Shown here one piece after another: positions 1 to 64,000 of a stretch of DNA of 64,000 nucleotides; within the stretch, counting starts at the first letter, position 1, and every line of letters starts with the position of its first letter. The stretch spans positions 1,300,001 through 1,364,000 of the forward strand of contig NZ_AP025285.1 in NCBI RefSeq assembly GCF_023168405.1, read 5' to 3'. Made by a program: the position numbers and the translations under genes. The notes under the pieces are model-generated. The model was not told the DNA's origin. It made no database searches and worked only from the letters and a program-made list of their open reading frames with translations. This stretch comes from Leptogranulimonas caecicola (GTDB lineage: Bacteria > Actinomycetota > Coriobacteriia > Coriobacteriales > Atopobiaceae).

Positions 1-632
1 TTCCTTATCACGAGACGGCGGCAGCCTGCGCCCCAGAGATCGCCGAGCGCTTCGACGGCGTCCTGTTCACCGGCGGCGCCGACATAGACACCGCCTCCTT
101 TGGCGGCAATGCCTACGACGACCGCACCCATCACGCCCTAGGTCAGACGATGCCCCTGCGCGACGAGTTCGAAGGGGCGCTTTTGCAGGCCTGTTGGGAT
201 CAAGACGTCCCTTGCCTGGGGGTCTGCCGAGGCGTTCAAGTGATGAACGTGGGCCGTGGAGGCACCCTGGTGCGCGACGTGAGCGAGCAGCTCTGGAGCC
301 ACGGCGCCACCCTGGACGTGCACTTGCAGCCGGAGCCCTTCGAAACGCCTGTGCACCAGGTCTACATAGAGCCCAATAGCCGCTTGGCCCAGATCTTGGG
401 AGCGTTGGAGACCTCGGTAAACTCCCTGCATCACCTGGCCATCTCCACCGTGCCCGAGGGCGCCCATGTGACCGCCCGGGCAGATGACGGCACCCCGGAG
501 GCCTTGGAGTTTCCCGACCGCACCTTCTTCTTGGGCGTCCAATGGCACCCAGAGATAATGGGGACCCAGCCACAGCTCTTCGAAGCCCTGGTAGATGCTG
601 CCAATCAACGCCGCATCGCTAAAGGCCGCTAG
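1..632 (+). CDS. Gamma-glutamyl-GABA hydrolase-like class I glutamine amidotransferase (5' partial)
   Basis: This family (peptidase C26, PuuD-like) cleaves gamma-glutamyl amides such as gamma-glutamyl-GABA in the cytoplasm. The reading frame is open from base 3, so the N-terminus lies outside the window. Visible motifs are FTGGADI with the following Thr-Ala-Ser-Phe-Gly near the start, the nucleophile elbow GVCRGVQVMNVGRGG with its Cys, NSLHHLAI, and QWHPE, whose His and Glu complete the Cys-His-Glu triad. The C-terminus is complete and ends with a short basic tail. No partner gene lies downstream; the next gene is a transporter after a gap of about 250 bases. The family call is firm, but the exact substrate (polyamine-derived or another gamma-glutamyl compound) cannot be told from the sequence. 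Confidence 0.9.
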   Translation, partial: PYHETAAACAPEIAERFDGVLFTGGADIDTASFGGNAYDDRTHHALGQTMPLRDEFEGALLQACWDQDVPCLGVCRGVQVMNVGRGGTLVRDVSEQLWSHGATLDVHLQPEPFETPVHQVYIEPNSRLAQILGALETSVNSLHHLAISTVPEGAHVTARADDGTPEALEFPDRTFFLGVQWHPEIMGTQPQLFEALVDAANQRRIAKGR

Positions 633-762
633 GCCTTCTCGCCCGCCGGCTCGCCGCGCATCGCCTGGCCAAGAAGCCCATATATCCGCCTACGCACCTC
701 GCCCGCGCCCTGGGGGCCACTGCCATATCAAATGGAATAGCCTGCCATGTTCACGCGTTCAA

Positions 763-794
763 GTACTCTAAGTCTGTTTGATAAATTAGAGTAC
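763..794. repeat. Inverted repeat upstream of the OPT transporter
   Basis: Perfect 9-base arms GTACTCTAA and TTAGAGTAC are separated by 14 bases. It lies between the amidotransferase stop and the transporter start. It may be a regulator site or a weak terminator; there is no T run after it. Confidence 0.4.
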
Positions 795-889
795 CCCCTG
801 AGCGCGCCTGTGCCGGTTGCTCCCTTCTCGCTTGACTGCGGCCCCCAATGCTCGCGCTCTGCCGTTCCCGGCCTCAAAGGAGACGCCCC

Positions 890-2560
890 ATGGCCTCTGC
901 CACGCCTCAAGAATCTCGCGCGCTCACGGGCCGCGCCCTCGTCATTGGCGCCCTGGGCAGCGCGCTGCTCACTGCCAGCTCGCTCTTCATCGCCCTCAAG
1001 ATGGGGGCCCTGCCTTGGCCCATCGTCTTTGCAGCCTTGGCGTCCATCGTCGCCCTCAGGGCGCTGGGCAGCCACAACCTCCACGAGGCCAACGTATGCC
1101 ATGCCGCCATGAGCGCCGGTGCCATGGTGGCCGGAGGGCTGGCCTTCACCATCCCCGGCCTCTGGATGCTTGGCCCTTCCTACCAGGTGACGTTGCCCCA
1201 GGTGCTTTTGGCTTCGCTCTCGGGCACCCTCTTGGGCCTCTGCGCCTCGGCGGCGCTTCAGGCCCACTTCATTCGCGAGCGCCGTCTGGCCTACCCCATT
1301 GGCGTCTCTGCCGCAGAGACCCTCAAGGCTGCCGACGATGCCAAAGCCGGCGACGCCCCCGTGCTTTTTGGGGCCATGGGCTTATCGGCACTCTATGCGC
1401 TGGTCCGCGACAACCTGGGGGTATTGCCCGCCGTCATCGGCACCGGCTCGGTGATCCCCGGCGTCACGCTGGGCATCTACAACTCCCCTATGATGGCCGC
1501 CATGGGCTTCATGGTGGGCGTCGCCCCTGCGCTGGTGTGGTTTTTGGGCGCCCTCGTCGGCAACATTGGCATCGCGGGCATCCTGCCGGCACTGGGGCTC
1601 ATCGCCCAAGAAGACGCTTCGGCCATCCAGTCGAGCCTGGGCCTGGGCCTTATGCTGGGCGTAGGCGCAGGAGCTATCGTCTCCGGGCTGCTTCCCCTCA
1701 TCAAGCGTCGCATGGCTTCAGGCGCCTCTGCTGCCGAGAAGATCTCCGATGCCGAGGCTGCACGTCGCCTCTTTGTCCCCCGCTCTATGGTGGCCCTGGC
1801 CATGGTGGTAGTGGCCACCGCCCTCTGTGTGGGGCTTAACTTGGGGCTGGGGGCCTCGGTGGTCGTCATTGTGGGCGCTTGGTTTAGCGTGTACCTTTCG
1901 GCCTGGCTCACCGGCACCACCGGTGTGAACCCCATGGAGATCTTTGGAGTGTTGGTGCTTCTGTTGGTGCGCCTGTGCTTTGCCCAGATGTCCATGGAGA
2001 GCCTCTTTTTGGGAGCCGCCGTGGTGGCGGTGGCCTGCGGCATCGTGGGCGACGTCATGAATGACCTCAAAGCCGGCGACGTGCTTCGCACCAACCCTCG
2101 CGACCAGTTTATTGGCATGGCGGTAGGCGGCCTGGTGGGCGCAGTGGTGGCCGCCCTCATGCTCATGGCCCTGCTCACCGCTTACGGCGCCGAGTCCTTT
2201 GGCCCCCAGCAATCCTTCGTGGCTGCTCAGGCCTCGGTGGTGGCCACCATGGCCGGCGGCATCCCCCACCTAGAAGTCTTTGTGGCAGGTCTTGCAGCAG
2301 GTCTTGTGATGGCGCTGGCCAAGCTCCCGGTGATGACTTTAGGCCTGGGCGTATACCTGCCCTTCCACATGAGCGCCTGCGCGGGAGCCGGCGCCCTTAT
2401 CCGCATCATCTTTGACGCGCGCCGCAAACACGACGATCCCAAGCGCCGCGCGGCACTGGAAGCCAAATGGCAGGCGGCGGGCTCCGGCCTGTTGGGCGGA
2501 GAGTCTTTGGTGGGCGTGATCAGCGCCTTTATTGCAGTGGCTATGATGCTGGCCGGCTAA
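890..2560 (+). CDS. OPT-family oligopeptide transporter
   Basis: This is a polytopic membrane protein of the OPT family, which imports peptides or metal-siderophore-like compounds by proton symport. The protein (about 556 residues) has more than ten hydrophobic segments. It shows OPT-typical stretches such as the TASSLFIALKMGALPWPI region near the N-terminus, YPIGVSAAETLKA, and MGFMVGVAPALVWFLGA. I chose the ATG at 890 because AAAGGAG lies seven bases upstream; an ATG at 848 would add 14 arginine-rich residues with no ribosome site. The gene stands alone, with a convergent lipoprotein gene just downstream. The substrate cannot be inferred. The length fits the shorter bacterial OPT branch. Confidence 0.88.
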   Translation: MASATPQESRALTGRALVIGALGSALLTASSLFIALKMGALPWPIVFAALASIVALRALGSHNLHEANVCHAAMSAGAMVAGGLAFTIPGLWMLGPSYQVTLPQVLLASLSGTLLGLCASAALQAHFIRERRLAYPIGVSAAETLKAADDAKAGDAPVLFGAMGLSALYALVRDNLGVLPAVIGTGSVIPGVTLGIYNSPMMAAMGFMVGVAPALVWFLGALVGNIGIAGILPALGLIAQEDASAIQSSLGLGLMLGVGAGAIVSGLLPLIKRRMASGASAAEKISDAEAARRLFVPRSMVALAMVVVATALCVGLNLGLGASVVVIVGAWFSVYLSAWLTGTTGVNPMEIFGVLVLLLVRLCFAQMSMESLFLGAAVVAVACGIVGDVMNDLKAGDVLRTNPRDQFIGMAVGGLVGAVVAALMLMALLTAYGAESFGPQQSFVAAQASVVATMAGGIPHLEVFVAGLAAGLVMALAKLPVMTLGLGVYLPFHMSACAGAGALIRIIFDARRKHDDPKRRAALEAKWQAAGSGLLGGESLVGVISAFIAVAMMLAG

Positions 2561-2571
2561 ACGCTCGCACG

Positions 2572-3378
2572 TTAGAGGCAAAAGGCGGGAACCAGCGCGG
2601 CCGGCTCGGTGAGCTGCGGGGTTCCCGAGTAGCCTACCAACAACCCATCCCTGGTCCACCAGGGCTCCGGGGTGCCCTTCCAGGTACGCTCATAGGAAGG
2701 GTCTTGGGCAAAGCCCTCATAGAGGGTGCCTGTGGCGGGCAAATCGGGACGCGCGTTAAGGCCGATCTCTCCATCCGACAAGAGCCACAACGAGTCCTCG
2801 CAGCTCTCCAAGGCTCCCTCATCGCTGCGGTAGGCCTTGCGCACAGAGACTATGAGCTGAGGAAGGCCGTCCGGCAACCCAGGCAAGATATTCTCTGCAA
2901 GATGGGTGCGCGCCACCGAATCCACCCAGCTTTCGGCAGGTACATCGCCATAAGAAGAGGTGTCTGCCGCTGCCAGGGCGGCAAAAGTGAGGCCGGCCAT
3001 GCCAGAGCCATCGGCCTTGGGGTCATGAAGGATCCCCACCAGGCCAAAGGGTACCTCCACCCCGTCGATGGTGACCGGCCGAGGGGTGGTCGCCAGGTTT
3101 CCCTCGTCATCTACAAGGCCATAGCCGCGGGCAATGGTGGCGGCGCTCTGGGCATCTTTGGCAGCCGAGAGCGCTTGGGCCATGCGAGCCAGCTCCTCCC
3201 AGGAGTAGCTGGCAAGGTCTTTTTGCGCCGGCGCGCCCCAAGAGCAGCCGCCTAGAGCTGTAGTGCTCAGAAGGCTCAGCGCGGCCGCCAGAAACCCTTT
3301 GCGAGAAACCGGTGCCCGAGCAGTAATCGCACGCAGGGACGGGCTCTCGCGGCGAGCGGTTAGAGGTTTTGGTCCCAT
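2572..3378 (-). CDS. Lipoprotein with DUF6273-like C-terminal domain
   Basis: This is a predicted secreted lipoprotein of unknown function. Residues 1-26 are basic, followed by a hydrophobic stretch and the lipobox ALGGC (Cys near residue 45), so it should be lipidated and held on the outer face of the membrane. The C-terminal third has SLWLLSDGEIG and ends PAALVPAFCL, a pattern I associate with DUF6273 surface domains; that assignment is from memory of the pattern. AAGGGAG lies seven bases before the ATG, inside the end of dgt, and the two genes overlap by 19 bases, so they are probably translated from one mRNA. Convergent with the OPT transporter gene. Confidence 0.7.
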   Translation of the reverse strand: MGPKPLTARRESPSLRAITARAPVSRKGFLAAALSLLSTTALGGCSWGAPAQKDLASYSWEELARMAQALSAAKDAQSAATIARGYGLVDDEGNLATTPRPVTIDGVEVPFGLVGILHDPKADGSGMAGLTFAALAAADTSSYGDVPAESWVDSVARTHLAENILPGLPDGLPQLIVSVRKAYRSDEGALESCEDSLWLLSDGEIGLNARPDLPATGTLYEGFAQDPSYERTWKGTPEPWWTRDGLLVGYSGTPQLTEPAALVPAFCL

Positions 3379-4646
3379 GGGCCGGCTCCCTTGCCAAAGA
3401 AGTAATCATGCTGAGGAAACGCCTTTGCGGCGGCGGGATCCAGCCGCTCGGCCAGAGCGATAAAGTAGTCGTCGGTCATGCCGGCGATGTAGTCCACCAC
3501 CGTTTGATCCAAGTCACGCTCCCAGTCGTAGGTGCGGCCGTAGTAGGAAAGGCCGGCGCGAATGGGGTCGATGTGGTGGACAAAGATAGGCGCCTGAGTG
3601 TTGCCGGCCGCCAGATCCTGGTACGCAGACTCGTACGCCAGCTCGAAGAGCCCTGAGAGAATCTGGGCCCCTTGAGTGCCTGCCACCTCGGTAGAGGCAT
3701 AGATCTTACGGTAGTTTTCCTGTTTGGCGCGGCGGAGCTCCTCGAAGCCCCCCTGGCTCATGGCGATGCGCGGCTGGCCCAACGAGTGCGCCACCACATC
3801 GGAGATGAACGCGTCCAGCGCCCAGGAGTTGTAGGCGCCGCCCAGCCCGTCATCAAAGGTGTCTTCGCCCACATGATGGGCGCGGATGGCGTCTTGGCGA
3901 TCTTTGCCCACATAGGCGATGATGTCCGAGAGGCGCACCACGCAACCCTCCAGCGTCATGGGGCGCTGGGCGCGCACCGTCTTTGAGTTGCCGGCGGTGC
4001 AGGCTGCAGCGACCGCAGCATCGAACTCATCAAAGGTAGAAATGCCGGAGACCTGAAACTCCCGCTGCTCGTACTCGCCGTTGTGGCAAAGCACCCCGTC
4101 CAGCGTCTGCAGGGTGAGATTGCGCCCGTAGATAGCGTCCAGCACCCTTACCGAATGCACGTTATGAAAGAAACGGCGCCCGGTGCGGCGGCGGTAGATG
4201 CCATCCAAAAAGCGCTCCCCCGCATGGCCAAAAGGGGTGTGCCCAATATCGTGACCCAGGGCGATGGCCTCGATAAGGTCGCAGTTAAGGTCCAGGGCGC
4301 GCCCGATGTCGCGCGCCACTCGACTCACCAGTTGCACGTGGAGCCCGCGGCGAGAGAGGTCCTCGTCGGCGTGGAAGCTGAACACCTGGGTCTTTCCTGC
4401 CAAGCGATTGTAGGCGGGCAGGTGGAGAATCTTCTCGGCATCGCGCATGAACGCCGGCCGCAGCGGCGTGGGCCTATCGCGGGGCTCATCGAGCCTGCGC
4501 AGCGCGTCCTCATTCTTGGTGGCGTAGGGGTTCTGGCCGGGATGGGCCACGTGATCTGCGATGAGAGCCTGCACCTCTGGGGAGAGGGGCCTGGCCAGAT
4601 CGGGCGCCAAGGGGTTCTTGCGAGCCGTGGTGATAGGGTCTGCCAT
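3360..4646 (-). CDS. dgt: dGTP triphosphohydrolase-like HD-domain protein
   Basis: This enzyme hydrolyses dGTP (or other dNTPs) to the nucleoside and triphosphate and controls dNTP pools. The HD metal site is seen as HDIGHTPFGHAGE, with upstream Arg/His-rich RLAGKTQVF and SRVARDIGRAL typical of the dGTPase family. I chose the ATG at 4646 because GAAAGGAGG lies just upstream; this gives about 428 residues. The longer frame from 4685 has no ribosome site. It follows the SGNH/ATP-grasp gene by 42 bases on the same strand and overlaps the lipoprotein gene downstream, which suggests a three-gene operon. One copy of the recurrent TGCCGATAA motif lies between it and the upstream gene, and one TGCCGAGAA lies within it. 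Confidence 0.9.
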   Translation of the reverse strand: MADPITTARKNPLAPDLARPLSPEVQALIADHVAHPGQNPYATKNEDALRRLDEPRDRPTPLRPAFMRDAEKILHLPAYNRLAGKTQVFSFHADEDLSRRGLHVQLVSRVARDIGRALDLNCDLIEAIALGHDIGHTPFGHAGERFLDGIYRRRTGRRFFHNVHSVRVLDAIYGRNLTLQTLDGVLCHNGEYEQREFQVSGISTFDEFDAAVAAACTAGNSKTVRAQRPMTLEGCVVRLSDIIAYVGKDRQDAIRAHHVGEDTFDDGLGGAYNSWALDAFISDVVAHSLGQPRIAMSQGGFEELRRAKQENYRKIYASTEVAGTQGAQILSGLFELAYESAYQDLAAGNTQAPIFVHHIDPIRAGLSYYGRTYDWERDLDQTVVDYIAGMTDDYFIALAERLDPAAAKAFPQHDYFFGKGAGPWDQNL

Positions 4647-4688
4647 AGGGATCCTCCTTTCTTCCTTGCCGATAAAAACTAACACCCT

Positions 4689-7637
4689 TTATTGCTCGTT
4701 TTGTGGGGTGTCCAGAGACTTTAAGGAATCGGAAGCGATGAAGGCCCCCATGTTGAGGCGGCCAGCGGCCTCAGAGATGGTGGCCGAGGCGCCGCAGCGG
4801 GTGAAGACGCCTGCGAAGCGCCCGCCAAAGAGGTAGAGGCCTTCCATAAAGTGAGCCTTGATGCGTCCGGAGGCCTGGGTGCCGTCGCCCGCTGCCACCG
4901 ATCCCACGATGACCTCGCCTTCATACTGAGGTGCATAGGCCTGGATGACGGCCCCTGAGGCAGCGCCGTCACGCAGCGCGTCTTTCCACGCCACCTCGCT
5001 CACGTCGAGGCCAGCGACAACCCCTTGGCCGTTGTAGCCCTCGGCAGGCTTTAAGATCCAGGCATCCTTGTCGGCGAAGGTGGAGAGATCGCAATCTTTG
5101 GCAAGGATCTGGGTGTAGGGCACGTGTCCTTGGACAAAGGCCAGCTCCGAGGCGTCCAAGACTTTAGAGGCCAGCGGCGAGTGCAGATAGGCGAAGACCG
5201 TCTTGGTGGCGCAGGGCCAGGTGCGAAAACCGCCCACCACGCATGCCAGGCCCTCCTCGGCTGCCAAAGCCAAGGCATCGGCGCCGTCGCAGGGCTTCTC
5301 CATCATCTCCGAAAGCACTGCCCGGCGCCACACCAGGTCGATGGGCCCTTGGTCGTCTTTGAGACGCCAATGGCCCCCCACCTCGTCGAGCGCCAAGGAC
5401 CGTAGGTCTGCGATGCGCGCTGAGACCCCCAGCTCCGAGAAGATCTCACAGAAGTCTTGGGCTTCGTCTACAGACAGCGACTCGGTATAGTCCACGATGG
5501 CAAGGGTGGGTTTCTCGGCAGGATAAGGCTCTTGACCTGCCTTTTCCCAGGAAGCGTAGCAGTCAAGGATCTCGCGGGCGCAAAGCGCTCTCACAGATTC
5601 CGGCGCGCGAAGAGGCGCCTCTTTCGAGAGTTCTTTAAAAGTTTCGCTCTTTTGGATAGCGGCGGTCACCTGGTCTGTGGCGGTCATGCCGGCAGAGCCG
5701 TCGGTGTTGAGCTCACAGAACCAATAGGCCCCGGTGTCCTCGTTCAAGAAGATGTCCACCCGCGCCAGAGGGATCTCGCACTCATAACCTGGGTCGATGC
5801 GGCAAAGCTCGTCCACCTGGGCCGGCAGGGCGAAAAAGTCGCGCACCTCTTGAGAGTCCCGGTAGGCTCGCGTGACCTTGGTCATGATGGAGCCCATGGT
5901 CTCCGCAGCCTCCCGGAGCACCTCCCAGCCGGCCTCGCTGTAGATCTTGGGAGTAAACGCCCAGCTCAGAGGCTCATGATGATAGAGACCGTGGGTGGTG
6001 GCCAGATAGGCTTTGCCGGCTGCACGGCCCTCCTCGTCATCAGCTGGCAGCTGAGACGCCAGCTGGTTGAACCGCGCCTCCAAATCGCGCCCCTGACGCA
6101 CGGCCGCTTGGCGTTCAGCTGGCGTGAGCCGAGAAAAGCCTGCCTTTTGAGCGGCAGCCGGCTGGGACGGCTCTGACGTGTGGGTGACAGGGGTCTCAGG
6201 CTCTGGAGAGGCTGCCGGGTGAGAGGGCACGGGCTTCTCGGCAGCTGGCACCTCAAGCTCCGGGGCAGTCACAGGTGCAGGGGAAGCCGCAGGCTGCGAA
6301 GGCCCGCTCGCCTGGGCGGCAGCGTCGCTCAGCACGGGAGCCGGGGCGATGGGATCTAGGTGCCGGACAGGGGCTGCCGGTGCCAGGGCCGCAAAGTCCA
6401 GAGGCTCCATGCCGGTGGTGTCGATGGAATCTACCTCTTCGGGCGGTGCTGAGCAGCCGCGCCCCTGGCCGGCCTTCTCTTGGAGGGCCTCGCGAATCTT
6501 GGCATGGCGGCGCGCCTCGCGAGCAGCCACCGTGTCGATAGGCGGCTCGCCGTCGAGCACGCGTCCGCATCGAAGGCCCATAAGGCGGCCACCGCGGCGA
6601 GAGGGATGGTCGGCGTCGGCAAAGTAGCGATCGCGGTTTTCCAGCAGCACCGAGCCGTCCTGAAAGCGCATGTTTGGGTAGCGCCCACAGGCTTCTTGGA
6701 TAAACCCTGGAATCAGATCATAGGCGGCGCCCTTGGCGGTGGGATAGGCCTCCTCGTCATGGGGCGTGGGGCTTGCCACCACTATTGGGGTCTCTGGCCA
6801 GAGCTGGGCGATGCGGTGAAAATAGGAAGCGATTTCACGTTTGACCACCGCGGGGTTCCAGCGCTCGAAGCGGTAGTTGGCCCCCAGCCCCACCCACACG
6901 TAGGCCGGAGTGGGTAGCTGCTGCAGGCCCTCCAGGGAACTCGGTTGAAAGACTTGACCACCCACACCTTGGTTTACCAGGTATAAAGATCGCTCTTGGG
7001 CAACGATGGAGGGCCACGCACAGGCAGGGTCGTCCACCAAAAAGCCCTGGGAGATAGAGTCTCCCAGCACCAGCAAGAGGGGCTTGGGCGCCACTGGGGA
7101 CAGATAGGTGCCGTCACAGGATAGGTTCTTGATCTTGCAACCTCTGAGCATGGGTAGCCAGAAGGTCACCTGCCTGGGTTCCTCCATGCCCGGAAGCACG
7201 GGGTCGCGCTGGCTATCCTCCACTTTTACCACCAGCTCCACCGGTTCGTTCCCGGGCATCTGGGGAGGCAGATGAAGCCCGTCTGCCGTCACCGAGATGC
7301 CATCGTGGGACAGAGAGGAAGGTCCGCCGTCTGCCAGCCTGATCTGCGCTGTGGTGCCCTGGGGTTCAGGGTCCACCTGGAGCTCCAGCGCCACCCGTTG
7401 GGCGTCGGTCAAGCACTCTACGGTAATGCCCGCGCAGGTGAGGCCCATGGCATGGTACAAACCTGGATGCCAGGCCATGCAGCTGGAGAGGGCGCGCAGC
7501 TGCTGCGGATAAAACCTCAGCGGCCGCACCCAGCCATCGGGTTCCTGCTCAAAGGTCACCGCGCCGTGGACAAAGGCGGCCGCCCCTTGAGAGTGCGACC
7601 AGGAGGCATCGATCGTCTGCCAGAAGCTCTGGGTCAT
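4689..7637 (-). CDS. SGNH/GDSL hydrolase fused to a glutathionylspermidine-synthase-like ATP-grasp domain
   Basis: This large protein (982 residues) joins two enzyme classes. Residues 1-180 look like a beta-rich N-terminal module. Residues 185-390 are a SGNH hydrolase with GDSISQG (Ser194), GLGANY and a DADH motif (Asp341/Asp343, His344) as the catalytic Asp-His. Residues 395-500 are a Pro/Ala/Ser linker with repeated SQPAA and ASPEP units. From about 500 to the end is a circularly permuted ATP-grasp fold: IPLARVDIFLNEDTG, FCELNTDGSAGM, WILKPAEGYNGQG and RIKAHFMEGLYLFGGRFAGVF. In known proteins the first domain hydrolyses esters and the second makes amide bonds using ATP. There is no signal peptide, so both act in the cytoplasm. 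It lies upstream of dgt. No clear ribosome site precedes the ATG. Confidence 0.8.
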   Translation of the reverse strand: MTQSFWQTIDASWSHSQGAAAFVHGAVTFEQEPDGWVRPLRFYPQQLRALSSCMAWHPGLYHAMGLTCAGITVECLTDAQRVALELQVDPEPQGTTAQIRLADGGPSSLSHDGISVTADGLHLPPQMPGNEPVELVVKVEDSQRDPVLPGMEEPRQVTFWLPMLRGCKIKNLSCDGTYLSPVAPKPLLLVLGDSISQGFLVDDPACAWPSIVAQERSLYLVNQGVGGQVFQPSSLEGLQQLPTPAYVWVGLGANYRFERWNPAVVKREIASYFHRIAQLWPETPIVVASPTPHDEEAYPTAKGAAYDLIPGFIQEACGRYPNMRFQDGSVLLENRDRYFADADHPSRRGGRLMGLRCGRVLDGEPPIDTVAAREARRHAKIREALQEKAGQGRGCSAPPEEVDSIDTTGMEPLDFAALAPAAPVRHLDPIAPAPVLSDAAAQASGPSQPAASPAPVTAPELEVPAAEKPVPSHPAASPEPETPVTHTSEPSQPAAAQKAGFSRLTPAERQAAVRQGRDLEARFNQLASQLPADDEEGRAAGKAYLATTHGLYHHEPLSWAFTPKIYSEAGWEVLREAAETMGSIMTKVTRAYRDSQEVRDFFALPAQVDELCRIDPGYECEIPLARVDIFLNEDTGAYWFCELNTDGSAGMTATDQVTAAIQKSETFKELSKEAPLRAPESVRALCAREILDCYASWEKAGQEPYPAEKPTLAIVDYTESLSVDEAQDFCEIFSELGVSARIADLRSLALDEVGGHWRLKDDQGPIDLVWRRAVLSEMMEKPCDGADALALAAEEGLACVVGGFRTWPCATKTVFAYLHSPLASKVLDASELAFVQGHVPYTQILAKDCDLSTFADKDAWILKPAEGYNGQGVVAGLDVSEVAWKDALRDGAASGAVIQAYAPQYEGEVIVGSVAAGDGTQASGRIKAHFMEGLYLFGGRFAGVFTRCGASATISEAAGRLNMGAFIASDSLKSLDTPQNEQ
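5508..5520 (+). repeat. Recurrent motif GGGTTTCTCGGCA
   Basis: One of six exact copies of this 13-mer in the window; here it lies inside the ATP-grasp coding region, where the gene-sense strand encodes Ala-Glu-Lys-Pro. Confidence 0.6.
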
Positions 7638-7803
7638 AGAGATCCCATCGACGGTAATCTATCGTTCTTGAGGCGCCCCACGGGCTCTTTGGAGCACCAG
7701 CCAGGAGCATCCCTGCATCTAGCCATTGTCGCATAACGGCAAAGCCAAGCCCCCTCTGGGTAAAAAGCCAAGCAACCGGGCAACAGGCCTGAGGCGATGG
7801 CGC

Positions 7804-7816
7804 GGGTTTCTCGGCA
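7804..7816 (+). repeat. Recurrent motif GGGTTTCTCGGCA (intergenic)
   Basis: An exact 13-mer copy between two divergent genes. It precedes the membrane-protein start at 7893 and is not coding if that start is right. Confidence 0.65.
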
Positions 7817-7892
7817 AGGTGGCTACAAACCCCTGGCCTCAATGCTTGAGCATCCTGGTGAGCAAGGCACACGCGGGGCAAGGAGCGCATTT

Positions 7893-8495
7893 GTGGACGT
7901 AGTCATCAGGCTCTTTCTGGTGCTAGGGACCCTCTATGTGGTGGGCGACATCATGTACAGCCAGAGCGGCCCTAGGGCTCACTGGCGCATCTTTCGCGTG
8001 GTCATGGAGTTTTGCCTCATCATGGTGGCCAACGCCCTTATCATGACCGGACTGGTCTCTATATTCTATGTACTAGAGCGGGTGTGCGCCCAGCTGTTTC
8101 CTGGGTTTGACCTCTACCTTACAGAGTCTGGCAAGATCAGCGGCTCAAACATCATGGTGCTCATCTTTGTGCTGGTGTTTCTTACGGCCTTCATCCAGCT
8201 GTTTTTGCGCAAGCGCATGGAGGGTCATTGGTTGTGGCTCTCCATGAACGACGAAGAATACCAGATTTTTGAGTACTTTATCCAGTGGACCACCATTTTT
8301 TGCGTGGTCTACCAGTGCTTCTTTGACGGCTTTGCCACCTTGGCCCAATGGAGCGGCGCCACCAGCGCCCAGGAGGTCTTCCAGATTGCCCTCTCGCCCA
8401 ACAATCTCAACCTGGTGATCCAGCCTCTGCTCATCTCTAGCTGGATCCTGGTGGTGCTGGAGCGCACCAGCTCAGAGCGCCACAGCGACTCCTAG
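7893..8495 (+). CDS. Predicted multi-pass membrane protein
   Basis: I do not recognise this family. The protein has about 200 residues with roughly five hydrophobic segments: near residues 3-18, 35-58, 86-106, 123-145 and 172-190. A hydrophilic loop contains LRKRMEGHWLWLSMNDEEYQ. I chose the GTG at 7893 because CAAGGAG lies seven bases upstream; the longer frame from an ATG at 7797 would add 32 polar residues with no ribosome site and would absorb the recurrent motif. It is divergent from the SGNH/ATP-grasp gene and convergent with the frameshifted PH-like gene. Nothing in the context points to a function. Confidence 0.6.
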   Translation: MDVVIRLFLVLGTLYVVGDIMYSQSGPRAHWRIFRVVMEFCLIMVANALIMTGLVSIFYVLERVCAQLFPGFDLYLTESGKISGSNIMVLIFVLVFLTAFIQLFLRKRMEGHWLWLSMNDEEYQIFEYFIQWTTIFCVVYQCFFDGFATLAQWSGATSAQEVFQIALSPNNLNLVIQPLLISSWILVVLERTSSERHSDS

Positions 8496-8549
8496 CCGTT
8501 AAAACGTTGTGCGCAGTCCTGTGAGCGGCACCCTCTTTGTACTGCTCCC

Positions 8550-9144
8550 CTAGCGCCTCTTCTTTTTGGGTGGCACATAGGTGCGCTGGGGCTTTACCAG
8601 CTTGGGGTGGTAGGCGGCGATGGCCGCCTACCACCTCGTCCTCTGTATAGGAGCCCGGAAGGCCGGCCACCCTGATCTCCACCAGTGGCAAGTGCTGCTC
8701 CAAGCGCGAGGTCATGGAGGCAGCGGCGCCTTCTGGAGCTCGCTTAATGAAGTCCTCGGGATCTTTGAGATCCACCACCAGGTAGTAGCCCTGGCGCACC
8801 TTCCAGCGATAGGCCGCCTTGATGTCGTCCCAGGATATGAGGCCGGCGCCAAAGGTGGAAGAGGTGTTGTCGGTGATGCCGCGCTCATCCACCTCTAAGG
8901 CATAGGTGTGCTCTGGCCTCATCTTGAGCGAGATGAGCACCGTAGCCGTACCCACTGCCACGCCTACCAGCGAGGCCCACGTGCGCCAGGGAGCGGCATC
9001 GTAGGCGCCCAAGCTGGTCACAAAGATGACGAGCGAAAGCACTGCGATTCCCACGCCTATGACAATGAAGAGATTCTCCCGAGTCTTGTCTTGGGGAATG
9101 CGCAGGGGTTCTGGGGCAACGGTCGTCTTTGGGGTGGTGGACAT
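8550..9144 (-). pseudogene. PH-like (STM3941-type) membrane protein with a frameshift near its C-terminus
   Basis: The N-terminal part has two hydrophobic segments (residues about 24-45 and 55-72). A PH-like region follows, with VDERGITDN, ISWDDIKAAYRWKV and YLVVDLKDPEDFI, resembling the STM3941 family. After TEDEVV the frame shifts. Removing one C at 8627-8628 restores AAIAAYHPKLVKPQRTYVPP followed by a basic KKKRR end and a stop at 8550. As read, the frame runs on to 8437 as an unlikely tail. The lesion lies in an inverted repeat (GGTAGGCGG and CCGCCTACC), so it may be a true slippage event or a sequencing error. Function unknown. Confidence 0.65.
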
Positions 9145-9477
9145 GGGGCTCCTTGGAGTGATGGCTATAAATCACACAGCGTGCTTGCATGCAGGCGGGT
9201 TTCTTTTTCAAGTATAAGAGAACGCGTAAGCTGTGTCCCCCGTTTGGCCTGAGACGCGCCCGCCCTAGGCATCCTGATGCCTATTTGTTGACAGTTTTAG
9301 CCTCGGCACGGCCCTTTCAGACAAATTTGCCCACTATCCACTAGCCAACTTATCCCCCCACAAGCTGGGATTATGGGACTTATTGCAAGAGAGAGGCGAT
9401 TTGGTATGCCCGCCCTCGCGCCCTGCGTATAATAACCTCAGGGAAATTCATCCGCCTACATCCCAAGGAGATTGACC
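9145..9477. other. Intergenic stretch with a hairpin and promoter-like bases
   Basis: This 333-base gap lies between a minus-strand gene and the PTS EIIA gene. It has a compact hairpin at 9266-9283 (TAGGCATC, GATGCCTA) followed by TTTGTTGACA, and a TATAAT at 9428-9433 about 45 bases before the EIIA start. I see no coding signal here. Confidence 0.5.
9428..9433 (+). promoter_or_regulatory. Candidate -10 box for the EIIA gene
   Basis: A perfect TATAAT lies 44 bases before the ATG. No good -35 box is seen at the usual 16-18-base spacing; TTGGTA at 9401 is 21 bases away. Only the -10 half is supported. Confidence 0.4.
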
Positions 9478-9933
9478 ATGAGCGATTTTGTTAAGGCTTC
9501 CCAGGTCTTTGTAGACAATCCTGCCGCCAGCCGCGAAGAGGTGCTGCAGCTGTTGAGCGATGAGGCCGTGGCTCTGGGCATGGCCGAGGACGCCGCTGCC
9601 GTGCGCGCCGCCTATGACGCCCGCGAAGAGATGGGCGCCACCGGCATGCAGGACGGCTTTGCCATCCCCCATGCCAAGAGCGACGCCATCAAGGACGCCG
9701 GCGTCATCGTGGTGAAGCTGCAGGAGCCCGTCGAGTGGCCTTCCTTTGATGACAAGCCCGTAGACATCGTCATCTCCCTGCTCGTGCCCGACGGCGAGGC
9801 TGGCACCACCCACATCAAGCTGCTGTCCAACGTGGCTGTCATGCTTATGCGCGAGGAGTTCCGCGACGCCATGCGCGCCACCAACGACGCCCAGGCCATC
9901 GCAGATCTCATCAACTCCAACCTGGATGAGTAG
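9478..9933 (+). CDS. Orphan PTS EIIA, fructose/mannitol type
   Basis: EIIA proteins of this type accept phosphate from HPr on a histidine and pass it to EIIB. The protein has 151 residues. The phosphorylated His is in the GFAIPHAKSD motif near residue 63, with EVLQLLSDEAVALG before it and VDIVISLLVPDG after it. AAGGAG lies seven bases before the ATG at 9478; an in-frame TTG at 9472 is less likely. No EIIB or EIIC gene is near, and a terminator follows directly, so it is a stand-alone cistron. It may serve a permease encoded elsewhere or act as a regulatory phosphocarrier. Confidence 0.88.
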   Translation: MSDFVKASQVFVDNPAASREEVLQLLSDEAVALGMAEDAAAVRAAYDAREEMGATGMQDGFAIPHAKSDAIKDAGVIVVKLQEPVEWPSFDDKPVDIVISLLVPDGEAGTTHIKLLSNVAVMLMREEFRDAMRATNDAQAIADLINSNLDE

Positions 9934-9962
9934 CTGCTAATCTGCGCTCCCCGCTTTGCACG

Positions 9963-10000
9963 CCGCCTGAGGGCCTAGAGCTCCCAGGCGGTTTTCTTTT
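9963..10000 (+). terminator. Rho-independent terminator after the EIIA gene
   Basis: Arms CCGCCTG (9963-9969) and CAGGCGG (9985-9991) are followed by TTTTCTTTT. Confidence 0.85.
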
Positions 10001-10023
10001 ACCTATGCAATAGACGATCTCAT

Positions 10024-10524
10024 TTAGCGGGCGTTCTTATAGACCTCGTAGCGATAGGCGATGCCCTGAGGGGTCTCTTGAAGCGGCCCCTCTACTGAGC
10101 GATACCAACCGGGCAACTCGTCTAGATTGGGAAAGTACGTGTCCGCACCAGGGAGATCCATCTCATGGCGGGTTACCATGACCTCGGTGCAGTAGGGCAA
10201 GAAGGCGCGATAGACGCTTTCGCCGCCAATAACCCACACGGAAGGATCATGCGCCACCAGCGTGAGCACCTGGCTTATGCCATGGGCCACCTCGACGCCT
10301 TCGCGCTCAAAGCCGTCATCGCGGGTGAGCACGATGTTGCGACGGCCGGGCAGCGCCCGCCCTCCCGGCAGCGTATCCAAAGTCTTTCGACCCATGACCA
10401 CAGTGGAGCCCAATGTGAGTTCTTTGAACCGTTTGAGGTCTTCGCTATTGCGGCACGGGAGCTGGCCCTGCTTTCCTATGGCCCAGGGGCCGGCAATAGA
10501 TACGATGGCGCGAAGCGGCGGCAT
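10024..10524 (-). CDS. folA: Dihydrofolate reductase
   Basis: This enzyme reduces dihydrofolate to tetrahydrofolate with NADPH, regenerating the folate oxidised by thymidylate synthase. Family marks are IGKQGQLPCRNSEDLKRFK near the N-terminus, VVMGRKTLDTLPG, NIVLTRD, and VWVIGGESVYRAFLP. The protein is about 166 residues, normal for bacteria. I chose the ATG at 10524, which has AGGAG ten bases upstream; the frame also has a TTG at 10545. It lies 81 bases downstream of thyA on the same strand, the common thyA-folA arrangement, so the two are probably co-transcribed. Confidence 0.93.
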   Translation of the reverse strand: MPPLRAIVSIAGPWAIGKQGQLPCRNSEDLKRFKELTLGSTVVMGRKTLDTLPGGRALPGRRNIVLTRDDGFEREGVEVAHGISQVLTLVAHDPSVWVIGGESVYRAFLPYCTEVMVTRHEMDLPGADTYFPNLDELPGWYRSVEGPLQETPQGIAYRYEVYKNAR

Positions 10525-10605
10525 AGCCTGATGTCTCCTGTTCAAAAGCTGGCACGTGCGGGCGATGCATAGGGGAATTCCTTGAGCTACCCTGCCCCAA
10601 GACCC

Positions 10606-11454
10606 TTAAAGGGCGATAGGGATATTTTTAACCTGCGGGCCATGCTGATAGTCTTCCACAATCAAATCGTCAGTGGAAAAATCGTAAAAATTTGTAATCT
10701 CCGGGTTCAGGGAGACCTTGGGGGCGTCAAACTGCGGACGACTAATAAGCTCTTTTACCACGTCCACGTGGCGATCGTAGATGTGCGCATCTGCGATGAC
10801 GTGCACGAGCTCGCCGGGAACCATGCCAGAAACCTGGGCCACCATCATAAGCAGCAACGCATATTGAGCCACGTTCCAGTTGTTGGCGGCCAGAATGTCT
10901 TGGCTGCGCTGGTTTAAGACCATGTTAAGGGTGAAGGGCTTATCGGCAGCAGTGCGGGTCACGTTGTAGGTCACCGAGTGGGCGCAGGGATAGAGTGCCA
11001 TCTCGGGCAGCTCGTCAAAGGCGTAGAGACCGGTCATAATGCGGCGGGAAAAGGGCGTGTGCGAAAGGTCGTAGAGGACCTTGTCCATCTGGTCGAAGTC
11101 CCCCTCGGGGTAGTGGGTCACACGGCCCACCTGATAGCCGTAGGCCTTGCCAATGGAGCCGGTCTCGTCGGCCCAGGCATCCCAAATGTGGGAGTGCAGG
11201 TCGTGGATGTTGTTGGACTTCTTTTGGTAGATCCACAGGATCTCGTCCATGGCGCTCTTGAGGGCGGTGCGGCGCAGCGTGATGGCCGGGAACTCTTTTT
11301 GCAGGTCGTAGCGGTTGACCACGCCAAAACGTTTGATGGTGTATGCGGGAGACCCATCCTCCCAGCGAGTGCGCACCTCTTCGCCAACGTTGGTTGTGCC
11401 GTTGTCGATGACGTCTTGGCACATGGCGCAAAACAGCCTGTCGGCGTGGCTCAT
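10606..11454 (-). CDS. thyA: Thymidylate synthase
   Basis: ThyA methylates dUMP to dTMP using methylene-tetrahydrofolate and yields dihydrofolate, the substrate of the folA product encoded just downstream. The catalytic Cys is in ALYPCAHS. The nucleotide-binding block QRSQDILAANNWNVAQYA and the HIYDRH motif near the end are also present. Length is 282 residues. GGAGG lies seven bases before the ATG. The residues of TAADKPF are encoded over a copy of the recurrent TGCCGATAA motif at 10940-10948. Confidence 0.95.
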   Translation of the reverse strand: MSHADRLFCAMCQDVIDNGTTNVGEEVRTRWEDGSPAYTIKRFGVVNRYDLQKEFPAITLRRTALKSAMDEILWIYQKKSNNIHDLHSHIWDAWADETGSIGKAYGYQVGRVTHYPEGDFDQMDKVLYDLSHTPFSRRIMTGLYAFDELPEMALYPCAHSVTYNVTRTAADKPFTLNMVLNQRSQDILAANNWNVAQYALLLMMVAQVSGMVPGELVHVIADAHIYDRHVDVVKELISRPQFDAPKVSLNPEITNFYDFSTDDLIVEDYQHGPQVKNIPIAL

Positions 11455-11533
11455 ATCCGCCTCCTTGAAAGGTAGGCGCGACCCCTGAGAGCCGCGCCTT
11501 TTGTGTGGCAGCTAAGTGTAGTAAAGCTTGATG

Positions 11534-12613
11534 CTAAGACGCAGACGAATCGGCCAGCGCCTCTAAAAAGTCATCGGCCGCATCGTTGTTGGGGTTTTCC
11601 GCGCTCTCGGCCAAAAGGTCGCGCCAGTCGCCCTCGGGGATCTCATCGCCCTCGAGCAACGCCTGCAGTGCGTGAGCTGCGGTTTCCCAGCGGCCCTGGC
11701 AGGCTGTGACGCCCTGCGAGAGCTCGGCTTTCACTGAGGAGGACACATCACCGGGCACTTCCAGTGCCTCGATTTGGCGAGCGGCGTCCTTGGCTGCCGC
11801 CACCGCGCTCCCCAGATCTTGCGAGGGGTCGCCGTTGGCATCCAACGTGGCCAGCGCCGTGCGCACCAGGGAGGTGACCTGTTCGTTGGCCGCGTTGTCC
11901 ATAGAACAGACCTTCTTCACGTAATCGCGCACCGAGGTCTGCGCTCCCGCATAGTCAGAAGCCCCCACATAGAGGTCCAGCGACTCATCGCAATAGCCCA
12001 GATAGAGCTCTAGCCCCTCCTGCAGCTCGATAGGGTTTTGAGCACCCCAGCCAGCGTTGGGCCAACTGTCGTCATCATCTAAGTAGCCGCCCAGGTCATC
12101 CAGCTCAAAATCGTCCCAGCCCTCGCCATAGCCGTTGTAGCCGTAGCCTTCGTAGCCGTAGTCATACATGTAGGACGCTGCAGCGATGAGGCCCGAGACG
12201 CAGCTGGACATGGCGAGGCAAAGCACCACCACTGCGATAGCCCCGCCGATAAGGACGGCCCAAGTGGCTGTGGTGGCGTGGTTGTTCGCATGATCAGTGG
12301 TGGCCGAGGCAGATTCCACCACCGGCTCTTGGATCGCCACCTGTTGGTATTGAGGCTGTTGCCAAGCCTGCTGCTGATAGCCCGCCTGTGCTGCGCCCTG
12401 TGGCTGCTGAAAGCCCGCTTGCTGGTGGTTTTGCTGCGGGGTGGCCTGAGATGGCGAAGCTGTGCCTTGAGGCTGGCCGGCGCCAAAGGGCCGAGTGCTG
12501 CTCTGAGGTTGCGAGGCAGCAGGCTGTGGCTCGCTGCGTGAGACAGGCTGGTTCGCGCCTTGGGCCTGGCGCCAGTAATCCTGATAGCGCTTGTCTTCAG
12601 ACTGCTGGTCCAT
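11534..12613 (-). CDS. Single-pass membrane protein with Gln/Ala-rich head and Tyr/Gly-Asp stretch
   Basis: I do not recognise this family. The protein (about 360 residues) starts with a Gln/Ala/Pro-rich cytoplasmic region (residues 1-100; many QQ and QPQ units). One hydrophobic segment follows (about 118-145, with VVVLCLAMSSCVSGLIA). Then comes a low-complexity stretch of Tyr-Gly repeats (YGYEGYGYNGYGEG) and an acidic run (LDDLGGYLDDDDSW). The C-terminal 200 residues form a polar helical domain with four or more Cys. The ATG at 12613 has GAGAGG nine bases before it and opens MDQQSEDKRYQDYW. It is likely an envelope protein. It sits alone between thyA and a Nudix gene, both also on the minus strand. 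Confidence 0.6.
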   Translation of the reverse strand: MDQQSEDKRYQDYWRQAQGANQPVSRSEPQPAASQPQSSTRPFGAGQPQGTASPSQATPQQNHQQAGFQQPQGAAQAGYQQQAWQQPQYQQVAIQEPVVESASATTDHANNHATTATWAVLIGGAIAVVVLCLAMSSCVSGLIAAASYMYDYGYEGYGYNGYGEGWDDFELDDLGGYLDDDDSWPNAGWGAQNPIELQEGLELYLGYCDESLDLYVGASDYAGAQTSVRDYVKKVCSMDNAANEQVTSLVRTALATLDANGDPSQDLGSAVAAAKDAARQIEALEVPGDVSSSVKAELSQGVTACQGRWETAAHALQALLEGDEIPEGDWRDLLAESAENPNNDAADDFLEALADSSAS

Positions 12614-12737
12614 GGGATACCTCTCTTTTGTGAAACGCGCGCCCGGGCGCACTCGCAGGCCAAACAGGAGAGCCGCTGTTCTACAAGCAGTGTAACCTAT
12701 CGATCTGGCAACGGAGCCTTGCCCGATGGCCAGGAGC

Positions 12738-13148
12738 CTAGTGATCGCCTCGCAAATCGCGCCAATAGGTGGCTACCAAAGACATGAGCTGAGCATCTGC
12801 CGGAAGCCATTGAACCTCTACCAGCTCTTGGCGGCTAAGCCAGCGAAGCTCCGAGTGCTCTGTCGCCTGTGGCTCAGAACCCGACGCCAGCTCGCAGGCA
12901 AAGACCTCCATAGACAGATGGAAGTCTGGATAGTCATAGCTCACATGATCGAGGGGCCACAGGGTCGAGAGCTCACAGCGAAGTTCTTCTTCCACCTCGC
13001 GGCGGCAGGCCTTCTCGGCAGACTCACCCGACTCGATCTTTCCACCCGGGAGCTCGTAGAGCCCTGCAAAAGGCCCTGAGGCCACCTGGCATGCCAGCAC
13101 GGTGTCGTCGCGCCAGATGAGCGCAGCTGCTACCTTCACAGTGTCCAT
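12738..13148 (-). CDS. Nudix hydrolase, MutT-like
   Basis: Nudix enzymes cleave nucleoside diphosphates linked to another moiety; this short form (136 residues) resembles 8-oxo-dGTP pyrophosphatases. The Nudix box is visible as G-KIESG-E, then seven residues, then REVEEEL; the usual Gly near its end is replaced by Arg. ELPGGKIESGES is the classic MutT context. The start at 13148 (MDTVKVAAALI) has AAGGGGAT upstream. The recurrent TGCCGAGAA motif lies inside the Nudix box (Ala-Glu-Lys). A role in cleansing oxidised nucleotides is likely but the substrate is unproven. Confidence 0.85.
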   Translation of the reverse strand: MDTVKVAAALIWRDDTVLACQVASGPFAGLYELPGGKIESGESAEKACRREVEEELRCELSTLWPLDHVSYDYPDFHLSMEVFACELASGSEPQATEHSELRWLSRQELVEVQWLPADAQLMSLVATYWRDLRGDH

Positions 13149-13363
13149 GAGATCCCCTTTGTCCAAACAATGCTCAAGCGTTTGTAAGTGTACCCTTGCT
13201 CCGCGGCTGCCGACACCCTTACCATGCGCCTGGGACACAGAATAGGTGCCCCTGTAGCTCGACATTTGAAATAACGGCCTTAAACTGTCAGCATTGATGT
13301 GCATCACAGCGGCTGCCACCTGCGGCCCTCGCGCTGACCACTACCATTTGCAGGGGAGACCTC

Positions 13364-14167
13364 ATGGCGACCTACGTGCTTTCCGACATCCACGGTCATC
13401 GCGCGGCTTTTGAGAAGGCTCTCGCCCTCATCGAGCCAGATGAGAATGATAGCATCTACCTGCTGGGCGATATGGTGGACCGCGGCCCAGATCCCGTGGG
13501 CGTCATGCGCCTCGCCCACAACAACCCTTATATGACGGTGCTCAAGGGCAACCACGAAGCCATGATGCTCGACTGTCTGGACAATCCCGAGGACACGCTG
13601 CAGTGGGGCACTTGGGTGCTCAACGGCGGCGAGACCACCGCCCAAGGCCTCATGGACATGGTGCCCGACGCCATGGACCATCTGGTCAAATGGGTGCGCG
13701 GCCTGCCTCTCTATGAGGTGGTGGAGATAGACGGCAAGCTCTTCTTGCTTACCCATGCCGGCATCAAACCCGTTGCTCCCGAGCGGCAAAAAGACCGATG
13801 GACCGCTTTTGACCTGGAGGATCTGGCTAAATCCCAAGATCCGGAGGACTTGCTATGGATCCGAGAGGAGTTTTGGAACCATCCCACCGGTCTCAAAAAC
13901 GATCAAGGCGAGGGTCCCCTGGTGGTAAGCGGCCACACTCCCACAAGTTACCTGCCCCACTTTGCCGAGCAGGTGGATGCCCGCTGCTATGACGAGAATG
14001 GCCACGCCATCATGGTGGAGATGGGCGCCACCCCTGAGACGGGCCATGTGGCCGATAAGATCGATATCGACTGCGCTGCCGCCGGCGGGTATCCTGCAGG
14101 TCAAATTGGCGTGCTGCGTCTAGACGACGGGTTCAAGTTCTACGTGCCCATCGAAGAGGGCGAATAG
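13364..14167 (+). CDS. Metallophosphoesterase (Ser/Thr-phosphatase-like)
   Basis: This calcineurin-like phosphoesterase has 267 residues. The metal-binding motifs are in order: LSDIHGH (residues 6-12), LLGDMVDRGPD (33-43), LKGNHEAM (59-66), LTHAGIKP and VSGHTPT. This set matches PrpA/PphA-type protein phosphatases and ApaH-like enzymes. GGGGAG lies six bases before the ATG. It is convergent with the Rrf2 regulator gene, six bases away. Natural substrates may be phosphoproteins or dinucleoside polyphosphates; the sequence does not decide. Confidence 0.88.
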   Translation: MATYVLSDIHGHRAAFEKALALIEPDENDSIYLLGDMVDRGPDPVGVMRLAHNNPYMTVLKGNHEAMMLDCLDNPEDTLQWGTWVLNGGETTAQGLMDMVPDAMDHLVKWVRGLPLYEVVEIDGKLFLLTHAGIKPVAPERQKDRWTAFDLEDLAKSQDPEDLLWIREEFWNHPTGLKNDQGEGPLVVSGHTPTSYLPHFAEQVDARCYDENGHAIMVEMGATPETGHVADKIDIDCAAAGGYPAGQIGVLRLDDGFKFYVPIEEGE

Positions 14168-14173
14168 CGCCTC

Positions 14174-14605
14174 CTACAAAAGGCAGCACTCGCCCATCCT
14201 GTGTCCTTGGTAGAGATCTGCCAAGGTAAATCTACCTAAGTATTCAGCGATGACCCCGTTGAGCCCCTCCCAGAGCGGCAGCGTCTGGCATTGATCCTTT
14301 CGAGGGCATTGGTTGGTTTTCGAGGCCAGGCATGCCACGGGCACCAATGGGCCTTCCATGACCTCGAGAATAGCCTTTACCTCATAGTCTTTGGGAGCAC
14401 GGCTGAGCCTGTAACCTCCGCCCTTGCCCCTAAGCGCACGCAAATATCCCGCCTTCACCAGCTCTTTGACCACTATCTCCATGTACTTCTCTGAGATCTG
14501 TTGGCGCGAAGCGACGTCTTTAAGGGGCACATAGCCCTCGTCTTGATGCTGAGCCACATCCGCCATGAATCTAAGGGCATACCTGCCTTTAGTGGAAATC
14601 ATCAT
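14174..14605 (-). CDS. Rrf2-family transcriptional regulator, probable sulfur/cysteine regulator
   Basis: Rrf2 proteins are winged-helix regulators that sense Fe-S clusters or, as in CymR, cysteine status. This one has 143 residues. MISTKGRYALRFM and ISEKYMEIVVKELVKAGYLRALRGKGGGYRLSR are the DNA-binding helix and wing. Cysteines in the stretch VACLASKTNQCPRKDQCQ match the three-Cys pattern of cluster-binding members, and two more end the protein (GECCLL). It is divergent from metY-cysK with a palindrome in the shared promoter region, so repression of those genes and of itself is the likely job. Confidence 0.85.
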   Translation of the reverse strand: MMISTKGRYALRFMADVAQHQDEGYVPLKDVASRQQISEKYMEIVVKELVKAGYLRALRGKGGGYRLSRAPKDYEVKAILEVMEGPLVPVACLASKTNQCPRKDQCQTLPLWEGLNGVIAEYLGRFTLADLYQGHRMGECCLL

Positions 14606-14667
14606 TCTAACCTCCTATATCCCTACTTTACCACAAGGTTAATAGCTACAAAGCCTGCCGGAGTAAC

Positions 14668-14688
14668 AACCTACTGTCATAGTAGGTT
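14668..14688. promoter_or_regulatory. Candidate Rrf2 operator between regulator and metY
   Basis: Perfect 8-base arms AACCTACT and AGTAGGTT flank GTCAT in the 125-base divergent promoter region. Its size and place fit a dimeric Rrf2 site acting on both genes. Confidence 0.55.
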
Positions 14689-14730
14689 TATAGGCGAATT
14701 GCGGGCAACTTCCTAGGGAGATGGTCTTAT

Positions 14731-16032
14731 ATGTGTGCCTATAAATTCGAGACCCTTCAGTTGCATGTAGGTCAAGAGCAGCCGGACCCTGCCACCGATG
14801 CCAGAGCAGTGCCTATCTATCAAACGACTTCCTATGTGTTCCGCAACTCAGCCCATGCAGCCGACCGCTTTGGGCTGGCAGATGCCGGAAACATCTATGG
14901 AAGGCTCACCAATTCCACCCAAGAAGTCTTTGAGAAGCGCATCGCTGCGCTTGAAGGCGGCGTAGCAGCCCTTGCACTCGCCTCGGGAGCAGCAGCCATC
15001 ACCTACACGATTTTGGCCTTGGCGCAGGCCGGCGACCATATCGTGGCCCAAAAGACCATCTACGGCGGCAGCTACAACCTTCTTGCCCATACGCTGCCCC
15101 ACTATGGCATCGAGACCACATTCGTAGACGCCCACAACCTCCAAGAGCTTGAGGCGGCCATCCAACCCAACACCAAGGCCGTGTATCTGGAGACCTTGGG
15201 CAATCCCAACAGCGACATCCCCGATCTGGACGCCATCGCGAAAATCGCCCATGCCCATGGAGTGCCCCTAGTAGTGGACAATACCTTTGGCACCCCCTAC
15301 CTCATTCGCCCCATCGAGCACGGGGCAGACATCGTGGTGCATTCGGCCACTAAATTCATAGGAGGCCATGGAACCACCCTGGGCGGCGTCATTGTGGACA
15401 GCGGCAACTTTGATTGGGCCGCCTCAGGCAACTACGGCCCCATCGCAGACCCTAATCCCAGCTACCATGGCATCTCTTTTGTAGATGCCGCTGGCAAGGC
15501 AGCCTTCGCCACCTACGTACGCGCCATTCTCTTGCGCGACACCGGGGCGACGCTCTCCCCCTTTGCTGCCTTTTTGCTGCTACAAGGCACAGAGACGCTC
15601 TCGCTCCGCGTAGAGCGCCACGCCCAAAACACCCAGCAGGTGGTCCAGTATCTGGCCAACCACCCTCAGGTGGAGAAGGTCAACCACCCCAGCCTCCCTT
15701 CCCATCCGGACCACGAGCTCTATGAGCGCTACTTCCCCCAGGGCGGAGCCTCCATCTTCACCTTTGACATCAAAGGCGGCCAAAAGGAGGCCCATGCGTT
15801 CATCGACAACCTTGAGATCTTCTCCCTTTTGGCCAACGTGGCCGACGTGAAGTCTCTGGTGATCCATCCCGCCACCACCACTCATGCACAGCTCTCGCCA
15901 GAGGAGCTGGCAGATCAGGGCATTAAGCCCACCACCATTCGCCTGTCTATTGGCACCGAACATATCGACGACATCATCGCCGACCTCGACCGAGGCTTTG
16001 CTGCAGCCCAAGCTCAAACGGCTCAGCGCTAA
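14731..16032 (+). CDS. metY: O-acetylhomoserine sulfhydrylase (PLP-dependent)
   Basis: The enzyme makes homocysteine from O-acetylhomoserine and sulfide, or cysteine from O-acetylserine. The 433-residue protein has the family blocks [67 protein letters not shown] and [11 protein letters not shown], which includes the Lys that binds PLP. AGGGAG lies about 13 bases before the ATG. It is followed after 15 bases by cysK on the same strand, so the two form a sulfide-fixing operon. The Rrf2 gene is divergent upstream. Confidence 0.93.
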
Positions 16033-16047
16033 GAAAGGAATCCTCTT

Positions 16048-16986
16048 ATGTCTTCTGTCTACACTTCTGCAAGCCAGCTTATTGGCCATACGCCGCTGTT
16101 GGAACTCACCCACATAGAAGAAGAGACCAAGACTCCCGCGCGCATTCTGGCCAAGCTGGAGTACTTCAACCCCGCAGGGTCGGTGAAGGATCGCATCGCC
16201 CAGGCGATGATCGACAAGGCCGAGAAAGACGGCCTCCTTGTCCCCGGCTCCACCATCATCGAACCTACTTCTGGAAACACTGGCATCGGGCTTGCCTCAG
16301 TGGCGACAGCCCGTGGGTATCGCGTCATCATCACCATGCCAGAGACCATGAGTGTCGAGCGTCGCCAGCTGATGAAGGCCTACGGCGCCCAGCTGGTGCT
16401 CACCCCAGGTTCCGAAGGCATGAAAGGCGCTATCGCCAAGGCCCGCGAACTAGCCCAAGAGATACCCCATAGCTTTGTGCCAGGCCAGTTTGAAAACCCA
16501 GCCAACCCTGCGGCGCACTATGAAGGCACCGGGCCCGAGATCTGGGAAGACACCGATGGCCAAGTAGACATCTTTGTCGCTGGCGTGGGCACCGGTGGCA
16601 CCATCACCGGGGTGGGACAGTATTTGAAAGAGCAAAATCCCCAAGTGCAGGTGGTGGCAGTAGAGCCAGAGGACTCCCCCGTGCTGAGCCAAGGCCGTGC
16701 TGGATCCCACAAAATCCAGGGCATTGGCGCCGGCTTTGTGCCAAAGGTACTCGACACCCAGGTTTACGACGAAGTCGTCCCTGTCTCCAACGACGACGCC
16801 TTCGCCGCAGGCAAGCTCCTAGGGCACACTGAGGGCATCTTGGTGGGCATCTCCTCTGGAGCCGCCCTGGCCGCAGCCTTGCAAGTAGCCCAAAGGCCAG
16901 AAAACGCAGGAAAGACCATCGTGGTGCTCTTCCCCGATACCGGCGACCGTTACCTGTCGACCCCCCTGTTCGCCGAGGAAGATTAA
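16048..16986 (+). CDS. cysK: Cysteine synthase A
   Basis: This PLP enzyme makes cysteine from O-acetylserine and sulfide. Residues 33-45 hold the PLP-lysine block [25 protein letters not shown] binds substrate and the PLP ring region, and [17 protein letters not shown] binds the phosphate. The protein has 312 residues, the usual size. AAAGGAA lies eight bases before the ATG. It is co-directional with metY and is followed by a strong terminator. It is not a cystathionine beta-synthase, since there is no regulatory domain. Confidence 0.95.
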
Positions 16987-17013
16987 ACCTTCCTGCCCTG
17001 ACTTTCCATAGCA

Positions 17014-17045
17014 AAGGGACCGCCTCGATGAGGAGGCGGTCCCTT
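17014..17045 (+). terminator. Terminator of the metY-cysK operon
   Basis: Perfect 13-base arms AAGGGACCGCCTC and GAGGCGGTCCCTT flank a six-base loop and are followed by ATTTC. Confidence 0.85.
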
Positions 17046-17162
17046 ATTTCATCACTTTCTTTCCGAGTCAAAGAAGAAAGTGACTTACCAGCTTACCTTA
17101 GAAACGCGTTCAAATCGACACCTATCTAAGAGTGAGGTATGAGAGGCTGCCCGCGGTGACGC

Positions 17163-17175
17163 GGGTTTCTCGGCA
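17163..17175 (+). repeat. Recurrent motif GGGTTTCTCGGCA (intergenic)
   Basis: An exact copy eight bases beyond the stop codon of the minus-strand lipoprotein gene. Confidence 0.65.
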
Positions 17176-17182
17176 GGAAAGA

Positions 17183-17800
17183 CTACTCAGCAGCGTACAT
17201 GTCGGCGGGATTCTGGCCGGCGAAGAGCACCTCGGAGATCTGCTGGCTGCTCAGGGGCGCCCAGTCGTCGCCGCTCTTGGTGAAGGTGACGGTCACGGGG
17301 TTGGTGACCGTGGAGACGCTGTCTGCATCCAACTCTTCCTGAAGCATGGAGAAGCACTTCTTCATGACGCCCTCTTGGTCGTTGTTGGCAATGAGCTCCT
17401 GTGCCTCGGCCGAAGACGCCCACTCCAAGAACTTGGGCTGCAGCGAGCTGCCCAGGGCGGCAAAATCGATGTTGGTGGCGTCGACCACCACGTTGGCCTC
17501 GTCGCCATCCACGGTAACCTGATTGATCTTGTAATCAAAGTGTTTGGTGAGACTCTTGCCTTCGATGCCGTAGGACTCGAAGGTCGAAGCGGTCTCGGTG
17601 CCCATGTACTGCTCGAAGTCTTCCTGGGAAAGATCGGGATTCTTAAGCTGATCAAGATAGGAGGTAGCGGCCTTGCGCACGGCATCCTCGGGCGAAGCGC
17701 AACCGGTAAGCATGGGTGCGCACACCACCAGGGCCAACGCGCACATAAGAAGGCCCAGCCAGAACTTGCGGGGTTTGGGGGCAGCTGTACAGGTATTCAC
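17183..17800 (-). CDS. Small lipoprotein of unknown function
   Basis: This is a predicted lipoprotein of about 205 residues. After a basic start (KPRKFWLG) a hydrophobic stretch leads to the lipobox MLTGC-AS, so the mature protein should be anchored outside the cell. The mature part is acidic and helical, then beta-rich (VTVDGDEANVVVDATNI; TNPVTVTFTKSGDDWAP), resembling DUF4878/DUF5105-type actinobacterial lipoproteins that look like NTF2 folds; I infer that only from pattern. The start is a GTG at 17800 with AAAGGAG seven bases upstream; an upstream ATG at 17842 has no ribosome site. Confidence 0.72.
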   Translation of the reverse strand: MNTCTAAPKPRKFWLGLLMCALALVVCAPMLTGCASPEDAVRKAATSYLDQLKNPDLSQEDFEQYMGTETASTFESYGIEGKSLTKHFDYKINQVTVDGDEANVVVDATNIDFAALGSSLQPKFLEWASSAEAQELIANNDQEGVMKKCFSMLQEELDADSVSTVTNPVTVTFTKSGDDWAPLSSQQISEVLFAGQNPADMYAAE

Positions 17801-17926
17801 AGAACAGCTCCTTTCATGCAAATGTCTCATCTCTCTCATCACAACAGATCCATAAGTGTGACGGATTCAGCTTAGCAAAAGGAACCTTTAAAGCCCATCA
17901 CAACTCCCCTTTTCGTGCGCCTTTTC

Positions 17927-18970
17927 TTAGCCCAACGGCCGCCTAGGCAAAGTTTTTAAATAGTTCTTCACCTCGTCGGATATCTTGTGACTCTCCCGTG
18001 CTTTTTGAATGGCCGCTCGACGAGTCCACTCATCGACCAATCCCGATGGCTCCAGATACGGAATCGTTGTTTCCGGCTGCGCCGCCAGCGCCTCTGCCAA
18101 CAACCATGCCCGAGCTTTATCCACGTAGTAGGCCTCCGAGCCCGTCTCAGGCACATCCGGCGCCCCCGACAACCGCGTAACAGCCACATATCCCAGCACC
18201 CGACCACAGGAGCGCTCGCCCAAAAAATAGCGCATGAGTACCCTGAGCCCAAAGCGCATCACATAACACTGGTCGCTTGTGCACCAACGAGCCAACGGCT
18301 CTGCCAGCTCCTGCTCATGGCCCGAGAAAGGCCCCAGCGGAATCTGGTCGCATACCGCCCAGTTGTCCACATAGGGCAGCAAGCGCTCCACTGCGGCAAG
18401 CGCCTCCTCATAGCTGCCCAGAAACCCCACCGCCAAGGCTTGTACCAGACTCTCCTCGAAGTAAGCATGGGGTAGCTGGGAGAGAAAGCTCCGGGCATCT
18501 GAGCGGCTCACAAGGTCTTTGGCAATGCGCCTCAGCTCTGATGTGGGCACACCCACAATGGTTGCCGCATCCAGGGTGGGCAGCAGTTTTTGATTAAAGG
18601 CCTTGAGGGAGGGCTTTCGAGCTTGGGCGAGAGAGCGGGCCACAAACTCGGACGCAGTATCCTCAGGGAAGCCGTCCAGTTTGGCCACCAGCACGTCTTC
18701 CAGCGGCCTGTGGGCGGCCATCGCCAACAGCCGATCTTTTTGCGTATGAGAGAGCTTTTTGAAGTGAGCTTCTGCGCTGAGTGCGCGCCCTTTGGTATAG
18801 AAACGCGCCTGAGCCACCAAGCGCAGAGGCCTATGCGCTTGGGTGTAGCGAGCTCCTTGCCCCTTCTTGTGGGCAGCCAGGCGCGCTTCAACATCAGGCG
18901 AGTATCCGGTGTAGAGGCTTCCATCCTCGCATTCCAGCACATACATGTAATGGGCAAAGGGTTCTGCCAT
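17927..18970 (-). CDS. GIY-YIG nuclease domain fused to an AlkD-like DNA alkylation repair domain
   Basis: Residues 1-90 are a GIY-YIG domain of the YhbQ type: HYMYVLECEDGSLYTGYSPD, then EARLAAHKKGQGARYT and a conserved FKKLS region. Residues about 110-345 match the AlkD/AlkC HEAT-repeat DNA glycosylase family: LDAATIVGVPTSELRRIAKDL, HAYFEESLVQALAVGFL, YVDNWAVCDQI, YVMRFGLRVLMRYFL and YYVDKARAWLLAEALA. AlkD-type proteins remove cationic alkylated bases; GIY-YIG domains cut a DNA strand. In one chain they could excise a base and nick the backbone. AAAGGAG lies before the ATG. No linker or frameshift is apparent, so the fusion looks genuine. Confidence 0.82.
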   Translation of the reverse strand: MAEPFAHYMYVLECEDGSLYTGYSPDVEARLAAHKKGQGARYTQAHRPLRLVAQARFYTKGRALSAEAHFKKLSHTQKDRLLAMAAHRPLEDVLVAKLDGFPEDTASEFVARSLAQARKPSLKAFNQKLLPTLDAATIVGVPTSELRRIAKDLVSRSDARSFLSQLPHAYFEESLVQALAVGFLGSYEEALAAVERLLPYVDNWAVCDQIPLGPFSGHEQELAEPLARWCTSDQCYVMRFGLRVLMRYFLGERSCGRVLGYVAVTRLSGAPDVPETGSEAYYVDKARAWLLAEALAAQPETTIPYLEPSGLVDEWTRRAAIQKARESHKISDEVKNYLKTLPRRPLG

Positions 18971-19093
18971 AAAAATGCTCCTTTAAGGGTCTGGAACACT
19001 GCTCCTTTAAAGATCGGGGCTCCCATTTAAGATAGGTGCTCAGCGCAGTTTGCCTAGCGGGGTATACGCCAATCTGCTCACGAGCACACTCAT

Positions 19094-19123
19094 GGCCCTC
19101 GTACGACACATCGTACGAGGGCC
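19094..19123. repeat. Perfect 13-bp hairpin
   Basis: Arms GGCCCTCGTACGA and TCGTACGAGGGCC flank CACA. There is no T run on either strand, so a simple terminator is not obvious. Confidence 0.6.
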
Positions 19124-19320
19124 ACGGATACCTTTATGTGCAGACTGCCCTCCGCACACTGCTTGTTTGGTATCAGAAGCGCAGCGTATGTCATGCGAAT
19201 ATGCGACGTGGTTGTTCGTCGCCCTGGGGCTTTGTAAAACCCGAGGGCGATCAAGCACTACATCGCATGATCCGCCCGCAACAAGCGCGCATCCCACCAC
19301 CGGCACACTCCCCTGATGCC

Positions 19321-19357
19321 AAAAAGACCCAGGCACCCATACGGGATGCCTGGGTCT
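19321..19357 (-). terminator. Terminator of the phosphotransferase gene
   Basis: Arms AAGACCCAGGCA and TGCCTGGGTCTT flank an 11-base loop. On the minus strand the stem runs into TTTTT (A5 at 19321-19325). Confidence 0.85.
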
Positions 19358-19486
19358 TGTACAAGCAGTCAAAGGCGCGGGCCTACCTGCATGTCATCCA
19401 AAGACTTTACCCCATGCCTTCTCATTAGGCTACTGGCAGCCTTAAGGCCTAGGACCTTGGATGCACGATTGCAGCCTGAGCAGCAA

Positions 19487-20230
19487 TTACTGGTAATCCA
19501 CCACGTCGATCCAGCTCATCATGAAGTCATAGTCCTTCTCGCGGCCACGGGACAGCTCGGCAGCGGCCACAATGGACAGCCAGTTGTGGACTACCTGACG
19601 AGGGGTATCGGACTTCTTGCAGTAGAGGTCCAGATACTTCTGGGCCAGCTCGTGATCCTCCATCTCAAACAACATGTAGCTGATAGCAGCGTCTGCAGCG
19701 GCCGAGCCCTGGGTTGCGTGGGCCCAGTCGCAGGCGTAGAGCTCGCCGTCGTCTCCCACGATGACGTTTGAGGGATTGAAGTCGCCGTGGCATACATCGA
19801 CCTCGTTGGGCATGCCATCCAGGCGCATGTCCAGCTCGTAGCGGGTGGTAGCGTCCAGCACGTCGGTCAGAGACGCGATCATGCGGGAGTACTTGTCCTT
19901 CTGGCGCTGGAGCAAGGGGGCACGGTGAGCGTGGATGTCGATCTGGAAGTCCACAAACATCATGAGATACTTCTCGATCTTCTCAGGGTTCTCATCCATG
20001 AGCTCCTGGAGCGTCTTGCCCGGGATGCGAGTGGTGGTGAGGGCCCAAGAATCCTCGATCTTGGCTACCGACACAGGCTTGGGCGTGTTGATGCCAGCCT
20101 CGTTGGCGCGGGCCAGGTTCAGGGCCTCGTTGAAGACGTCAGAGACGGGCTTGGCCTCGTTGAAGACCTTGACGATGGTGTCGCCGTCTTGAAAAACCAC
20201 CTTATTTACTCGCGAAACCAGCTCTTCCAT
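19487..20230 (-). CDS. Aminoglycoside-phosphotransferase-like kinase (TIGR02172-type)
   Basis: This protein of 247 residues has a small-kinase fold. It begins with a compact N-lobe (VNKVVFQDGDTIVKVF), then LTTTRIPGKTLQELM. The catalytic loop is VCHGDFNPSNVIV (His-Gly-Asp and Asn) and the metal loop is YACDWAHATQGSAAADAA. Such kinases act on small molecules (choline, sugars, aminoglycosides) and this subgroup is usually not a resistance gene. The ATG at 20230 has GGAAGG upstream; a longer frame to 20305 lacks one. It is downstream of adhE but separated from it by a hairpin. Confidence 0.82.
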   Translation of the reverse strand: MEELVSRVNKVVFQDGDTIVKVFNEAKPVSDVFNEALNLARANEAGINTPKPVSVAKIEDSWALTTTRIPGKTLQELMDENPEKIEKYLMMFVDFQIDIHAHRAPLLQRQKDKYSRMIASLTDVLDATTRYELDMRLDGMPNEVDVCHGDFNPSNVIVGDDGELYACDWAHATQGSAAADAAISYMLFEMEDHELAQKYLDLYCKKSDTPRQVVHNWLSIVAAAELSRGREKDYDFMMSWIDVVDYQ

Positions 20231-20270
20231 GGTCCTTCCTCTCTCTTTTAGGTAGCGGGCCTTATAGGAA

Positions 20271-20299
20271 GGTGAGGCCCTGAGGGTCAGAGCCTCACC
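20271..20299 (-). terminator. Hairpin after adhE
   Basis: Arms GGTGAGGC and GCCTCACC flank a 13-base loop just beyond the adhE stop. The T run is poor, so termination may be partial. Confidence 0.55.
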
Positions 20300-20341
20300 T
20301 ATCAAGCCGAAATGCGGTAGTGCGTAAGGGTTGTATCTAGT

Positions 20342-22981
20342 TTAATCCTGATAGTCCTTTGGCTCACGGCCATAGTAGGCATCCAGGTAAAGATTTTTGA
20401 TCTCGCTCATGAGCGGGTAGCGGGGGTTGGCACCGGTGCACTGGTCATTGAAGGCCTGTTCGACCATGTCGTCCAGGGTGTCGTTGAAGTAAGTCTCGTC
20501 CACACCGTAGTCGGCAATGGTGGGCTTGATGCCCACGTGGGCGCCCAGCTCGTCGATGGCCTTGAGGAAGTTCTCAAAGACCTCGTCGTCATCCTTGCCG
20601 GTGATGCCTACATAGCGGGCGGCCTCGACGTAACGCTCCTTGGCCTGGGGATAGGCGTACTGCGGGAAAGTGCCCATCTTCACAGGCACATCGGCAGCGT
20701 TGTAGCGCATGACGCGGGTGAGGATCACAGCGTTGGCCACACCGTGAGGCAGGTGATGGAAGGCGCCCAGCTTGTGAGCCATGGAGTGATTGACACCCAG
20801 GAAGGCGTTGGCGAAGGCGATACCGGCCAGGCAGGAGGCGTTGGCCATGTGCTCGCGAGCCACGGGATCGGCAGCGCCCTTGTCGTAGGCAGCAGGCAGG
20901 TTCTCGAAGACCAGCTTGATGGCCTGGAGAGAAGCCGGCTTGGTGTAATCGCTGGCCATGATGGAGACCAACGCCTCCAGCGCGTGGGTGAGCACGTCCA
21001 TACCAGAGGCAGAGGTGAGGCCCTTGGGCTGGTTCATCATGTTGTCCACGTCGACCACGGCCATGTTGGGCAGCAGCTGATAGTCAGCCAAAGGCCACTT
21101 GATGCCGGTCTCGGCGTCGGTGATGATGGCGAAGGGGGTTACCTCGGAGCCGGTACCAGAAGAGGTGGGGATGGCCACGAAGTAAGCCTTCTGACCCATC
21201 TCGGGGAAGGTGTAGATACGCTTGCGGATGTCCATGAAATCCATGGCCATGTCCTCGAAGCGGGCTTCGGGGTGCTCGTACATGAGCCACATGATCTTGG
21301 CTGCGTCCATAGCGGAACCGCCGCCCAGAGCAATGATGCAGTCGGGCTCGAAGGAGCGAATCTGCTTCACGCCCTCCTCGGCGCACTGCAGGGTAGGATC
21401 GGGGGCCACGTCCCAGAAGCAGGAGTGCACGATACCCAGCTGATCCAGCTTGTCCTCGATGGCCTTGGAGTAGCCGTTCTTGTAGAGGAACTGGTCGGTG
21501 ACGATGAAGGCGCGCTTCTTGCCCATGGTGCCCAGCTCGTCCAGAGCAACAGGCATGCACCCGCGCTTGAAGTAAATCTTTTCAGGGGTGCGGTACCACA
21601 GCATATTGGTCTGCCTCTCTGCCACAACCTTAGTGTTAATGAGATGCTTCACGCCTACATTCTCGGAGATGGAGTTGCCGCCCCACGAGCCGCAGCCCAG
21701 GGTCATTGAGGGCTTAAGACGGAAGTTGTAGAGGTCGCCGATGCCGCCCTGAGAGCTGGGGGTGTTGATGACGATGCGGCAGGTCTTCATGGCCTCGGCG
21801 TGCTTGGCCATCTTCTCCTTCTCATTCATGGTGTCGATGTAGAGGGAGGAGGTGTGGCCGTAACCGCCGTCAGCGATGAGCTGCTCGGCCTTGGCGACGG
21901 CGTCGTCGAAGTCCTTGGCATGGTACATGGCCAGCACAGGAGAGAGCTTCTCGTGAGCGAACTCCTCGGAGAGCTCCACGGAGTCCACCTCGCCAATGAG
22001 CACCTTGGTGTTCTTGGGCACGTTCACACCGGCCATCTCAGCGATGGTGTGAGCGGACTGACCCACGATCTTGGCGTTCAGAGCACCGTTGATGATGATG
22101 GTCTTGCGCACCTTGTCCAGCTCGTCGCCCTTCAAGAAGTAGGCGCCACGACGCTTGAACTCGTCCTTGACCTGCTTGTAGATGTCGTCCAGCACGATCA
22201 CAGACTGCTCGGAAGCGCAAATCATGCCGTTGTCAAAGGTCTTGGAGTGCAAGATGGACATGACGGCCAGCTTGATGTCGGCCGAGGAGTCGATGATGGC
22301 GGGGGTGTTGCCAGCGCCGACGCCTAGGGCGGGCTTGCCGGAGCTGTAAGCGGCCTTCACCATGCCAGGGCCGCCGGTGGCCAGGATGATATCGGCGTCA
22401 CGCATGAGCTCGTTGGTGAGCTCCAGGCTGGGCTCCTCGATCCAACGGATGAGGCCCGCAGGTGCGCCGGCAGCCTCAGCGGCTTCACGCACGATGCGAG
22501 CAGCCTCGATGGTGCTCTTCTTGGCGCGGGGGTGCGGCGAGATGATGATGGCGTTGCGGGTCTTCAAAGAGATGAGGGTCTTGAAGATCGCGGTAGAAGT
22601 GGGGTTGGTGGTGGGGATAACTGCCGCCACAATGCCAATGGGCTCGGCGATCACCTTATAGCCACCAGCTGCATCCTCTTCGATGACGCCGCAAGTCTTG
22701 GTGTTCTTATAAGCGTTGTAGATGTACTCAGAGGCATAGTGATTCTTAATGACCTTGTCTTCCACAATGCCCATGCCGGTCTCCTCGACGGCCATCTTGG
22801 CCAGAGGAATACGGGCTTTGTTGGCTGCCATAGCAGCCTGGAAGAAGATCTCGTCGACCTGCTCCTGAGTAAAGGTAGCGAACTCCTCCTGAGCAGTGCG
22901 CATCTCGGCGAGAGCCGCCTTCAGGGAGTCGACGCTGTCGATGGTCTCGACGGTATCGAGAACCTGGTCTGGATTAGCCAT
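20342..22981 (-). CDS. adhE: Bifunctional acetaldehyde-CoA/alcohol dehydrogenase
   Basis: AdhE reduces acetyl-CoA to acetaldehyde and then ethanol, disposing of NADH in mixed-acid fermentation. The 879-residue chain has both halves. The N-terminal aldehyde dehydrogenase has FDNGMICASEQSVI with its catalytic Cys and GGPGMVKAAYSSGKPALGVGAGN. The C-terminal iron-dependent alcohol dehydrogenase has IALGGGSAMDAAKIMW, PTSSGTGSEVTPFAII, and the metal-binding HSMAHKLGAFHHLPHG. ATGGAGG lies before the ATG. The gene is alone in its transcription unit, with a 553-base upstream region. Confidence 0.97.
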   Translation of the reverse strand: MANPDQVLDTVETIDSVDSLKAALAEMRTAQEEFATFTQEQVDEIFFQAAMAANKARIPLAKMAVEETGMGIVEDKVIKNHYASEYIYNAYKNTKTCGVIEEDAAGGYKVIAEPIGIVAAVIPTTNPTSTAIFKTLISLKTRNAIIISPHPRAKKSTIEAARIVREAAEAAGAPAGLIRWIEEPSLELTNELMRDADIILATGGPGMVKAAYSSGKPALGVGAGNTPAIIDSSADIKLAVMSILHSKTFDNGMICASEQSVIVLDDIYKQVKDEFKRRGAYFLKGDELDKVRKTIIINGALNAKIVGQSAHTIAEMAGVNVPKNTKVLIGEVDSVELSEEFAHEKLSPVLAMYHAKDFDDAVAKAEQLIADGGYGHTSSLYIDTMNEKEKMAKHAEAMKTCRIVINTPSSQGGIGDLYNFRLKPSMTLGCGSWGGNSISENVGVKHLINTKVVAERQTNMLWYRTPEKIYFKRGCMPVALDELGTMGKKRAFIVTDQFLYKNGYSKAIEDKLDQLGIVHSCFWDVAPDPTLQCAEEGVKQIRSFEPDCIIALGGGSAMDAAKIMWLMYEHPEARFEDMAMDFMDIRKRIYTFPEMGQKAYFVAIPTSSGTGSEVTPFAIITDAETGIKWPLADYQLLPNMAVVDVDNMMNQPKGLTSASGMDVLTHALEALVSIMASDYTKPASLQAIKLVFENLPAAYDKGAADPVAREHMANASCLAGIAFANAFLGVNHSMAHKLGAFHHLPHGVANAVILTRVMRYNAADVPVKMGTFPQYAYPQAKERYVEAARYVGITGKDDDEVFENFLKAIDELGAHVGIKPTIADYGVDETYFNDTLDDMVEQAFNDQCTGANPRYPLMSEIKNLYLDAYYGREPKDYQD

Positions 22982-23534
22982 GCATGACCTCCATCTAACC
23001 TTGGATAGGCGCTTCTATCGTGAACCATCCCGCCTGGGCATCCTTAGCGCCCAGGACGAACAGCTCAAACCTCTAGGGCAAATACTAGAGTGCCTTTAGG
23101 GTTGACCAACACATGAACCATTGGCCGATTGGCTATTGACACCTATATCTAGCTGCAATTCTTCTAAACTGCTCTCATCATTAAATATAATTGCTTATGT
23201 TATAGGTATAGGTCCGACTAGTCATTTAAGCCCTCTAGCAGATATATCGCTTTTTCAAAATTGGATTTTTTTAACCCAACGCCGCAGGTAATCTTGGGTA
23301 TCACTCCCAGGTACTACGGCAGTTTATGCCGAGAAACCCTTGGCTTCCAAAATTCACCGCTCGCACCTCAGAATAATTCATACGGTTATTGATGTCTACA
23401 CAAATTCTTCAGACCAGCCGTCTCTGATGTACGAGTCCCTTTATTTCTTTATCATACACCTGGATACTATCTGATAGTCAACCTGGCTCTCTGGCACCCA
23501 CGCATCGCTGGTGTCATAAACGCCAACGACTCCT
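22982..23534. other. Long upstream region of adhE without a gene
   Basis: I find no convincing coding frame in these 553 AT-richer bases. They hold a minus-strand promoter-like pair (TTGGTC and TAGTAT around 23080-23110), an imperfect hairpin at 23281-23320, and a reverse copy of the recurrent 13-mer at 23327-23339. No clear Rex site is seen. Confidence 0.45.
23327..23339 (-). repeat. Recurrent motif GGGTTTCTCGGCA (intergenic, reverse)
   Basis: An exact copy (as TGCCGAGAAACCC) in the gap between adhE and the PLP-fold gene. Confidence 0.65.
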
Positions 23535-24398
23535 CTAGGCCGGATCCAACACCGCTTCCAACCACATCACAATGGCCAGTGGATCCTCATCCCCCACTGC
23601 CAACAACAGCGAGGCCTCATCACCAGGTACCGAGAAAAGCGCGCTTCGCACCCGGGCCGCCCCTCCGGTCTCGAGACCTGAGGCTACCTCAAGAGCCCCT
23701 TGGACCTCTTGAGGTCCTGCCAGACTAAAGCGCACCCACTGACCAAACCCATGCTCGAAGGTTCTCAGCGCTACCGGGTGCGAGATATCTTCCGGCAAAC
23801 CCGGATACCTCACCGCACTCACTGCCGGATGGCAGGCAAGATCTGCCACCACCGCCTGAGCGTTGTGGTTTCGCGTAAGGCAGAGCGCGTTGTATTCCTC
23901 CAACTGCGGCTCATGGGCAGAAGTCCCCCACTGCCGCACCAACGCCTCCAACGCACCGTAGGTCTGCTCGTCTTTGCATACGTCACGGGAAAGCGATAGA
24001 GCGCAGAGGTTTACAGGTGCCTCTGCCAGGCTAGTCAGGTCATCTATCACCACGTCTGCCCCGCGCATGATGGCAGGGCAGGTAAACGAGCCCACGCGTG
24101 AATTATCTGCCAAAAGCCACGAGGCTCCAGAAGCCCCATCACCGACAGATCCCCCGCTTAAAGCAGATCCCCCACCACGCAACGCCGCCTTTGCGTATTT
24201 GATGTCGCCTACCGCAAAGCTTGCAAGGTCCATCGTCTCAAGGCACTCAGACACACGAGGCACCTCAGATGTGAGCGCACTTCTCAGCTCAGAAGCAGAA
24301 GAGGCCACTAGCCAGGTCTTTTGGCATCGTTTGCCCAAATTGGTAGAGATCACCCCTGCAGCATCGGGTGCCACAGGGGTGGAGGTCATAGCACTCAT
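23535..24398 (-). CDS. Degenerate Cys/Met-metabolism PLP-fold protein lacking the catalytic lysine
   Basis: The 287-residue protein aligns by eye with the MetY in this window from MetY's [10 protein letters not shown] block onward. LETMDLASFAVGD, WLLADNS and RGADVVIDDLTSLAEA correspond to the MetY blocks [19 protein letters not shown] and [16 protein letters not shown]. The Lys that forms the Schiff base is Ser (residue 123), and about 120 N-terminal residues that bind the PLP phosphate are absent. The C-terminal domain (RNHNAQAVVADLACHPAV, VRYPGL) is well kept. It is probably not an enzyme. It starts nine bases after the next upstream gene, so it may be part of a small operon. A regulatory or binding role is possible. 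Confidence 0.7.
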   Translation of the reverse strand: MSAMTSTPVAPDAAGVISTNLGKRCQKTWLVASSASELRSALTSEVPRVSECLETMDLASFAVGDIKYAKAALRGGGSALSGGSVGDGASGASWLLADNSRVGSFTCPAIMRGADVVIDDLTSLAEAPVNLCALSLSRDVCKDEQTYGALEALVRQWGTSAHEPQLEEYNALCLTRNHNAQAVVADLACHPAVSAVRYPGLPEDISHPVALRTFEHGFGQWVRFSLAGPQEVQGALEVASGLETGGAARVRSALFSVPGDEASLLLAVGDEDPLAIVMWLEAVLDPA

Positions 24399-24407
24399 GA
24401 ATGGCGG

Positions 24408-24779
24408 CTATTCCGGATCCGGCGTGGTGTCGTCAGCGGGATCGTCCACGTCGTGGGTCTCCTCCAGCGCACGCTTCTCATTCTCTGCCACCAGCATCTC
24501 CAGGCGAGCATGCTGAGAGGGCATCCACGCCTTATAGACATGGCCTTTCACGTCGCGGCCAAAGTCGTACTCCTTGACGGTATAGCGTTTGGAATCACGT
24601 CCACCCACCAGGCGGGACTTGATGAGAGGACCAGGGATGCCAAAGTAGGACATGCCCGAAGCCGGATCAAACAGCGCCAGCAGATTGTCGTCGGGAGTGG
24701 CATCCACCACAGCTTTTACCAGCGTCATGGTGTCGTCGTCAAAGCGGTAGTTAGAAGACTTGGGGGTTGATTTGGCCAT
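24408..24779 (-). CDS. Small acidic protein of unknown function
   Basis: I do not recognise this 123-residue protein. It begins with a basic MAKSTPKSSNYRF and then a folded-looking core (MTLVKAVVDATPDDNLLALFDPASGMSYFGIPGPLIKSRLVGG). It ends in a strongly acidic tail (ETHDVDDPADDTTPDPE). There is no signal peptide or membrane segment. A GAAAGGGAC sequence lies before the ATG. It lies between a DUF488 gene and the degenerate PLP-fold gene, all on the minus strand with short gaps, so the three may be one operon. Confidence 0.6.
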   Translation of the reverse strand: MAKSTPKSSNYRFDDDTMTLVKAVVDATPDDNLLALFDPASGMSYFGIPGPLIKSRLVGGRDSKRYTVKEYDFGRDVKGHVYKAWMPSQHARLEMLVAENEKRALEETHDVDDPADDTTPDPE

Positions 24780-24810
24780 GAATTGGTCCCTTTCTAAAGA
24801 TTCACAACGC

Positions 24811-25245
24811 CTAGTGGGTTGCCTTGGGCTTCTCTGTCAGAAGCTCTGCCAGCACCTCGGCATGGCTCCGGCGCTTATGAGTAGCAGTACCTAGAATAGC
24901 GATGTTTTGGTACTGGCCATACTTGGTAGAGAAATCTGCCAGCGACCCGCGGGAATCTATCAGGGCCTTATAGCCGCTCGCATACTCGTCAAAGTCAATG
25001 TGATGATGCAGATAAGGCTCCAACAAGTCAGTAGTGGGCGCCAGGTCCACATCGTGGGCATAGGCAGCCCCCACGATGGTCTTCACGAAGTAGGCAAGGT
25101 CGCGCTCTTTAGTAAAGCCGCAAAGCTGGTTGGTGTTGTGAAGTCGCACATCCACCAACAGGTCGATTTTTGCGTCGATCAACTTGGTAAAAAAGTCCTC
25201 GGCGCTGGTCTCATAGGCCGAGAGTGTCATAAAGGTTTGACTCAT
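24811..25245 (-). CDS. DUF488-family protein
   Basis: DUF488 proteins are small, cytoplasmic and of unknown function. The family signature is seen in LIDAKIDLLVDVRLHNTNQLCGFTKERDLAYF near residues 22-53 and in DLAPTTDLLEPY. The C-terminal block that in many members reads LLCAE with a CHR is here AILGTATHKRRSHAEVLAELL, so the usual Cys pair is not kept. The length (144 residues) is normal. A GGGGAGG sequence lies before the ATG. It is the first gene of a probable three-gene minus-strand unit. Confidence 0.72.
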   Translation of the reverse strand: MSQTFMTLSAYETSAEDFFTKLIDAKIDLLVDVRLHNTNQLCGFTKERDLAYFVKTIVGAAYAHDVDLAPTTDLLEPYLHHHIDFDEYASGYKALIDSRGSLADFSTKYGQYQNIAILGTATHKRRSHAEVLAELLTEKPKATH

Positions 25246-25335
25246 AGGATACCTCCCCTTGAAGGGTTTCGCACAATACGCGCTATATACCCCACCGCGC
25301 AGCCTACTGCCCCAACTAGCCGCAAACCCGGCTAT

Positions 25336-26064
25336 CTAGGCAGAATCATCCATCTTGTCAGGGATTTGAGTCTTCAAAAGCTCGTAGGAAGAGACTAGCT
25401 CCTTATGGGCGTTCCCAAAGTCCTCCCGATAATTCTCCAAGGTTCCCGAAGGCCTTCTCACCATCTCACACAGGACCTTGTACTCTTTTTGCATGTCCCT
25501 CACGGTGTCATAGGCTTCGTCACAGCCCTCCGGAGGAGAGGCCAGCTGCTTGAACGAGTCGTCTATAGAGCATTCTGTGCTCTCCATCTCACGACAAAGC
25601 CCGTTATAGGCATTGGATGTCATCAGCTTGGACAGCGCCTGGTTGGGATCGGCCGCTTTATAGGGCGCAATATCTTCATCCCAGCTGCCGTTGGGATTGT
25701 TGATCGCAGAGCTCCAAACGCTTTCCACCAGACCGCCGGCCTCCACTGCTTTGGCTCCCCCATGCAAAAAATGCTCGGCAGCGACATTGAGGTAGTCTAC
25801 ATATTGATTGAATGCCTCGACTTTGGCGCGTGTCGCAGTAACAGCAACCGCCTTTTGATGGGCATCAAAGAGAGCATAGCCCGTCGCTGCTAAGGCCATA
25901 ACCACCGCAATCACAATAGCGATAGCGAACGACGCATGTGAGAATGCGCTGCGCCACTTAGCGTCATGCACCTCGGCATTTCCCCCACTTGCATCCCGTG
26001 CGTCAGCACCTTGCAAGTGGGCGTTTTCTTTCTTGCCGCCTTTAGTTTCATCAGCTTCGCTCAT
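25336..26064 (-). CDS. Single-pass membrane protein of unknown function
   Basis: The protein (about 242 residues) has a hydrophilic, charged cytoplasmic head of about 50 residues with basic and acidic clusters. One transmembrane helix follows (IAIVIAVVMALAATGYALF). The remaining 165 residues, predicted outside, are helical and rich in Glu/Lys/Asn with a few Cys. I chose the ATG at 26064 (MSEADETKGGKK), which has AGGGGGG upstream; the frame extends to 26175 with no ribosome site. The neighbours do not suggest a function. Confidence 0.6.
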   Translation of the reverse strand: MSEADETKGGKKENAHLQGADARDASGGNAEVHDAKWRSAFSHASFAIAIVIAVVMALAATGYALFDAHQKAVAVTATRAKVEAFNQYVDYLNVAAEHFLHGGAKAVEAGGLVESVWSSAINNPNGSWDEDIAPYKAADPNQALSKLMTSNAYNGLCREMESTECSIDDSFKQLASPPEGCDEAYDTVRDMQKEYKVLCEMVRRPSGTLENYREDFGNAHKELVSSYELLKTQIPDKMDDSA

Positions 26065-26397
26065 GACAGCCCCCCCTCGCCCCTTCTTACAATTTATACG
26101 GCGGATCATCAATTGCGCAGTTACACTACCCTCATGTCCCAGGAAAGTTTCCTTGAGCTCGGCACTGTTTAGCAATTGTCATTTTTTGAACAGTTCCCAT
26201 CCATCAAACCGTAGGCTCTCTGCATCGGGAGGCTCCCCTCGCAGTTCATCTGTCCCGCACTGGTGCGCCCCCATCTCAAGGCGTCCAGCAGCTCGAACTT
26301 CGATGCCCATGCCGCAAAAAAGAGTACTATGACTATTCATGGCTTCCTGAACGCCACTTGAACAGCCTCATCCATCCGCAACCTCCCGGAGCCACCC

Positions 26398-27174
26398 ATG
26401 CCCTTTGTCTCCCTCATCAAATGCACGCTGCCCGCTGCGCTGCCGGTGATGCTGGGTTACGTGGTCATTGGCATTCCCGCAGGTATCCTCGAAGCTCAGA
26501 TGGGCCTCAACGCCCCCATGGCGTTCTTCTTGAGTGCCACCTACTACTCCGGCGCCGGCCAATTCATGCTGGCAAATATGTGGATCGCCGGCCAAAGCCC
26601 GCTTTCCATCGCCCTCTCCATCTCGCTGGTCAACCTGCGCCAGCTGCTCTATAGCGCCTCGCTGGCTCCGCGCCTGGCCACCACACCTGCACCTCTCAAA
26701 GCCCTCTGCACCGCCACTGTCACCGACGAGTCCTTTGGCGTCAACACAAGCCGCTTCTCCCAAGACCCCACCTGGTCTGCCACCGAAGCCACCCTTACCA
26801 ACATCCTCTCCATGCTCGCCTGGGCCTCCGCCAACGCTCTGGGAGCTTTCGCTGGCGACATACTGCCCATCTCCACCGCCGTGGCCTCCTTCGCCATGAC
26901 CTCCATCTTCATCTGCCTGTTGCTCACCCAGACCTTCACCACCCCTACCCTCCTGGTGGTGGCCGTCTCTGCCCTCGTGGTCATTGGTTGCAAACTGGCA
27001 GGCCTTGGCTCTATGGCCATTGTCGCCGGAGCCCTCGCCGGAGTAGCCGCCGGCGTAGCCCTGGACATTCACCAAAATCCTTCCGCTGCCGAGAAACCCG
27101 CGCCCTCCCACCTAGACGCCAACCATCCTTCGCACACCCCAGACACCCCCTCCACTCCTGGAGGTGACCGCTAA
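26398..27174 (+). CDS. azlC: AzlC-family branched-chain amino acid exporter, large subunit
   Basis: AzlC with AzlD exports branched-chain amino acids or their analogues. Family marks are VMLGYVVIGIPAGILEAQMGL, FFLSATYYSGAGQFML and SLVNLRQLLYSASLAP near the N-terminus, then TDESFGVNT. Seven or more hydrophobic helices are present. The C-terminus has an unusual hydrophilic Pro/His/Ser-rich tail (about 30 residues), encoded over a copy of the recurrent motif. CGGAG lies nine bases before the ATG. The stop overlaps the azlD ATG by one base (TAATG), so the two are translationally coupled. Confidence 0.9.
   Translation: MPFVSLIKCTLPAALPVMLGYVVIGIPAGILEAQMGLNAPMAFFLSATYYSGAGQFMLANMWIAGQSPLSIALSISLVNLRQLLYSASLAPRLATTPAPLKALCTATVTDESFGVNTSRFSQDPTWSATEATLTNILSMLAWASANALGAFAGDILPISTAVASFAMTSIFICLLLTQTFTTPTLLVVAVSALVVIGCKLAGLGSMAIVAGALAGVAAGVALDIHQNPSAAEKPAPSHLDANHPSHTPDTPSTPGGDR
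27087..27099 (-). repeat. Recurrent motif GGGTTTCTCGGCA (reverse, in azlC tail)
   Basis: An exact copy in the sequence of the hydrophilic tail of AzlC, where it encodes Ala-Glu-Lys-Pro. Confidence 0.6.
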
Positions 27175-27500
27175 TGACCGATCTCGCCTGGTTCTGGCCT
27201 GTCTACACAGTACTTTTGGTTGGCATGCTTCTCTGCCGATGCGTCCCCGCCTTTGTCCTTGGCAAACGCCAGCTCTCAATGCGCACCACTCGCGCTTTGG
27301 AGCTCATTCCTGCCGCCGCCTTCGCAGCCCTGGTGGCCAACGACCTCTGTCAACCGGAGCTCTGGGCCCAAAGCCTCTGGACCGGTGCCATGCCTCTCAT
27401 AGCCTCAGCGATAGTGGCCCTTTGTGCCGTCAAAACCAAATCCCTCGCCCTTTGTGCTGCTGTGGGCGTAGCCGTCTACCTGGTACTCTCTGTTATCTAG
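27174..27500 (+). CDS. azlD: AzlD-family branched-chain amino acid exporter, small subunit
   Basis: AzlD is the small membrane partner of AzlC. The 108-residue protein has four hydrophobic helices, with RCVPAFVLGKRQLSMRTTRALELIPAAAFAALVANDL in the middle, a typical AzlD core. Its ATG overlaps the azlC stop. Together the pair forms the export complex. The next gene encodes a lipoprotein glycosidase, after about 105 bases, and is probably separate. Confidence 0.87.
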   Translation: MTDLAWFWPVYTVLLVGMLLCRCVPAFVLGKRQLSMRTTRALELIPAAAFAALVANDLCQPELWAQSLWTGAMPLIASAIVALCAVKTKSLALCAAVGVAVYLVLSVI

Positions 27501-27606
27501 CTTGGGCGGGCAACTCCCATTTTTAATTCCCACCTCCCAGCCCAAATCGAATAACCTCAAATCGGGTAAACGCAACACCTCTAGTCACCCTACCGAGAGG
27601 CCCCTT

Positions 27607-28689
27607 ATGCACCATCCCCGCCGCCCCATCGCAATGCTCGTCGCTTTGTTCACCATCACTCTGGCGCTCCTCGCCGGGTGCAGCTCACCTTCCAATACCC
27701 CCACCCAAGACACCTCCAGCGATTCCCAGCAGTCTTCCCAGCCGGCAAGCACGCCGGCGCCAAAGCCCCGAGATCCCAGCGACGCCGCCCCCTCCATCAC
27801 CGGCACCCTCTCGGTCAAAGGCACGCAGCTCTTAGGCGATGACGGCCAACCCGTCCAACTCCGAGGCGTCTCCACCCACGGCCTCGCCTGGTTCTCTCAG
27901 TACGTCAACCAGCCCTTCTTCCACCAGCTGCGCCAAGACTGGAACGCCAACGTCGTGCGCCTGGCGCTCTATACCGCAGACTCCGGCGGTTACTGTACCG
28001 ACGGCGACCGCGCCAAGCTCACCCAACTGATCGAGGATGGCATCGACCAGGCCACCAACGCCGATCTCTACGTCATCGTCGACTGGCACATCCTCTCAGA
28101 CAACAACCCCTTAACCCACGTCGACGACGCCAAAACCCTCTTCTCTACCATTGCCGAGAAGTACGCCCACTCCACCAACATCATTTACGAGATCTGCAAC
28201 GAGCCCAATGGCGATACCACCTGGAACGACGTCAAAAACTACGCCAATCAAGTCATCCCGGTCATCCGCCAGCATGCTCCCAACGCCGTGATCCTCGTAG
28301 GTACTCCCAACTGGTCCCAACGGGCAGATGAAGCAGCCGCCAGCCCTCTCGACTTCGACAACATCATGTACACCCTGCACTTCTACGCTGCCACTCATCA
28401 GCAGGATCTTCGCGACACGCTTTCTGCTGCCAACAAAGCCGGCCTTCCCATCTTTGTAAGCGAGTTTGGCATCTGCGATGCTTCGGGCTCCGGCACCATC
28501 GACTACGCTTCCGCCAATGCCTGGGTCGACCTCATGGACTCTCTCGACATCAGCTACGTCTGCTGGAACCTTTCCAACAAAAACGAAGCCGCTGCCCTCT
28601 TCAAACCCGACTGCACCAAAACCAGCGACTTCACCACAGACGACCTCTCTGCCGAAGGTCTCTGGCTCTGGGAAACCCTCCACGGCTAA
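27607..28689 (+). CDS. GH5 endoglucanase-like lipoprotein
   Basis: This is a glycoside hydrolase family 5 enzyme (GH5_2-like), which cuts beta-1,4-glucans such as cellulose. A signal peptide ends in the lipobox LLAGCSS (Cys near residue 22). A Ser/Thr/Pro linker follows (about 30-60), then the catalytic domain. LRGVSTHGLAWF, VIVDWHILSDNNP, YEICNEPNG (acid/base Glu), MYTLHFYAA and VSEFGICDASG (nucleophile Glu) are present. The enzyme is therefore anchored outside the cell and should feed oligosaccharides to the cell. Length is 360 residues. The ATG at 27607 has GAGAGG eight bases upstream. Confidence 0.9.
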   Translation: MHHPRRPIAMLVALFTITLALLAGCSSPSNTPTQDTSSDSQQSSQPASTPAPKPRDPSDAAPSITGTLSVKGTQLLGDDGQPVQLRGVSTHGLAWFSQYVNQPFFHQLRQDWNANVVRLALYTADSGGYCTDGDRAKLTQLIEDGIDQATNADLYVIVDWHILSDNNPLTHVDDAKTLFSTIAEKYAHSTNIIYEICNEPNGDTTWNDVKNYANQVIPVIRQHAPNAVILVGTPNWSQRADEAAASPLDFDNIMYTLHFYAATHQQDLRDTLSAANKAGLPIFVSEFGICDASGSGTIDYASANAWVDLMDSLDISYVCWNLSNKNEAAALFKPDCTKTSDFTTDDLSAEGLWLWETLHG

Positions 28690-28703
28690 AAGAATCCAAA
28701 ACC

Positions 28704-28764
28704 GTAAAGCACGCTTTACAGATCGCACTCTTTTCTCCCTAAGTGCAAAACGCGTTTTACACTT
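28704..28764. promoter_or_regulatory. Two neighbouring palindromes downstream of GH5
   Basis: GTAAAGC and GCTTTAC flank AC at 28704-28719. At 28741-28764 the arms AAGTGCAAAACG and CGTTTTACACTT match at 11 of 12 positions. They could be operators, or terminators with weak T runs. Confidence 0.45.
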
Positions 28765-28784
28765 CCTCATCTAGGATAGCTCTC

Positions 28785-28934
28785 ATGGCAGACCTCCTTC
28801 ACAAGGCCAAGCTCGACTGCGAGCAACCCCATGTCGACGGCCTTGACTAGGGCATCGAAGCCCTTAAGGGCCATGACAAACACGAGATCAAAGAAACCAA
28901 GCGCATTCTAAGGCGCAACAAACGCAAATCTTAA
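28785..28934 (+). pseudogene. Small ORF interrupted by an in-frame TAG
   Basis: The frame starts MADLLHKAKLDCEQPHVDGLD, then a TAG at 28848-28850, then continues GIEALKGHDKHEIKETKRIL and a basic end to the TAA at 28932. The two halves read as one short, basic, helical protein of about 49 codons, so it looks like a gene broken by a point mutation. I do not recognise the family. Confidence 0.45.
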
Positions 28935-28956
28935 TCTGCCGATAAGAACTACAACA

Positions 28957-29253
28957 TCAAATCTGTAATTTCAGCTCTGGCAAATTCTTATACACGCCAT
29001 GCCTATGACCTACTCGCACCACTTCTATAAGCAAGACCTCATCTTTTAGGCGTCCAAGAATCCGATAGTTACCAGCTCGCCAACGCCAGCCAGCCTGCGT
29101 TCCTACCAGTTGCTTTCCTCCAATAACCACCCGAGGGTTATCGCAGTCTGCTAGGTTCTTTTGAATCCAGGCAAGGATCATTATTCGTTGCTTTTTAGGT
29201 ATTGCAGCCACTTCTTTAGCGGCTCGCTTTGTGAACTCTACTCTCCAGCTCAC
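28957..29253 (-). CDS. RelE/ParE-type toxin
   Basis: RelE-family toxins cleave mRNA in the ribosome or poison gyrase. The 98-residue protein begins MSWRVEFTKRAAKEVAAIPKK and has ILAWIQKNL, RWRAGNYRILGRLKDEVLLIEVVRVGHRHGVYKN, which matches the RelE fold with its basic strand (R-x-G-x-Y-R) and the terminal His-Arg-x-x-Val-Tyr. Its ATG overlaps the stop of the antitoxin gene (ATGA), the usual toxin-antitoxin order. The neighbours are gene fragments, so the module may stabilise this accessory island. Confidence 0.85.
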   Translation of the reverse strand: MSWRVEFTKRAAKEVAAIPKKQRIMILAWIQKNLADCDNPRVVIGGKQLVGTQAGWRWRAGNYRILGRLKDEVLLIEVVRVGHRHGVYKNLPELKLQI

Positions 29254-29477
29254 TCAGCCTTCATGGCCGCTTCGATGACCTCCTCCAAGGAATAGCGAGT
29301 GCCGTCATCTTCTGCCAAAGCATCTCGATAAGCCGCCAAATCACAAGCGTCTTCCACCGCCTCTAATACTGCTTCTCTTACTACCTCGGAGAAAGACTTT
29401 CCTTGCATGTCAGCATAAGCTTGTATCCACTGACGCTCTTCAGGCGCAAACCTAATTGCAGTGCTCGTCATGGCCAT
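29250..29477 (-). CDS. Antitoxin of the RelE/ParE pair (DUF6290-like)
   Basis: This 75-residue protein is the cognate antitoxin. It opens MAMTSTAIRFAPEERQWIQAYADMQGKSFSEVVREAVLE, a ribbon-helix-helix DNA-binding domain of the DUF6290/RelB type. It ends with a helical region that should bind the toxin. AGGAAGG lies six bases before the ATG at 29477; longer upstream frames lack a ribosome site. A perfect 13-base palindrome lies about 50 bases upstream and is a fitting autoregulatory operator. Confidence 0.82.
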   Translation of the reverse strand: MAMTSTAIRFAPEERQWIQAYADMQGKSFSEVVREAVLEAVEDACDLAAYRDALAEDDGTRYSLEEVIEAAMKAE

Positions 29478-29524
29478 AGCAAACCTTCCTAACCACGCTC
29501 TCTTAGTCAAAACGGTTGTACCCC

Positions 29525-29537
29525 ATCGTAGTACGAT
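29525..29537. promoter_or_regulatory. Candidate antitoxin operator palindrome
   Basis: ATCGTA-G-TACGAT lies about 50 bases upstream of the antitoxin start. Confidence 0.5.
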
Positions 29538-29894
29538 ATTGGCGCAACAGTATCTTTCCTCAAAGTTGCTGACTACTACAGCCTCGATCTCTTCGAGGCT
29601 TCCAATCCCGTCCATGATGCAGAAGACCCCCAAGACCGACTCGTACAAATCAAGGCAACCCAGGGAACCCGAGTCGCCTTGAACGAAGAGCCCAACTATT
29701 TAATTGTCCTTCTGATCCATCCCGACGGATCCTTCGAGGAGATCTGCAATGGCCCTGGCAAGCAAGTCTGGGAAGCTTGCGGCAAGCAGCAAAAGACAAG
29801 CCAACGACCTATCTCACTCACGAAGCTCCGAACTCTTAATCAATCCGTCCAAGCTGCCGAGAAAATCGCACCCCCCCCAGCTGCAGAAAGATAG
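29532..29894 (+). pseudogene. N-terminally truncated DUF6998-like (nuclease-fold) gene fragment
   Basis: The frame is open from a TAG at 29529 with no ATG until 29679, where a short ORF could start. The full frame reads as one conserved domain: VSFLKVADYYSLDLFEASNP, RLVQIKATQGTRVALNEEP, LIVLLIHPDGSFEEICNGPG and RPISLTKLRTLNQ. That pattern matches DUF6998 as I remember it, with a Q-I-K in the place of a PD-(D/E)XK nuclease motif. The front end is missing because the toxin-antitoxin promoter region replaces it, so this is probably a decayed gene. Confidence 0.5.
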
Positions 29895-29903
29895 TCCTTA
29901 GAG

Positions 29904-31062
29904 CTAATCCTCCTCTTCGATGGTTTCCTCCACAACCACATCCTCTTCTTCAATGACTTCCTCAGGCACTGGCTGAGCCTGAGGAAGTTTCTTCAACTGC
30001 TCTAGAAGCTTTCCTGATTCGGTCTTTAAGGTCACGTAAGTCATGGCGCCACTTACCACTCCCCCAACAAGAGGCACGACCTTACCAACAGCCTTTCCTA
30101 CACCAACTTTAGTTACCTTCACGCCTATTGCACGCAAAACCGATTTCAAAACTGGATACCACGTCGTCTTGGTGAGGGTGGCTTTAGCTACATTCTTAGC
30201 CACGGCCTTAGCTGCGTTGCTTGCAAAGGCTTTAAGACCAACAGCTGCTCCTCCAACACCTACCATGCAGCCAAAGAAGAACGCGAGTTTTGCCAGTGTC
30301 TCATCATCCGTCTCATCAACTTGATCAAGGAAATTATCCCAACCATAGGTATAGGCGAGCTTCTGCATGATGCGAAATGCATGGACATAATACTGGGTGA
30401 TATCAGCAGGAATGGTTCCCACCATAGCTAAACCACCAGGAAGCCCGGCAGCGAAGGACATCCAAGAAGATTTATTAGTCTCAAGGGCGATGGATTCACG
30501 TGCGATAGCATCAAGGATCTCAGGATCAACTCCTGCGACTGCGGGGCGCTCAGCAATAGCCAAGTCAATCTGTACTTGAGAGAGACCCTTCTTTGCCAGC
30601 TCCTGCTGCAAGAATGCCTCTCGCTCAATCTTGACGCCCCTCAACCTGATCGCAGAGAGCAAAAAACTTCTTAGCAAACGCCTCAGCTTCTTGATCCTGC
30701 CGATCCATGGCATCTTGAAGATCTCCATCCACAAAGGAGCCATCGGCAAATTCCTCTTCAGAATCCTCAATCTCGATATCCTCTAGAAGATCAGCCATTT
30801 CTTCATTGGCATCAGAGATGTCAGCAACATCATCTCTATCAAGATCTGCCTTATCAGGCTTCTCCGATCAAAACCCTTTAGAGAATCCCTCGATAGCGCC
30901 GTTTACGCCCGCACCGACCCTCTCTGCTGTCTCACCCAAAGCAGAACCAACCTCTGTGGCAATCTGGGTGGCACCTTCAGCCATTTGTGCAGCTCCATCC
31001 ACAAGACCTTGTACATCGATGTTCTTCAATGCTCCCCAGAGCGATTTTTTAGGATCTATCAT
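29904..31062 (-). pseudogene. EcsC-family-like gene broken by a stop codon and a frameshift
   Basis: The gene starts at an ATG at 31062 with AAGGAG upstream and reads MIDPKKSLWGALKNIDV on to an in-frame TGA at 30868. The same frame continues SEKPDKADLDRDDVADIS (acidic) to about 30640. There a C4 run at 30637-30640 shifts it; one base fewer restores VEGVKIEREAFLQQELAKKGL and the rest. The last part (LPGGLAMVGTIPADITQYYVHAFRIMQKLAYTYGW, then hydrophobic helices and an acidic EEED tail) is EcsC-like. I read it as one gene with two lesions. Alternatively the first 64 codons are a small gene of their own. Confidence 0.55.
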
Positions 31063-31288
31063 TCAAAGTCTCCTTCAACAATCAGATGATTTTGAACGCA
31101 TCTTCAAAAGCATATATAACTGGAGGCAGCTAGCAAGGACAAAGCAGGCGATCATTTATAGCGAAAGCCGCAGCTTCTTAGCGTTAAAGGCGATAGATCC
31201 CATTGGGATAATTCATGCTGGCCCTCCCGTTGTCGATAGCAGAAAAAACTGCTTGCATAAGAGAATTCTGCATTCGTTACCAAGTGCT

Positions 31289-34076
31289 CTATGCCATTTG
31301 AGAATATAACTCTACGAGCCTTCGGGATACTTCATCCTCACTTGCATCCGGCCTTAGCCCCAACACCGCTAGCACTGCTGCGTCTAGTTGTTTGTGAGCC
31401 TGTACAAGACGGGTACGAAGAGGGAAAGTTTGGCGATCGTAGAGCTGGTCTAGGCTTTCCCCCGTATAACTATCCCTAGCTTTACGCACTTCCTTACCAG
31501 CTTCTATTACAGCAAGACGTTGATAATTTGATGTTGTCGGCAGCGGGAATGTGTTCCATACCAAGGTGCTTGCAAAACGACAATCGCTTTTAAGTCTTCC
31601 GCCCACAGTGTTTTGCCAATACATGAAGGCTGAAGAAGTTAAAACACTGAATGCATAGCCATCTGGATCGTCTAATACAAAGCATGCGTCGGTGGCAATT
31701 GCTCCATCAGTTATATAGGAAGCAGTGAAATAGTCCCTATTGCCTGAGAAATGACGAGGGATACAAACGTATTTAGTAGGTATGGGTCTAATTTCCCCAA
31801 ACAATTGAGGCCGTGATGACAGTTTTCTAGTTGTCACCTTTTTACTCTTTAAACGAAATGCTCGTACCTCGCTTAGCCTTTCGATAAGTATTGGAGACGC
31901 GGTTAAATCGGATTCAGGGGCATCTACAAGCCATAAGCACCAACGCTTTTTATTACCAATGAGCTCTTTAGCCCCTAAGCACCGACGCACGTATTTTGAA
32001 GCAATGGGATCGGCCATTGCCTCCTTGTAGTCCGTTTCGGATTTTAATTGCAGGAAGCCTCCATCAGCTGGCTTGGAACCAATAGCTGCTGGAGCTAAAG
32101 GTCCTAACGGTATACGGCGTGGAGTGATAAAAAAAGTTGGGGCGGCAATTAGATAAGGATTGATATTATTCGTTGTTTCTATATCGGTATCAGTGAATAA
32201 GACGGCATCTCTTTTTGATCGATCCATGCCAATAATTACTACATGAACTTGAGCTTGTGAACGAGCTTCGCTAGTCCATTTAAATGTGGTCCAAGCGAAC
32301 GAAATTCTCCAGCCCCTAGAGAAAAGAGGTTTGAAAAGCGCTGCCACTGGGGCACCCTGAGTAATGGAGTTGGTGGAAACAAAGACAAAGCTCCCCCCCC
32401 CCCGTTGCTTTAGAATCGTAATAGTCGGCTGCCTTTTTATACCAAGCTGTCACATAGTCTAGGTAACCGTTGTAATCATCGCCCCAGACTGTTTCCATGT
32501 CAGCTGTTTGAGTTTCCGTTTTTCCATCCTGTCCCACAAAAGGTGGATTGCCTAAGACGTAAGAACAATCATTAGCCTTAATAACTGCATTCCAGTCTAG
32601 TCTCAGTGCATTACCGCATGTGATACTTGGTATCGATGTGAGGGGAAGAAACTCGAGTTCGGATTTGATTATTTCTTGAGTGGCTTCCATCATCTGGGAT
32701 TCGGCGATCCATAGGGCGGTCTTGGCAACAGAGACTGCAAAATCATTGATTTCGATACCGTGCATTTGATTGATGGAAACATGGATGGGGCTGAGGTTTT
32801 CTGTAAGTTCGAAGCCCATTTGCCCAAAACCTGCAAGGTTTTCAAGCAATCGATTCTCAAGGCGTCTAAGAGATAGATAGGTCTCTGTCAGAAAGTTGCC
32901 TGATCCACATGCGGGGTCAAGCACCTTGATGGATGCAAGTTTGTTTCTGAAAGCAAGGAGACGACGGTAACGTACTTTCTCCGTCTTGAACGCCTCGATC
33001 TCTTGCAACTCGGCTCGCAGAGCGTTTAGGAAGAGGGGGTCGATTACCTTATGAATGTTTTCCAAAGAGGTGTAATGCATGCCTCTCTCATGGCGCGTTT
33101 CGGGATTGAGGGTTGATTCGAAAACGGCACCGAAAATAGTGGGCGAGATGTCTGCCCAATTGAATTGACGAGATGCCTCTTGAAGCAAAATAAAACGAAG
33201 GTCCGTCGTGAATTGAGGAATGATGATGCTTTTGTCTGCGAACAGCCCACCATTAACATAGGGAAAAGCCGATAGCTGCTCACTGAGATAGGGATCGCGT
33301 TCTTCTTCCGGTGTGTCAAGCACCTCAAAAAGCCGTATAAGAGCAGATCGACAATCCTGTACATGATAGCTGTTTAGATAGTCATGAAACGCCAGGTGAG
33401 ATTGCAGGAGACCGGCATCTTCGGCATAAAGTAGAAACACGAGTCTCACTATGAGGATGTTGAGAGACTCATGCTCTCGCGGGTCGGTGTCTAAGTGCAG
33501 GTATTGATCAGCAAAACCGTCATAGAGCCTGGCGACGATCTCTCCAGCTTCCACCGAGAGGCGTTTCTCTTTTTCAAGGCGGCTGTGTTCTTTGCTGGTA
33601 AATATATCGAAGAGTTGTAGATTGTCTGCCAACTCATCCAAGCTTACAGAGACATAGCTCTCCTCAGGATTCTCATCGTTTAAGTCATAGAAGCGGATTT
33701 CATCAAAGTTAGATGTAATGATCCAGCGAGGACTGATGGAGTGAGGCAGATTGTCGGCATACCATTTGCCTTGTTCGTAAGGAGTGACCATGCGGGGAAA
33801 ATTGTGTTCAGTAAGACCCCGCTTTTCCTTTTTGTCGAGGTCAACCCCTCGGCTTTTCTGCTCGATCAGAATGCCTTTATCCTCGATGAAGGCATCGGCC
33901 TTGCGGCCGCGGATTTTTCTTTGAAAGTCAATAACCTTTGTAGGTTCGGGAACTTCTAATACCTCTTGCAGTAGTTCAATCCAAAAAGAGCGATCTTCCT
34001 GTTCTTCGGTTCCCGCCGCTTGTTTCCAGCGCTTGATGAATTTTTGCGCAGCTTGTTTCTGTCTGCTGGTAGCCAC
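31289..34076 (-). pseudogene. MmeI-like single-chain restriction-modification enzyme, phase-variable (OFF as sequenced)
   Basis: This is a type IIL R-M-S protein: nuclease, methyltransferase and target recognition in one chain. The start is a GTG at 34076 with TTTGGAGG upstream. Nuclease: residues 61-74 with D61, E72, K74 (ADAF, then IEQKS). Methyltransferase: DPACGSGNF (387-395) and NPPF (510-513). Target recognition follows in the second frame. At codon 558 a C11 tract (G11 in the gene) shifts the frame; 10 G would join YYDSKATGGG to SFVFVSTNSITQGAP. Without correction the chain ends after about 20 odd residues. ON length is about 928 residues, close to MmeI (919). Confidence 0.85.
32393..32403. 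repeat. Homopolymer C11 tract in the MmeI-like gene
   Basis: Eleven C in a row, inside the coding region. Such tracts change length by slippage; 10 or 13 restores the frame, while 11 and 12 do not. Confidence 0.9.
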
Positions 34077-34408
34077 TAGTGCCTCCAAATAAAATGCTCC
34101 TAAATTAGAAGGGGCTGTGATCTTTTGGATCAAGATGACGTGCGAGCAGTATGCGACCAATGTCTTGTTAGATTCACTATAGGCGAGCTTTGACCGCATC
34201 CATCGCGAGATGATCCGCATTGAAATCTGCCACAGCAAAAAATAACCCAAAGTCATGGCAGCACCAGAATGCCCCAAAATACATGAACCGTTTTACGTCA
34301 GCTACAGATGCGATAGCTACGGTTGCGGAGGAGTGATGGTGACAATGAAATCTGGGTTTTTTTCGCTGAGAACCTGCTAGGCCCTACATTCTTACTCGAC
34401 GAGACTTT
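34077..34408. other. Upstream region of the MmeI-like gene, no gene recognised
   Basis: The same frame stays open upstream to 34277 on the minus strand but has no ribosome site, so I treat it as non-coding. No other clear signal is seen. Confidence 0.4.
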
Positions 34409-34925
34409 TTGACAAGAATCCATGGCATTGATGACTCTGTAATGCGTTATAGGACAGGTGGATGGTGCTATCGGGATGGATGGTGCCTAAACTTCTATGC
34501 CGAAGGTGATTCTGGCTGGTGTCCTTTAAAAATTGAATCCATTACCTACTGCTCTTTTCCAGGCGATGAGTTGCCGTTTGAGAAGCTTGAGCAATATATA
34601 GTCTCTGACGTACTAACTTGTCGGGGCTATGGGGTTGACTTTGATTTGAGCCATAAAAACAAATCTTATTCATCAAAATCGAGTCATCGAGAGGGCGATC
34701 GAAGTTGGCATAAGCGCATTGGAGGAAATTCTTTGGTGTGGAGATAAGAAACTGCTGGAACAACTGAACGTTTTCGATCTACCTTATAAACTTAGTTATG
34801 ATGCGAGCGACGACTGCTTCGCTGTTCTCTATGGAAATATGGGCACAAGGGGCTATGGCCTTTCAGAAAGACCAGCTTGCAAGCAGGTGTTTGGCCGTGA
34901 GCATGTATTTGGGAACCGGAGATAG
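34409..34925 (+). pseudogene. Frameshifted small gene of unknown function
   Basis: The first frame (from a TTG at 34409 or an ATG at 34441) reads RYRTGGWCYRDGWCLNFYAEGD and GYGVDFDLSHK. An A5 run at 34655-34659 then shifts it. With one A fewer it continues NLIHQNRVIERAIEVGIS, ALEEILWCGDKKLLEQLNVF and ends at 34925. The parts fit as one acidic protein of about 160 residues. I do not recognise the family. It lies in the low-GC island near the restriction gene. Confidence 0.5.
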
Positions 34926-35215
34926 GTTCAATGGGGGTAAGGCCCTCAAGCAATGCGTTGGAAGTCAGAGGATGTCGCAATCTAGATATGCATAAACTGA
35001 GGGAACAAAGTGCATAGTGCATCTTTCTTACTATTGCTTTAAGTTCATAAGCATCTTTTCTGAAGGCTCTTCTACATTCATAAATATATACAGTAGCCTT
35101 TGCGTAACTACAATTTGTGAAAGCGCAGCTCATTGCGCCTAACATTCCTTGCCATTGTAGCACTGAATTACTTTTTTGTGCACATATGGTGTAGGAGAAT
35201 CGGAGGTTACGCCCC

Positions 35216-36985
35216 ATGAAAAGAAAGCCCATTGTTTATATCTTGTTTGGGGTGCTTATTGCATCAATTACACTGCTCAGTGGAATCACGTCTGCAATTG
35301 CGAGACCATCCTCAACACCTAAACCGGTGGATGTGAATGTAGAGCGGTTCTCGTTTCAAAACTTAAATCATGAGGATACGGATCGCATCTACTATACAGA
35401 TCGTTTCTATCTTGCGATGACCTGGGATGCTTCGGCTAGTGGAGATGGGCTTCATGAGGGCGATTACTTTGATATGGCCCTCCCCGATCAAATGGTGTTT
35501 CCCTCTGAAAGCACCGCCAGGGATTTCAACATCTACGGAGAAGATGGCACGACAGTGATTGCCAAAGCCCATGTAGAGCCGGGGGCCACTGGCGGAGGAA
35601 CTGTGCGGGTCACCTTCACCAATTGGGTGGAGGGGCGAAGGAATGTGCGTGGATCGATCTATCTTGCAGCCCGTTTTGATATTACCAAGCTGAAGTTGGA
35701 TGAGAAGAACACCATCCATGCCACGGTGGCCGGAAAGGTTATCGAAAAAAACATTGATGTTGCAGGCCCCCGAGATATTCAGAACGAAGTGCTTGCAAAA
35801 TGGGGAAGCCCTGATGCAAACAACCCAGAGGCTCACTGGACTGTGCGCATCAACCACGATAAGCAAAACCTTACCGGTGCGAAGATCAGCGACCGCTTAA
35901 GCGGAGGTACCGGCTCTGAAAAGTACATAGCCGATAGCTTTATTCTTCGCAAGGTGGAGATGAATGCGAGAGGTCACGTCACCCGAGTATTGGAAACGGT
36001 TGACACTGCAGGGCGGCTCACCATCTCACCTGATGGGAGGTCCTATTCTGTGGATCTTGGTGACCTGAATGGTGACTCTTATCAACTTAATTACCGCACC
36101 ACTTATACTCGCGGTACAGTACTGAGGAATGAAGTAAATCTTGCTTCTTCTGAAAAGAGCGATACCAGGAGCTCCACGGTGCGCACGGCAGATTCTGGAG
36201 GCCAGGGGCAAGGTGAGCTTGGTGGAAAGATTCGCATTATCAAGACCTCCTCAGAAGATGACTCATTGAGGCTTCCTGGCGCAGTCTTCGAGGTACAAAG
36301 GCCAGATGGCACTACTTTTGAACTAACTACTGGTGAAGATGGCACGATTGTCTCGGGAATTATTACTCCCGGCACGTACAAGGTAAGGGAGAAGTCGGCG
36401 CCGGTAGGCTATGAGAAAAGTGACAAGGTCTACGAGGTGCAGGTACAAGGCGAGGGGCTCGAGGCCTCGGTGACGGTGACAAACGATCCGGTGCGCACTG
36501 CGGTTTCTGTAACCAAGGTGTGGAAAGGACGAATCGCGGAATCGGTGACGATGCATCTCTATGCAGATGGCCAAGATACCGGCAAAACGCTGACGTTATC
36601 TGGAGTGAATGCCTGGAAAGGCAACTTTGGCGGGCTGAGGAAGTTTGCCGCAGATGGTCACGAGATTGCGTATACAGTGACCGAGGATCCTGTAGAGGGC
36701 TATGACTCAGAGATTGCCGGTGATGCCACTGAGGGATTTACGGTCACCAATACACTTCGAGAAGTGCCAAAGGAAGATCCTGAAAAGCCGGAGGATCCAA
36801 AGAAGCCCGATACGAAGGAGCTGGGATCAAAGAAGACTCCGCCGGTGCGTACTCGAGGCGTCCCGCTGAAGGCTGCGGCCATTCCTCGTACAGGAGATGA
36901 AGGCACACTGATGCCAGCTGTGCTTGTGGGGCTGGCAACGCTGGTAGTAGGTGCGTCGGCGGTAGTGATGGTCAGGCAAAAGTAG
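35216..36985 (+). CDS. Sortase-anchored surface adhesin with SpaA and Cna-B domains
   Basis: This 589-residue protein is built for the cell surface. A signal peptide covers residues about 1-35. Residues about 36-330 form a collagen-adhesin-like N-terminal region (NHEDTDRIYYTDRFYLAMTWDA; GTVRVTFTNWVEG). A SpaA/prealbumin-like domain (KIRIIKTSSEDDSLRLPGAVFEVQ) and a Cna-B domain (VSVTKVWKGR, VTMHLYADGQ) follow; both usually form isopeptide bonds. The tail is Lys/Pro-rich, then IPRTGDEG (an LPXTG variant), a hydrophobic helix and a basic end. GGAGG lies ten bases before the ATG. Confidence 0.88.
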   Translation: MKRKPIVYILFGVLIASITLLSGITSAIARPSSTPKPVDVNVERFSFQNLNHEDTDRIYYTDRFYLAMTWDASASGDGLHEGDYFDMALPDQMVFPSESTARDFNIYGEDGTTVIAKAHVEPGATGGGTVRVTFTNWVEGRRNVRGSIYLAARFDITKLKLDEKNTIHATVAGKVIEKNIDVAGPRDIQNEVLAKWGSPDANNPEAHWTVRINHDKQNLTGAKISDRLSGGTGSEKYIADSFILRKVEMNARGHVTRVLETVDTAGRLTISPDGRSYSVDLGDLNGDSYQLNYRTTYTRGTVLRNEVNLASSEKSDTRSSTVRTADSGGQGQGELGGKIRIIKTSSEDDSLRLPGAVFEVQRPDGTTFELTTGEDGTIVSGIITPGTYKVREKSAPVGYEKSDKVYEVQVQGEGLEASVTVTNDPVRTAVSVTKVWKGRIAESVTMHLYADGQDTGKTLTLSGVNAWKGNFGGLRKFAADGHEIAYTVTEDPVEGYDSEIAGDATEGFTVTNTLREVPKEDPEKPEDPKKPDTKELGSKKTPPVRTRGVPLKAAAIPRTGDEGTLMPAVLVGLATLVVGASAVVMVRQK

Positions 36986-36998
36986 CGTTGGGTTTTGA

Positions 36999-37033
36999 GG
37001 AGAGAAGTCACAGAGAGTGGCTTCTCTCCTTTT
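36999..37033 (+). terminator. Terminator of the adhesin gene
   Basis: Arms GGAGAGAAG and CTTCTCTCC are followed by TTTTA. Confidence 0.8.
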
Positions 37034-37043
37034 ATACGCCGTG

Positions 37044-37087
37044 TTGACACTACATTTTACGCCCTATTGGTACTACAAAATACGCCC
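37044..37087 (+). promoter_or_regulatory. thrE promoter region with direct repeats
   Basis: TTGACA at 37044-37049 is a good -35 box, but the -10 is poor. Two copies of ACTACAWWWTACGCCC at 37049-37064 and 37072-37087 lie 23 bases apart, a pattern typical of an activator or repressor site. Confidence 0.45.
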
Positions 37088-37141
37088 TTGGGAGGGGTGT
37101 GGCATGGGTAGGATCCAAGGAAGTACGAAAGGATGTTATCC

Positions 37142-37969
37142 ATGGGGAAATCGGCGATAGTCCGAGAGACACGTGAGTCCATAGGTCGAGATGCAGGTGC
37201 ACTGCTGGAGGTAGTGGCCGATGCCGTGCTACTGGCGTCAACAATTCTTGTGGAAGGCGGCTGTGAGACTCAGCTGGCAGAAGATACCGCCAGTGCGATG
37301 GGGAGTTCTTATCAGCAGGTGGATGAGTGCACTGTCTTTGTAATGCTTACGGGAATCATGGTGAGCGTGGTGGCAAAGGGTGAGACGGTGACTCGGATTG
37401 CGCGGCTGGATGGGGTGTCCCATAACATTTGGGCGACCGATCGGGTGATTGCACTGGAGCAGCAGTGCGAGCAGGGGAAGTTGGAAGCCGGGGAGTTATT
37501 GACTAAGTTGCGGGAGGTGCGGGAAGGGCCGCGCTTCTCCCCCGCTGCGTTGGGGGCGGCCGCTGCGGTAGGCTCGGTGGGATTTGCGATTTTCTATGGA
37601 ACGACCTCGCTGGATGCGCTGGCATGCGTGGCGATCATCGCATTTGTGACGCAGATTTCAGGGCATTATGCATCGAGGCTCCTCCTCAATTCTTCGCTGA
37701 CGATTCTGGTGCAAGCGCTGTTAGCAACGGCTGCCTGCTGCCTTTGCCAGCGGCTATGGGCCCTGGGTATCGACAAGCTGTTGATTCCAGTGCTGATGCT
37801 GCTGGTGCCCGGCATGACGCTGGCGACGGGGATTTTGGATACGCTCTCGGGAAACTTTTTGTCTGCGACGGCTCGGTTTGGCAAGGCGCTGCTAGTGGGC
37901 ATTGCCATTGCTATAGGGTCGGCTGTGGTGCTGCATTATACGGGGGTGCTTTCATGGTCCCTGTCATGA
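37142..37969 (+). CDS. ThrE-family threonine/serine exporter, N-terminal subunit
   Basis: ThrE exports threonine and serine. This half carries the DUF1212 domain: about 130 residues of a soluble catalytic-like region (LLASTILVEGGCETQLAEDTASAMG; TRIARLDGVSHNIWATDRV), followed by five hydrophobic helices. The start at 37142 has AAAGGA eight bases upstream. It overlaps the next gene (start 37954) by 16 bases, so the two are coupled. Single-chain ThrE proteins combine both halves, so this is the split form seen in many Firmicutes and Actinobacteria. Confidence 0.85.
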   Translation: MGKSAIVRETRESIGRDAGALLEVVADAVLLASTILVEGGCETQLAEDTASAMGSSYQQVDECTVFVMLTGIMVSVVAKGETVTRIARLDGVSHNIWATDRVIALEQQCEQGKLEAGELLTKLREVREGPRFSPAALGAAAAVGSVGFAIFYGTTSLDALACVAIIAFVTQISGHYASRLLLNSSLTILVQALLATAACCLCQRLWALGIDKLLIPVLMLLVPGMTLATGILDTLSGNFLSATARFGKALLVGIAIAIGSAVVLHYTGVLSWSLS

Positions 37970-38412
37970 TGGCGGCGGTGGGGGCATTTTTGGCCTCGGC
38001 TGCCTTTGGGCTGCTCTATAACGTGCGGGATTGGCGCCTGCTGCTGTGCGCCGGTTGTATTGGAGCTTTGGGCACGGCAGTGTACCAGAGCGTGGTGAAT
38101 CAGGGGCTTGAAGAGCCTGCAGCCGCATTTTACGGCGCAGTAGCGTTTACCTGCGCCTCTTGGGTATGCGCACGGTTGGCGAGAGTGCCCATCACAACGT
38201 TTACCGCCCCAGCATTGATCCCGTTGGTGCCTGGCGGGGACGTGTACCGCATGATGGTGGCGCTGTTGCAAGGCAAGATGGACTCTGGGTTTGAGTGGGG
38301 GCTGCAGGCGCTGGCGGTAGCCGGCATGCTGATACTAGGCATGGTGCTGGTAAGCGCGGTGCCCTATGCGCTGACACAGGTGAAGACGCGGGCGAAGGAT
38401 CGGCTGCGGTAG
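37954..38412 (+). CDS. ThrE-family exporter, C-terminal subunit (DUF3815-like)
   Basis: The 152-residue protein consists of about five hydrophobic helices with FTAPALIPLVPGGDVYRMMVALL, the characteristic ThrE C-half motif. The ATG at 37954 has GGGGGTG upstream within the first subunit gene. Together the two subunits form the exporter. No regulator is directly adjacent apart from the GntR gene 285 bases downstream. Confidence 0.85.
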   Translation: MVPVMMAAVGAFLASAAFGLLYNVRDWRLLLCAGCIGALGTAVYQSVVNQGLEEPAAAFYGAVAFTCASWVCARLARVPITTFTAPALIPLVPGGDVYRMMVALLQGKMDSGFEWGLQALAVAGMLILGMVLVSAVPYALTQVKTRAKDRLR

Positions 38413-38480
38413 GGAGAGTGGCGCCGATGGGCTGCAGTGCATTAGGGTTTTAATTGGCTAGGTTATTGAGAGTATTTTGT

Positions 38481-38526
38481 CCCTCTGGAAATGTTCTACG
38501 TTAGTTGCACAGAGGGGTTGCTAACG
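38481..38526 (+). ncRNA. Candidate H-type pseudoknot upstream of the GntR gene
   Basis: CCCTCTG (38481-38487) pairs with CAGAGGG (38510-38516). Inside that loop CGTTAG (38499-38504) pairs with CTAACG (38521-38526) beyond the stem, which is an H-type pseudoknot topology. It lies 172 bases upstream of the GntR start and could be a riboswitch-like leader or a chance fold. Confidence 0.35.
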
Positions 38527-38697
38527 CAGTCATCGTGTTGGTTTTATTAATGATGCATAAATGCAGCCCTTGCGTTTCTCCATGGAGCGATAAGCGGCGA
38601 GTCGCTTTGAGGCGTTGGACTAGCCTTGCGATGGTGGGTAGCATAGAAGCAGCGCATGACGTGGGATTACGCCGTGGGATAACGCTTGGGGGCCGGC

Positions 38698-39486
38698 ATG
38701 CTTGTGACTAAAGATGACCTTGACTATGGGTCAAAGGTGCCGCTCTATAGGCAGCTGGCCGATGCCCTGAGCAAGGCGATTGAGGTTGGGCTGGCTGATG
38801 GAACGCTGCAGCCTGGCGATCCCCTACCTACTGAGATGGAGCTTTGTGAAGCGTTGGATTTGAGCCGCTCCACGGTGCGAAAAGCCTATAACGAGCTTAT
38901 TGAGTGGAAAAGCGTGACTCGGCGGGCTGGTCAGGGAACGTTTGTAAAGAGACGCCGGATCCATCGAAGTTTTGAGGGCGCTCCGAGCTTTCATAGCGAG
39001 ATGCGTGCTCTGGGCTATGAGCCTTCAAGCAAGATTCTTTCAATTAAAAAGGTGCGGCCTACCACGTTTCAGATGGCGGGATTGGGATTGTCGATACCTG
39101 AGCCTGTATGGGACATCGTGAGGGCAGATTATGCGGATGGTATTCCGCTGTGTGTCGCCAACGTGGCTGTGCCTGTGGAGCTGATGCCTGAGCTTGATAG
39201 CGAGACAGCAGGCAGGTCGTTCTACGAGATGTTCTCAGAGGCAATGGAAGATGCAGGCACATCACTGGAGCGGATTCATGAGGCTTACGGCGTTGCCTCT
39301 TTGCCAGAGTGGGTGGCTGAGGTATTGGGAATTGATGCCGGAGCGCCGTGCTTTAGGATTCAGCGGACTACCTATGATGCAGAAGGGCGTGCTTGGGAAT
39401 CTGCCGTGAGGTATGAGACGGGTGAGAACACGCGCTTTGACATCGACATAAGGCCAGATGAAGTGAGCTATTCCCATAGGTATTAA
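38698..39486 (+). CDS. GntR-family regulator, HutC subfamily (UTRA ligand domain)
   Basis: The 262-residue protein has a winged-helix head (VPLYRQLADALSKAIEVGLADG, LPTEMELCEALDLSRSTVRKAYNELIEW, AGQGTFVKRRR) and a UTRA ligand-binding domain (from about residue 85, with RIQRTTYDAEGRAWE). GGGGG lies seven bases before the ATG. It is followed by a PHP-fold pseudoenzyme gene on the same strand; the 19-base palindrome between them is a likely site for this protein. UTRA regulators usually sense sugar phosphates or amino-acid derivatives. Confidence 0.87.
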   Translation: MLVTKDDLDYGSKVPLYRQLADALSKAIEVGLADGTLQPGDPLPTEMELCEALDLSRSTVRKAYNELIEWKSVTRRAGQGTFVKRRRIHRSFEGAPSFHSEMRALGYEPSSKILSIKKVRPTTFQMAGLGLSIPEPVWDIVRADYADGIPLCVANVAVPVELMPELDSETAGRSFYEMFSEAMEDAGTSLERIHEAYGVASLPEWVAEVLGIDAGAPCFRIQRTTYDAEGRAWESAVRYETGENTRFDIDIRPDEVSYSHRY

Positions 39487-39655
39487 GCGTCTCTTTGTAA
39501 GCCATTTGTATTTTGCTAGTCTTGTACTGATGCGGAGTTGTGTGGGGATCTTCATCCATACAAAGTGACAATATATCTGTGGCTTACCAGCATATATGGG
39601 CATTGTAGTGGGCGTTTTCGCTGCGAGAGCGATAGCGCAAAGAGATACAAATCTA

Positions 39656-39674
39656 AGCATACAATTTGTATGCT
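39656..39674. promoter_or_regulatory. 19-base palindrome, candidate GntR operator
   Basis: AGCATACAATTTGTATGCT is a perfect palindrome with a central T. It lies 58 bases upstream of the PHP-like gene. Confidence 0.55.
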
Positions 39675-39690
39675 ATTAGCCCTAGTATGG

Positions 39691-39732
39691 GGGGGCATCA
39701 AAAGTAATGACTCCAATAAAGGAGATGCCCCC
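39691..39732 (+). promoter_or_regulatory. Hairpin enclosing the ribosome site of the PHP-like gene
   Basis: GGGGGCATC (39691-39699) pairs perfectly with GATGCCCCC (39724-39732), the latter ending directly before the ATG. Inside, CTCC pairs with the GGAG of the Shine-Dalgarno. The stem should restrain translation unless opened. Confidence 0.6.
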
Positions 39733-40518
39733 ATGATTGTTGATTCTTCCATCGCTTGCAGCCTTGGCATGTCCTCCCCTGTCGCTCTCGCCAAAGTGGT
39801 TCATAAAGCTGCTGGGCAAGGTGCCTCGGAAGTGTGCCTTGTTCGTCACGCCACCAGCTGCACCGCCGCAGGAGCCGGTGCCTTGGCGAAGGCCTCCGCT
39901 TATGCACCTGCAGGCATGAAAGTGACTCGGGGCATTATGGTGGATGCCCAGGCGCATAGGATCGCTGAAGCCCAAAGGGCCATCGATGAGGCTCACGAAG
40001 CCGATGTCATAATGCTTTACGCGGACAAGATAATGGATGAAGAGGTAGCTGGAAGCTTCACTGTTGAGCACGATGCGGCAGAGGCTCAACAGCGCTACTA
40101 CATGGAGCTTTGCGCCGTGGTAGATAGGCTGGAAGGTTGGGATGCTCTGGCTCTGGTGGATCTGGTGCGCCGCTACACTGCGCTGGTGCCTTTTGAGCAG
40201 ATCAAGCCCTTTGTGGTTCAGATCCTGAAGAGCCTCATCTCTCACAACTGCGCACTTGCCATTGACGGATCTTGCGTGCGCTCTGGTCTGACTCGCGATA
40301 AGGCACTCTATGACATTCTGGCTCTCTATCGTGAGCTAGGTGGCTCTTTCATTACCGTGGGCAGCCTGGCCACAGAATCCTGGATGATTGGCCGTGGTGT
40401 GGATGAACTTGAAGCAATGCTTCAGGAGCTGGGTTTTGAAGGCGTCTATAGCTATCACGAGCACAAGGCAGTGTTCCACGGGTTTGCCAACGGGGGAGCT
40501 GTAGCAATGGCAAGCTAA
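39733..40518 (+). CDS. PHP-superfamily-like protein with metal ligands replaced (pseudoenzyme)
   Basis: The 261-residue protein aligns in layout with histidinol-phosphatase-like PHP proteins. Residues 1-11 read MIVDSSIACSL where the family has a His-x-His metal pair. At 138-145 ALALVDLV replaces the usual His-Leu-Asp with Leu141 and Asp143. At 210-214 GSLAT replaces GSDAH. All three metal sites are changed, so hydrolysis is unlikely. Flanking features stay family-like: WDALALVDLVRRYTALV, GSFITVGSLATESWMIGRGVDELEAML, YSYHEHKAVFHGF. AAAGGAG lies ten bases before the ATG within a hairpin. The gene follows the GntR regulator. Confidence 0.7.
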   Translation: MIVDSSIACSLGMSSPVALAKVVHKAAGQGASEVCLVRHATSCTAAGAGALAKASAYAPAGMKVTRGIMVDAQAHRIAEAQRAIDEAHEADVIMLYADKIMDEEVAGSFTVEHDAAEAQQRYYMELCAVVDRLEGWDALALVDLVRRYTALVPFEQIKPFVVQILKSLISHNCALAIDGSCVRSGLTRDKALYDILALYRELGGSFITVGSLATESWMIGRGVDELEAMLQELGFEGVYSYHEHKAVFHGFANGGAVAMAS

Positions 40519-40588
40519 GCGACTGCGACCGCGCTTACCTATTGACCCTTAATGGGTGCAGGAATGGTTGGCTCCTGTGCAAAACGCA

Positions 40589-40627
40589 CCGCCCTATTTG
40601 CCACTTGTGGTGAATAGGGCGGCTTTT
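40589..40627 (+). terminator. Terminator after the PHP-like gene
   Basis: CCGCCCTATT and AATAGGGCGG flank a 14-base loop, followed by CTTTTG. Confidence 0.8.
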
Positions 40628-40676
40628 GTATATCGCTCGTTTAAACTGGATGAACCCAATGAGAGGGGAATAATAA

Positions 40677-40865
40677 ATGAATGTACCAAGTGAAGCCAAG
40701 ATAGATAGCAACAGTACTTCCAGGGATCATAGGAGAGTAAAAGCAGATCGTTCGATAACCTTGGAATCACTTCTTGCCAATAATGCGCAAAACACTTCTG
40801 AGCCATGTGATCCATGGCTTCAAACAACCATGACAGATGTAGAGCGCAAGGTCTGGCAGGACTAA
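40677..40865 (+). CDS. Small hydrophilic protein of unknown function
   Basis: This 62-residue ORF has GAGAGGGG nine bases before the ATG. It reads MNVPSEAKIDSNSTS, RVKADRSITLESLL and TTMTDVERKVWQD. It has no membrane segment and I do not recognise it. Lower GC than its neighbours and a following hairpin suggest a real short transcript, but a chance ORF cannot be excluded. Confidence 0.45.
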   Translation: MNVPSEAKIDSNSTSRDHRRVKADRSITLESLLANNAQNTSEPCDPWLQTTMTDVERKVWQD

Positions 40866-40876
40866 TAATCAATAAG

Positions 40877-40905
40877 GCCTCGAATTTGGAGTCCGAGGCT
40901 TTATT
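40877..40905. terminator. Hairpin terminator between convergent genes
   Basis: GCCTCG and CGAGGC flank an 11-base loop followed by TTTATT. It may end transcription from both sides. Confidence 0.6.
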
Positions 40906-40953
40906 GGCTACAGCGAATTGCTGATGGAAAGATTAAGCGAGCTTGCTACTCCC

Positions 40954-41793
40954 CTAGAGATTCGCTTCTTGGAGGAACTGCTCGAGGCGGGCGTTGAACT
41001 GCTGAGGGTACTGATTGGCCATGAGATGGCCGCTAAGCACCTCGGTGGGCGTGTTGGGGCATAGCTTGTTGAACCAGGGAACGGCGACGTCTGCCCAGTG
41101 CTCGGCGACGTACATGAGGGTGGGCAGGTTCTTATCGGCATCTTGGGCTTCAGGGCGATAGTCGGAGAGGATGGCGTCGCAGAAGAGCTCGTGGCAGGTG
41201 GCTCGGGTGCAGCCGGCGCCAAGGCCCATGAAGTAGTCGTACTGCGCTTGGGTGAGCGGACCTTGCCACATGACTTCGCGCAGGTATTCGTCCCAAAAGC
41301 CGGCGGCTGCCTCGTCGTTGGTGAGCACCTGGGTACCTACGGCGCGAAGTTCGTCGGGGGTGCCCTCGGTCCAAGCGGAAGGATCGCTGTTGAGCGGCAG
41401 CGGGCTCATGTCCACGGTCACCAGGCCAGCAAGGGCGTCCCATCCGGCTTGGCGCACAAAGCTCCAGGCCTCCAGATTTCCGCAGCTCCACCCCACCAGC
41501 ACAGGCTTGTGAATGGACAGTTGGCGACAGAGCTCGATGAGGTCGGCGCCGTGGGCCATGTAGTTGTTGCCCGCGGGACAGGTGGTGGAGTCGCCCTGAC
41601 CTCGGGGATCAACGAGGACTACACGGTAGCGATCCGAGAAGTGATCCAACTGGTGGCAGAAGACCGCGCCGGAGAAGGTGAGGCCGGGGATGAAGACCAG
41701 AGCCTGGGCATCTTTGGGGCCCGCGTCCCAAATGTTGAGGGAGACATTGGGGGCGACCTGGACTTTTGTGGGCGTGACGTCAGCAAACTTCAT
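40954..41793 (-). CDS. Alpha/beta hydrolase
   Basis: This 279-residue enzyme has an alpha/beta-hydrolase fold. LVFIPGLTFSGAVF forms the oxyanion-hole region, VVLVDPRGQGDS follows, and the nucleophile elbow is VGWSCGNLEA (G-x-S-x-G). The C-terminal half has LSGHLMANQYPQQF with the catalytic His. Members cleave esters, lactones or amides; the substrate cannot be named. The ATG at 41793 has no strong ribosome site. The recurrent TGCCGATAA motif falls inside the gene (41132-41140). Confidence 0.85.
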   Translation of the reverse strand: MKFADVTPTKVQVAPNVSLNIWDAGPKDAQALVFIPGLTFSGAVFCHQLDHFSDRYRVVLVDPRGQGDSTTCPAGNNYMAHGADLIELCRQLSIHKPVLVGWSCGNLEAWSFVRQAGWDALAGLVTVDMSPLPLNSDPSAWTEGTPDELRAVGTQVLTNDEAAAGFWDEYLREVMWQGPLTQAQYDYFMGLGAGCTRATCHELFCDAILSDYRPEAQDADKNLPTLMYVAEHWADVAVPWFNKLCPNTPTEVLSGHLMANQYPQQFNARLEQFLQEANL

Positions 41794-41890
41794 AGGTGCT
41801 CATAGGGGTCAACGGGGGCAGGGGTTAAGGATCGCTGGAAGGACGACGCAAAGATGAATGGGTCCCTTAAAGTATAGGAATCCGCCGCAG

Positions 41891-43108
41891 CTATGTCTGT
41901 AGCTTTGCTCCCAACGCCAGCAAGTCAAAGAGTCTCGCGGCCGCCTGGGCTAATGTGCGCTGGCTTTGGGCCAGCGCCTCATCTAGATCCATGACATCGC
42001 CCACGCAGGGCACGACCACCTGGATACCCGGAATCTCCGGTGCATCAATGGCAGCACTGCCCACGAGGGCCACACAAGGCACCCGGAGCGTCTGACATAC
42101 CGCTCCAATGCCGGCGCACACCTTGCCATGAGAGGTCTGAGCATCCAGATGCCCCTCGCCCGTGACCACCAGGTCTGCGGTGGCTGCGATCTCTTCAAAA
42201 CCCACGAGTTGCAACACCTGCTCTATGCCGCTTACCAGCTGGGCCCCGAGTCCTACCACACAGCCAAAGGCCAAGCCGCCGGCGGCACCAGCTCCGGGAA
42301 GCTCTCGGGCCTGCCGCCCTGCAGCCTCTTCAAGAGCGTCGGCATAGAATGCCATACCTCTCTCGAGGCGCTCCACCTCCGAGGGAGTTGCCCCTTTCTG
42401 AGGGCTAAATACTCGGGCACATCCCTGGAATCCCAGTAAAGGATTGTTTACATCACAGAGCACTTTTATGGGAGTATGAGCCAGTCGAGGATCGAGACCG
42501 GAGAGATCGATCCGAGCCACCTGCTCCAGGGAGCCACCGCCTCCCGGCAGTGAGACTCCTTCCTTATCGGCAAAGGTTACGCCCAGGGCACTCAAAAGCC
42601 CCATGCCCCCATCATTAGTAGCCGAGCCGCCCACGGCCAAGGTGATCGCGTTCGCTCCGGCGTCCAGAGCAGCCTGAATGAGCTGGCCGGTGCCGTAGGT
42701 GGAGGCAGAGAGGATATCTTGCCTGCCTTCTACCAGCGGCAATCCCGAGGCGGCTGCCATCTCGATGATTGCCTCTAGGGGCTGAGGCGAGCCCGGATCA
42801 TGAGACTGGAGCGAAGCTGGATCATAAGGGAGCGCGACCTTGGGACGCACCAGGCCAAAGGTCGCAAGAAGAGGGTCTCCCAAAGGACCGGCGACTTCCA
42901 CCGTGACTTTGCGGCCGGCTAGGGCGTCCACTAGCGCGTCAACAGTGCCTTCGCCGCCATCAGCCACAGGCAGCACTCGGCACACGCAGCCGGGAAATCG
43001 GGCCTGAGCCGCTTTCTTCAACTCCCTCGCCACTTGGGTAGAGGAAAATGTGCCCTTGAAAGAATCTGGACACAGCACAAACACGGGAGGTGGAGCCATG
43101 GCTTTCAC
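41891..43108 (-). CDS. Glycerate kinase
   Basis: This kinase phosphorylates glycerate to 2- or 3-phosphoglycerate. The family signature is VLCPDSFKGTFSS near the N-terminus, with ADGGEGTVDALV, the ATP-site motif VGGSATNDGGMGLLSALG and VTGEGHLDAQTSHGK near the end. Length is about 405 residues. The frame starts with a GTG at 43108 or an ATG at 43099; AAGG lies just before the GTG, so the start is uncertain by three codons. A gene pair with hydroxypyruvate or tartronate enzymes is not seen here. Confidence 0.9.
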   Translation of the reverse strand: MKAMAPPPVFVLCPDSFKGTFSSTQVARELKKAAQARFPGCVCRVLPVADGGEGTVDALVDALAGRKVTVEVAGPLGDPLLATFGLVRPKVALPYDPASLQSHDPGSPQPLEAIIEMAAASGLPLVEGRQDILSASTYGTGQLIQAALDAGANAITLAVGGSATNDGGMGLLSALGVTFADKEGVSLPGGGGSLEQVARIDLSGLDPRLAHTPIKVLCDVNNPLLGFQGCARVFSPQKGATPSEVERLERGMAFYADALEEAAGRQARELPGAGAAGGLAFGCVVGLGAQLVSGIEQVLQLVGFEEIAATADLVVTGEGHLDAQTSHGKVCAGIGAVCQTLRVPCVALVGSAAIDAPEIPGIQVVVPCVGDVMDLDEALAQSQRTLAQAAARLFDLLALGAKLQT

Positions 43109-43190
43109 CCGGCCTTCGAGGTTTTGGCAGCGAGCACATAGCTACAGCTTACCGTTTCTGAAGAAAGGCGTCCCCTCACTTCCCAAACAG

Positions 43191-43225
43191 AAAGCCCACG
43201 GGAGGAGTGCAATCCCGTGGGCTTT
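43191..43225 (-). terminator. Terminator of thrS
   Basis: Arms AAAGCCCACGGGA and TCCCGTGGGCTTT flank a nine-base loop. The recurrent 13-mer lies directly beside it. Confidence 0.75.
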
Positions 43226-43238
43226 GGGTTTCTCGGCA
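43226..43238 (+). repeat. Recurrent motif GGGTTTCTCGGCA beside the thrS terminator
   Basis: An exact copy between the thrS stop and its terminator stem. Confidence 0.65.
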
Positions 43239-43323
43239 AGGAATGCCAAGGGCTGCGGCTCAGCGAATGGTTATCGCTACCCATGTGCCGCTTTCGCCTT
43301 GCGCGCTGGCGAGGGCGCAGGAG

Positions 43324-45255
43324 CTAGACCTGGGCGTCGGCGATGATCTTTTCAAAGTCGTCCACCGTCATGGTGCCTTGGTCGCCCTCGGTGCGCTCGC
43401 GGACAGAGACGGTGCCCTCCTCCGCCTCTTTGTCGCCCACTACCAGCATGTAGGGCACCTTCTGCTCCTGAGCCTTGGCGATCTTGGCGCGCATGGGCTC
43501 GGAGTGGCTGTCTACCTCGATGCGGCCGCCTACCGCGCGCAGCTTCTTGGCGACGTCCTCGGCATAGTCTAAGTGGCGGTCGGCGATGGGGATTATCTCG
43601 GCTTGGACCGGAGCCAGCCAGAGAGGCAGGGCGCCGGCGTAGTTCTCGATGAGGATGCCCAAGAAGCGCTCGATGGAGCCAAAGATGGCCCGGTGGAGCA
43701 TCCAAGGACGCTCGACGGTGTTGTCAGCCGTGCGATAGGTGAGATCAAAACGCTCAGGCAGATTGAAGTCCACCTGGATGGTGGAGCACTGCCAGGTGCG
43801 GCCGATGGAGTCCTTTACCTTGACGTCGATCTTGGGGCCGTAGAAGGCGCCGTCGCCCTCGTTGATGTCGTAGGGGACGCCGCGCTTCTCCAGGGCCTCC
43901 TTGAGGAAGGACTCGGCCTTGTCCCACATCTCGTCAGTGCCGATGGAGTGAGCTGGGCGCGTGGAGATCTCGCACTCATAGGGCAGGTCGAAGGTGCCCA
44001 TGATTTGATCTACCAAGTCCATGATGGACTCCACCTCGTCTACCACCTGATCCTCGCGACAGAAGACGTGGGCATCGTCTTGGGTAAAGCCGCGGGCGCG
44101 GAACAGGCCGTTGACCGCGCCGGAGAGCTCGTGGCGATAGACTGTGCCAAACTCGAAGTAGCGCAGGGGCAGGTCGCGATAGCTGTGGAGGTTGGAGCGA
44201 TAGAGCAGCACGTGGCCGGGGCAGTTCATGGGCTTCACGCCAAACTCGGACAGACGAGGATCGTCGTCGGTGCCCTCGTTGACGTTGAAGAAGTACATGT
44301 TCTCTTTATAGAAGTCATAGTGGCCCGAGGTCTTCCACACGCCGGACTTGTAGACATGCGGGGTGATGACCTCCTCGTAGCCACGACGATAGAGCTCTTT
44401 GCGCAGCCACTCCTGCATGGTGCGCACCACGCGGGCGCCCTTGGGGAAGAACAGGGGCAGGCCGGGGCCCACCTCGTCCAACGTTTCGAAGATGCCCAGC
44501 TTGGGACCCAGAATGCGGTGATCGCGCTTCTTGGCCTCCTCCATCATATGGTTGTAGTCCTTGAGCTCCTTCTTGGTAGCGAACTCGACGCCGTAGACGC
44601 GCTGGAGCATCTCGTTGTTGGCGTCACCGCGCCAATAGGCGCCAGCCACCTTTTGGAGCTCGAAGGAGTCGGCAGGGATCTTGCCCGCACTTGCTACATG
44701 CGGCCCGCGGCACAGCTCCATGTGGTCACCGTGGCGATAGATGGTGACATCCTCCTCGGCAGGGATATCGTCGAGGAGCTCGAGCTTCAAGGGCTGGTCG
44801 GCAAAGATCTCCTGGGCTTGATCGCGAGAGACCACCTCGCGCACGAAGGGCTTATCCTCGCGGATAATGGCGCGCATCCGCTCCTCGATACGCTCAAAGT
44901 CGTTGGAAGAGATTTGATCAGGCGTCTGGAAGTCGTAGTAAAAACCATTCTCAACGTCAGGGCCAATGCCTAGGGCGACGTTGGAGAAGAGCTCGCTCAC
45001 GGCCTCAGCCATGATGTGAGCGCAGGAATGACGAAGAATTGGCAGGACATCTGGGCTCTTGAGCGTGAGAATCTCTACCTGGTCGCCATCACGAAGGGGG
45101 CAGGCCAGATCCACCGGGACGCCGTTGACCTTAGCGGCCAGCGCAGCCTTTGCCAGACCGGCGCCAATGGAGGCAGCCAGATCTTGCGCGGCGGCGCCAA
45201 CGGGCAACTCACGAGCGGAGCCGTCGGGCAGCTGTACAGAAATCTGATTGGACAT
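43324..45255 (-). CDS. thrS: Threonyl-tRNA synthetase
   Basis: ThrS charges tRNA-Thr. The 643-residue chain has the full bacterial layout: N-terminal TGS domain (SVQLPDGSARELPVG), the editing SAD region (LPILRHSCAHIMAEAV, with DHM-ELCRGPHV), and the class II core (LPLFFPKGARVVRTMQEWLR; MNCPGHVLLYRS; RARGFTQDDAHVFCR; WMLHRAIFGSIERFLGILIE). The C-terminal anticodon-binding domain follows. It has a long leader upstream with a short peptide gene and a hairpin, which suggests attenuation by threonine supply. Confidence 0.97.
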   Translation of the reverse strand: MSNQISVQLPDGSARELPVGAAAQDLAASIGAGLAKAALAAKVNGVPVDLACPLRDGDQVEILTLKSPDVLPILRHSCAHIMAEAVSELFSNVALGIGPDVENGFYYDFQTPDQISSNDFERIEERMRAIIREDKPFVREVVSRDQAQEIFADQPLKLELLDDIPAEEDVTIYRHGDHMELCRGPHVASAGKIPADSFELQKVAGAYWRGDANNEMLQRVYGVEFATKKELKDYNHMMEEAKKRDHRILGPKLGIFETLDEVGPGLPLFFPKGARVVRTMQEWLRKELYRRGYEEVITPHVYKSGVWKTSGHYDFYKENMYFFNVNEGTDDDPRLSEFGVKPMNCPGHVLLYRSNLHSYRDLPLRYFEFGTVYRHELSGAVNGLFRARGFTQDDAHVFCREDQVVDEVESIMDLVDQIMGTFDLPYECEISTRPAHSIGTDEMWDKAESFLKEALEKRGVPYDINEGDGAFYGPKIDVKVKDSIGRTWQCSTIQVDFNLPERFDLTYRTADNTVERPWMLHRAIFGSIERFLGILIENYAGALPLWLAPVQAEIIPIADRHLDYAEDVAKKLRAVGGRIEVDSHSEPMRAKIAKAQEQKVPYMLVVGDKEAEEGTVSVRERTEGDQGTMTVDDFEKIIADAQV

Positions 45256-45308
45256 GGGTACTTCTCCCTTAATCTCTCGGCCTCACAATGGCCGTTGGAC
45301 GACGAAAT

Positions 45309-45342
45309 AGGGCTTGCGCAGGCATACGTTGCCCCAAGCCCT
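45309..45342 (-). terminator. Attenuator-like hairpin in the thrS leader
   Basis: In the minus-strand RNA AGGGCTTG (45342-45335) pairs with CAAGCCCT (45316-45309), followed by ATTTCG. It lies about 50 bases after the leader-peptide stop and 54 before the thrS ATG. Confidence 0.6.
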
Positions 45343-45392
45343 GAGAAGACGGCGCTCACCGAACGGCTGCCTGTGCAGCCCTGCCGGGGCGC

Positions 45393-45476
45393 CTAGATAG
45401 TTTGAGTGAGCGTGAGCGAATGCACGCAGGCGACCACCAACCTGTGGCCCAGGTGCTTGTTCATGCCTTGCTGCAT
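45393..45476 (-). CDS. thrS leader peptide (27 aa)
   Basis: This short ORF (starting MQQGMNKHLGH) ends in LTLTQTI, three Thr codons within the last seven. GGGAGGG lies nine bases before the ATG. Just downstream are two stems: GGCTGC/GCAGCC, then the attenuator hairpin. A ribosome stalled at the Thr codons would change which stem forms, the classic attenuation arrangement known from actinobacterial amino-acid operons. Confidence 0.55.
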   Translation of the reverse strand: MQQGMNKHLGHRLVVACVHSLTLTQTI

Positions 45477-46000
45477 CGCTAACAACCCTCCCTGAAATGC
45501 CAGCCCTCTGCCGGCTCCCAGTCATGGTACCCCTCTTGGAAAAAGGATGTCGCGCTAAACCGCTTTTGTATTTGTGTGCCGAGGGGATGCGGGGTTTTGG
45601 CGCGGAGTACGGGGAGTTGATGCGGGATGCACAGGGAGTAGATGCGCACGCTTCATCGCGGGATTCGCATATGGCGGCGCAGTTGCATGCCCGAGCGCTC
45701 CAGTCTCGTATTTCGCAGCCTATGTGTGCTGGGGTTTTACAAAACCCCAGCTCACCAGCTGGCCGATATACGGGTTCGGAATCATTTCGCATGCATACGA
45801 AGCACGAAATGCGAATTGAGACCCACCGCACGTGCATATGGAGTGCGAGCTGCAAGCGCCAGACCTCCCCTGCACTCTCCAAGCAATCTGAAAATCCTCG
45901 CCACTCGCAATATGCCCTACCAACCCGCAATAAAAAAGCGACAGGACAGCCTAAACTGTCCTGCCGCCACACCTCACGCCTTTAAGCTGTGAGATCAAAT
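45477..46000. other. Non-coding region with palindromes and a dispersed repeat
   Basis: I see no gene in these 524 bases. They hold imperfect tandem copies of GGGAGTWGATGCG around 45610-45650, a perfect palindrome at 45728-45751, and a segment at 45780-45800 (GCATGCATACG) that pairs in similarity with 19185-19200 in reverse. They also hold the thrS promoter region. Confidence 0.5.
45728..45751. repeat. Perfect 11-bp hairpin, also resembling a copy near 19230
   Basis: GCTGGGGTTTT and AAAACCCCAGC flank AC. Its complement, CTGGGGTTTTGTAAAACCC, resembles CTGGGGCTTTGTAAAACCC near 19225. Confidence 0.6.
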
Positions 46001-46708
46001 CTAGGCAACGTGTATGAGCATGATGACGCAGAGGAATACCAACGCCACTACAAAGAAGCCCACTGCAATGAGCATGAGGATGCGAGCAGCGGTAAGCGCG
46101 CCGGCCACGCGGTCGTGAACATGGCTGGCTTCCTCGTAACGCTCCTGCTCGGCGGCGCAAATGCGCTTGGCCAGCTCCATCTTGGTCTTCACTGGGGCAG
46201 ATATAGAAGTGGAAAAGAGATCGGCCGGCACACCCTTGACCATCCGGGCCGATCCTGCGCCAGCAGTCACTGCCAGCAAAAACGCTACCAACAGTGGTAC
46301 CAAAACGCCGGTAAAGAGAGCCGTCATAAGCACGGCTTCCCAACCGGGAGCCAGAATGAGAATGGTGGGGACAACAACCGCAAGTGCCACAATGGCAAGT
46401 ACCGCAATACCAATGAGCAGACGGCTGGAGTAGGAAGCAATAGAGCGGCCACGCTGGTTCTCTGTGTCTACCGAGCGCACCGCAGTATCGATCAGGTAGG
46501 CAGCCAGCTCGTTCTCTAGTTCCTGAGGAGTGGTCTGAGCAGGTGGCAATACCTCCTCCACGGTGGCCATCTCCAGATCGTCATCCTGCGCCAATGTGTC
46601 ATCAGAGGATTTCACCGGCGTAGCTCTCACCTTCTCAAGCTCTTCCTGAACACGACGCCCCACCTCATTGGGGTCGAGACGCTTATTATGTTTGTCTTGC
46701 TTGGCCAT
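46001..46708 (-). CDS. Membrane protein with charged N-terminal head
   Basis: I do not recognise this family. It has about 235 residues. The first 90 are hydrophilic and charged (MAKQDKHNKRLDPNEVGRRVQEELEKV), then come three or four hydrophobic segments: about 98-125, 126-150 and 208-233. The loop has VKTKMELAKRICAAEQERYEEASHVHD, a helical segment. AAGGAGG lies before the ATG at 46708. It is likely an integral membrane protein of the cytoplasmic membrane. Neighbours are unrelated. Confidence 0.6.
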   Translation of the reverse strand: MAKQDKHNKRLDPNEVGRRVQEELEKVRATPVKSSDDTLAQDDDLEMATVEEVLPPAQTTPQELENELAAYLIDTAVRSVDTENQRGRSIASYSSRLLIGIAVLAIVALAVVVPTILILAPGWEAVLMTALFTGVLVPLLVAFLLAVTAGAGSARMVKGVPADLFSTSISAPVKTKMELAKRICAAEQERYEEASHVHDRVAGALTAARILMLIAVGFFVVALVFLCVIMLIHVA

Positions 46709-46982
46709 AGGGGCCTCCTTCGAATAAATCGTTCGAAGGGTTCCTACCCCCTTATTCAACTAAAGGCGCCACCGTCCACGTCCCACATCAATAACCATAG
46801 TTAAATGAAGGGACCAGCGGATGCAGTTGGAAGTCTCAAGCGCAATGAAGCGGTGGGGTGTAATGGAGCGACCATCAAGAAGCTCCAAGACTCTCGAGTC
46901 CTGAGACCGCTCCTAAGTCTTCCGAGCCCCAGATCATCCTCGGGTTCCCCGCTCATCGCGTTCCCAACACTTGCACTGCGCG

Positions 46983-47651
46983 CTAAACGCTGTCTTTCTC
47001 AGGAAAGCTGGGACAAAGGTCAGAGATAAAGCACTCGGAGCAGCGCGGCTTTTTGGCGCGGCAGAACTCTCGGCCAAAGTGGACCCACTGGTGGTTTATA
47101 TAGAGCCATTGTTCCTGAGGATAAAGGCGCAAAAGAGCATCCTCGACCTTCTCGGGAGTCTTGGCAGCGGGGCCGCAGAACTTCAAGCGATGGGCGATTC
47201 TAAAGACGTGGGTATCCACCGCGATGCCTTGGGGATCGCGAAAGGCCTCGCACATCACACAGTTGGCCGTCTTTCTCCCCACCCCGGGAAGACGTTGGAG
47301 CTCGTCGATGTCGTGGGGCACGGAACCCCCATACTCTGCCACGCTCATCTGGGCCAAACCCTTGAGCTTGGTGGCCTTGGCGTGATAAAAGCCCAAAGGT
47401 CGGATGATCTCTTCTATCTCCTCTAGGGAAGCGGCTGCAAGATCTGCAGGCGTAGGAAAGCGCTCCCAGAGCGATGGGGTCACTTTGTTAACCGCTGCAT
47501 CGGTGCACTGGGCCGAGAGCACTACAGACACCGTCAGCCTGAAGGGATCGTCGTAGTCTAGCGAGCAGGCGCCCTCTCCGTAATAGTCAAACATGCGATC
47601 CTCAATCTGGGCTGCACGCTGGCGTTTTTGGGCCATAAGTTCACGAGGCAT
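46983..47651 (-). CDS. nth: Endonuclease III
   Basis: Nth removes oxidised pyrimidines from DNA and nicks the strand. The 222-residue protein has FRLTVSVVLSAQCTD, the helix-hairpin-helix LPGVGRKTANCV with the catalytic Lys, and AVDTHVFRIAHRL with the catalytic Asp. The iron-sulfur loop CRAKKPRCSECFISDLC (C-x6-C-x2-C-x5-C) is intact. The ATG at 47651 has GAGAGGAG six bases upstream. It is followed on the same strand by nothing in close range, and preceded by a zinc-ribbon membrane protein gene. Confidence 0.95.
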   Translation of the reverse strand: MPRELMAQKRQRAAQIEDRMFDYYGEGACSLDYDDPFRLTVSVVLSAQCTDAAVNKVTPSLWERFPTPADLAAASLEEIEEIIRPLGFYHAKATKLKGLAQMSVAEYGGSVPHDIDELQRLPGVGRKTANCVMCEAFRDPQGIAVDTHVFRIAHRLKFCGPAAKTPEKVEDALLRLYPQEQWLYINHQWVHFGREFCRAKKPRCSECFISDLCPSFPEKDSV

Positions 47652-47752
47652 AAAGAGCTCCTCTCTATGAAAAAGGCCCACTGCCAATGAGCGGGCCCTG
47701 CAAATACCGATTGTGGCCAGGCTGCTACTCGAGCTGCTTCTTGGCCAAGCCG

Positions 47753-48184
47753 TTACTGGATGCGAGTGCGGCAGTAGGGGCATACCTTCCAGTCTGCATT
47801 GAGCGGGCGATGGCAGGTGGGACATACGTTGCGCACCTGGGTGTTGCAGATGGGGCACACAATGAAGTCGCGATCGATGGGCGTACCGCACTTGGGGCAG
47901 ATGCCGTAGTGAGACAGCTGATGCTCACGAAGCGCGATATCCAGGTCTTGCTCCTCGCGATCCACCAGGTAGGAGCTGGGACGCAAGATCACATAGGCCA
48001 GAAGGCCCACGATGGGCACCACCGAGATAATGGCCCACAGCCACCAAGGCTCCGCCCCACGACGCTGAGCATCGCGAATCACGTAGACGATGGAGAGCAT
48101 ATAGAGCATTACCACGCACGCCAGCATGAGGTAAAGCACCATGCGCACCTCAGGCGTAATAAGTTGATCCAGCAATTCTCGCAT
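47753..48184 (-). CDS. Membrane protein with PLDc_N-like helices and double zinc ribbon
   Basis: The 143-residue protein has two hydrophobic helices (residues 15-35 and 48-68) around SIVYVIRDAQRRGAEPWWLW, typical of the phospholipase D N-terminal (PLDc_N) region. A cytoplasmic zinc-ribbon pair follows: CPKCGTPI, CPICNTQ, CPTCHRPL and CPYCRTR (four CxxC knuckles, making two zinc sites). AAAGGAG lies seven bases before the ATG. Such proteins are small membrane anchors of unknown role. Confidence 0.78.
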   Translation of the reverse strand: MRELLDQLITPEVRMVLYLMLACVVMLYMLSIVYVIRDAQRRGAEPWWLWAIISVVPIVGLLAYVILRPSSYLVDREEQDLDIALREHQLSHYGICPKCGTPIDRDFIVCPICNTQVRNVCPTCHRPLNADWKVCPYCRTRIQ

Positions 48185-48458
48185 GAACTGGCTCCTTTTA
48201 GTCCAATTAGAGCGCGAAGGTAGGCAGGCGCACCGCCAAGTATCATATCCCGACAGATAGCCATCGCTGCCCATTGTACCGAAAGCCTCAGGTCCTCAGG
48301 CCATCGTCACCGTCATTCCACGGCCGCCGCAGTGACGATTTAGTAAGTTTCCCTTCAGCTGCCGAGAAGCCCTTCCCCCGCCACCTGATCGCCCCTCACG
48401 CCAAGGCGTGTCCGAGCGCACGCAAGCGTGCGCTCGGACACGCTTCGAAGCTCCCTTT
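48185..48458. other. Intergenic region with a long perfect hairpin and the recurrent motif
   Basis: It holds a perfect 18-base-arm palindrome at 48406-48443 and a reverse TGCCGAGAA copy at 48360. I see no gene. Confidence 0.5.
48406..48443. repeat. Perfect 18-bp inverted repeat
   Basis: GCGTGTCCGAGCGCACGC and its exact complement flank AA. It lies 16 bases after the folC stop and would form a very stable hairpin. There is no T run, so it is not a standard terminator. Confidence 0.75.
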
Positions 48459-50012
48459 TCATTTCCTGCCGAGAAGTGCCGCCACCTCTCCTGCCAGCGT
48501 AATGGAGCCCGTGGCCACCAAAGCAGTCCCCCGGGTAGCTTCAAGCGCCTGGGCCACTGAGGAATAGACCCCTGCCACAGGAGCGCCTGCTTCCAAGAAG
48601 AGGTCTGCCAGCTTTGAAGCTTCCAGCGCGCGAGGAGATGAGGTCTGGCATACATAGACCTGAGGAAATTCTGACCCTAAAAGACGGGCGATCCCGGAGC
48701 AGTCCTTATCGGCAAGGACGGCACAGAGAAGTGCGGGGCGATCCTCCACCTGAGGCGCCAAACGGCGCAGCCCGTCAAGGAAGACGGCTATGGATTGGGG
48801 GTTATGTGCCGCATCGACCAGCAGCAGAGGATCGCTTCTAAGCACATCGAAGCGACCAGGCGTGGGGCAGCGGGCCACAGAAGCTGCTAGGCCCTCGGGG
48901 CGGAGGGGGCGGCCCAGGTAGTTTTCTGCCACAAGGGCGGCGCAGGCGATGTTTTGTGCCTGGTAGTAAGGTTTTTGAGCGGCCAGGTCGCGGTAGGTAG
49001 ACCGAGGAGTCACCAGGTCGAATACCAGCGCGTCGGCCAAAGATGCGGGCTCCTGACGGATCGTGAAGTAGCCCTTGGGAAGCGCGGCCTCTTGTGGGAG
49101 CAAGGCTTTCTCAAGGCGCACAGCCTCGTTGGGAAGCGAGGGCTGGTCGGAAGGCGTTGCGGAAGGCGTTGACGCCTCAGGGAGCGCAACGGCTTCAAGA
49201 CAGGCTGACTGATCGGGTTGTTGGCCCGTCTCTACAAAACGGTCCCAGGCATCCGAGGTCAGCTGGCGTACCAGCTGAGGAACAACCCCCTGCTCCTTGC
49301 AGCGGCCCAAAAGCACCTGGGCCACCTCGGGCGTTTGGGTGCCCGTGCCAAGGACACAGGACTGGCCGGCCTTGATGATGGCGGCCTTCTCGGCAGCAAT
49401 TTGGCCCAGGGTATCTCCCAGGATATGGGTGTGATCCAGTCCGATGCCGGTCACGGCACTCACTTGAGGATGGGTGGCCGTGGTGGCATCCCAGCGGCCG
49501 CCAAGACCCACCTCAAGCACTGCCACATCTATCTCTGCCAGGGCAAAGGCCACACAGGCGGCAACGGTAAGGGTATCGAACTCAGTGACGTCGTAGGGTC
49601 GAAGATCCCGGATGATGCGGCGACTGTTGACGCGCCTGCCCGCCTCGACGGCGGCAGCGATGGAGAGGCCAAAGGCATCGGGAACGATGGGAGCGCCGTC
49701 AACCTCCATGCGTTCGGTGTAGGACACAAGCTCAGGCGAGGTGTAAAGGCCGCAGCGCAGCCCCTCTCCCCCTAGAACAGCAGCAGTGTAGCGCGACGTT
49801 GAGGTCTTGCCGTTGGTGCCGGCGATCTGGACGATGTCAAAGTAGGCGTCGGGGCGGCCAAGCTCATCCAACATTTCCTCAACGGTCTCCAGCATGGGGC
49901 AAATACCCAGTCGCAGAATGTGGGCCAGATGGTCCAGTGCTTCGGAGTAGCTCATGGGCACAAAGTCGAAGGGGATGCGATAGGGATAGCTCAAAGTGCC
50001 TACATGAGTCAT
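48459..50012 (-). CDS. folC: Folylpolyglutamate synthase/dihydrofolate synthase with an internal insertion
   Basis: FolC adds glutamates to folates. The 517-residue protein has the P-loop VQIAGTNGKTSTSRYTAA and YTSPELVSYTERMEVDG near the N-terminus, then VAVLEVGLGGRWDATT, TGIGLDHTHILG, LLVDAAHNPQSI near the end. Residues about 285-345 form an insertion rich in Pro/Ser/Ala and acidic residues (ALPEASTPSATPSDQPSLPN) not seen in usual FolC. AAAGGAG lies before the ATG at 50012, and the gene overlaps the upstream cyclo-ligase by ATGA. The recurrent TGCCGAGAA motif occurs at its stop and within it. Confidence 0.93.
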   Translation of the reverse strand: MTHVGTLSYPYRIPFDFVPMSYSEALDHLAHILRLGICPMLETVEEMLDELGRPDAYFDIVQIAGTNGKTSTSRYTAAVLGGEGLRCGLYTSPELVSYTERMEVDGAPIVPDAFGLSIAAAVEAGRRVNSRRIIRDLRPYDVTEFDTLTVAACVAFALAEIDVAVLEVGLGGRWDATTATHPQVSAVTGIGLDHTHILGDTLGQIAAEKAAIIKAGQSCVLGTGTQTPEVAQVLLGRCKEQGVVPQLVRQLTSDAWDRFVETGQQPDQSACLEAVALPEASTPSATPSDQPSLPNEAVRLEKALLPQEAALPKGYFTIRQEPASLADALVFDLVTPRSTYRDLAAQKPYYQAQNIACAALVAENYLGRPLRPEGLAASVARCPTPGRFDVLRSDPLLLVDAAHNPQSIAVFLDGLRRLAPQVEDRPALLCAVLADKDCSGIARLLGSEFPQVYVCQTSSPRALEASKLADLFLEAGAPVAGVYSSVAQALEATRGTALVATGSITLAGEVAALLGRK

Positions 50013-50686
50013 GAATGCTCCTTTTGACGCCAGCCGCACAGATCGGGCGAAGCGCTGATGATTCTGTGTAAAGGAATATCGGTAGTCTCTAGGGTATTTG
50101 ATAAGGCTACCTGTTGGCATTTATAGCCAATACCCAGTGTTGTGACCGTTGGATTAAGCGTGGCTAGGAAGCGATCGTAATAGCCGCCTCCATAGCCTAG
50201 CCGGCCCATAGTCTGAGGATCTAGCCCCACTGCCGGCACGATGACCAGAAGCGTTGCAGGATCGAGTGCCACAGGGTCTACCAAAAGGCACTGGGAGGGA
50301 TTTGGCTCTCCCATTCCAAAGGGGTGAGGGATGAGACGAGAGCGCCAACCGGGTTCTATCTGATACCACTTAAGCATTTTGTCCGAGGTACAGGCTGGCA
50401 ATAGCACCTGTTTGCCTAATTCCAAGGCTTTATTGAGCAACTGGTTGCATGATATCTCCGAACCCATGGCCGCATAACCGCAGACAGTCGCGGCCCTTTC
50501 CCACTGGGGCCATCTCTGCACCCGCTCATTGACGAAGTGCTCCTCGGCGGCGCGCTCGGCTGCAGATAGAGCGTTGCGCCTAGCCAAAAGCTCCGAGCGT
50601 AGCATAGCTTTCTTTGCAGCGCGCCACTCGCTTGTTGGAAGGTCCGAAGCCTCAGATCTATGTGGAAAATTCGCAAAAGATGTCAT
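50009..50686 (-). CDS. 5-formyltetrahydrofolate cyclo-ligase
   Basis: The enzyme converts 5-formyl-THF to methenyl-THF with ATP. The 225-residue protein shows WRAAKKAMLRSELLARRNALS at the N-terminus, the LLVIVPAVGLDPQTMGRLGYGGGYYDRFLA block that binds ATP and folate, and LGIGYKCQQV. The ATG at 50686 has no clear ribosome site, so the start is uncertain. The stop overlaps the folC start (ATGA), so the two folate genes are coupled. Confidence 0.9.
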   Translation of the reverse strand: MTSFANFPHRSEASDLPTSEWRAAKKAMLRSELLARRNALSAAERAAEEHFVNERVQRWPQWERAATVCGYAAMGSEISCNQLLNKALELGKQVLLPACTSDKMLKWYQIEPGWRSRLIPHPFGMGEPNPSQCLLVDPVALDPATLLVIVPAVGLDPQTMGRLGYGGGYYDRFLATLNPTVTTLGIGYKCQQVALSNTLETTDIPLHRIISASPDLCGWRQKEHS

Positions 50687-50756
50687 GACACAGATGATAG
50701 GACGCCCGCGGCCAAGAGTCGACAGTACAAGCTCACAGTCCTCAACCCTTTGCATC

Positions 50757-50805
50757 TGCCGATAAGAAATAAGCCCCAACGCCTGGGCGCTAGGGCTTAT
50801 CGGCA
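50757..50805. terminator. Inverted repeat made from the recurrent motif
   Basis: CTGCCGATAAG starting at 50756 and its exact complement CTTATCGGCAG at 50796-50806 flank 29 bases that include AAGCCCC and GGGC. The pair lies just downstream of the PTS EIIA gene on the minus strand and upstream of the cyclo-ligase, so it can act as a hairpin terminator built from two copies of the motif. Confidence 0.6.
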
Positions 50806-50893
50806 GCTAATGATGGCAGTAATTACACAAGCGCCATCGCCAGGCACAGCAAGAATAAGGGGCGGCGCAACCACCCTCTCTAGGGGTTGTGCG

Positions 50894-51226
50894 CTACTCC
50901 TCTACGCCATCCAGGCGCTTGTAGAGAGTGATGAACTCAGTGGCCATGATGCGCACGGTCTCGGTGCCTGCCATCTGATCCTCAGCATGCAGGAGGATGA
51001 GGGGGGCGTCGGGCTCGCGCTCGCCGGCGGCGTCGGCCTGGAGCAGTTTGAGGTGTACGTCGTGGCCCTCGGCGAAGGCCTTGTCGCCCTCAGCTATGAG
51101 ATTGGCGGCCTCTTCAAAGTTTCCCTCGCGCGCCTTGGTCATAGCGTTCACAAAGCAGGACTTGGCGGTGCCTACATAGCTGATGATCTCGAAGCAAGTG
51201 AGTTGAAGCTCATTCATATCTTCCAT
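50894..51226 (-). CDS. PTS EIIA, lactose/cellobiose type
   Basis: This 110-residue protein is a PTS phosphocarrier of the lactose/cellobiose family. It has ELQLTCFEIISYVGTAKSCFVNAMTKAREGNFEEA at the start and the phosphorylated His in PLILLHAEDQM. The start at 51226 (MEDMNELQ) is the likeliest; an ATG at 51217 is also possible. It is the last gene of a minus-strand operon with EIIB, EIIC and a GH1 glycosidase, and a motif-built hairpin lies beyond it. Confidence 0.9.
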   Translation of the reverse strand: MEDMNELQLTCFEIISYVGTAKSCFVNAMTKAREGNFEEAANLIAEGDKAFAEGHDVHLKLLQADAAGEREPDAPLILLHAEDQMAGTETVRIMATEFITLYKRLDGVEE

Positions 51227-51286
51227 GGTGCAGCAGATCTCCTCATCGGGTTGCAACGGGACGGATATAAAACGCAGGGATAGCTC

Positions 51287-51586
51287 CTAGATCTCGGCCA
51301 GGGCAGCATCCAGGATCTTGGGGGCGTTCATGCGACCGTAGTCCACCATCGCGATGACCTCGACGGGCTTGGCGCCATCCACGGCCTTCTCGAAGTCGCC
51401 CTTGGCATAGCCAATCTGGGGGCCCAAAAGCAGGATGTCGGCGGAGTCGATGTTCTCCATGGCCTCGGCCATGGGACGGGCCTCGATCTCGACGTCCAGG
51501 CCGCGATTCTTGGCCTCAGCTTGCATCTTCTGCACGAGTAGAGAGGTGGACATACCGGCGTTGCACACAAGCATGATCTTCTTCAT
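51287..51586 (-). CDS. PTS EIIB, lactose/cellobiose type
   Basis: This 99-residue EIIB takes phosphate from EIIA on a Cys and gives it to the sugar during transport. The phosphorylated Cys is in MLVCNAGMSTSLLVQKM near the N-terminus, followed by ADILLLGPQIGYAKGDFEK. AAGGAG lies seven bases before the ATG. It lies 60 bases upstream of the EIIA gene and 352 bases downstream of the EIIC gene. Confidence 0.92.
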   Translation of the reverse strand: MKKIMLVCNAGMSTSLLVQKMQAEAKNRGLDVEIEARPMAEAMENIDSADILLLGPQIGYAKGDFEKAVDGAKPVEVIAMVDYGRMNAPKILDAALAEI

Positions 51587-51938
51587 TGAGGTCTCCTTAG
51601 GGATGGGAGGCATCCGCCTCCGGGTCTTGGGCCAAGGCCTGGGCTCGCAAGCCTTGGGATGTGCCTTGTTTGCGGTGCACGGGGCTCACGACGCGCAAGT
51701 CCTGAGCACCCTGATTTTTCTGGGGGTCACAAAGCTTTTTCTAAAATGCCTGAACAACCTCGCAATTAAAAGTACTCCTAGAGAGCCGCTCGCAAGGCGA
51801 CTCCCCTAGGGGAAACGGCGACCGGACACCGTTTCCCCTTCCCTAGGTGCACGGGGTGGGAGGCGTGCTACAGAGGTTCCGGGCGAACCTTTAAAAATGC
51901 CGCAGGAAAACTCAGGGTAGTGCGTTGAGCAACAACTC
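51587..51938 (-). other. Gap with hairpins between EIIC and EIIB
   Basis: There is no gene here. Stems are GGAGGC/GCCTCC (51606-51621), CCAAGGC/GCCTTGG (51632-51657) and a perfect GGGGAAACGG/CCGTTTCCCC (51809-51838). They lack T runs and may process or stabilise mRNA so that EIIC and EIIB are made in different amounts. Confidence 0.5.
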
Positions 51939-53362
51939 TTAAGCAGCGTCCTGCATCTCCATCTGCTTGGCAGTGGCGCGCTCGGAGATGTGCATGAAGG
52001 GAAGCCACACTGCCATGCCGATGGCGATCTCGATGACCTGCCACACGCCGGCACGCCAGTCAAAGCCGGTGGAGAAGAGGGCGGAGAGCACGGGAGGCGT
52101 GGTCCAGGGAGCCTGCACGACGCAGGGGGCGATCCAGCCGATGCAGGTGAGGCCGTAGGTGGCGGCGATGAAGATATCGGGCAGGATGACGAAGGGCACC
52201 ATCAGCGGGATGTTGTAGACGATGGGATAACCGTAGATAACAGGCTCGTTGATGTTAAAGAGGCCAGGCAGGATGGAGAGCTTGGCAATGACGCGGGAGG
52301 CCTTGTTCTTGGAGAACAGGAAGGTGTCCAGAAGAAGCATGAAGGTGCAACCGGAGCCGCCGATCAAGGCGAAGGAGTTGACGATCTGCATGTTCATGTA
52401 ATGGTCGGCAGGGATGACCTGGCCAGCTTGATACATGGCCATGTTCTCGACGATGAGGACGGTCAAGATGGGCTCGGCGAGCACGCCGGAGATGGTGGAC
52501 TGGTGGATGCCGAGGCAGAAGAGCAGGTTGGCGACGGTGTAGATGACGATGACGGCTAGAGGGCCTGCGTTCATGACGCCCTTCAGAGGAGCGGCGACGC
52601 ACTCGGAGATGAGGGTCATGAGGTTGGTGTTGAAGATACCGTTGAGCAGGGCAGCCACAAGACCAAAGATGGAGAGGCTCAAAAGCAGGGGGATGAGCAC
52701 GTTGAAGGACTTGCCCACCGCGGGAGGAATGCCCTCGCCCAGGTTGATCTTGAGCTTCTCGACGCTGGAGATCTTGATGAAGACGGTGGTGGCCACAAGA
52801 CCCACGATGATGGCGGCGAACAGGCCGTTAGCACCGGTGTTGCTGGTGGAGATCATGCCGGAGACGCTGGTCTCGAAGGTGGTGTCCTCAGCCATGTTGA
52901 GGGTGGCGGCGAGGTCTGCAGCCTCGAGGGTCTCGACCCCTGCGGCCACCTCACCGGAGCTGGTGGCATAGGTCAGGTTGGCCACGGTGGTGGTCACCGT
53001 TTGCGGAAACATGATAACTAAGCAGCAGATAGACACTACCAAGCAGGCGATGGCGTTGCCAAAGCGCTTGTTGTTGGCCAGGCAGTAGCCAATGGTGCCG
53101 CACAGAAGGATGGCGGCGAAGCTCAAGGTACCTTGGGTGATGGCGTTTCCCCAATATTGAGCAGCCGCCAACTCGGCAGAGCCGTCAGCTAAAAAGAGGG
53201 GGAAGACCACGTTGTTAATTAATACTGCAATGCCAGCAAAATATAGATTGGCATGATGGTGGCGAAGCCGTCGCGCAAAGAGCGCAGATGCACTTGGTTG
53301 CCCACCTTGGCAGATACCTCGGCAAATTTATCGAGGAATGACTGCCCGCTTTCGTTAGCCAT
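51939..53362 (-). pseudogene. PTS EIIC, cellobiose type, with a frameshift near the N-terminus
   Basis: EIIC is the membrane permease of the cellobiose PTS. The true start is the ATG at 53362 with AAGGAG upstream, reading MANESGQSFLDKFAEV and then ATIMPIYI. An A4 run at 53238-53241 (T4 in the gene) then shifts the frame to a TAA. With one more T it reads IYIFAGIAVLINN and runs on into the long frame: VVFPLFLADG, IPLLLSLSIFGL, NEPVIYGYPIVYNIPLMVPFVILP. The rest, ten hydrophobic helices, is intact. Either it is mutated, or one T is missing from the sequence. The remaining operon looks functional, which favours an error or a reversible slip. Confidence 0.75.
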
Positions 53363-53444
53363 GGATTCTCCTTCTCTCTACGTTTTAAAAACCCAACCTT
53401 TGGTCCGGGTGTTGCCAAAGGCCTAAGAGCCAAACTGTGATGTG

Positions 53445-54848
53445 CTACGAAATCACGTGAGTGGTTGCTACCTCGTGGAGCCAGGCGGCAGACTTCTTGG
53501 GAACTCGCTGGTAGCCTTCCATAAGGTCTACCTCGATGAAGCCATAGCGGTTTTTGAAGGCGTTGTTCCAGGACCAGTTGTCGATGGCGCCCCAGTAGTG
53601 ATAGCCCACGCAATGAGCGCCGTCTTCGATGGCTTTGGCGATCCAGGTGAGGTGCTGGCGCACAAAGTCGATGCGGTAGTCATCCTGGATTTGGCCGGCC
53701 TCATCGCGATTCTTGTACTCACCCTCGATGCCCATGCCGTTCTCAGAGACAAACCACTCCAGGTCCGGGTAATCGCGGGCAGCGGTCATGCCAAAGTCGT
53801 AGATGCCCTTGGGGTAGACTTCCCAGCCGCGGCTCTCATTCATGACGGCGTCAGGCCAGACATACTTGTCTGCAAAGACCGGACAACCAGCCTCGTCTAC
53901 GTCGCGGGAAGGCGCCTGCACGCGAGTAGGCTGATAGTAGTTGCAGCCCAGCCAGTCCACCGTGCCGCGGGCCAAGATCTCATCATCGCCCGGGCGAATG
54001 GGGAGCACGCAGCCGCGCTCAGCCAGAGTCTCTACCACGTCTTGGGGAAGCTGGCCCTTGGTTACCAGGTCGAGCCACCAACGATTGTTGATGCCGTCGA
54101 TCATGCGCACCGCCTCGAGGTCTGCCTCAGAGGGGTTCTCCTTGGTATAGGGAGGCATGAAAGCGTTGATAAGGCCGATTCGAGCATCAGGAAGCATGAG
54201 ACCAGCAGATTGTGCCTCGCGGAAGACCTGCACGCCTTTGGCATGGGCAATGGAGATGTTGTATTGGACGGTGCGGGCGCGATTGAAGTTCTTGATGAAG
54301 GGCCACCAGTTGCCCTCCTGGTAGCGTTGCTCAGGCTCTACCGTAGGCTCATTGAAGGTGAACCAGCAGCGGACCTCCTGGCCAAACTCGGCGAAGGCCT
54401 TGCGCGCATAGTTCTCGTAAGCATCCACCACCTCGCGGTTCTCCCAGCCGCCGCGACGGAACAGGTAAGTGGGCATATCAAAGTGGTAGAGGTTTACGAA
54501 CATCTCGATACCAGCGGCTTTGGCGGCGGCAAATAGACGGTGGTACCACTCGGCGCCCGCAGGATTGATCTCGCCGTTCTCATCTAAGAAGCGGCTCCAT
54601 TGGATGGAGGTGCGCACCGAGTCGAGCCCCAGTGTCTCTTTATAGAGCTTGAGATCGCCCTCATACATGGTCATGAAATCATTGCCCACGTACGAGCCCA
54701 CCTTGTTGTAAAAGTCATCGATGTTCTCGATGGACCAGGTGTCCCAGAGATTCTCCAATTTGCCGTCTTCGGCCCATCGACCCTCAGTTTGAGGGCCCGA
54801 AAAAGCGGCACCCAAAAAGAAGTCTTGAGGCAGGGTGGGGTTGCTCAT
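53445..54848 (-). CDS. GH1 beta-glucosidase / 6-phospho-beta-glucosidase
   Basis: GH1 enzymes split beta-glucosides; with a PTS they usually act on the phosphorylated sugar. The 467-residue protein has LGAAFSGPQTEGR near the start, CWFTFNEPTV with the acid/base Glu, and WFVSENGMGIEGEY with the nucleophile Glu. The C-terminal phosphate-site stretch has NWSWNNAFKNRYGFIEVD: a Ser in the place of the usual phospho-specific residue, but Asn where a Lys is common, so phospho-preference is probable not certain. AAGGAG lies before the ATG at 54848. It is the first gene of the PTS operon, divergent from a GntR regulator. Confidence 0.9.
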   Translation of the reverse strand: MSNPTLPQDFFLGAAFSGPQTEGRWAEDGKLENLWDTWSIENIDDFYNKVGSYVGNDFMTMYEGDLKLYKETLGLDSVRTSIQWSRFLDENGEINPAGAEWYHRLFAAAKAAGIEMFVNLYHFDMPTYLFRRGGWENREVVDAYENYARKAFAEFGQEVRCWFTFNEPTVEPEQRYQEGNWWPFIKNFNRARTVQYNISIAHAKGVQVFREAQSAGLMLPDARIGLINAFMPPYTKENPSEADLEAVRMIDGINNRWWLDLVTKGQLPQDVVETLAERGCVLPIRPGDDEILARGTVDWLGCNYYQPTRVQAPSRDVDEAGCPVFADKYVWPDAVMNESRGWEVYPKGIYDFGMTAARDYPDLEWFVSENGMGIEGEYKNRDEAGQIQDDYRIDFVRQHLTWIAKAIEDGAHCVGYHYWGAIDNWSWNNAFKNRYGFIEVDLMEGYQRVPKKSAAWLHEVATTHVIS

Positions 54849-55206
54849 GCGTACTCCTTGGCGTTGGTAAGGCAGGCTCGCGATACTGCACCCGAGGCAA
54901 GCAGACAGGACTACCACTTGCAGAAATAAGTGCACTACCTGCGCTTATTGGTGATTGTATCTATAGGGATTGATACTCGTATCGTTCTTTTTATAGATGC
55001 GTCCCGTTTCTTGGTTTGTATTGTAGCGCTCTAATTGTTTGCATAGCGATCTCACCGCTCGATTTCTATGGAGCTTCCCGGCGAGCGGTCTCATATCCCC
55101 TATAAACGGTATCCATATTCAATTTGTAAGGAACGCGCTCTAATTTCTCATCTATCCTATGATGTAAACGACTGACCGCTATTTATCGAGGTCAAGGTGA
55201 TGAACC
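54849..55206. promoter_or_regulatory. Divergent promoter region of the GH1/PTS operon and GntR gene
   Basis: This gap of 358 bases holds a small palindrome GATACTCGTATC (54972-54983) and a perfect 8-base hairpin ACCGCTCG/CGAGCGGT (55054-55089). GATTGTATC and GATTGATAC occur in tandem around 54953-54976. These are candidate operators for the GntR protein. Confidence 0.5.
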
Positions 55207-55953
55207 ATGTCTAAATACGAAGACATTGCCACAGATATTCAAGGATCTATTTTGGATGGCAGCCTTAAAGCCGGAGACCGCCTTCCCACCGTAGTAGAGC
55301 TCTGCTACCTTTATGGTGTGAGCAAAATCACTGTGCGCAAAGCCATCGACATCTTGGCAGAGCAAGGCTTGGTTTCTAGCCGTCGAGGCTCTGGCACCTA
55401 TGTGAAGACCACGCCAGAAGCTTTGGGTGTAGAAAGCGACCTACATGCTGGTGACGTCCTCTACACCGGTCGCTCAGATCGATCTGTGGGATTTACCAAC
55501 GAATATGCGCTTCAAGATAAAAAAGTCAGCTCTGACATCATCGAGTTTTCTATTGTCGTGCCCCCGAAGCAAATCGCCCAACGCCTAGATATGAGCCCCG
55601 ATGATTTCGCCTATCACGACATTCGCGTGCGTCGTCTAGACGACATTCCCATCGTGGTGGAGAACACCTACATGCCCTTGGAGCTCATTCCCGGCCTCAA
55701 ACGCCATCACTTGGAAGGCTCTATCTATCGCTATCTTACTCAGGATCTAGGATTGCACCTTTCCAGCTTTCACCGGATCATCCGTGCTGTACCCGCCACT
55801 CTCGAAGAAGCCCAGTGGCTTGAGACTGAAGAAGGCTCTCCCCTCTTAGAGATCGAACAGATTGGCTTTGTGGATACCGGCCTGCCATTTGAGTATTCAA
55901 TTTCGCGTAATGTGGGATCGCGCGCCGAGCTGCATAACATCAACATCACTTAG
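55207..55953 (+). CDS. GntR-family (HutC) regulator of the beta-glucoside operon
   Basis: The 248-residue protein has the winged-helix domain (KYEDIATDIQGSILDGSLKAGDRLPTVVELCYLYGVSKITVRKAIDIL, RRGSGTYVKT) and a UTRA domain (from about residue 85, with VRRLDDIPIVVENTYMPLELIP). It is divergent from the GH1/PTS operon and so is its probable regulator; UTRA regulators next to such operons sense sugar phosphates. A strong hairpin terminator follows. Confidence 0.88.
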   Translation: MSKYEDIATDIQGSILDGSLKAGDRLPTVVELCYLYGVSKITVRKAIDILAEQGLVSSRRGSGTYVKTTPEALGVESDLHAGDVLYTGRSDRSVGFTNEYALQDKKVSSDIIEFSIVVPPKQIAQRLDMSPDDFAYHDIRVRRLDDIPIVVENTYMPLELIPGLKRHHLEGSIYRYLTQDLGLHLSSFHRIIRAVPATLEEAQWLETEEGSPLLEIEQIGFVDTGLPFEYSISRNVGSRAELHNINIT

Positions 55954-56054
55954 GGCGGCGATACAGTGGGAGTAATGCAACTGGGGTTGAATGTTCCTTG
56001 CCGATGCCAAACGCATGACGGTAGGGCTTTTGCCCTTGTGCTCCCTCTAAATTG

Positions 56055-56100
56055 TTACTGCATACGCTACATTATTTTGTAGCGTATGCAGTAATTTTAT
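56055..56100 (+). terminator. Long perfect hairpin after the GntR gene
   Basis: Perfect 17-base arms TTACTGCATACGCTACA and TGTAGCGTATGCAGTAA flank TTATTT and are followed by TTTTAT. It can end transcription of the GntR gene. Confidence 0.75.
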
Positions 56101-56116
56101 ACCTTGCAATTTTAAT

Positions 56117-56158
56117 AATACTTCATTAGCTACATATTGATGTAGCTAATGAAGTATT
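56117..56158. repeat. Second long perfect hairpin between convergent genes
   Basis: Perfect 19-base arms AATACTTCATTAGCTACAT and its complement flank ATTG. It lies 16 bases after the first hairpin's tail and may serve the opposite strand (ROK gene). Confidence 0.65.
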
Positions 56159-56240
56159 TCTTCTGAGGCGAGCAGACCCTTGATCCGGACCCAGGCTTTA
56201 ACGAAACCCAAACTCGAACTAAGGGAAATGCATCTACTCC

Positions 56241-57128
56241 CTACTGTTCCAGTGCCGCAACGCCCAGGGCCAAGCATCCCAAGATGCCCTGATCACCATT
56301 GCACCCAGCAGGCACGATATAGCTGTCCACAGCTTTTACCTGTGGAGTCGAGATATAGTTGTTAAGCAGCTCGGTGAACTTGTTGCGCACCAGATCAAAG
56401 AGTTGCTCTTGCTTCATGACGCCGCCGCCCAAGATGATGCGCTCGGGAGAATAGACCATCACGTAGTCCACCAAAGCCTCAGCGATATAGTCGCTCTCAA
56501 GCTCCCAGACTTCGGCCTTATCGGCAAGCTCAAAGCCTTTGGCACCCCAGCGCTGCTCGATGGAGGGGCCAGAAGCCAGGCCCTCGAAGCAGGAGTCGTG
56601 GTAGGCGCACACAGAGGCGCCGGTATCGTAGGAGCGCTTGCGCAAAAGAATATGGCCGGCCTCGGGGTGAAGCATGCCATGGAGAAGCTTGCCGCCTGCA
56701 AGTACGCCTGCGCCAATGCCGGTGCCAATGGTGATGTAGACCACGGTGTCGAGACCCTTGGCAATGCCGTAGGTAGCTTCGCCAAGGCAAGCAGCGTTGA
56801 CGTCGGTGTCGTAGCCCACCGGCACATCAAGGGCAGAGAGGCCGCCCAAAAAGTCGTAGTGGCGCCAGGCAGTCTTGGGGGTCTCCAGGATCCAGCCATA
56901 GGTGTCGGAGTTGGGATCGACGCCGGTGGGACCAAAGGCGCCTACGCCCAATGCGTCGATGGAGCGCTCAGAAAACCACTGGACAATAGCAGGGACCGTG
57001 ATAGCAGGGTCTTTGGTAGGAATCTCCTCACGTTCGAGGATCATGCCCTCAGGGGTTGCCACAGCCATCACCATCTTTGTGCCGCCAGCCTCAAGGCAGC
57101 CAATGCGAAGGGTGCTTTTCTCGGTCAT
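56241..57128 (-). CDS. scrK: ROK-family fructokinase
   Basis: This ATP-dependent kinase phosphorylates fructose to fructose-6-phosphate. The 295-residue protein has the ATP site LEAGGTKMVMAV, VYITIGTGIGAGVLAGG, HPEAGHILLRK, and the ROK zinc site with HDSCFEGLASG and CAYHDSC. The C-terminal IILGGGVMKQEQLFDLVR is typical. GGAG lies before the ATG at 57128. It is upstream of no gene on its strand but lies next to the sucrose hydrolase gene, so it completes the sucrose pathway by using the released fructose. Confidence 0.88.
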   Translation of the reverse strand: MTEKSTLRIGCLEAGGTKMVMAVATPEGMILEREEIPTKDPAITVPAIVQWFSERSIDALGVGAFGPTGVDPNSDTYGWILETPKTAWRHYDFLGGLSALDVPVGYDTDVNAACLGEATYGIAKGLDTVVYITIGTGIGAGVLAGGKLLHGMLHPEAGHILLRKRSYDTGASVCAYHDSCFEGLASGPSIEQRWGAKGFELADKAEVWELESDYIAEALVDYVMVYSPERIILGGGVMKQEQLFDLVRNKFTELLNNYISTPQVKAVDSYIVPAGCNGDQGILGCLALGVAALEQ

Positions 57129-57391
57129 AGGGTCTCCATTCCTAGGCGGTTCGCAGAGCATCGCTCTCTACGTGTCACGAGGGTTTGAGGCGGTTGCAGA
57201 TGCGCCCGTGATATTTGGGAGCGCGTTGCTTAGCAGTTTATAACGATACAATTTGCACGGGGCAGTATAAATCCTGTAGATGCCCTGAACGGTATTGGCA
57301 GTACCACGAATCACAGAAGTCGCTGGTGAGGGGCTCGAGCTGCCTTGGAATCAACGGCCTGCAGGCCCCTCAAGAGCAACGTTGGCGAGCC

Positions 57392-58864
57392 TTAGACATC
57401 CAGTTGCCAGCAGCGGATGGCGGCCTTAGGGGCGCTCGCCTGCACCGAATAGCTGCGCGGGTAATAGCGGCTGGAAAAGACCTGGGCGCCTCCGTTGCAA
57501 AAGACCTCCACAGAAGAGGCGTCCCCCAGGATGCGCAGGGAGGTGAGAGCGGGGGCGGCGAGTCGGCGCTCACCGCGACCCCCTCCCAAAGACTCGGCTA
57601 GCCGATCCTCAAAACTCACCACGATCTCATGGGAGGTCTGGTCGTAAGAGACGGTGAGGCCGCCAGCCACAGTCACCGAGCATTGGGAATCAACGATGCG
57701 CGCTATCTCCAGGTCAAAGCAGGGCACGCCGCTGACCTGCAGGCTCCCGTCTCCCAGCCAGAGCGAGCTGCGATAGTCATAGAGCTCGCGCGCCGGGCGC
57801 TGGAATACCTGGGCGCCATCGGTGACCACCTCGCGGGGCACCGTGAAGCAGTGCTGCCAGCCACAGGAGACGGTGGGATTGCGGTGTTGGGGACAGTCGG
57901 GCATGCCCATCCATCCAATGAGGATGCACCGGCCGTCTTGGGCCGTGAAGGTTTGGGGCGCGTAGAAATCGAACCCACCGTCCCAGAGATGAAACCGACC
58001 CAGCTCATGGGCGCCTACCAAAGACCCTGCAAAGGCCATGTAGCCACTGGGATACACATTGGAGCCTGCCTCAGGGCCCTCCAGCCCTTGGGGGCTTACC
58101 GACAGCAGGTTGAGCGGCTCTTTTTGGGGACAGCGGTTCTCGGCACTGGTAGCAGAGGTGGTTCCCAAGCCGAGAAAATCCGGGCACTCCCACATGTAAC
58201 CCATGGGCTCTGGGGAGACGATCTGGTTTTCCAAGCGCCAGCGGGTGAGGTCCTCCGAGCCAAAGACCAGAAGCTCGCCTCTGTCATGGGCACGATCTAG
58301 GCCCTTGGCGCGGGCGCCCAGCAGCATGAGGTAGGCAGGGCCTTGAGCGTAGGGGCTGGCAAAGACCTTGGGGTCGCGCACATGGCAGGTGAGGTGAGCC
58401 GGGTAGTCAGCGGGAGTCAAGAGCAGCTGCTTGGGGCCAAAGTGAGAGCCATCGTCACTGGTAGCCAACAAGACGTTGGCGTCTCGACCGCTCGTCACGT
58501 AATCAAAGGCAACCTCGTGAGACGCATGCTTGACGTTGCCTGTGTAAAAGGCCCAAATTCGACCGTCGTGGACCTGCGCCGAGCCAGAGTAGACACCCTG
58601 GGCATCATAAGGGGTGTCAGGAGACAGCACCACCCCATCTGGCTCCCATCGCACCAGATCGCGACTGGTGGCATGGCCCCAATGCTTGAGACCTCCGTCT
58701 ACCTGGTCAGGAGAGTTTTGGAAGTAGGCATGAAAGGTGCCGTCCTTTTGGCAGAGGCCGTTGGGATCGTTGAGCCAACCTGCCTGAGGCATGAGATGAA
58801 AGCGCTGTGCCCAAGGGCCGTGAGTGCGCGTGGCGGTGGGAGTCGGTGAGGTTTGAAGCAGCAT
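57392..58864 (-). CDS. scrB: Sucrose-6-phosphate hydrolase (GH32)
   Basis: ScrB splits sucrose-6-phosphate into glucose-6-phosphate and fructose. The 490-residue protein has the GH32 nucleophile motif WLNDPNGLCQKDG near the N-terminus, then the RDPKVF and WECPDFLGL motifs that hold the other catalytic acids, and a C-terminal beta-sandwich. The gene follows the EIIBCA gene after nine bases, so the two are co-transcribed. No signal peptide is seen, as expected for an enzyme acting on phosphorylated sucrose. Confidence 0.92.
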   Translation of the reverse strand: MLLQTSPTPTATRTHGPWAQRFHLMPQAGWLNDPNGLCQKDGTFHAYFQNSPDQVDGGLKHWGHATSRDLVRWEPDGVVLSPDTPYDAQGVYSGSAQVHDGRIWAFYTGNVKHASHEVAFDYVTSGRDANVLLATSDDGSHFGPKQLLLTPADYPAHLTCHVRDPKVFASPYAQGPAYLMLLGARAKGLDRAHDRGELLVFGSEDLTRWRLENQIVSPEPMGYMWECPDFLGLGTTSATSAENRCPQKEPLNLLSVSPQGLEGPEAGSNVYPSGYMAFAGSLVGAHELGRFHLWDGGFDFYAPQTFTAQDGRCILIGWMGMPDCPQHRNPTVSCGWQHCFTVPREVVTDGAQVFQRPARELYDYRSSLWLGDGSLQVSGVPCFDLEIARIVDSQCSVTVAGGLTVSYDQTSHEIVVSFEDRLAESLGGGRGERRLAAPALTSLRILGDASSVEVFCNGGAQVFSSRYYPRSYSVQASAPKAAIRCWQLDV

Positions 58865-58873
58865 GGGTGCGCC

Positions 58874-60823
58874 TTATCCTTTGCGAGCGAGGTCCATGAC
58901 AGAGCTCTTGCCGGGCTCCACAGAGTCCATAAGCTCGCGGCATTCCACTTCGAAGTCGTCGGCGTTGGAGACGATCATCATGGTGGTAGTGGGGTAGCCT
59001 TCCTGGCGCAGAGCAGCAAAGTCCACGTCCAGCAGCAGGTCGCCGGCAGCTACGCGTTGACCCTCTGTGACGCGCTTGGAGAAGCCGCGGCCAGCCATCT
59101 TGACGGTGTCCACACCTACGTGGATGAGGATCTCGGCACCAGAGTCGCTGGTGATGCCCACGGCATGTCCCGTATCAAAGACTGTGGTGACCACACCGCC
59201 GCAGGGAGCCACCACTGCCGAGCGATCGATCTCGCCAGGCTCGATAGCCACCGTGGGTCCCAAGATTTGGGCGGCAAAGGTGGGGTCGGGAATCTCTTGG
59301 GCAGCGATGGGTGAGCCCGCCAGAGGGGCCACCAGGGTTTCTGCGGCAAGCATCTGAGGAGCGACATCCAACTGAGAGGCGGCAGCTGGCTCAGGGGAGC
59401 TCTTCTCGGCAGCAGGGGCGGCTTTGGCAGCCTGGGGCTCATCGGCATAGAGCATGAAGGAGAGGCCAAAGGCCACGGCAGTGGTGACAGCGAACATAAT
59501 GATGTACTGCAAAGGCATGTTGAGGCAGAGCAGGATGCCAAAGAGGCCGGTGACGCCCGTGCCTGCTGCGGCAAGGCCGGTGAGCGAGCAGATGAGGGCG
59601 CCTACCGCGCCTCCGATGCATCCAGCCACAAAGACCTTGAAGTAGCGGAGGTTCACGCCAAAGATGGCCGGCTCGGTGATGCCCATGAACCCGGAGAGGG
59701 CGGCGGGGAACGCCAGGCCGCGGACCTTGGGGTTCTTGGTCTTGACGGAGACAGCCAGGCAGGCAGCCGCTTGGCCGATGTTTGCGGCGCTGGCAATGGG
59801 CAGCCAGTAGGTGACGCCGTAGGAAGCCAGCTGTCCCAGGTCGATGGCGGTGTACATCTGATGCAGGCCGGTAACCACCGTAGGCGCGTAGAAGCCGCCC
59901 ACCACCAGGGCGCCCAGGCCAAAGGGCAGCGTAATGAGCCACTGGACGGCGCCCAGCACCGCGTTTTCAAGCACTACAAAGAGGGGCCCCACAAAGCCCA
60001 GAGTAAGGTAGGCGCTCACAAAGACGGAGACCAGAGGGGTCACAAAGAGGTCGATGGCCTCGGGAACCACCTTGTGCAAGCGCTTTTCGAGGAAGGCCAG
60101 GATGGCACAGGCGATGACAATGGGAATCACGTGGCCTTGATAGCCCATCCAGTCCACCGAAATGAGACCAAAGAGCATGGATTGTTGAGGCACCGCACCC
60201 TGAGCTGAGAGCTCGGCAAGATTGTAGGCGCTCTCCAGGCTGGGATGGATCATCAGGGCGCCCATGACTGCGCCGAGGAAGGGGTTGGCGCCAAAGGCTT
60301 TGGCAGCCGAGAATCCAATGAGCACCTGTAAGAAGGTGAATGCGGTGGAAGATACCAGATTTGCCACCACGTAGAACTCGTTGGTGGTGTCCAGCTGAAT
60401 GAAGCCGTTGGCCGCCATGAAGTTCACCGTGCTCATGATGCCCAAAAGCAAGCCGGAGGCCACGATGGCCGGGATGATGGGCACAAAGACGTCGCCCAAG
60501 AGCTTGATGCCGCGCATGATGGGATTTTGCTTGGCAGCAGCAGCCTCTTTGGCCTCGGCTTTGGAGACGCCGGTAATGCCGCCGGCAGTCACAAACTCAT
60601 CGTAGACCTTGTTTACCGTGCCAGTGCCAAAGATGATCTGCAGCTGGCCCTGAGCTTCGAATACGCCTTTGACGCCCTCGACGTCCTCGATGGCTTCCTT
60701 GTTCACCTTCGAGTTGTCGGCGATGACCAGACGCAGACGGGTGGCGCAATGAGCGGCCGACGCCACATTGGCGGGCCCTCCCACAAGCTCCAACACCTCT
60801 TTGGCGGATTTGGCGTAGTCCAT
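58874..60823 (-). CDS. scrA: PTS sucrose-type EIIBCA permease
   Basis: This 649-residue PTS enzyme imports and phosphorylates sucrose (judged by its neighbours). Order: EIIB (residues 1-85, with AAHCATRLRLVI holding the phospho-Cys), a 10-helix EIIC (ITEPAIFGVNLRY), then an Ala/Pro linker (about 465-520), and EIIA (from about 520, ILIHVGVDTVKM with the phospho-His). AAAGGA lies before the ATG at 60823. It is the first gene of the sucrose operon, with a LacI regulator gene upstream on the same strand. Confidence 0.92.
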   Translation of the reverse strand: MDYAKSAKEVLELVGGPANVASAAHCATRLRLVIADNSKVNKEAIEDVEGVKGVFEAQGQLQIIFGTGTVNKVYDEFVTAGGITGVSKAEAKEAAAAKQNPIMRGIKLLGDVFVPIIPAIVASGLLLGIMSTVNFMAANGFIQLDTTNEFYVVANLVSSTAFTFLQVLIGFSAAKAFGANPFLGAVMGALMIHPSLESAYNLAELSAQGAVPQQSMLFGLISVDWMGYQGHVIPIVIACAILAFLEKRLHKVVPEAIDLFVTPLVSVFVSAYLTLGFVGPLFVVLENAVLGAVQWLITLPFGLGALVVGGFYAPTVVTGLHQMYTAIDLGQLASYGVTYWLPIASAANIGQAAACLAVSVKTKNPKVRGLAFPAALSGFMGITEPAIFGVNLRYFKVFVAGCIGGAVGALICSLTGLAAAGTGVTGLFGILLCLNMPLQYIIMFAVTTAVAFGLSFMLYADEPQAAKAAPAAEKSSPEPAAASQLDVAPQMLAAETLVAPLAGSPIAAQEIPDPTFAAQILGPTVAIEPGEIDRSAVVAPCGGVVTTVFDTGHAVGITSDSGAEILIHVGVDTVKMAGRGFSKRVTEGQRVAAGDLLLDVDFAALRQEGYPTTTMMIVSNADDFEVECRELMDSVEPGKSSVMDLARKG

Positions 60824-60882
60824 ACCCAATCCTTTCTCTCTTAGGACAGCCCCCGATGCTGCCCTGTCTCTTGATTAGGTAC

Positions 60883-60896
60883 TGTAAACGTTTTCA
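60883..60896. promoter_or_regulatory. Candidate LacI-type operator of the sucrose operon
   Basis: TGTAAACGTTTTCA has the LacI-family half-site AAACGTTT and lies 60 bases before the scrA start. Confidence 0.6.
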
Positions 60897-61043
60897 TACT
60901 TTACAACGGAAAATAGCCTTCTTTTTCCCTTCCTGTCCCGCCAACGGTAGCAATTAAGGGATAAATGGTGGACACCTTGCACGGGCCCTTTGTCCTTCGA
61001 CTCCTCCTGCGCCAAGGATCTCCTTTGCTACCGCTCTTGATGC

Positions 61044-62036
61044 CTATAGAGCCACCACGCGATAGCCCATAATGGTGCTCACTGGCAGCGCGCCCGGATG
61101 CTCTAGCTGCTCAATAAGCATTTCTGCACTCTTTTTTCCGCTGGTACGATAAGTGAAATGCACCGTGGGAATGCCACCGGTAAGCATGGAAACCACTTGG
61201 TTGTCGCCAAAGCCCGTCACGGTAATGGCAGATTTTCCCTGATGCAGCCCTCGCTCCCCTACCGCACGAAGTGCGCCTGCGGCAATGAGATCGGTAGAAC
61301 AGCAGATGTAATCGATGTTAGTTTTAGCGGCAGCTGCCTCATCCAGCAGCTGCCGAGTGACCTGAAGACCGGACTCTGAGGAAAACTCGCAGCGCTTGAT
61401 ATAGGTAGGGTCCAGCGAGGCGCCCCATTCAGCAAGCCCCTCCTTGAAGCCTCGAAGCCGAGAAACGCCTACCGCCTCATCCTGGGGATCCACTGCCAGG
61501 TAGGCAAAGCGTGCGCCAGGTTTTGCGGCTGCGAGCTTTGCAGCAAGGCTGCGAGCGGCTCCAAAGTCATCCTGGAGCACGCAACTGACCCCCTCATAGC
61601 GCTGCCCCACCACCACCGCAGGCACCTGGCAGCGCTCAAAGAAGTCTTTGTGGGCTTGGTCTACCGTGGTGCCCACCAAGATGAGACCGTCCACGGGGTA
61701 GGCGGCAAAAAGCTCGAGGTAGTCAAGTTCTAGCTGAGGGTCGTTGTCGGTATTGGCCAAAAGCATCTGGTAGCCGGCAGCAGAAAGCCCTTGCTCCACG
61801 CCGGCAGTAATGCGGGCCACGCTCTCAGAGTTGATGCGGGGGACCACTACACCCACCAGCTTAGAGCGGCCTCGGCGCAGGTTGCGGGCTTGCTGCGACG
61901 GGCGATAGCCGCACTCCATAATGGCTGCAGCGATGAGAGGTCGTTTCTCGGCAGCTACATAGCCATCGTTTAAGTAGCGAGACACCATGGCGCTGCTTAC
62001 GCCGGCAATCTTTGCGACATCTTTGATGGTGGCCAT
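61044..62036 (-). CDS. scrR: LacI-family regulator of the sucrose operon
   Basis: The 330-residue repressor has the LacI head ATIKDVAKIAGVSSAMVSRYLNDG and the periplasmic-binding-like ligand domain (LVGVVVPRINSESVARITAG, DGLILVGTT, VGFGDNQ-like VTGFGDNQVVSML). GGGGGCAG lies nine bases before the ATG at 62036. The gene is upstream of the sucrose EIIBCA gene, with a LacI-type operator between them. Fructose or sucrose-derived phosphates are its likely inducers. Confidence 0.88.
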   Translation of the reverse strand: MATIKDVAKIAGVSSAMVSRYLNDGYVAAEKRPLIAAAIMECGYRPSQQARNLRRGRSKLVGVVVPRINSESVARITAGVEQGLSAAGYQMLLANTDNDPQLELDYLELFAAYPVDGLILVGTTVDQAHKDFFERCQVPAVVVGQRYEGVSCVLQDDFGAARSLAAKLAAAKPGARFAYLAVDPQDEAVGVSRLRGFKEGLAEWGASLDPTYIKRCEFSSESGLQVTRQLLDEAAAAKTNIDYICCSTDLIAAGALRAVGERGLHQGKSAITVTGFGDNQVVSMLTGGIPTVHFTYRTSGKKSAEMLIEQLEHPGALPVSTIMGYRVVAL

Positions 62037-62111
62037 AAGGCTGCCCCCTACTCTAGGCAACTCCTTGTGTAATCGTGTACATAATACCTGAACACAGGAG
62101 GAACTCCCTAG

Positions 62112-62145
62112 AAAAAGCGCCTCGCAGGCAAGCCTACGAGGCGCT
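62112..62145 (-). terminator. Terminator of valS
   Basis: Arms AGCGCCTCG and CGAGGCGCT flank inner AGGC/GCCT. On the minus strand it runs into TTTTTC. Confidence 0.88.
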
Positions 62146-62168
62146 CGGCAGTCTGACGGAGCGCATTG

Positions 62169-64000
62169 CTACTCGGAGAGATCCTCAAGCTGTGCGGCAA
62201 GGCGACTTAACGTGGCCTCCAGCTCAGCCTTGCGAGTCTGCTTGGCCTCGATGATCTCTGGGGCGGCCTTGGCGATGAAGCCGGGGTTGGACAGGGTCTT
62301 CTCGATACCCGCCAGCTCGCCAGTAGCCTTCTTGATCTCCTTCTCCAGGCGTTTGCCCTCGGCGCCAAAGTCGATAAGCCCTTCGAGTTGCACATAGGCC
62401 TCGAAGTCTGGGTCTACCAGAGAGACCGAGGAACCAGGCTTTTCCACATGCTCGCCTACGGTGAGCGAAGTGACGAAGCCAACTTTGGAGATGAAGTCGC
62501 GCTGAGCTTCCAGACGAGCGGACTCTTGAGGGGCCGCCTTTACCACCACATCCACCGCCTCGCGAGGAGACAGACGATAACGGGCGCGGATGGAGCGCAG
62601 GCCAGAGATGAGACGCTTGGCGATGTCGAAATCTGCCTCTGCCTCGTCATTCATGAACTCAGCCACCAGCGAAGGATCGGGCCAGAGGCTCATCATCAAG
62701 AATCGGCCCTCATGGGCTGGCTTGAGGGAGGGCTTGTCGGCAGCCTCATAGAGGTCCAAGCCAGAGGCGGGCAGGGCATCCCAAATAGTCTCGGTCACAA
62801 AAGGCATGCCGGGGTGCAGCAGGCGCAGCGAGACGTCCAGGGTGTAGACCAGATTGCGCTGGGCGGCCAGGCGCACCTGGGAATCGTCGGAGTTGAGACG
62901 GCCTTTGCACAGCTCCACGTACCAGTCGCAGAAGTCGTTCCAGAAGAAGGCTTGCAGGTCGCGGGCATAGTCGCCAAAGCGATACTCGTCTAGCGCACGG
63001 GTGGTAGAGTCCACGATCTTGGCCAGGCGAGAGAGCATCCAGGCATCCTCGGCGGTGGCAGCGGTGGGTTGGCCAGGCTCGTAGCCCTCAAGGTTCATGA
63101 GCACAAAGCGGCTGGCGTTCCAGATCTTGGTCACAAAGCCGCGGGCCTGCTCGGTGCGAGGGCTGCCGGCAAACTCGCCGGTCTTCTTGTCGAACTCGGC
63201 GTCAAAGCGCACGTCCTGGTTGTTGGTGATGAGGGTGAGCAGGTTGTGGCGCATGGCGTCTGCGCCATATTTGGCCATGAGATCCATGGGATCCACGCCG
63301 TTGCCCTTGGACTTGGACATGCGGCTGCCGTCTTTGGCCAGGATTGTGGCGTAGATGACCACGTCCTCGAAGGGGATCTGATCGGTGAAGTAGAGCGAGC
63401 TCATCACCATGCGGGCCACCCAAAGCGCAATGATGTCGCGGGCGGTGACCAGGGCCTTGGTGGGATAATGGCCCTCCATCTCCTCAGGATGCTGCGGCCA
63501 GCCCTGGGTGGCGAAGGGGAACAGCTGCGAGGAGAACCAGGTGTCCAGCACGCTGGGGTCCTGAACCACATGATGGCTGCCGCACTTAGGACATACCTCG
63601 ACATCGTCCATGGAGGCGTCTTCCCAGCCACAGTCCTGGCAGGTGAACACCGGGATCCGATGACCCCACCACAGCTGGCGGGAGATGCACCAGTCTTTGA
63701 CGTTGTCCATCCAGGTGAGGTAGGTCTGCTCCCAACGGGTGGGATGGAAGGTGATGGCACCGGAGGTCACGGCATCTGTAGCCGGACCCTTGAGCTTGTC
63801 CACCGCCACAAACCACTGCTCAGAGAGCCAAGGCTCCAACGTGGTGTCGCAGCGATAGCAGTGCATGACCGAATGCTCGTGGTCTTCCACATGATCCAGC
63901 AGGTCGTGGTCTTCGAACCACGCCAGGATGGCGGTGCGGGCCTCATCGCGGTCCATGCCGGAGAAATCGCCGTAGCCGTCCACCACGCGAGCATGCTCAT
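62169..64000 (-). CDS. valS: Valyl-tRNA synthetase (5' partial)
   Basis: ValS charges tRNA-Val. The window holds the C-terminal part of about 610 residues; the N-terminal start lies outside. Visible marks are CISRQLWWGHRIPVF, VLDTWFSSQLFPF, the KMSKS-type loop SRMSKSKGNGVDP, and the anticodon-binding domain. The C-terminal coiled-coil, with LEKEIKKATGELAGIEKTL and RLAAQLEDL, ends the protein. A strong terminator follows. Confidence 0.96.
   Translation of the reverse strand, partial: EHARVVDGYGDFSGMDRDEARTAILAWFEDHDLLDHVEDHEHSVMHCYRCDTTLEPWLSEQWFVAVDKLKGPATDAVTSGAITFHPTRWEQTYLTWMDNVKDWCISRQLWWGHRIPVFTCQDCGWEDASMDDVEVCPKCGSHHVVQDPSVLDTWFSSQLFPFATQGWPQHPEEMEGHYPTKALVTARDIIALWVARMVMSSLYFTDQIPFEDVVIYATILAKDGSRMSKSKGNGVDPMDLMAKYGADAMRHNLLTLITNNQDVRFDAEFDKKTGEFAGSPRTEQARGFVTKIWNASRFVLMNLEGYEPGQPTAATAEDAWMLSRLAKIVDSTTRALDEYRFGDYARDLQAFFWNDFCDWYVELCKGRLNSDDSQVRLAAQRNLVYTLDVSLRLLHPGMPFVTETIWDALPASGLDLYEAADKPSLKPAHEGRFLMMSLWPDPSLVAEFMNDEAEADFDIAKRLISGLRSIRARYRLSPREAVDVVVKAAPQESARLEAQRDFISKVGFVTSLTVGEHVEKPGSSVSLVDPDFEAYVQLEGLIDFGAEGKRLEKEIKKATGELAGIEKTLSNPGFIAKAAPEIIEAKQTRKAELEATLSRLAAQLEDLSE

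Follow-up and report, generated by a model that had tools for sequence, protein, structure and literature searches.

A protein of Leptogranulimonas caecicola that joins an SGNH enzyme to a ligase of the glutathione-synthetase fold

The locus and the fusion protein

The window, i.e. the whole 64,000-nucleotide stretch of DNA that was analysed, belongs to a genome represented by a 2.0-Mb single contig. It carries a gene for a protein in which an SGNH hydrolase and an ATP-grasp ligase are joined by a linker (Table 1). The initial annotation had proposed such a chain, with a Pro-rich joining segment and with a dGTPase and a lipoprotein as neighbours, and all these elements are found at the locus; the linker is rich in both Pro and Ala. 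Three genomes from two genera, namely the window genome, genome G001 of the same genus and genome G022 of another genus, carry the fusion in frame, which rules out a sequencing error as the origin of the join. Separate genes are frequent among the relatives, yet the join is conserved in the two genera. A search for further fusions, suggested in the initial annotation, also revealed a single chain with a GNAT acetyltransferase domain between the SGNH and ligase parts (genome G038, locus L046; one species). A triple fusion of SGNH, MazG and ligase, guessed from frame lengths, was rejected; the extra domain is GNAT.

Table 1. Features of the fusion gene and its surroundings; domain borders are approximate
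Feature	Position in window	Strand	Residues	Basis or remark
OPT-family oligopeptide transporter gene	848..2560	+		
Lipoprotein, DUF6273	2572..3378	-		Pfam; same strand as fusion
dGTPase-like HD phosphohydrolase, downstream gene	3360..4685	-		More probable start: the ATG at 4646, which has a ribosome-binding site
SGNH hydrolase–linker–ATP-grasp ligase fusion	4689..7637	-	982 aa	ORF with ATG start
ATP-grasp ligase domain, glutathione-synthetase/GspS fold	4728..6125	-	505–970	Model, fold searches, predicted catalytic residues
Pro/Ala-rich linker	6126..6542	-	366–504	No Pfam match; least conserved part
SGNH catalytic domain	6543..7082	-	186–365	PF13472 and conservation count; Ser194, Gly227, Asn254, Asp341, His344
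Codon of predicted nucleophile, in GDSIS	7056..7058	-	Ser194	Sequence alignment
N-terminal beta-sandwich of SGNH half	7083..7598	-	14–185	AlphaFold2 model; alignment to SsfX3, 4lhs and CE2 esterases starts at model residue 10–21
Divergent neighbour, SA1002 membrane-protein family	7797..8495	+		79 bits
STM3941-family protein	8437..9144	-		47 bits

Comparison with G001 gave dN 0.040 and dS 0.268 for the SGNH half (dN/dS about 0.15), dN 0.034 and dS 0.333 for the ligase half (about 0.10) and dN 0.119 and dS 0.275 for the linker, the amino-acid identity of which is 0.80. Judging by these values, purifying selection maintains both halves and acts less strongly on the linker. The ligase at locus L092 is 94% identical. 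No signal peptide was seen by eye at the N-terminus of the fusion. As far as the searches made can tell, the combination of an SGNH enzyme with a ligase of this fold in a single chain is new; no paper describing such a fusion was found in the portion of the literature covered.

The two enzymatic halves

The SGNH half matches Pfam family PF13472 (Lipase_GDSL_2) with 44 bits against a cut-off of 32.9 over residues 190–350 and contains the Ser, Gly, Asn and His block residues of SGNH/GDSL enzymes together with the D-x-x-H motif. All 33 aligned homologues share Ser194, Asp341 and His344, and 30 of them keep Gly227 and Asn254, which bears out the earlier proposal of an esterase-type hydrolase with Ser194 and an Asp/His pair. 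The AlphaFold2 model of this half (371 residues, pLDDT 92.5) combines a beta-sandwich with an SGNH domain, the fold of SsfX3-like acyltransferases. Its best fold match is the salicylyl-acyltransferase SsfX3 (3skv; Z 31.8, rmsd 2.9, 325 aligned), followed by 4lhs (Z 28.5) and CE2-type carbohydrate esterases (Z 20.9–24.8); all others listed have Z of at most 19.1. The likeness to SsfX3 and the CE2 acetyl esterases extends over the whole chain, with an identity of 18% or lower, and the matched entries, unlike the window protein, are not fused to a ligase. On the best reading of the model, the SGNH half is a putative acyl hydrolase or acyltransferase.

Of 91 Atopobiaceae genomes, 87 contain the family, many of them in the absence of a ligase; therefore, its own job need not involve the ligase. 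Elsewhere in Coriobacteriales it was found in one of 59 genomes, as a weak match. The window genome also encodes a paralogous SGNH enzyme fused to a MazG pyrophosphohydrolase (L002:1240-3510; genome contig C1, about 475350–477430), directly downstream of mfd. About 20 other Atopobiaceae genomes likewise have a second SGNH copy within a frame of comparable length; MazG was confirmed only in the window genome.

The ligase half alone has no significant match in Pfam or NCBIfam. The Pfam glutathione synthetase families and PF03738 (GSP_synth) gave no match to it at E values up to 1, and PF14403 (CP_ATPgrasp_2) gave none either. Among its relatives, the protein at L170 reaches PF03738 with 40.3 bits (cut-off 29.3) and that at L074 scores 31.3 against the PF14403 cut-off of 32. 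When a sequence profile of the ligase was compared with the PDB, only Cp1B (9cjn; E 3.9e-05) and trypanothione synthetase (E 0.0021) fell below 0.01.

The AlphaFold2 model of the ligase half (pLDDT 94.4) matches glutathione synthetase, GspS, YgiC, YjfC and trypanothione synthetase over the whole domain, with Z of 26.2–30.8. Eukaryotic glutathione synthetases give Z of 29–31 (human 2hgs, Z 29.7, 424 aligned, rmsd 3.5; yeast 1m0w; soybean homoglutathione synthetase 3kak, Z 30.8) at 10–15% identity in the fold searches, and the E. coli proteins GspS, YgiC and YjfC give Z of 27.6–30.2. A Foldseek search matched 8fbz with E 1.5e-16. Cp1B follows with Z 25.7, and the next family listed has only Z 11.1.

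The predicted catalytic residues R626, D628, E642, N644, R772, K812, K863 and R947 are all present. In alignment A1, where 503 has to be added to obtain protein numbers, they are R123, D125, E139, N141, R269, K309, K360 and R444, in the same order and with nearly equal spacing as R125, R267, K305, K364 and R450 of the human enzyme, according to the part of the source available (PMC2845819). The R-x-D ... E-x-N, K, KP and R motifs thus correspond, by order and spacing only, to the catalytic Arg, Mg ligands, ATP lysines and C-terminal Arg of glutathione synthetase. Loss of these residues, which the initial annotation had named as fatal to its proposal of a glutathionylspermidine-synthetase-like ligase, did not occur, and the assignment to that fold group holds along the whole length.

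E139 and K309 are both kept in 36 of 45 aligned ligases. The other nine, all from genera g4 and g9, have no Mg- and ATP-binding residues; the window protein is not one of them, and decay of its ligase is ruled out. In genus g9 (L066, L068–L071), the Mg-binding Glu and Asn and the phosphate-binding Lys are lost; the decayed ligases still lie beside an SGNH gene and, in four of the five loci, a dGTPase gene. These ligases are possibly pseudo-enzymes with a retained role.

Gene neighbourhood and co-occurrence with glutamate-cysteine ligase

Thirty-three ligase loci of Atopobiaceae (L032–L052, L059, L060, L062–L071), taken from the 39 ligase-positive genomes of the family, were compared. The usual layout consists of neighbouring genes for SGNH or SGNH-GNAT, ligase and dGTPase. 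The dGTPase lies downstream of the ligase in 29 of the 33 loci, and an SGNH gene or domain is present in 28; in 19 of these 28, it is fused to or adjoins a GNAT domain, which matched Pfam FR47 and Acetyltransf_1 in the two loci tested. GNAT is the commonest fused partner of SGNH. SGNH-GNAT, SGNH-GNAT-ligase and SGNH-ligase chains all exist, the last in genera g1 and g22. Eight ligase-free loci (L084–L091) all have SGNH next to dGTPase, with GNAT in five. In six Coriobacteriaceae loci (L053, L055–L058, L061), the ligase is near the dGTPase and SGNH is absent, so the ligase–dGTPase pair may be the older arrangement. A glycosyltransferase gene was observed upstream of the ligase in Coriobacteriaceae.

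The window genome, G001 and G022 each encode GNAT, as identified by Pfam, in a gene of its own away from the locus. When the window-genome copy was compared with nine GNATs fused to SGNH, the G003 domain came closest (41%). Probably, the GNAT part was lost from the SGNH gene, which then joined the ligase gene, and GNAT persists separately.

The OPT-family transporter gene near the fusion is also found in G001, G022, G023, G013 and G041. Some OPT transporters move glutathione, so import of a gamma-glutamyl peptide is possible.

Relatives of the ligase also occur beside glutamate-cysteine ligases of the GCS2 family. A scan of genome contigs yielded 189 ligase relatives, with 79 loci kept. Among 36 distant loci (L134–L170 without L146), 15 have GCS2 immediately next to the ligase, and in three of these 15 (L143, L154, L170) the two share an ORF; outside this set, L078 likewise has both in a single ORF. 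Pfam confirmed GCS2 in L158, L163, L170 and L142 (91–117 bits). NCBIfam places these four and the window-genome copy as relatives of plant-type glutamate-cysteine ligase, below the cut-off, and a PDB search did the same for the L163 and window-genome copies. The window-genome GCS2, encoded at C1:963462-964265 and scoring 88.4 bits, is close to the Brassica enzyme (E 9.8e-27 to 2gwc), but far under the cut-off of the plant-type family TIGR01436 (152 against 463 bits). It is the probable upstream enzyme of the ligase. No match to PF02955 (GshB), the prokaryotic glutathione synthetase domain, or to PF04262, the other glutamate-cysteine ligase family, was found in the window genome; PF02955 reached E 0.001 in seven of 150 genomes, the window genome not among them.

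Of the 150 Coriobacteriales genomes, 84 have the ligase and 75 have GCS2. Outside Atopobiaceae (n = 59), 42 genomes have both, three the ligase only, two GCS2 only and 12 neither, so that GCS2 accompanies 42 of 45 ligase-positive genomes versus two of 14 ligase-negative ones (Fisher p 3e-8; this and the other p-values are inflated by shared ancestry). Among all 150 genomes, PF04262 was found only in G122 and G130, two of these three ligase-only genomes, which count as one event because both belong to one genus. Some glutamate-cysteine ligase is hence present in 44 of these 45 ligase-positive genomes. The 16 Clostridia-type genomes tested include 14 with ligase and without GCS2, and all 14 contain PF04262; this count concerns ligase-bearing genomes only. 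In two Clostridia (L197:64-1476 and L198:28-1476), a distant GCS2-like protein is directly beside the PF04262 ligase; the L197 copy, with 17.7 bits, is below the cut-off.

Within Atopobiaceae (n = 91), 19 genomes have both, 20 the ligase only, 12 GCS2 only and 40 neither (p 0.014). With the 12 genomes bearing decayed or truncated ligases set apart, GCS2 is present in 17 of 27 genomes with an intact ligase versus 14 of 64 others (p 2.6e-4), a split made in this analysis. Residue checks covered nine of the 12 decayed ligases and 19 of the 27 intact ones, the others being classed by genus or length; one of the 19, in G041, has two motif residues changed. The six g4 genomes have no GCS2, nor do three of the five ligase-bearing g9 genomes. 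Ten Atopobiaceae genomes combine an apparently intact ligase with absence of GCS2, so the substrate of the ligase may be imported or different there. GCS2 lies away from the ligase in most Atopobiaceae; the exception seen is G038, where GCS2 (L046:1538-2881, minus strand) follows the dGTPase and an apparent iron-type alcohol dehydrogenase gene in the same cluster on one strand.

A candidate glutathione-type function and its alternatives

The preferred reading, which is given about an even chance of being correct, is that the ligase is a glutathione-type gamma-glutamyl-cysteine amide ligase coupled in Atopobiaceae to an acyl hydrolase or transferase. The C-terminal half would be an ATP-dependent amide ligase of the glutathione-synthetase/glutathionylspermidine-synthetase fold, and the plant-type glutamate-cysteine ligase encoded elsewhere in the genome would most likely supply it with gamma-glutamyl-cysteine. 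The ligase would activate the cysteine carboxylate of this dipeptide as an acyl phosphate and then join it to an amine; glycine as the amine would yield glutathione and another amine a glutathione analogue. The N-terminal half would be a cytoplasmic enzyme of the SsfX3/CE2 type, moving or removing an acyl group by a Ser-His-Asp mechanism. Because it is coupled to the ligase and GNAT as adjacent genes or fused domains, it would probably act on the same metabolite pool, by acylation and deacylation; its existence in genomes without the ligase weakens this part of the reading. The joined chain, the fold, the catalytic residues, the gene linkage and the co-occurrence are observed; we infer gamma-glutamyl-cysteine as the substrate of the ligase and, more weakly, a place for the SGNH half in the same pathway. 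In fold, motifs and genomic tie to glutamate-cysteine ligase, the window-type ligase resembles eukaryotic glutathione synthetase; it differs in lying outside the Pfam families of that enzyme and in its fusion to an SGNH enzyme. Speaking against the preferred reading are the ten Atopobiaceae genomes with an apparently intact ligase and without GCS2, the 12 with GCS2 and without ligase, the usual distance between the two genes in this family and the failure of the window ligase to reach GSP_synth or the Pfam glutathione synthetase families. In addition, the closest PDB entry by sequence is Cp1B, an enzyme with other carboxylate substrates.

This match bears on a reading that is rather unlikely, in which the ligase would join another carboxylate to an amine, as Cp1B does, to form a small non-thiol amide natural product and the SGNH half would be a tailoring acyltransferase like SsfX3. 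Cp1B, from E-64 biosynthesis, has the same fold as the window ligase; according to the available part of its description (PMC12568646), it is a fungal enzyme acting on epoxysuccinate, unlike the substrate proposed for the window ligase. SsfX3 as the best fold match of the SGNH half and the GNAT partner fit a natural-product function, whereas the tie of the ligase to glutamate-cysteine ligases and the fact that different genera keep the locus beside the dGTPase, which is not typical of an accessory cluster, argue against it.

It is quite improbable that the protein is bifunctional in the manner of GspSA, with an amide or ester bond formed by the ligase and cut again by the SGNH half, so that the product would be a reversible store. 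The hydrolase of GspSA is a CHAP-type amidase, and in both GspS/amidase and trypanothione synthetase/amidase it is placed at the same end of the ligase as in the window protein. The comparison fits as regards the fold of the ligase and the order of the domains, and both predicted active sites of the window protein are intact; the amidase part, however, is not matched, as the window protein has an SGNH serine hydrolase and no N-terminal cysteine amidase, and the enzymes resembling the SGNH half in fold have, as far as entry titles tell, esters or thioesters as substrates rather than amides. Moreover, the SGNH family is far more widespread in Atopobiaceae than the ligase (39 of 91 genomes) and is most often fused to GNAT; the ligase, in turn, is mostly a separate gene, and its partner outside Atopobiaceae is glutamate-cysteine ligase. 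Of the interpretation offered in the initial annotation, the real fusion, the intact serine hydrolase and the intact GspS-fold ligase therefore stand, and the making and breaking of one bond is unsupported. Little chance is likewise given to a fusion of no shared function, in which a chance deletion joined operon neighbours whose halves work apart, as the separate genes of most relatives and the long, Pro-rich, fast-evolving linker would allow, but against which speak the joined forms in g1, g22 and, with GNAT in between, G038, and the conserved gene order.

Relatives of the ligase are accompanied by the enzyme producing the glutathione precursor, which suggests that a pathway of thiol synthesis has been overlooked in gut anaerobes. 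More broadly, and with considerable doubt, an unrecognised glutathione-type thiol route may exist in Coriobacteriales (Collinsella, the Eggerthella family and Olsenella-type bacteria) and several Clostridia, combining a plant-type or GshA-type glutamate-cysteine ligase with the eukaryotic-fold ligase; Atopobiaceae might acylate and deacylate the thiol by means of the ligase-wired GNAT and SGNH enzymes. The literature search, in the parts of the sources it covered, found no glutathione-type pathway in Coriobacteriales. The available portion of a survey reports known glutathione genes (gshA-gshB) in only one actinobacterium and the main small thiol as unknown in many prokaryotes (PMC6282198). 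Its queries, as given there, were only the E. coli and cyanobacterial gshA and gshB, so a pathway of the present type would have escaped it (PMC6282198).

With a second family of ligases linked to glutamate-cysteine ligases, common gut anaerobes would possess a route to thiols that surveys of this kind overlook. With the ligase and the acyl enzyme on one clonable gene, a direct test is possible. If the proposed route is true, the main small thiol of Atopobiaceae would be a new acylated gamma-glutamyl compound.

Follow-up and report, generated by a model that had tools for sequence, protein, structure and literature searches.

A G11 tract probably renders an MmeI-type restriction-modification gene of Leptogranulimonas caecicola phase-variable, and repeats recur in its homologues

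The window considered here, by which we mean the whole stretch of DNA that was analysed, comprises 64 kb (57% GC) at positions 1,300,001-1,364,000 of the Leptogranulimonas caecicola genome, a single contig of 2,001,235 bp. Its minus strand carries a restriction-modification (R-M) gene that passes from one reading frame to another at a homopolymer, and whose parts are as follows.

31289..34076, minus strand: the whole MmeI-type (Type IIL) R-M gene, from the GTG start at 34076 to the stop at 31289, interrupted solely by the frame offset at the tract.
34082..34086 (approximate), minus strand: GGAGG, resembling a ribosome-binding site and taken straight from the sequence, ahead of the GTG.
32404..34076, minus strand: the N half, with a PD-(D/E)XK-type nuclease region, a helical spacer and a methyltransferase bearing DPACGSGNF and NPPF.
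32393..32403, minus strand: the G11 homopolymer, which reads as C11 on the plus strand and is proposed as a switch by slippage.
31289..32392, minus strand: the C half, with the end of the methyltransferase (FVSTNSITQG ... FKW), the target recognition domain and a C-terminal helical domain.

The GGAGG is spaced 5 nt from the GTG. Both halves of the gene are open, and the 11-base run, which makes up 0.4% of the gene's length, is the only lesion between them. As sequenced, the tract of 11 gives a product of 586 aa; tracts of 10 or 13 are in frame and give 928 or 929 aa, respectively, and tracts of 12 and 14 are out of frame, as 11 is. A long simple repeat thus lies within the R-M reading frame, and its length sets that frame. 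A preliminary description of this DNA had placed an 11-C homopolymer at these exact coordinates, had held that ten Cs would restore a 928-residue enzyme, and had read the gene as encoding an MmeI-like R-M enzyme with its two halves joined at the tract by a single-base offset; the frame count and the domains bear it out.

Five MmeI Pfam domains follow one another in order over the two frames. The N half (P0001, 557 aa to the tract) matched MmeI_N, MmeI_hel and positions 6-188 of MmeI_Mtase, and the C half (P0002, 367 aa) matched positions 194-258 of MmeI_Mtase, MmeI_TRD and MmeI_C. The same continuity is seen against the MmeI PDB chain 5hr4, matched at 10-527 by the N half and at 534-901 by the C half, and against one PADLOC Type IIG model of 912 positions, matched at 6-533 and 538-907. 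These domains form one chain only with the tract in frame. The motifs present are D61...E72-Q-K74 of the nuclease, DPACGSGNF at 387 and NPPF at 510, although in the phmmer alignment to 5hr4 the columns of the nuclease motif are not in register. Enzymes of the MmeI family (Type IIL) unite nuclease, helical spacer, gamma-class adenine methyltransferase, target recognition domain and C-terminal domain in a single chain; they methylate one strand only and cut about 20/18 nt downstream of their site.

The break lies past NPPF (residue 510), as had been claimed when it was described as following the methyltransferase motifs, but it falls within the methyltransferase domain, with the conserved FVSTNSI strand immediately after it, rather than cleanly behind that domain. 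In MmeI, Trp570 helps to box the flipped adenine (PMC4833311); in the alignment its equivalent sits in the C half, past the break. The 11-G product has neither the target recognition domain nor the end of the methyltransferase domain. The earlier proposal that switching acts on the recognition half and alters methylation specificity is not supported, since the OFF product is without the methyltransferase end as well as the whole recognition domain; methylation and restriction should therefore go together, and from the predicted protein OFF should mean their joint loss and no re-aiming of the enzyme. Two other arrangements were considered. A specificity switch of the Helicobacter pylori JHP1272 type was rejected, as it does not fit a break in the methyltransferase domain and an OFF fragment devoid of a recognition domain, and a split enzyme of two subunits is unlikely, as each of the 53 intact relatives consists of one chain and the break runs through the methyltransferase fold.

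As we read the alignment, the specificity residues are, in MmeI numbering, R751 with D773, A774 with R810 and K806 with D808, which under the MmeI rules (PMC4833311) predict G at position 3, R at position 4 and G at position 6; K645 probably specifies C at position 2. The ON enzyme is thus predicted to recognise six bases, the last four being G-R-A-G, and to methylate the A at position 5. With this prediction the R-M gene can be put to a direct test by long-read methylation data.

Could the tract be a chance run? For the gene, at 46% GC, the expected number of G/C runs of 11 or more under a first-order model is 0.0003. Pattern searches of the 2.0 Mb genome found two such runs, the R-M tract and a G12 at 142576-142587, where the whole-genome composition model allows about 2.5-3; composition would predict about 125 runs of 8 or more, far above the 11 present. 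Since the genome could hold 2.5-3 such runs, run length alone is weak evidence; the strong evidence is the position of the tract, together with its recurrence in relatives. In the intact relatives the loop at the tract site is shorter and free of repeats.

The G12 (locus L001, 1501-1512; also L148) is the one G/C run of the genome that exceeds the R-M tract in length. It is located some 10 codons into a gene whose product, a surface protein, has Lipoprotein_Ltp and Listeria-Bacteroides repeat domains. As sequenced this gene is out of frame, and so may be a second phase-variable locus, although it has an in-frame TAA further on. Besides the R-M tract, the window has a single G/C run of 8 or more, a C8 at 29871-29878, between the minus-strand ORFs 29250-29648 and 29904-30770.

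Relatives were sought with the N half as query in 140 genomes of the family, 398 of the class, 396 of the phylum and 9, 138 and 67 of three further families, with one genome per species, some genomes shared between the search sets, and extra regions fetched. This survey of Actinomycetota yielded 87 distinct homologous loci, 53 of them full and uninterrupted by our criterion. Counting as a repeat any G/C run of at least 8 or any dinucleotide array inside the gene, six loci carry one, the gene described here included:

R-M gene of the window: G11, OFF.
Genome G171: G12, ON (in frame), in the same loop as the tract of the window gene.
Genome G166: G14, OFF, between motif I and GIEINDFA.
Genome G111: G9, OFF, between motif I and GIEINDFA.
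Genome G278: C8, OFF, in the nuclease half, with an additional in-frame TAG; a weak case.
Slackia piriformis: (CT)11, OFF, just before NPPF.

Among the five other homologues, then, one repeat is in the same loop and four are elsewhere in the gene. In the OFF homologues a change of one or two repeat units rejoins the frames, and the ratio of five OFF to one ON, window gene included, is compatible with random frames, in which two of three would be OFF. At the same loci there are six repeats in 207 kb of gene against two in 251 kb of flanks. Relative to background rates from 12 genomes, tallied by hand and a lower bound for one of them, MmeI genes hold three G/C runs of 11 or more where at least 0.14 are expected (P at least about 0.0004; with the discovery gene left out, at least 0.009) and four of 9 or more where at least 0.72 are expected (P at least 0.006; with the discovery gene left out, at least 0.036), figures that rest on few cases and on a threshold set partly after the data had been seen.

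On the tree the repeat-bearing genes are scattered and most have nearest relatives without a repeat. Those of G166 and G171 are each other's nearest relatives, with tracts at different places, and those of G111 and G278 lie close together but differ in both tract and place. Near relatives thus have no repeat, or a different tract or place; therefore, the repeats arose several times, and this repeated origin is our main support for phase variation over assembly error. On balance, we favour the view that MmeI-family (Type IIL) genes of Coriobacteriia have recurrently been made phase-variable defence genes by independently gained repeats that differ in unit and in place, across nuclease and methyltransferase regions.

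Several features of these genomes deserve mention in their own right. The G171 genome has unusually many G/C runs of 11-12, on many contigs, which suggests a larger set of contingency loci. In G111 (C1:795853-795882) a G14 run is followed directly by C16, a 30-base stretch resembling a perfect hairpin that could be biological or an assembly artefact. In G353 (C2, about 420800-441400) an MmeI homologue is divided into N and C parts (L086 and L087), both on one strand; the intervening stretch of about 20 kb holds CBASS-like (SMODS, AGS_C), McrBC, Type III-like restriction and ABC-3C genes.

Taken together, these observations make it very probable, judging from sequence and comparison, that the MmeI-type R-M gene is phase-variable and that tract length sets both of its activities ON or OFF together. 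The single lesion falls exactly at the tract, both halves are open, and one MmeI chain runs from end to end; the nuclease, SAM-binding and catalytic motifs are intact and the specificity residues are combinations known in the MmeI family (PMC4833311); and G tracts of such a length are known to slip, a G11 tract in another gut actinobacterium giving mixtures of G11 and G12 in culture (PMC9187656). Phase variation had been claimed for the gene from the outset, and the comparison, with five homologues bearing other repeats and one of these in frame, supports it.

We propose that cells of the strain would alternate between full enzyme and dead fragment. With 10 or 13 Gs the full enzyme of 928 or 929 aa would be made, methylating one adenine and cutting unmethylated DNA; with 11, 12 or 14 Gs translation would stop soon past the tract, to leave a fragment that would have neither the methyltransferase end nor the recognition domain. 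Because one chain with one recognition domain would serve both nuclease and methylase, the OFF state would leave no unmatched nuclease, and switching ON would depend on methylation outpacing cutting. The likely benefit would be bet-hedging of phage defence against DNA uptake, with differences in methylation from cell to cell as a consequence.

Three other explanations have to be weighed. The true tract may be 10 (or 13), miscounted in sequencing or assembly, in which case the enzyme would be intact and the tract long but unremarkable. Homopolymer counts are error-prone, and a G11 recorded in Bifidobacterium breve proved to be mostly G12 in culture (PMC9187656). However, a counting error does not make the long, slippery tract, nor does it readily account for four unrelated assemblies in which a repeat, in one case a CT array, puts the homologue out of frame, and we consider a miscount improbable.

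It is also quite improbable, in our judgement, that the gene is a decaying pseudogene, an acquired R-M gene inactivated by a frameshift. The stretch from 31 to 36 kb, in which it lies, is a low-GC patch (0.45-0.48), and no homologue was found in the other genome of the genus examined (G001), which together suggest lateral acquisition. Four homologues in the class (L041, L056, L085 and L141) are broken without repeats, and this, like the low-GC patch, speaks for a pseudogene. Yet the single lesion of the present gene sits exactly in an 11-base run between open halves with intact motifs, and decay does not produce slippery tracts, which recur in the relatives. Polymerases and ribosomes can slip on long G runs, and such slippage could yield some full-length enzyme at any tract length, tuning dose instead of switching ON and OFF; the (CT)11 in the same role in S. 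piriformis favours slippage of DNA, and we hold dose tuning to be very improbable.

The closest named homologues of the R-M gene are from Coriobacteriia (Slackia piriformis, Ellagibacter, and MAGs labelled Eggerthella, Eggerthellales and Coriobacteriia). No nearly identical copy with a different tract length turned up in viral contigs, by DNA pattern or by protein, or in plasmids, where the only matches were distant and partial, to methyltransferase genes of lactobacilli and staphylococci. The neighbours comprise a DUF6290/ParD-like protein, uncharacterised ORFs and a collagen-binding-type surface protein, and no partner methylase was found among those scanned. The surface protein (35216-36985; Big_8, Collagen_bind, SpaA, Cna_B) adjoins the R-M gene, and its start lies in the low-GC patch.

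That a single actinobacterial class has six MmeI homologues with repeats suggests an under-counting of phase-variable defence among gut commensals, and such genes, where annotated as pseudogenes, may be OFF alleles. If recurrent switching is real, cells living side by side in the gut would be unlike in methylome and in their resistance to phage, and the lineage would be one in which single-chain R-M enzymes repeatedly come under contingency switching. Published surveys of DNA methyltransferases that can switch have dealt with Type I and Type III systems (PMC7394358). The literature searched held no phase-variable one-chain Type IIG/IIL enzyme from outside the epsilonproteobacteria, and no description of MmeI-family genes recurrently gaining repeats in Coriobacteriia was found in that literature (chiefly non-subscription papers, REBASE aside).

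MmeI itself (PDB 5hr4, PMC4833311) has the same domain order over its full length, and its specificity residues can be aligned with those of the R-M gene. Phase variation of MmeI is not described in that paper; in the gene described here the loop is enlarged by the tract. Two relatives in switching come from actinobacteria. The phage-defence adenine methyltransferase PglX of Streptomyces coelicolor is likewise switched by a G tract, which changes from 8 to 7 or more at high frequency, with PglX-linked switching at 10^-2 to 10^-4 (PMC4365076), but PglX is part of the multi-gene Pgl system and has no fused nuclease; the R-M protein matches PglX models only weakly and in part. In the gut actinobacterium B. 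breve an intragenic G10/G11 tract splits the first gene of a sortase-pilus locus, and length mixtures have been measured there, the G11 tract being 37% G11 and 60% G12 in culture (PMC9187656), although that switch controls pili and not R-M.

Two further parallels are single-chain enzymes. Cj0031c of Campylobacter jejuni (PMC4889913) is also a single-chain R-M enzyme split between conserved domains by a polyG tract, ON at G9 and OFF at G10, and many of its homologues have no tract; methylation, phage restriction and length mixtures were measured, and its authors argued for joint loss of both activities in the OFF state. It differs from our enzyme in its length (1243 aa), its TaqI_C-type recognition region and its phylum. 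JHP1272 / HP1353-HP1354 of H. pylori (PMC3936762) is a Type IIG/IIL-like enzyme with homopolymer switches, whose authors note its likeness to the MmeI recognition region and suggest assignment to Type IIL. It has two tracts, the second of which adds a C-terminal domain and so changes specificity, whereas the present gene has one tract and an extra C-terminal domain of that type was not found at it. Phase-variable Type IIG enzymes are, then, already known (PMC4889913, PMC3936762), and it is with them that the R-M gene of L. caecicola belongs.
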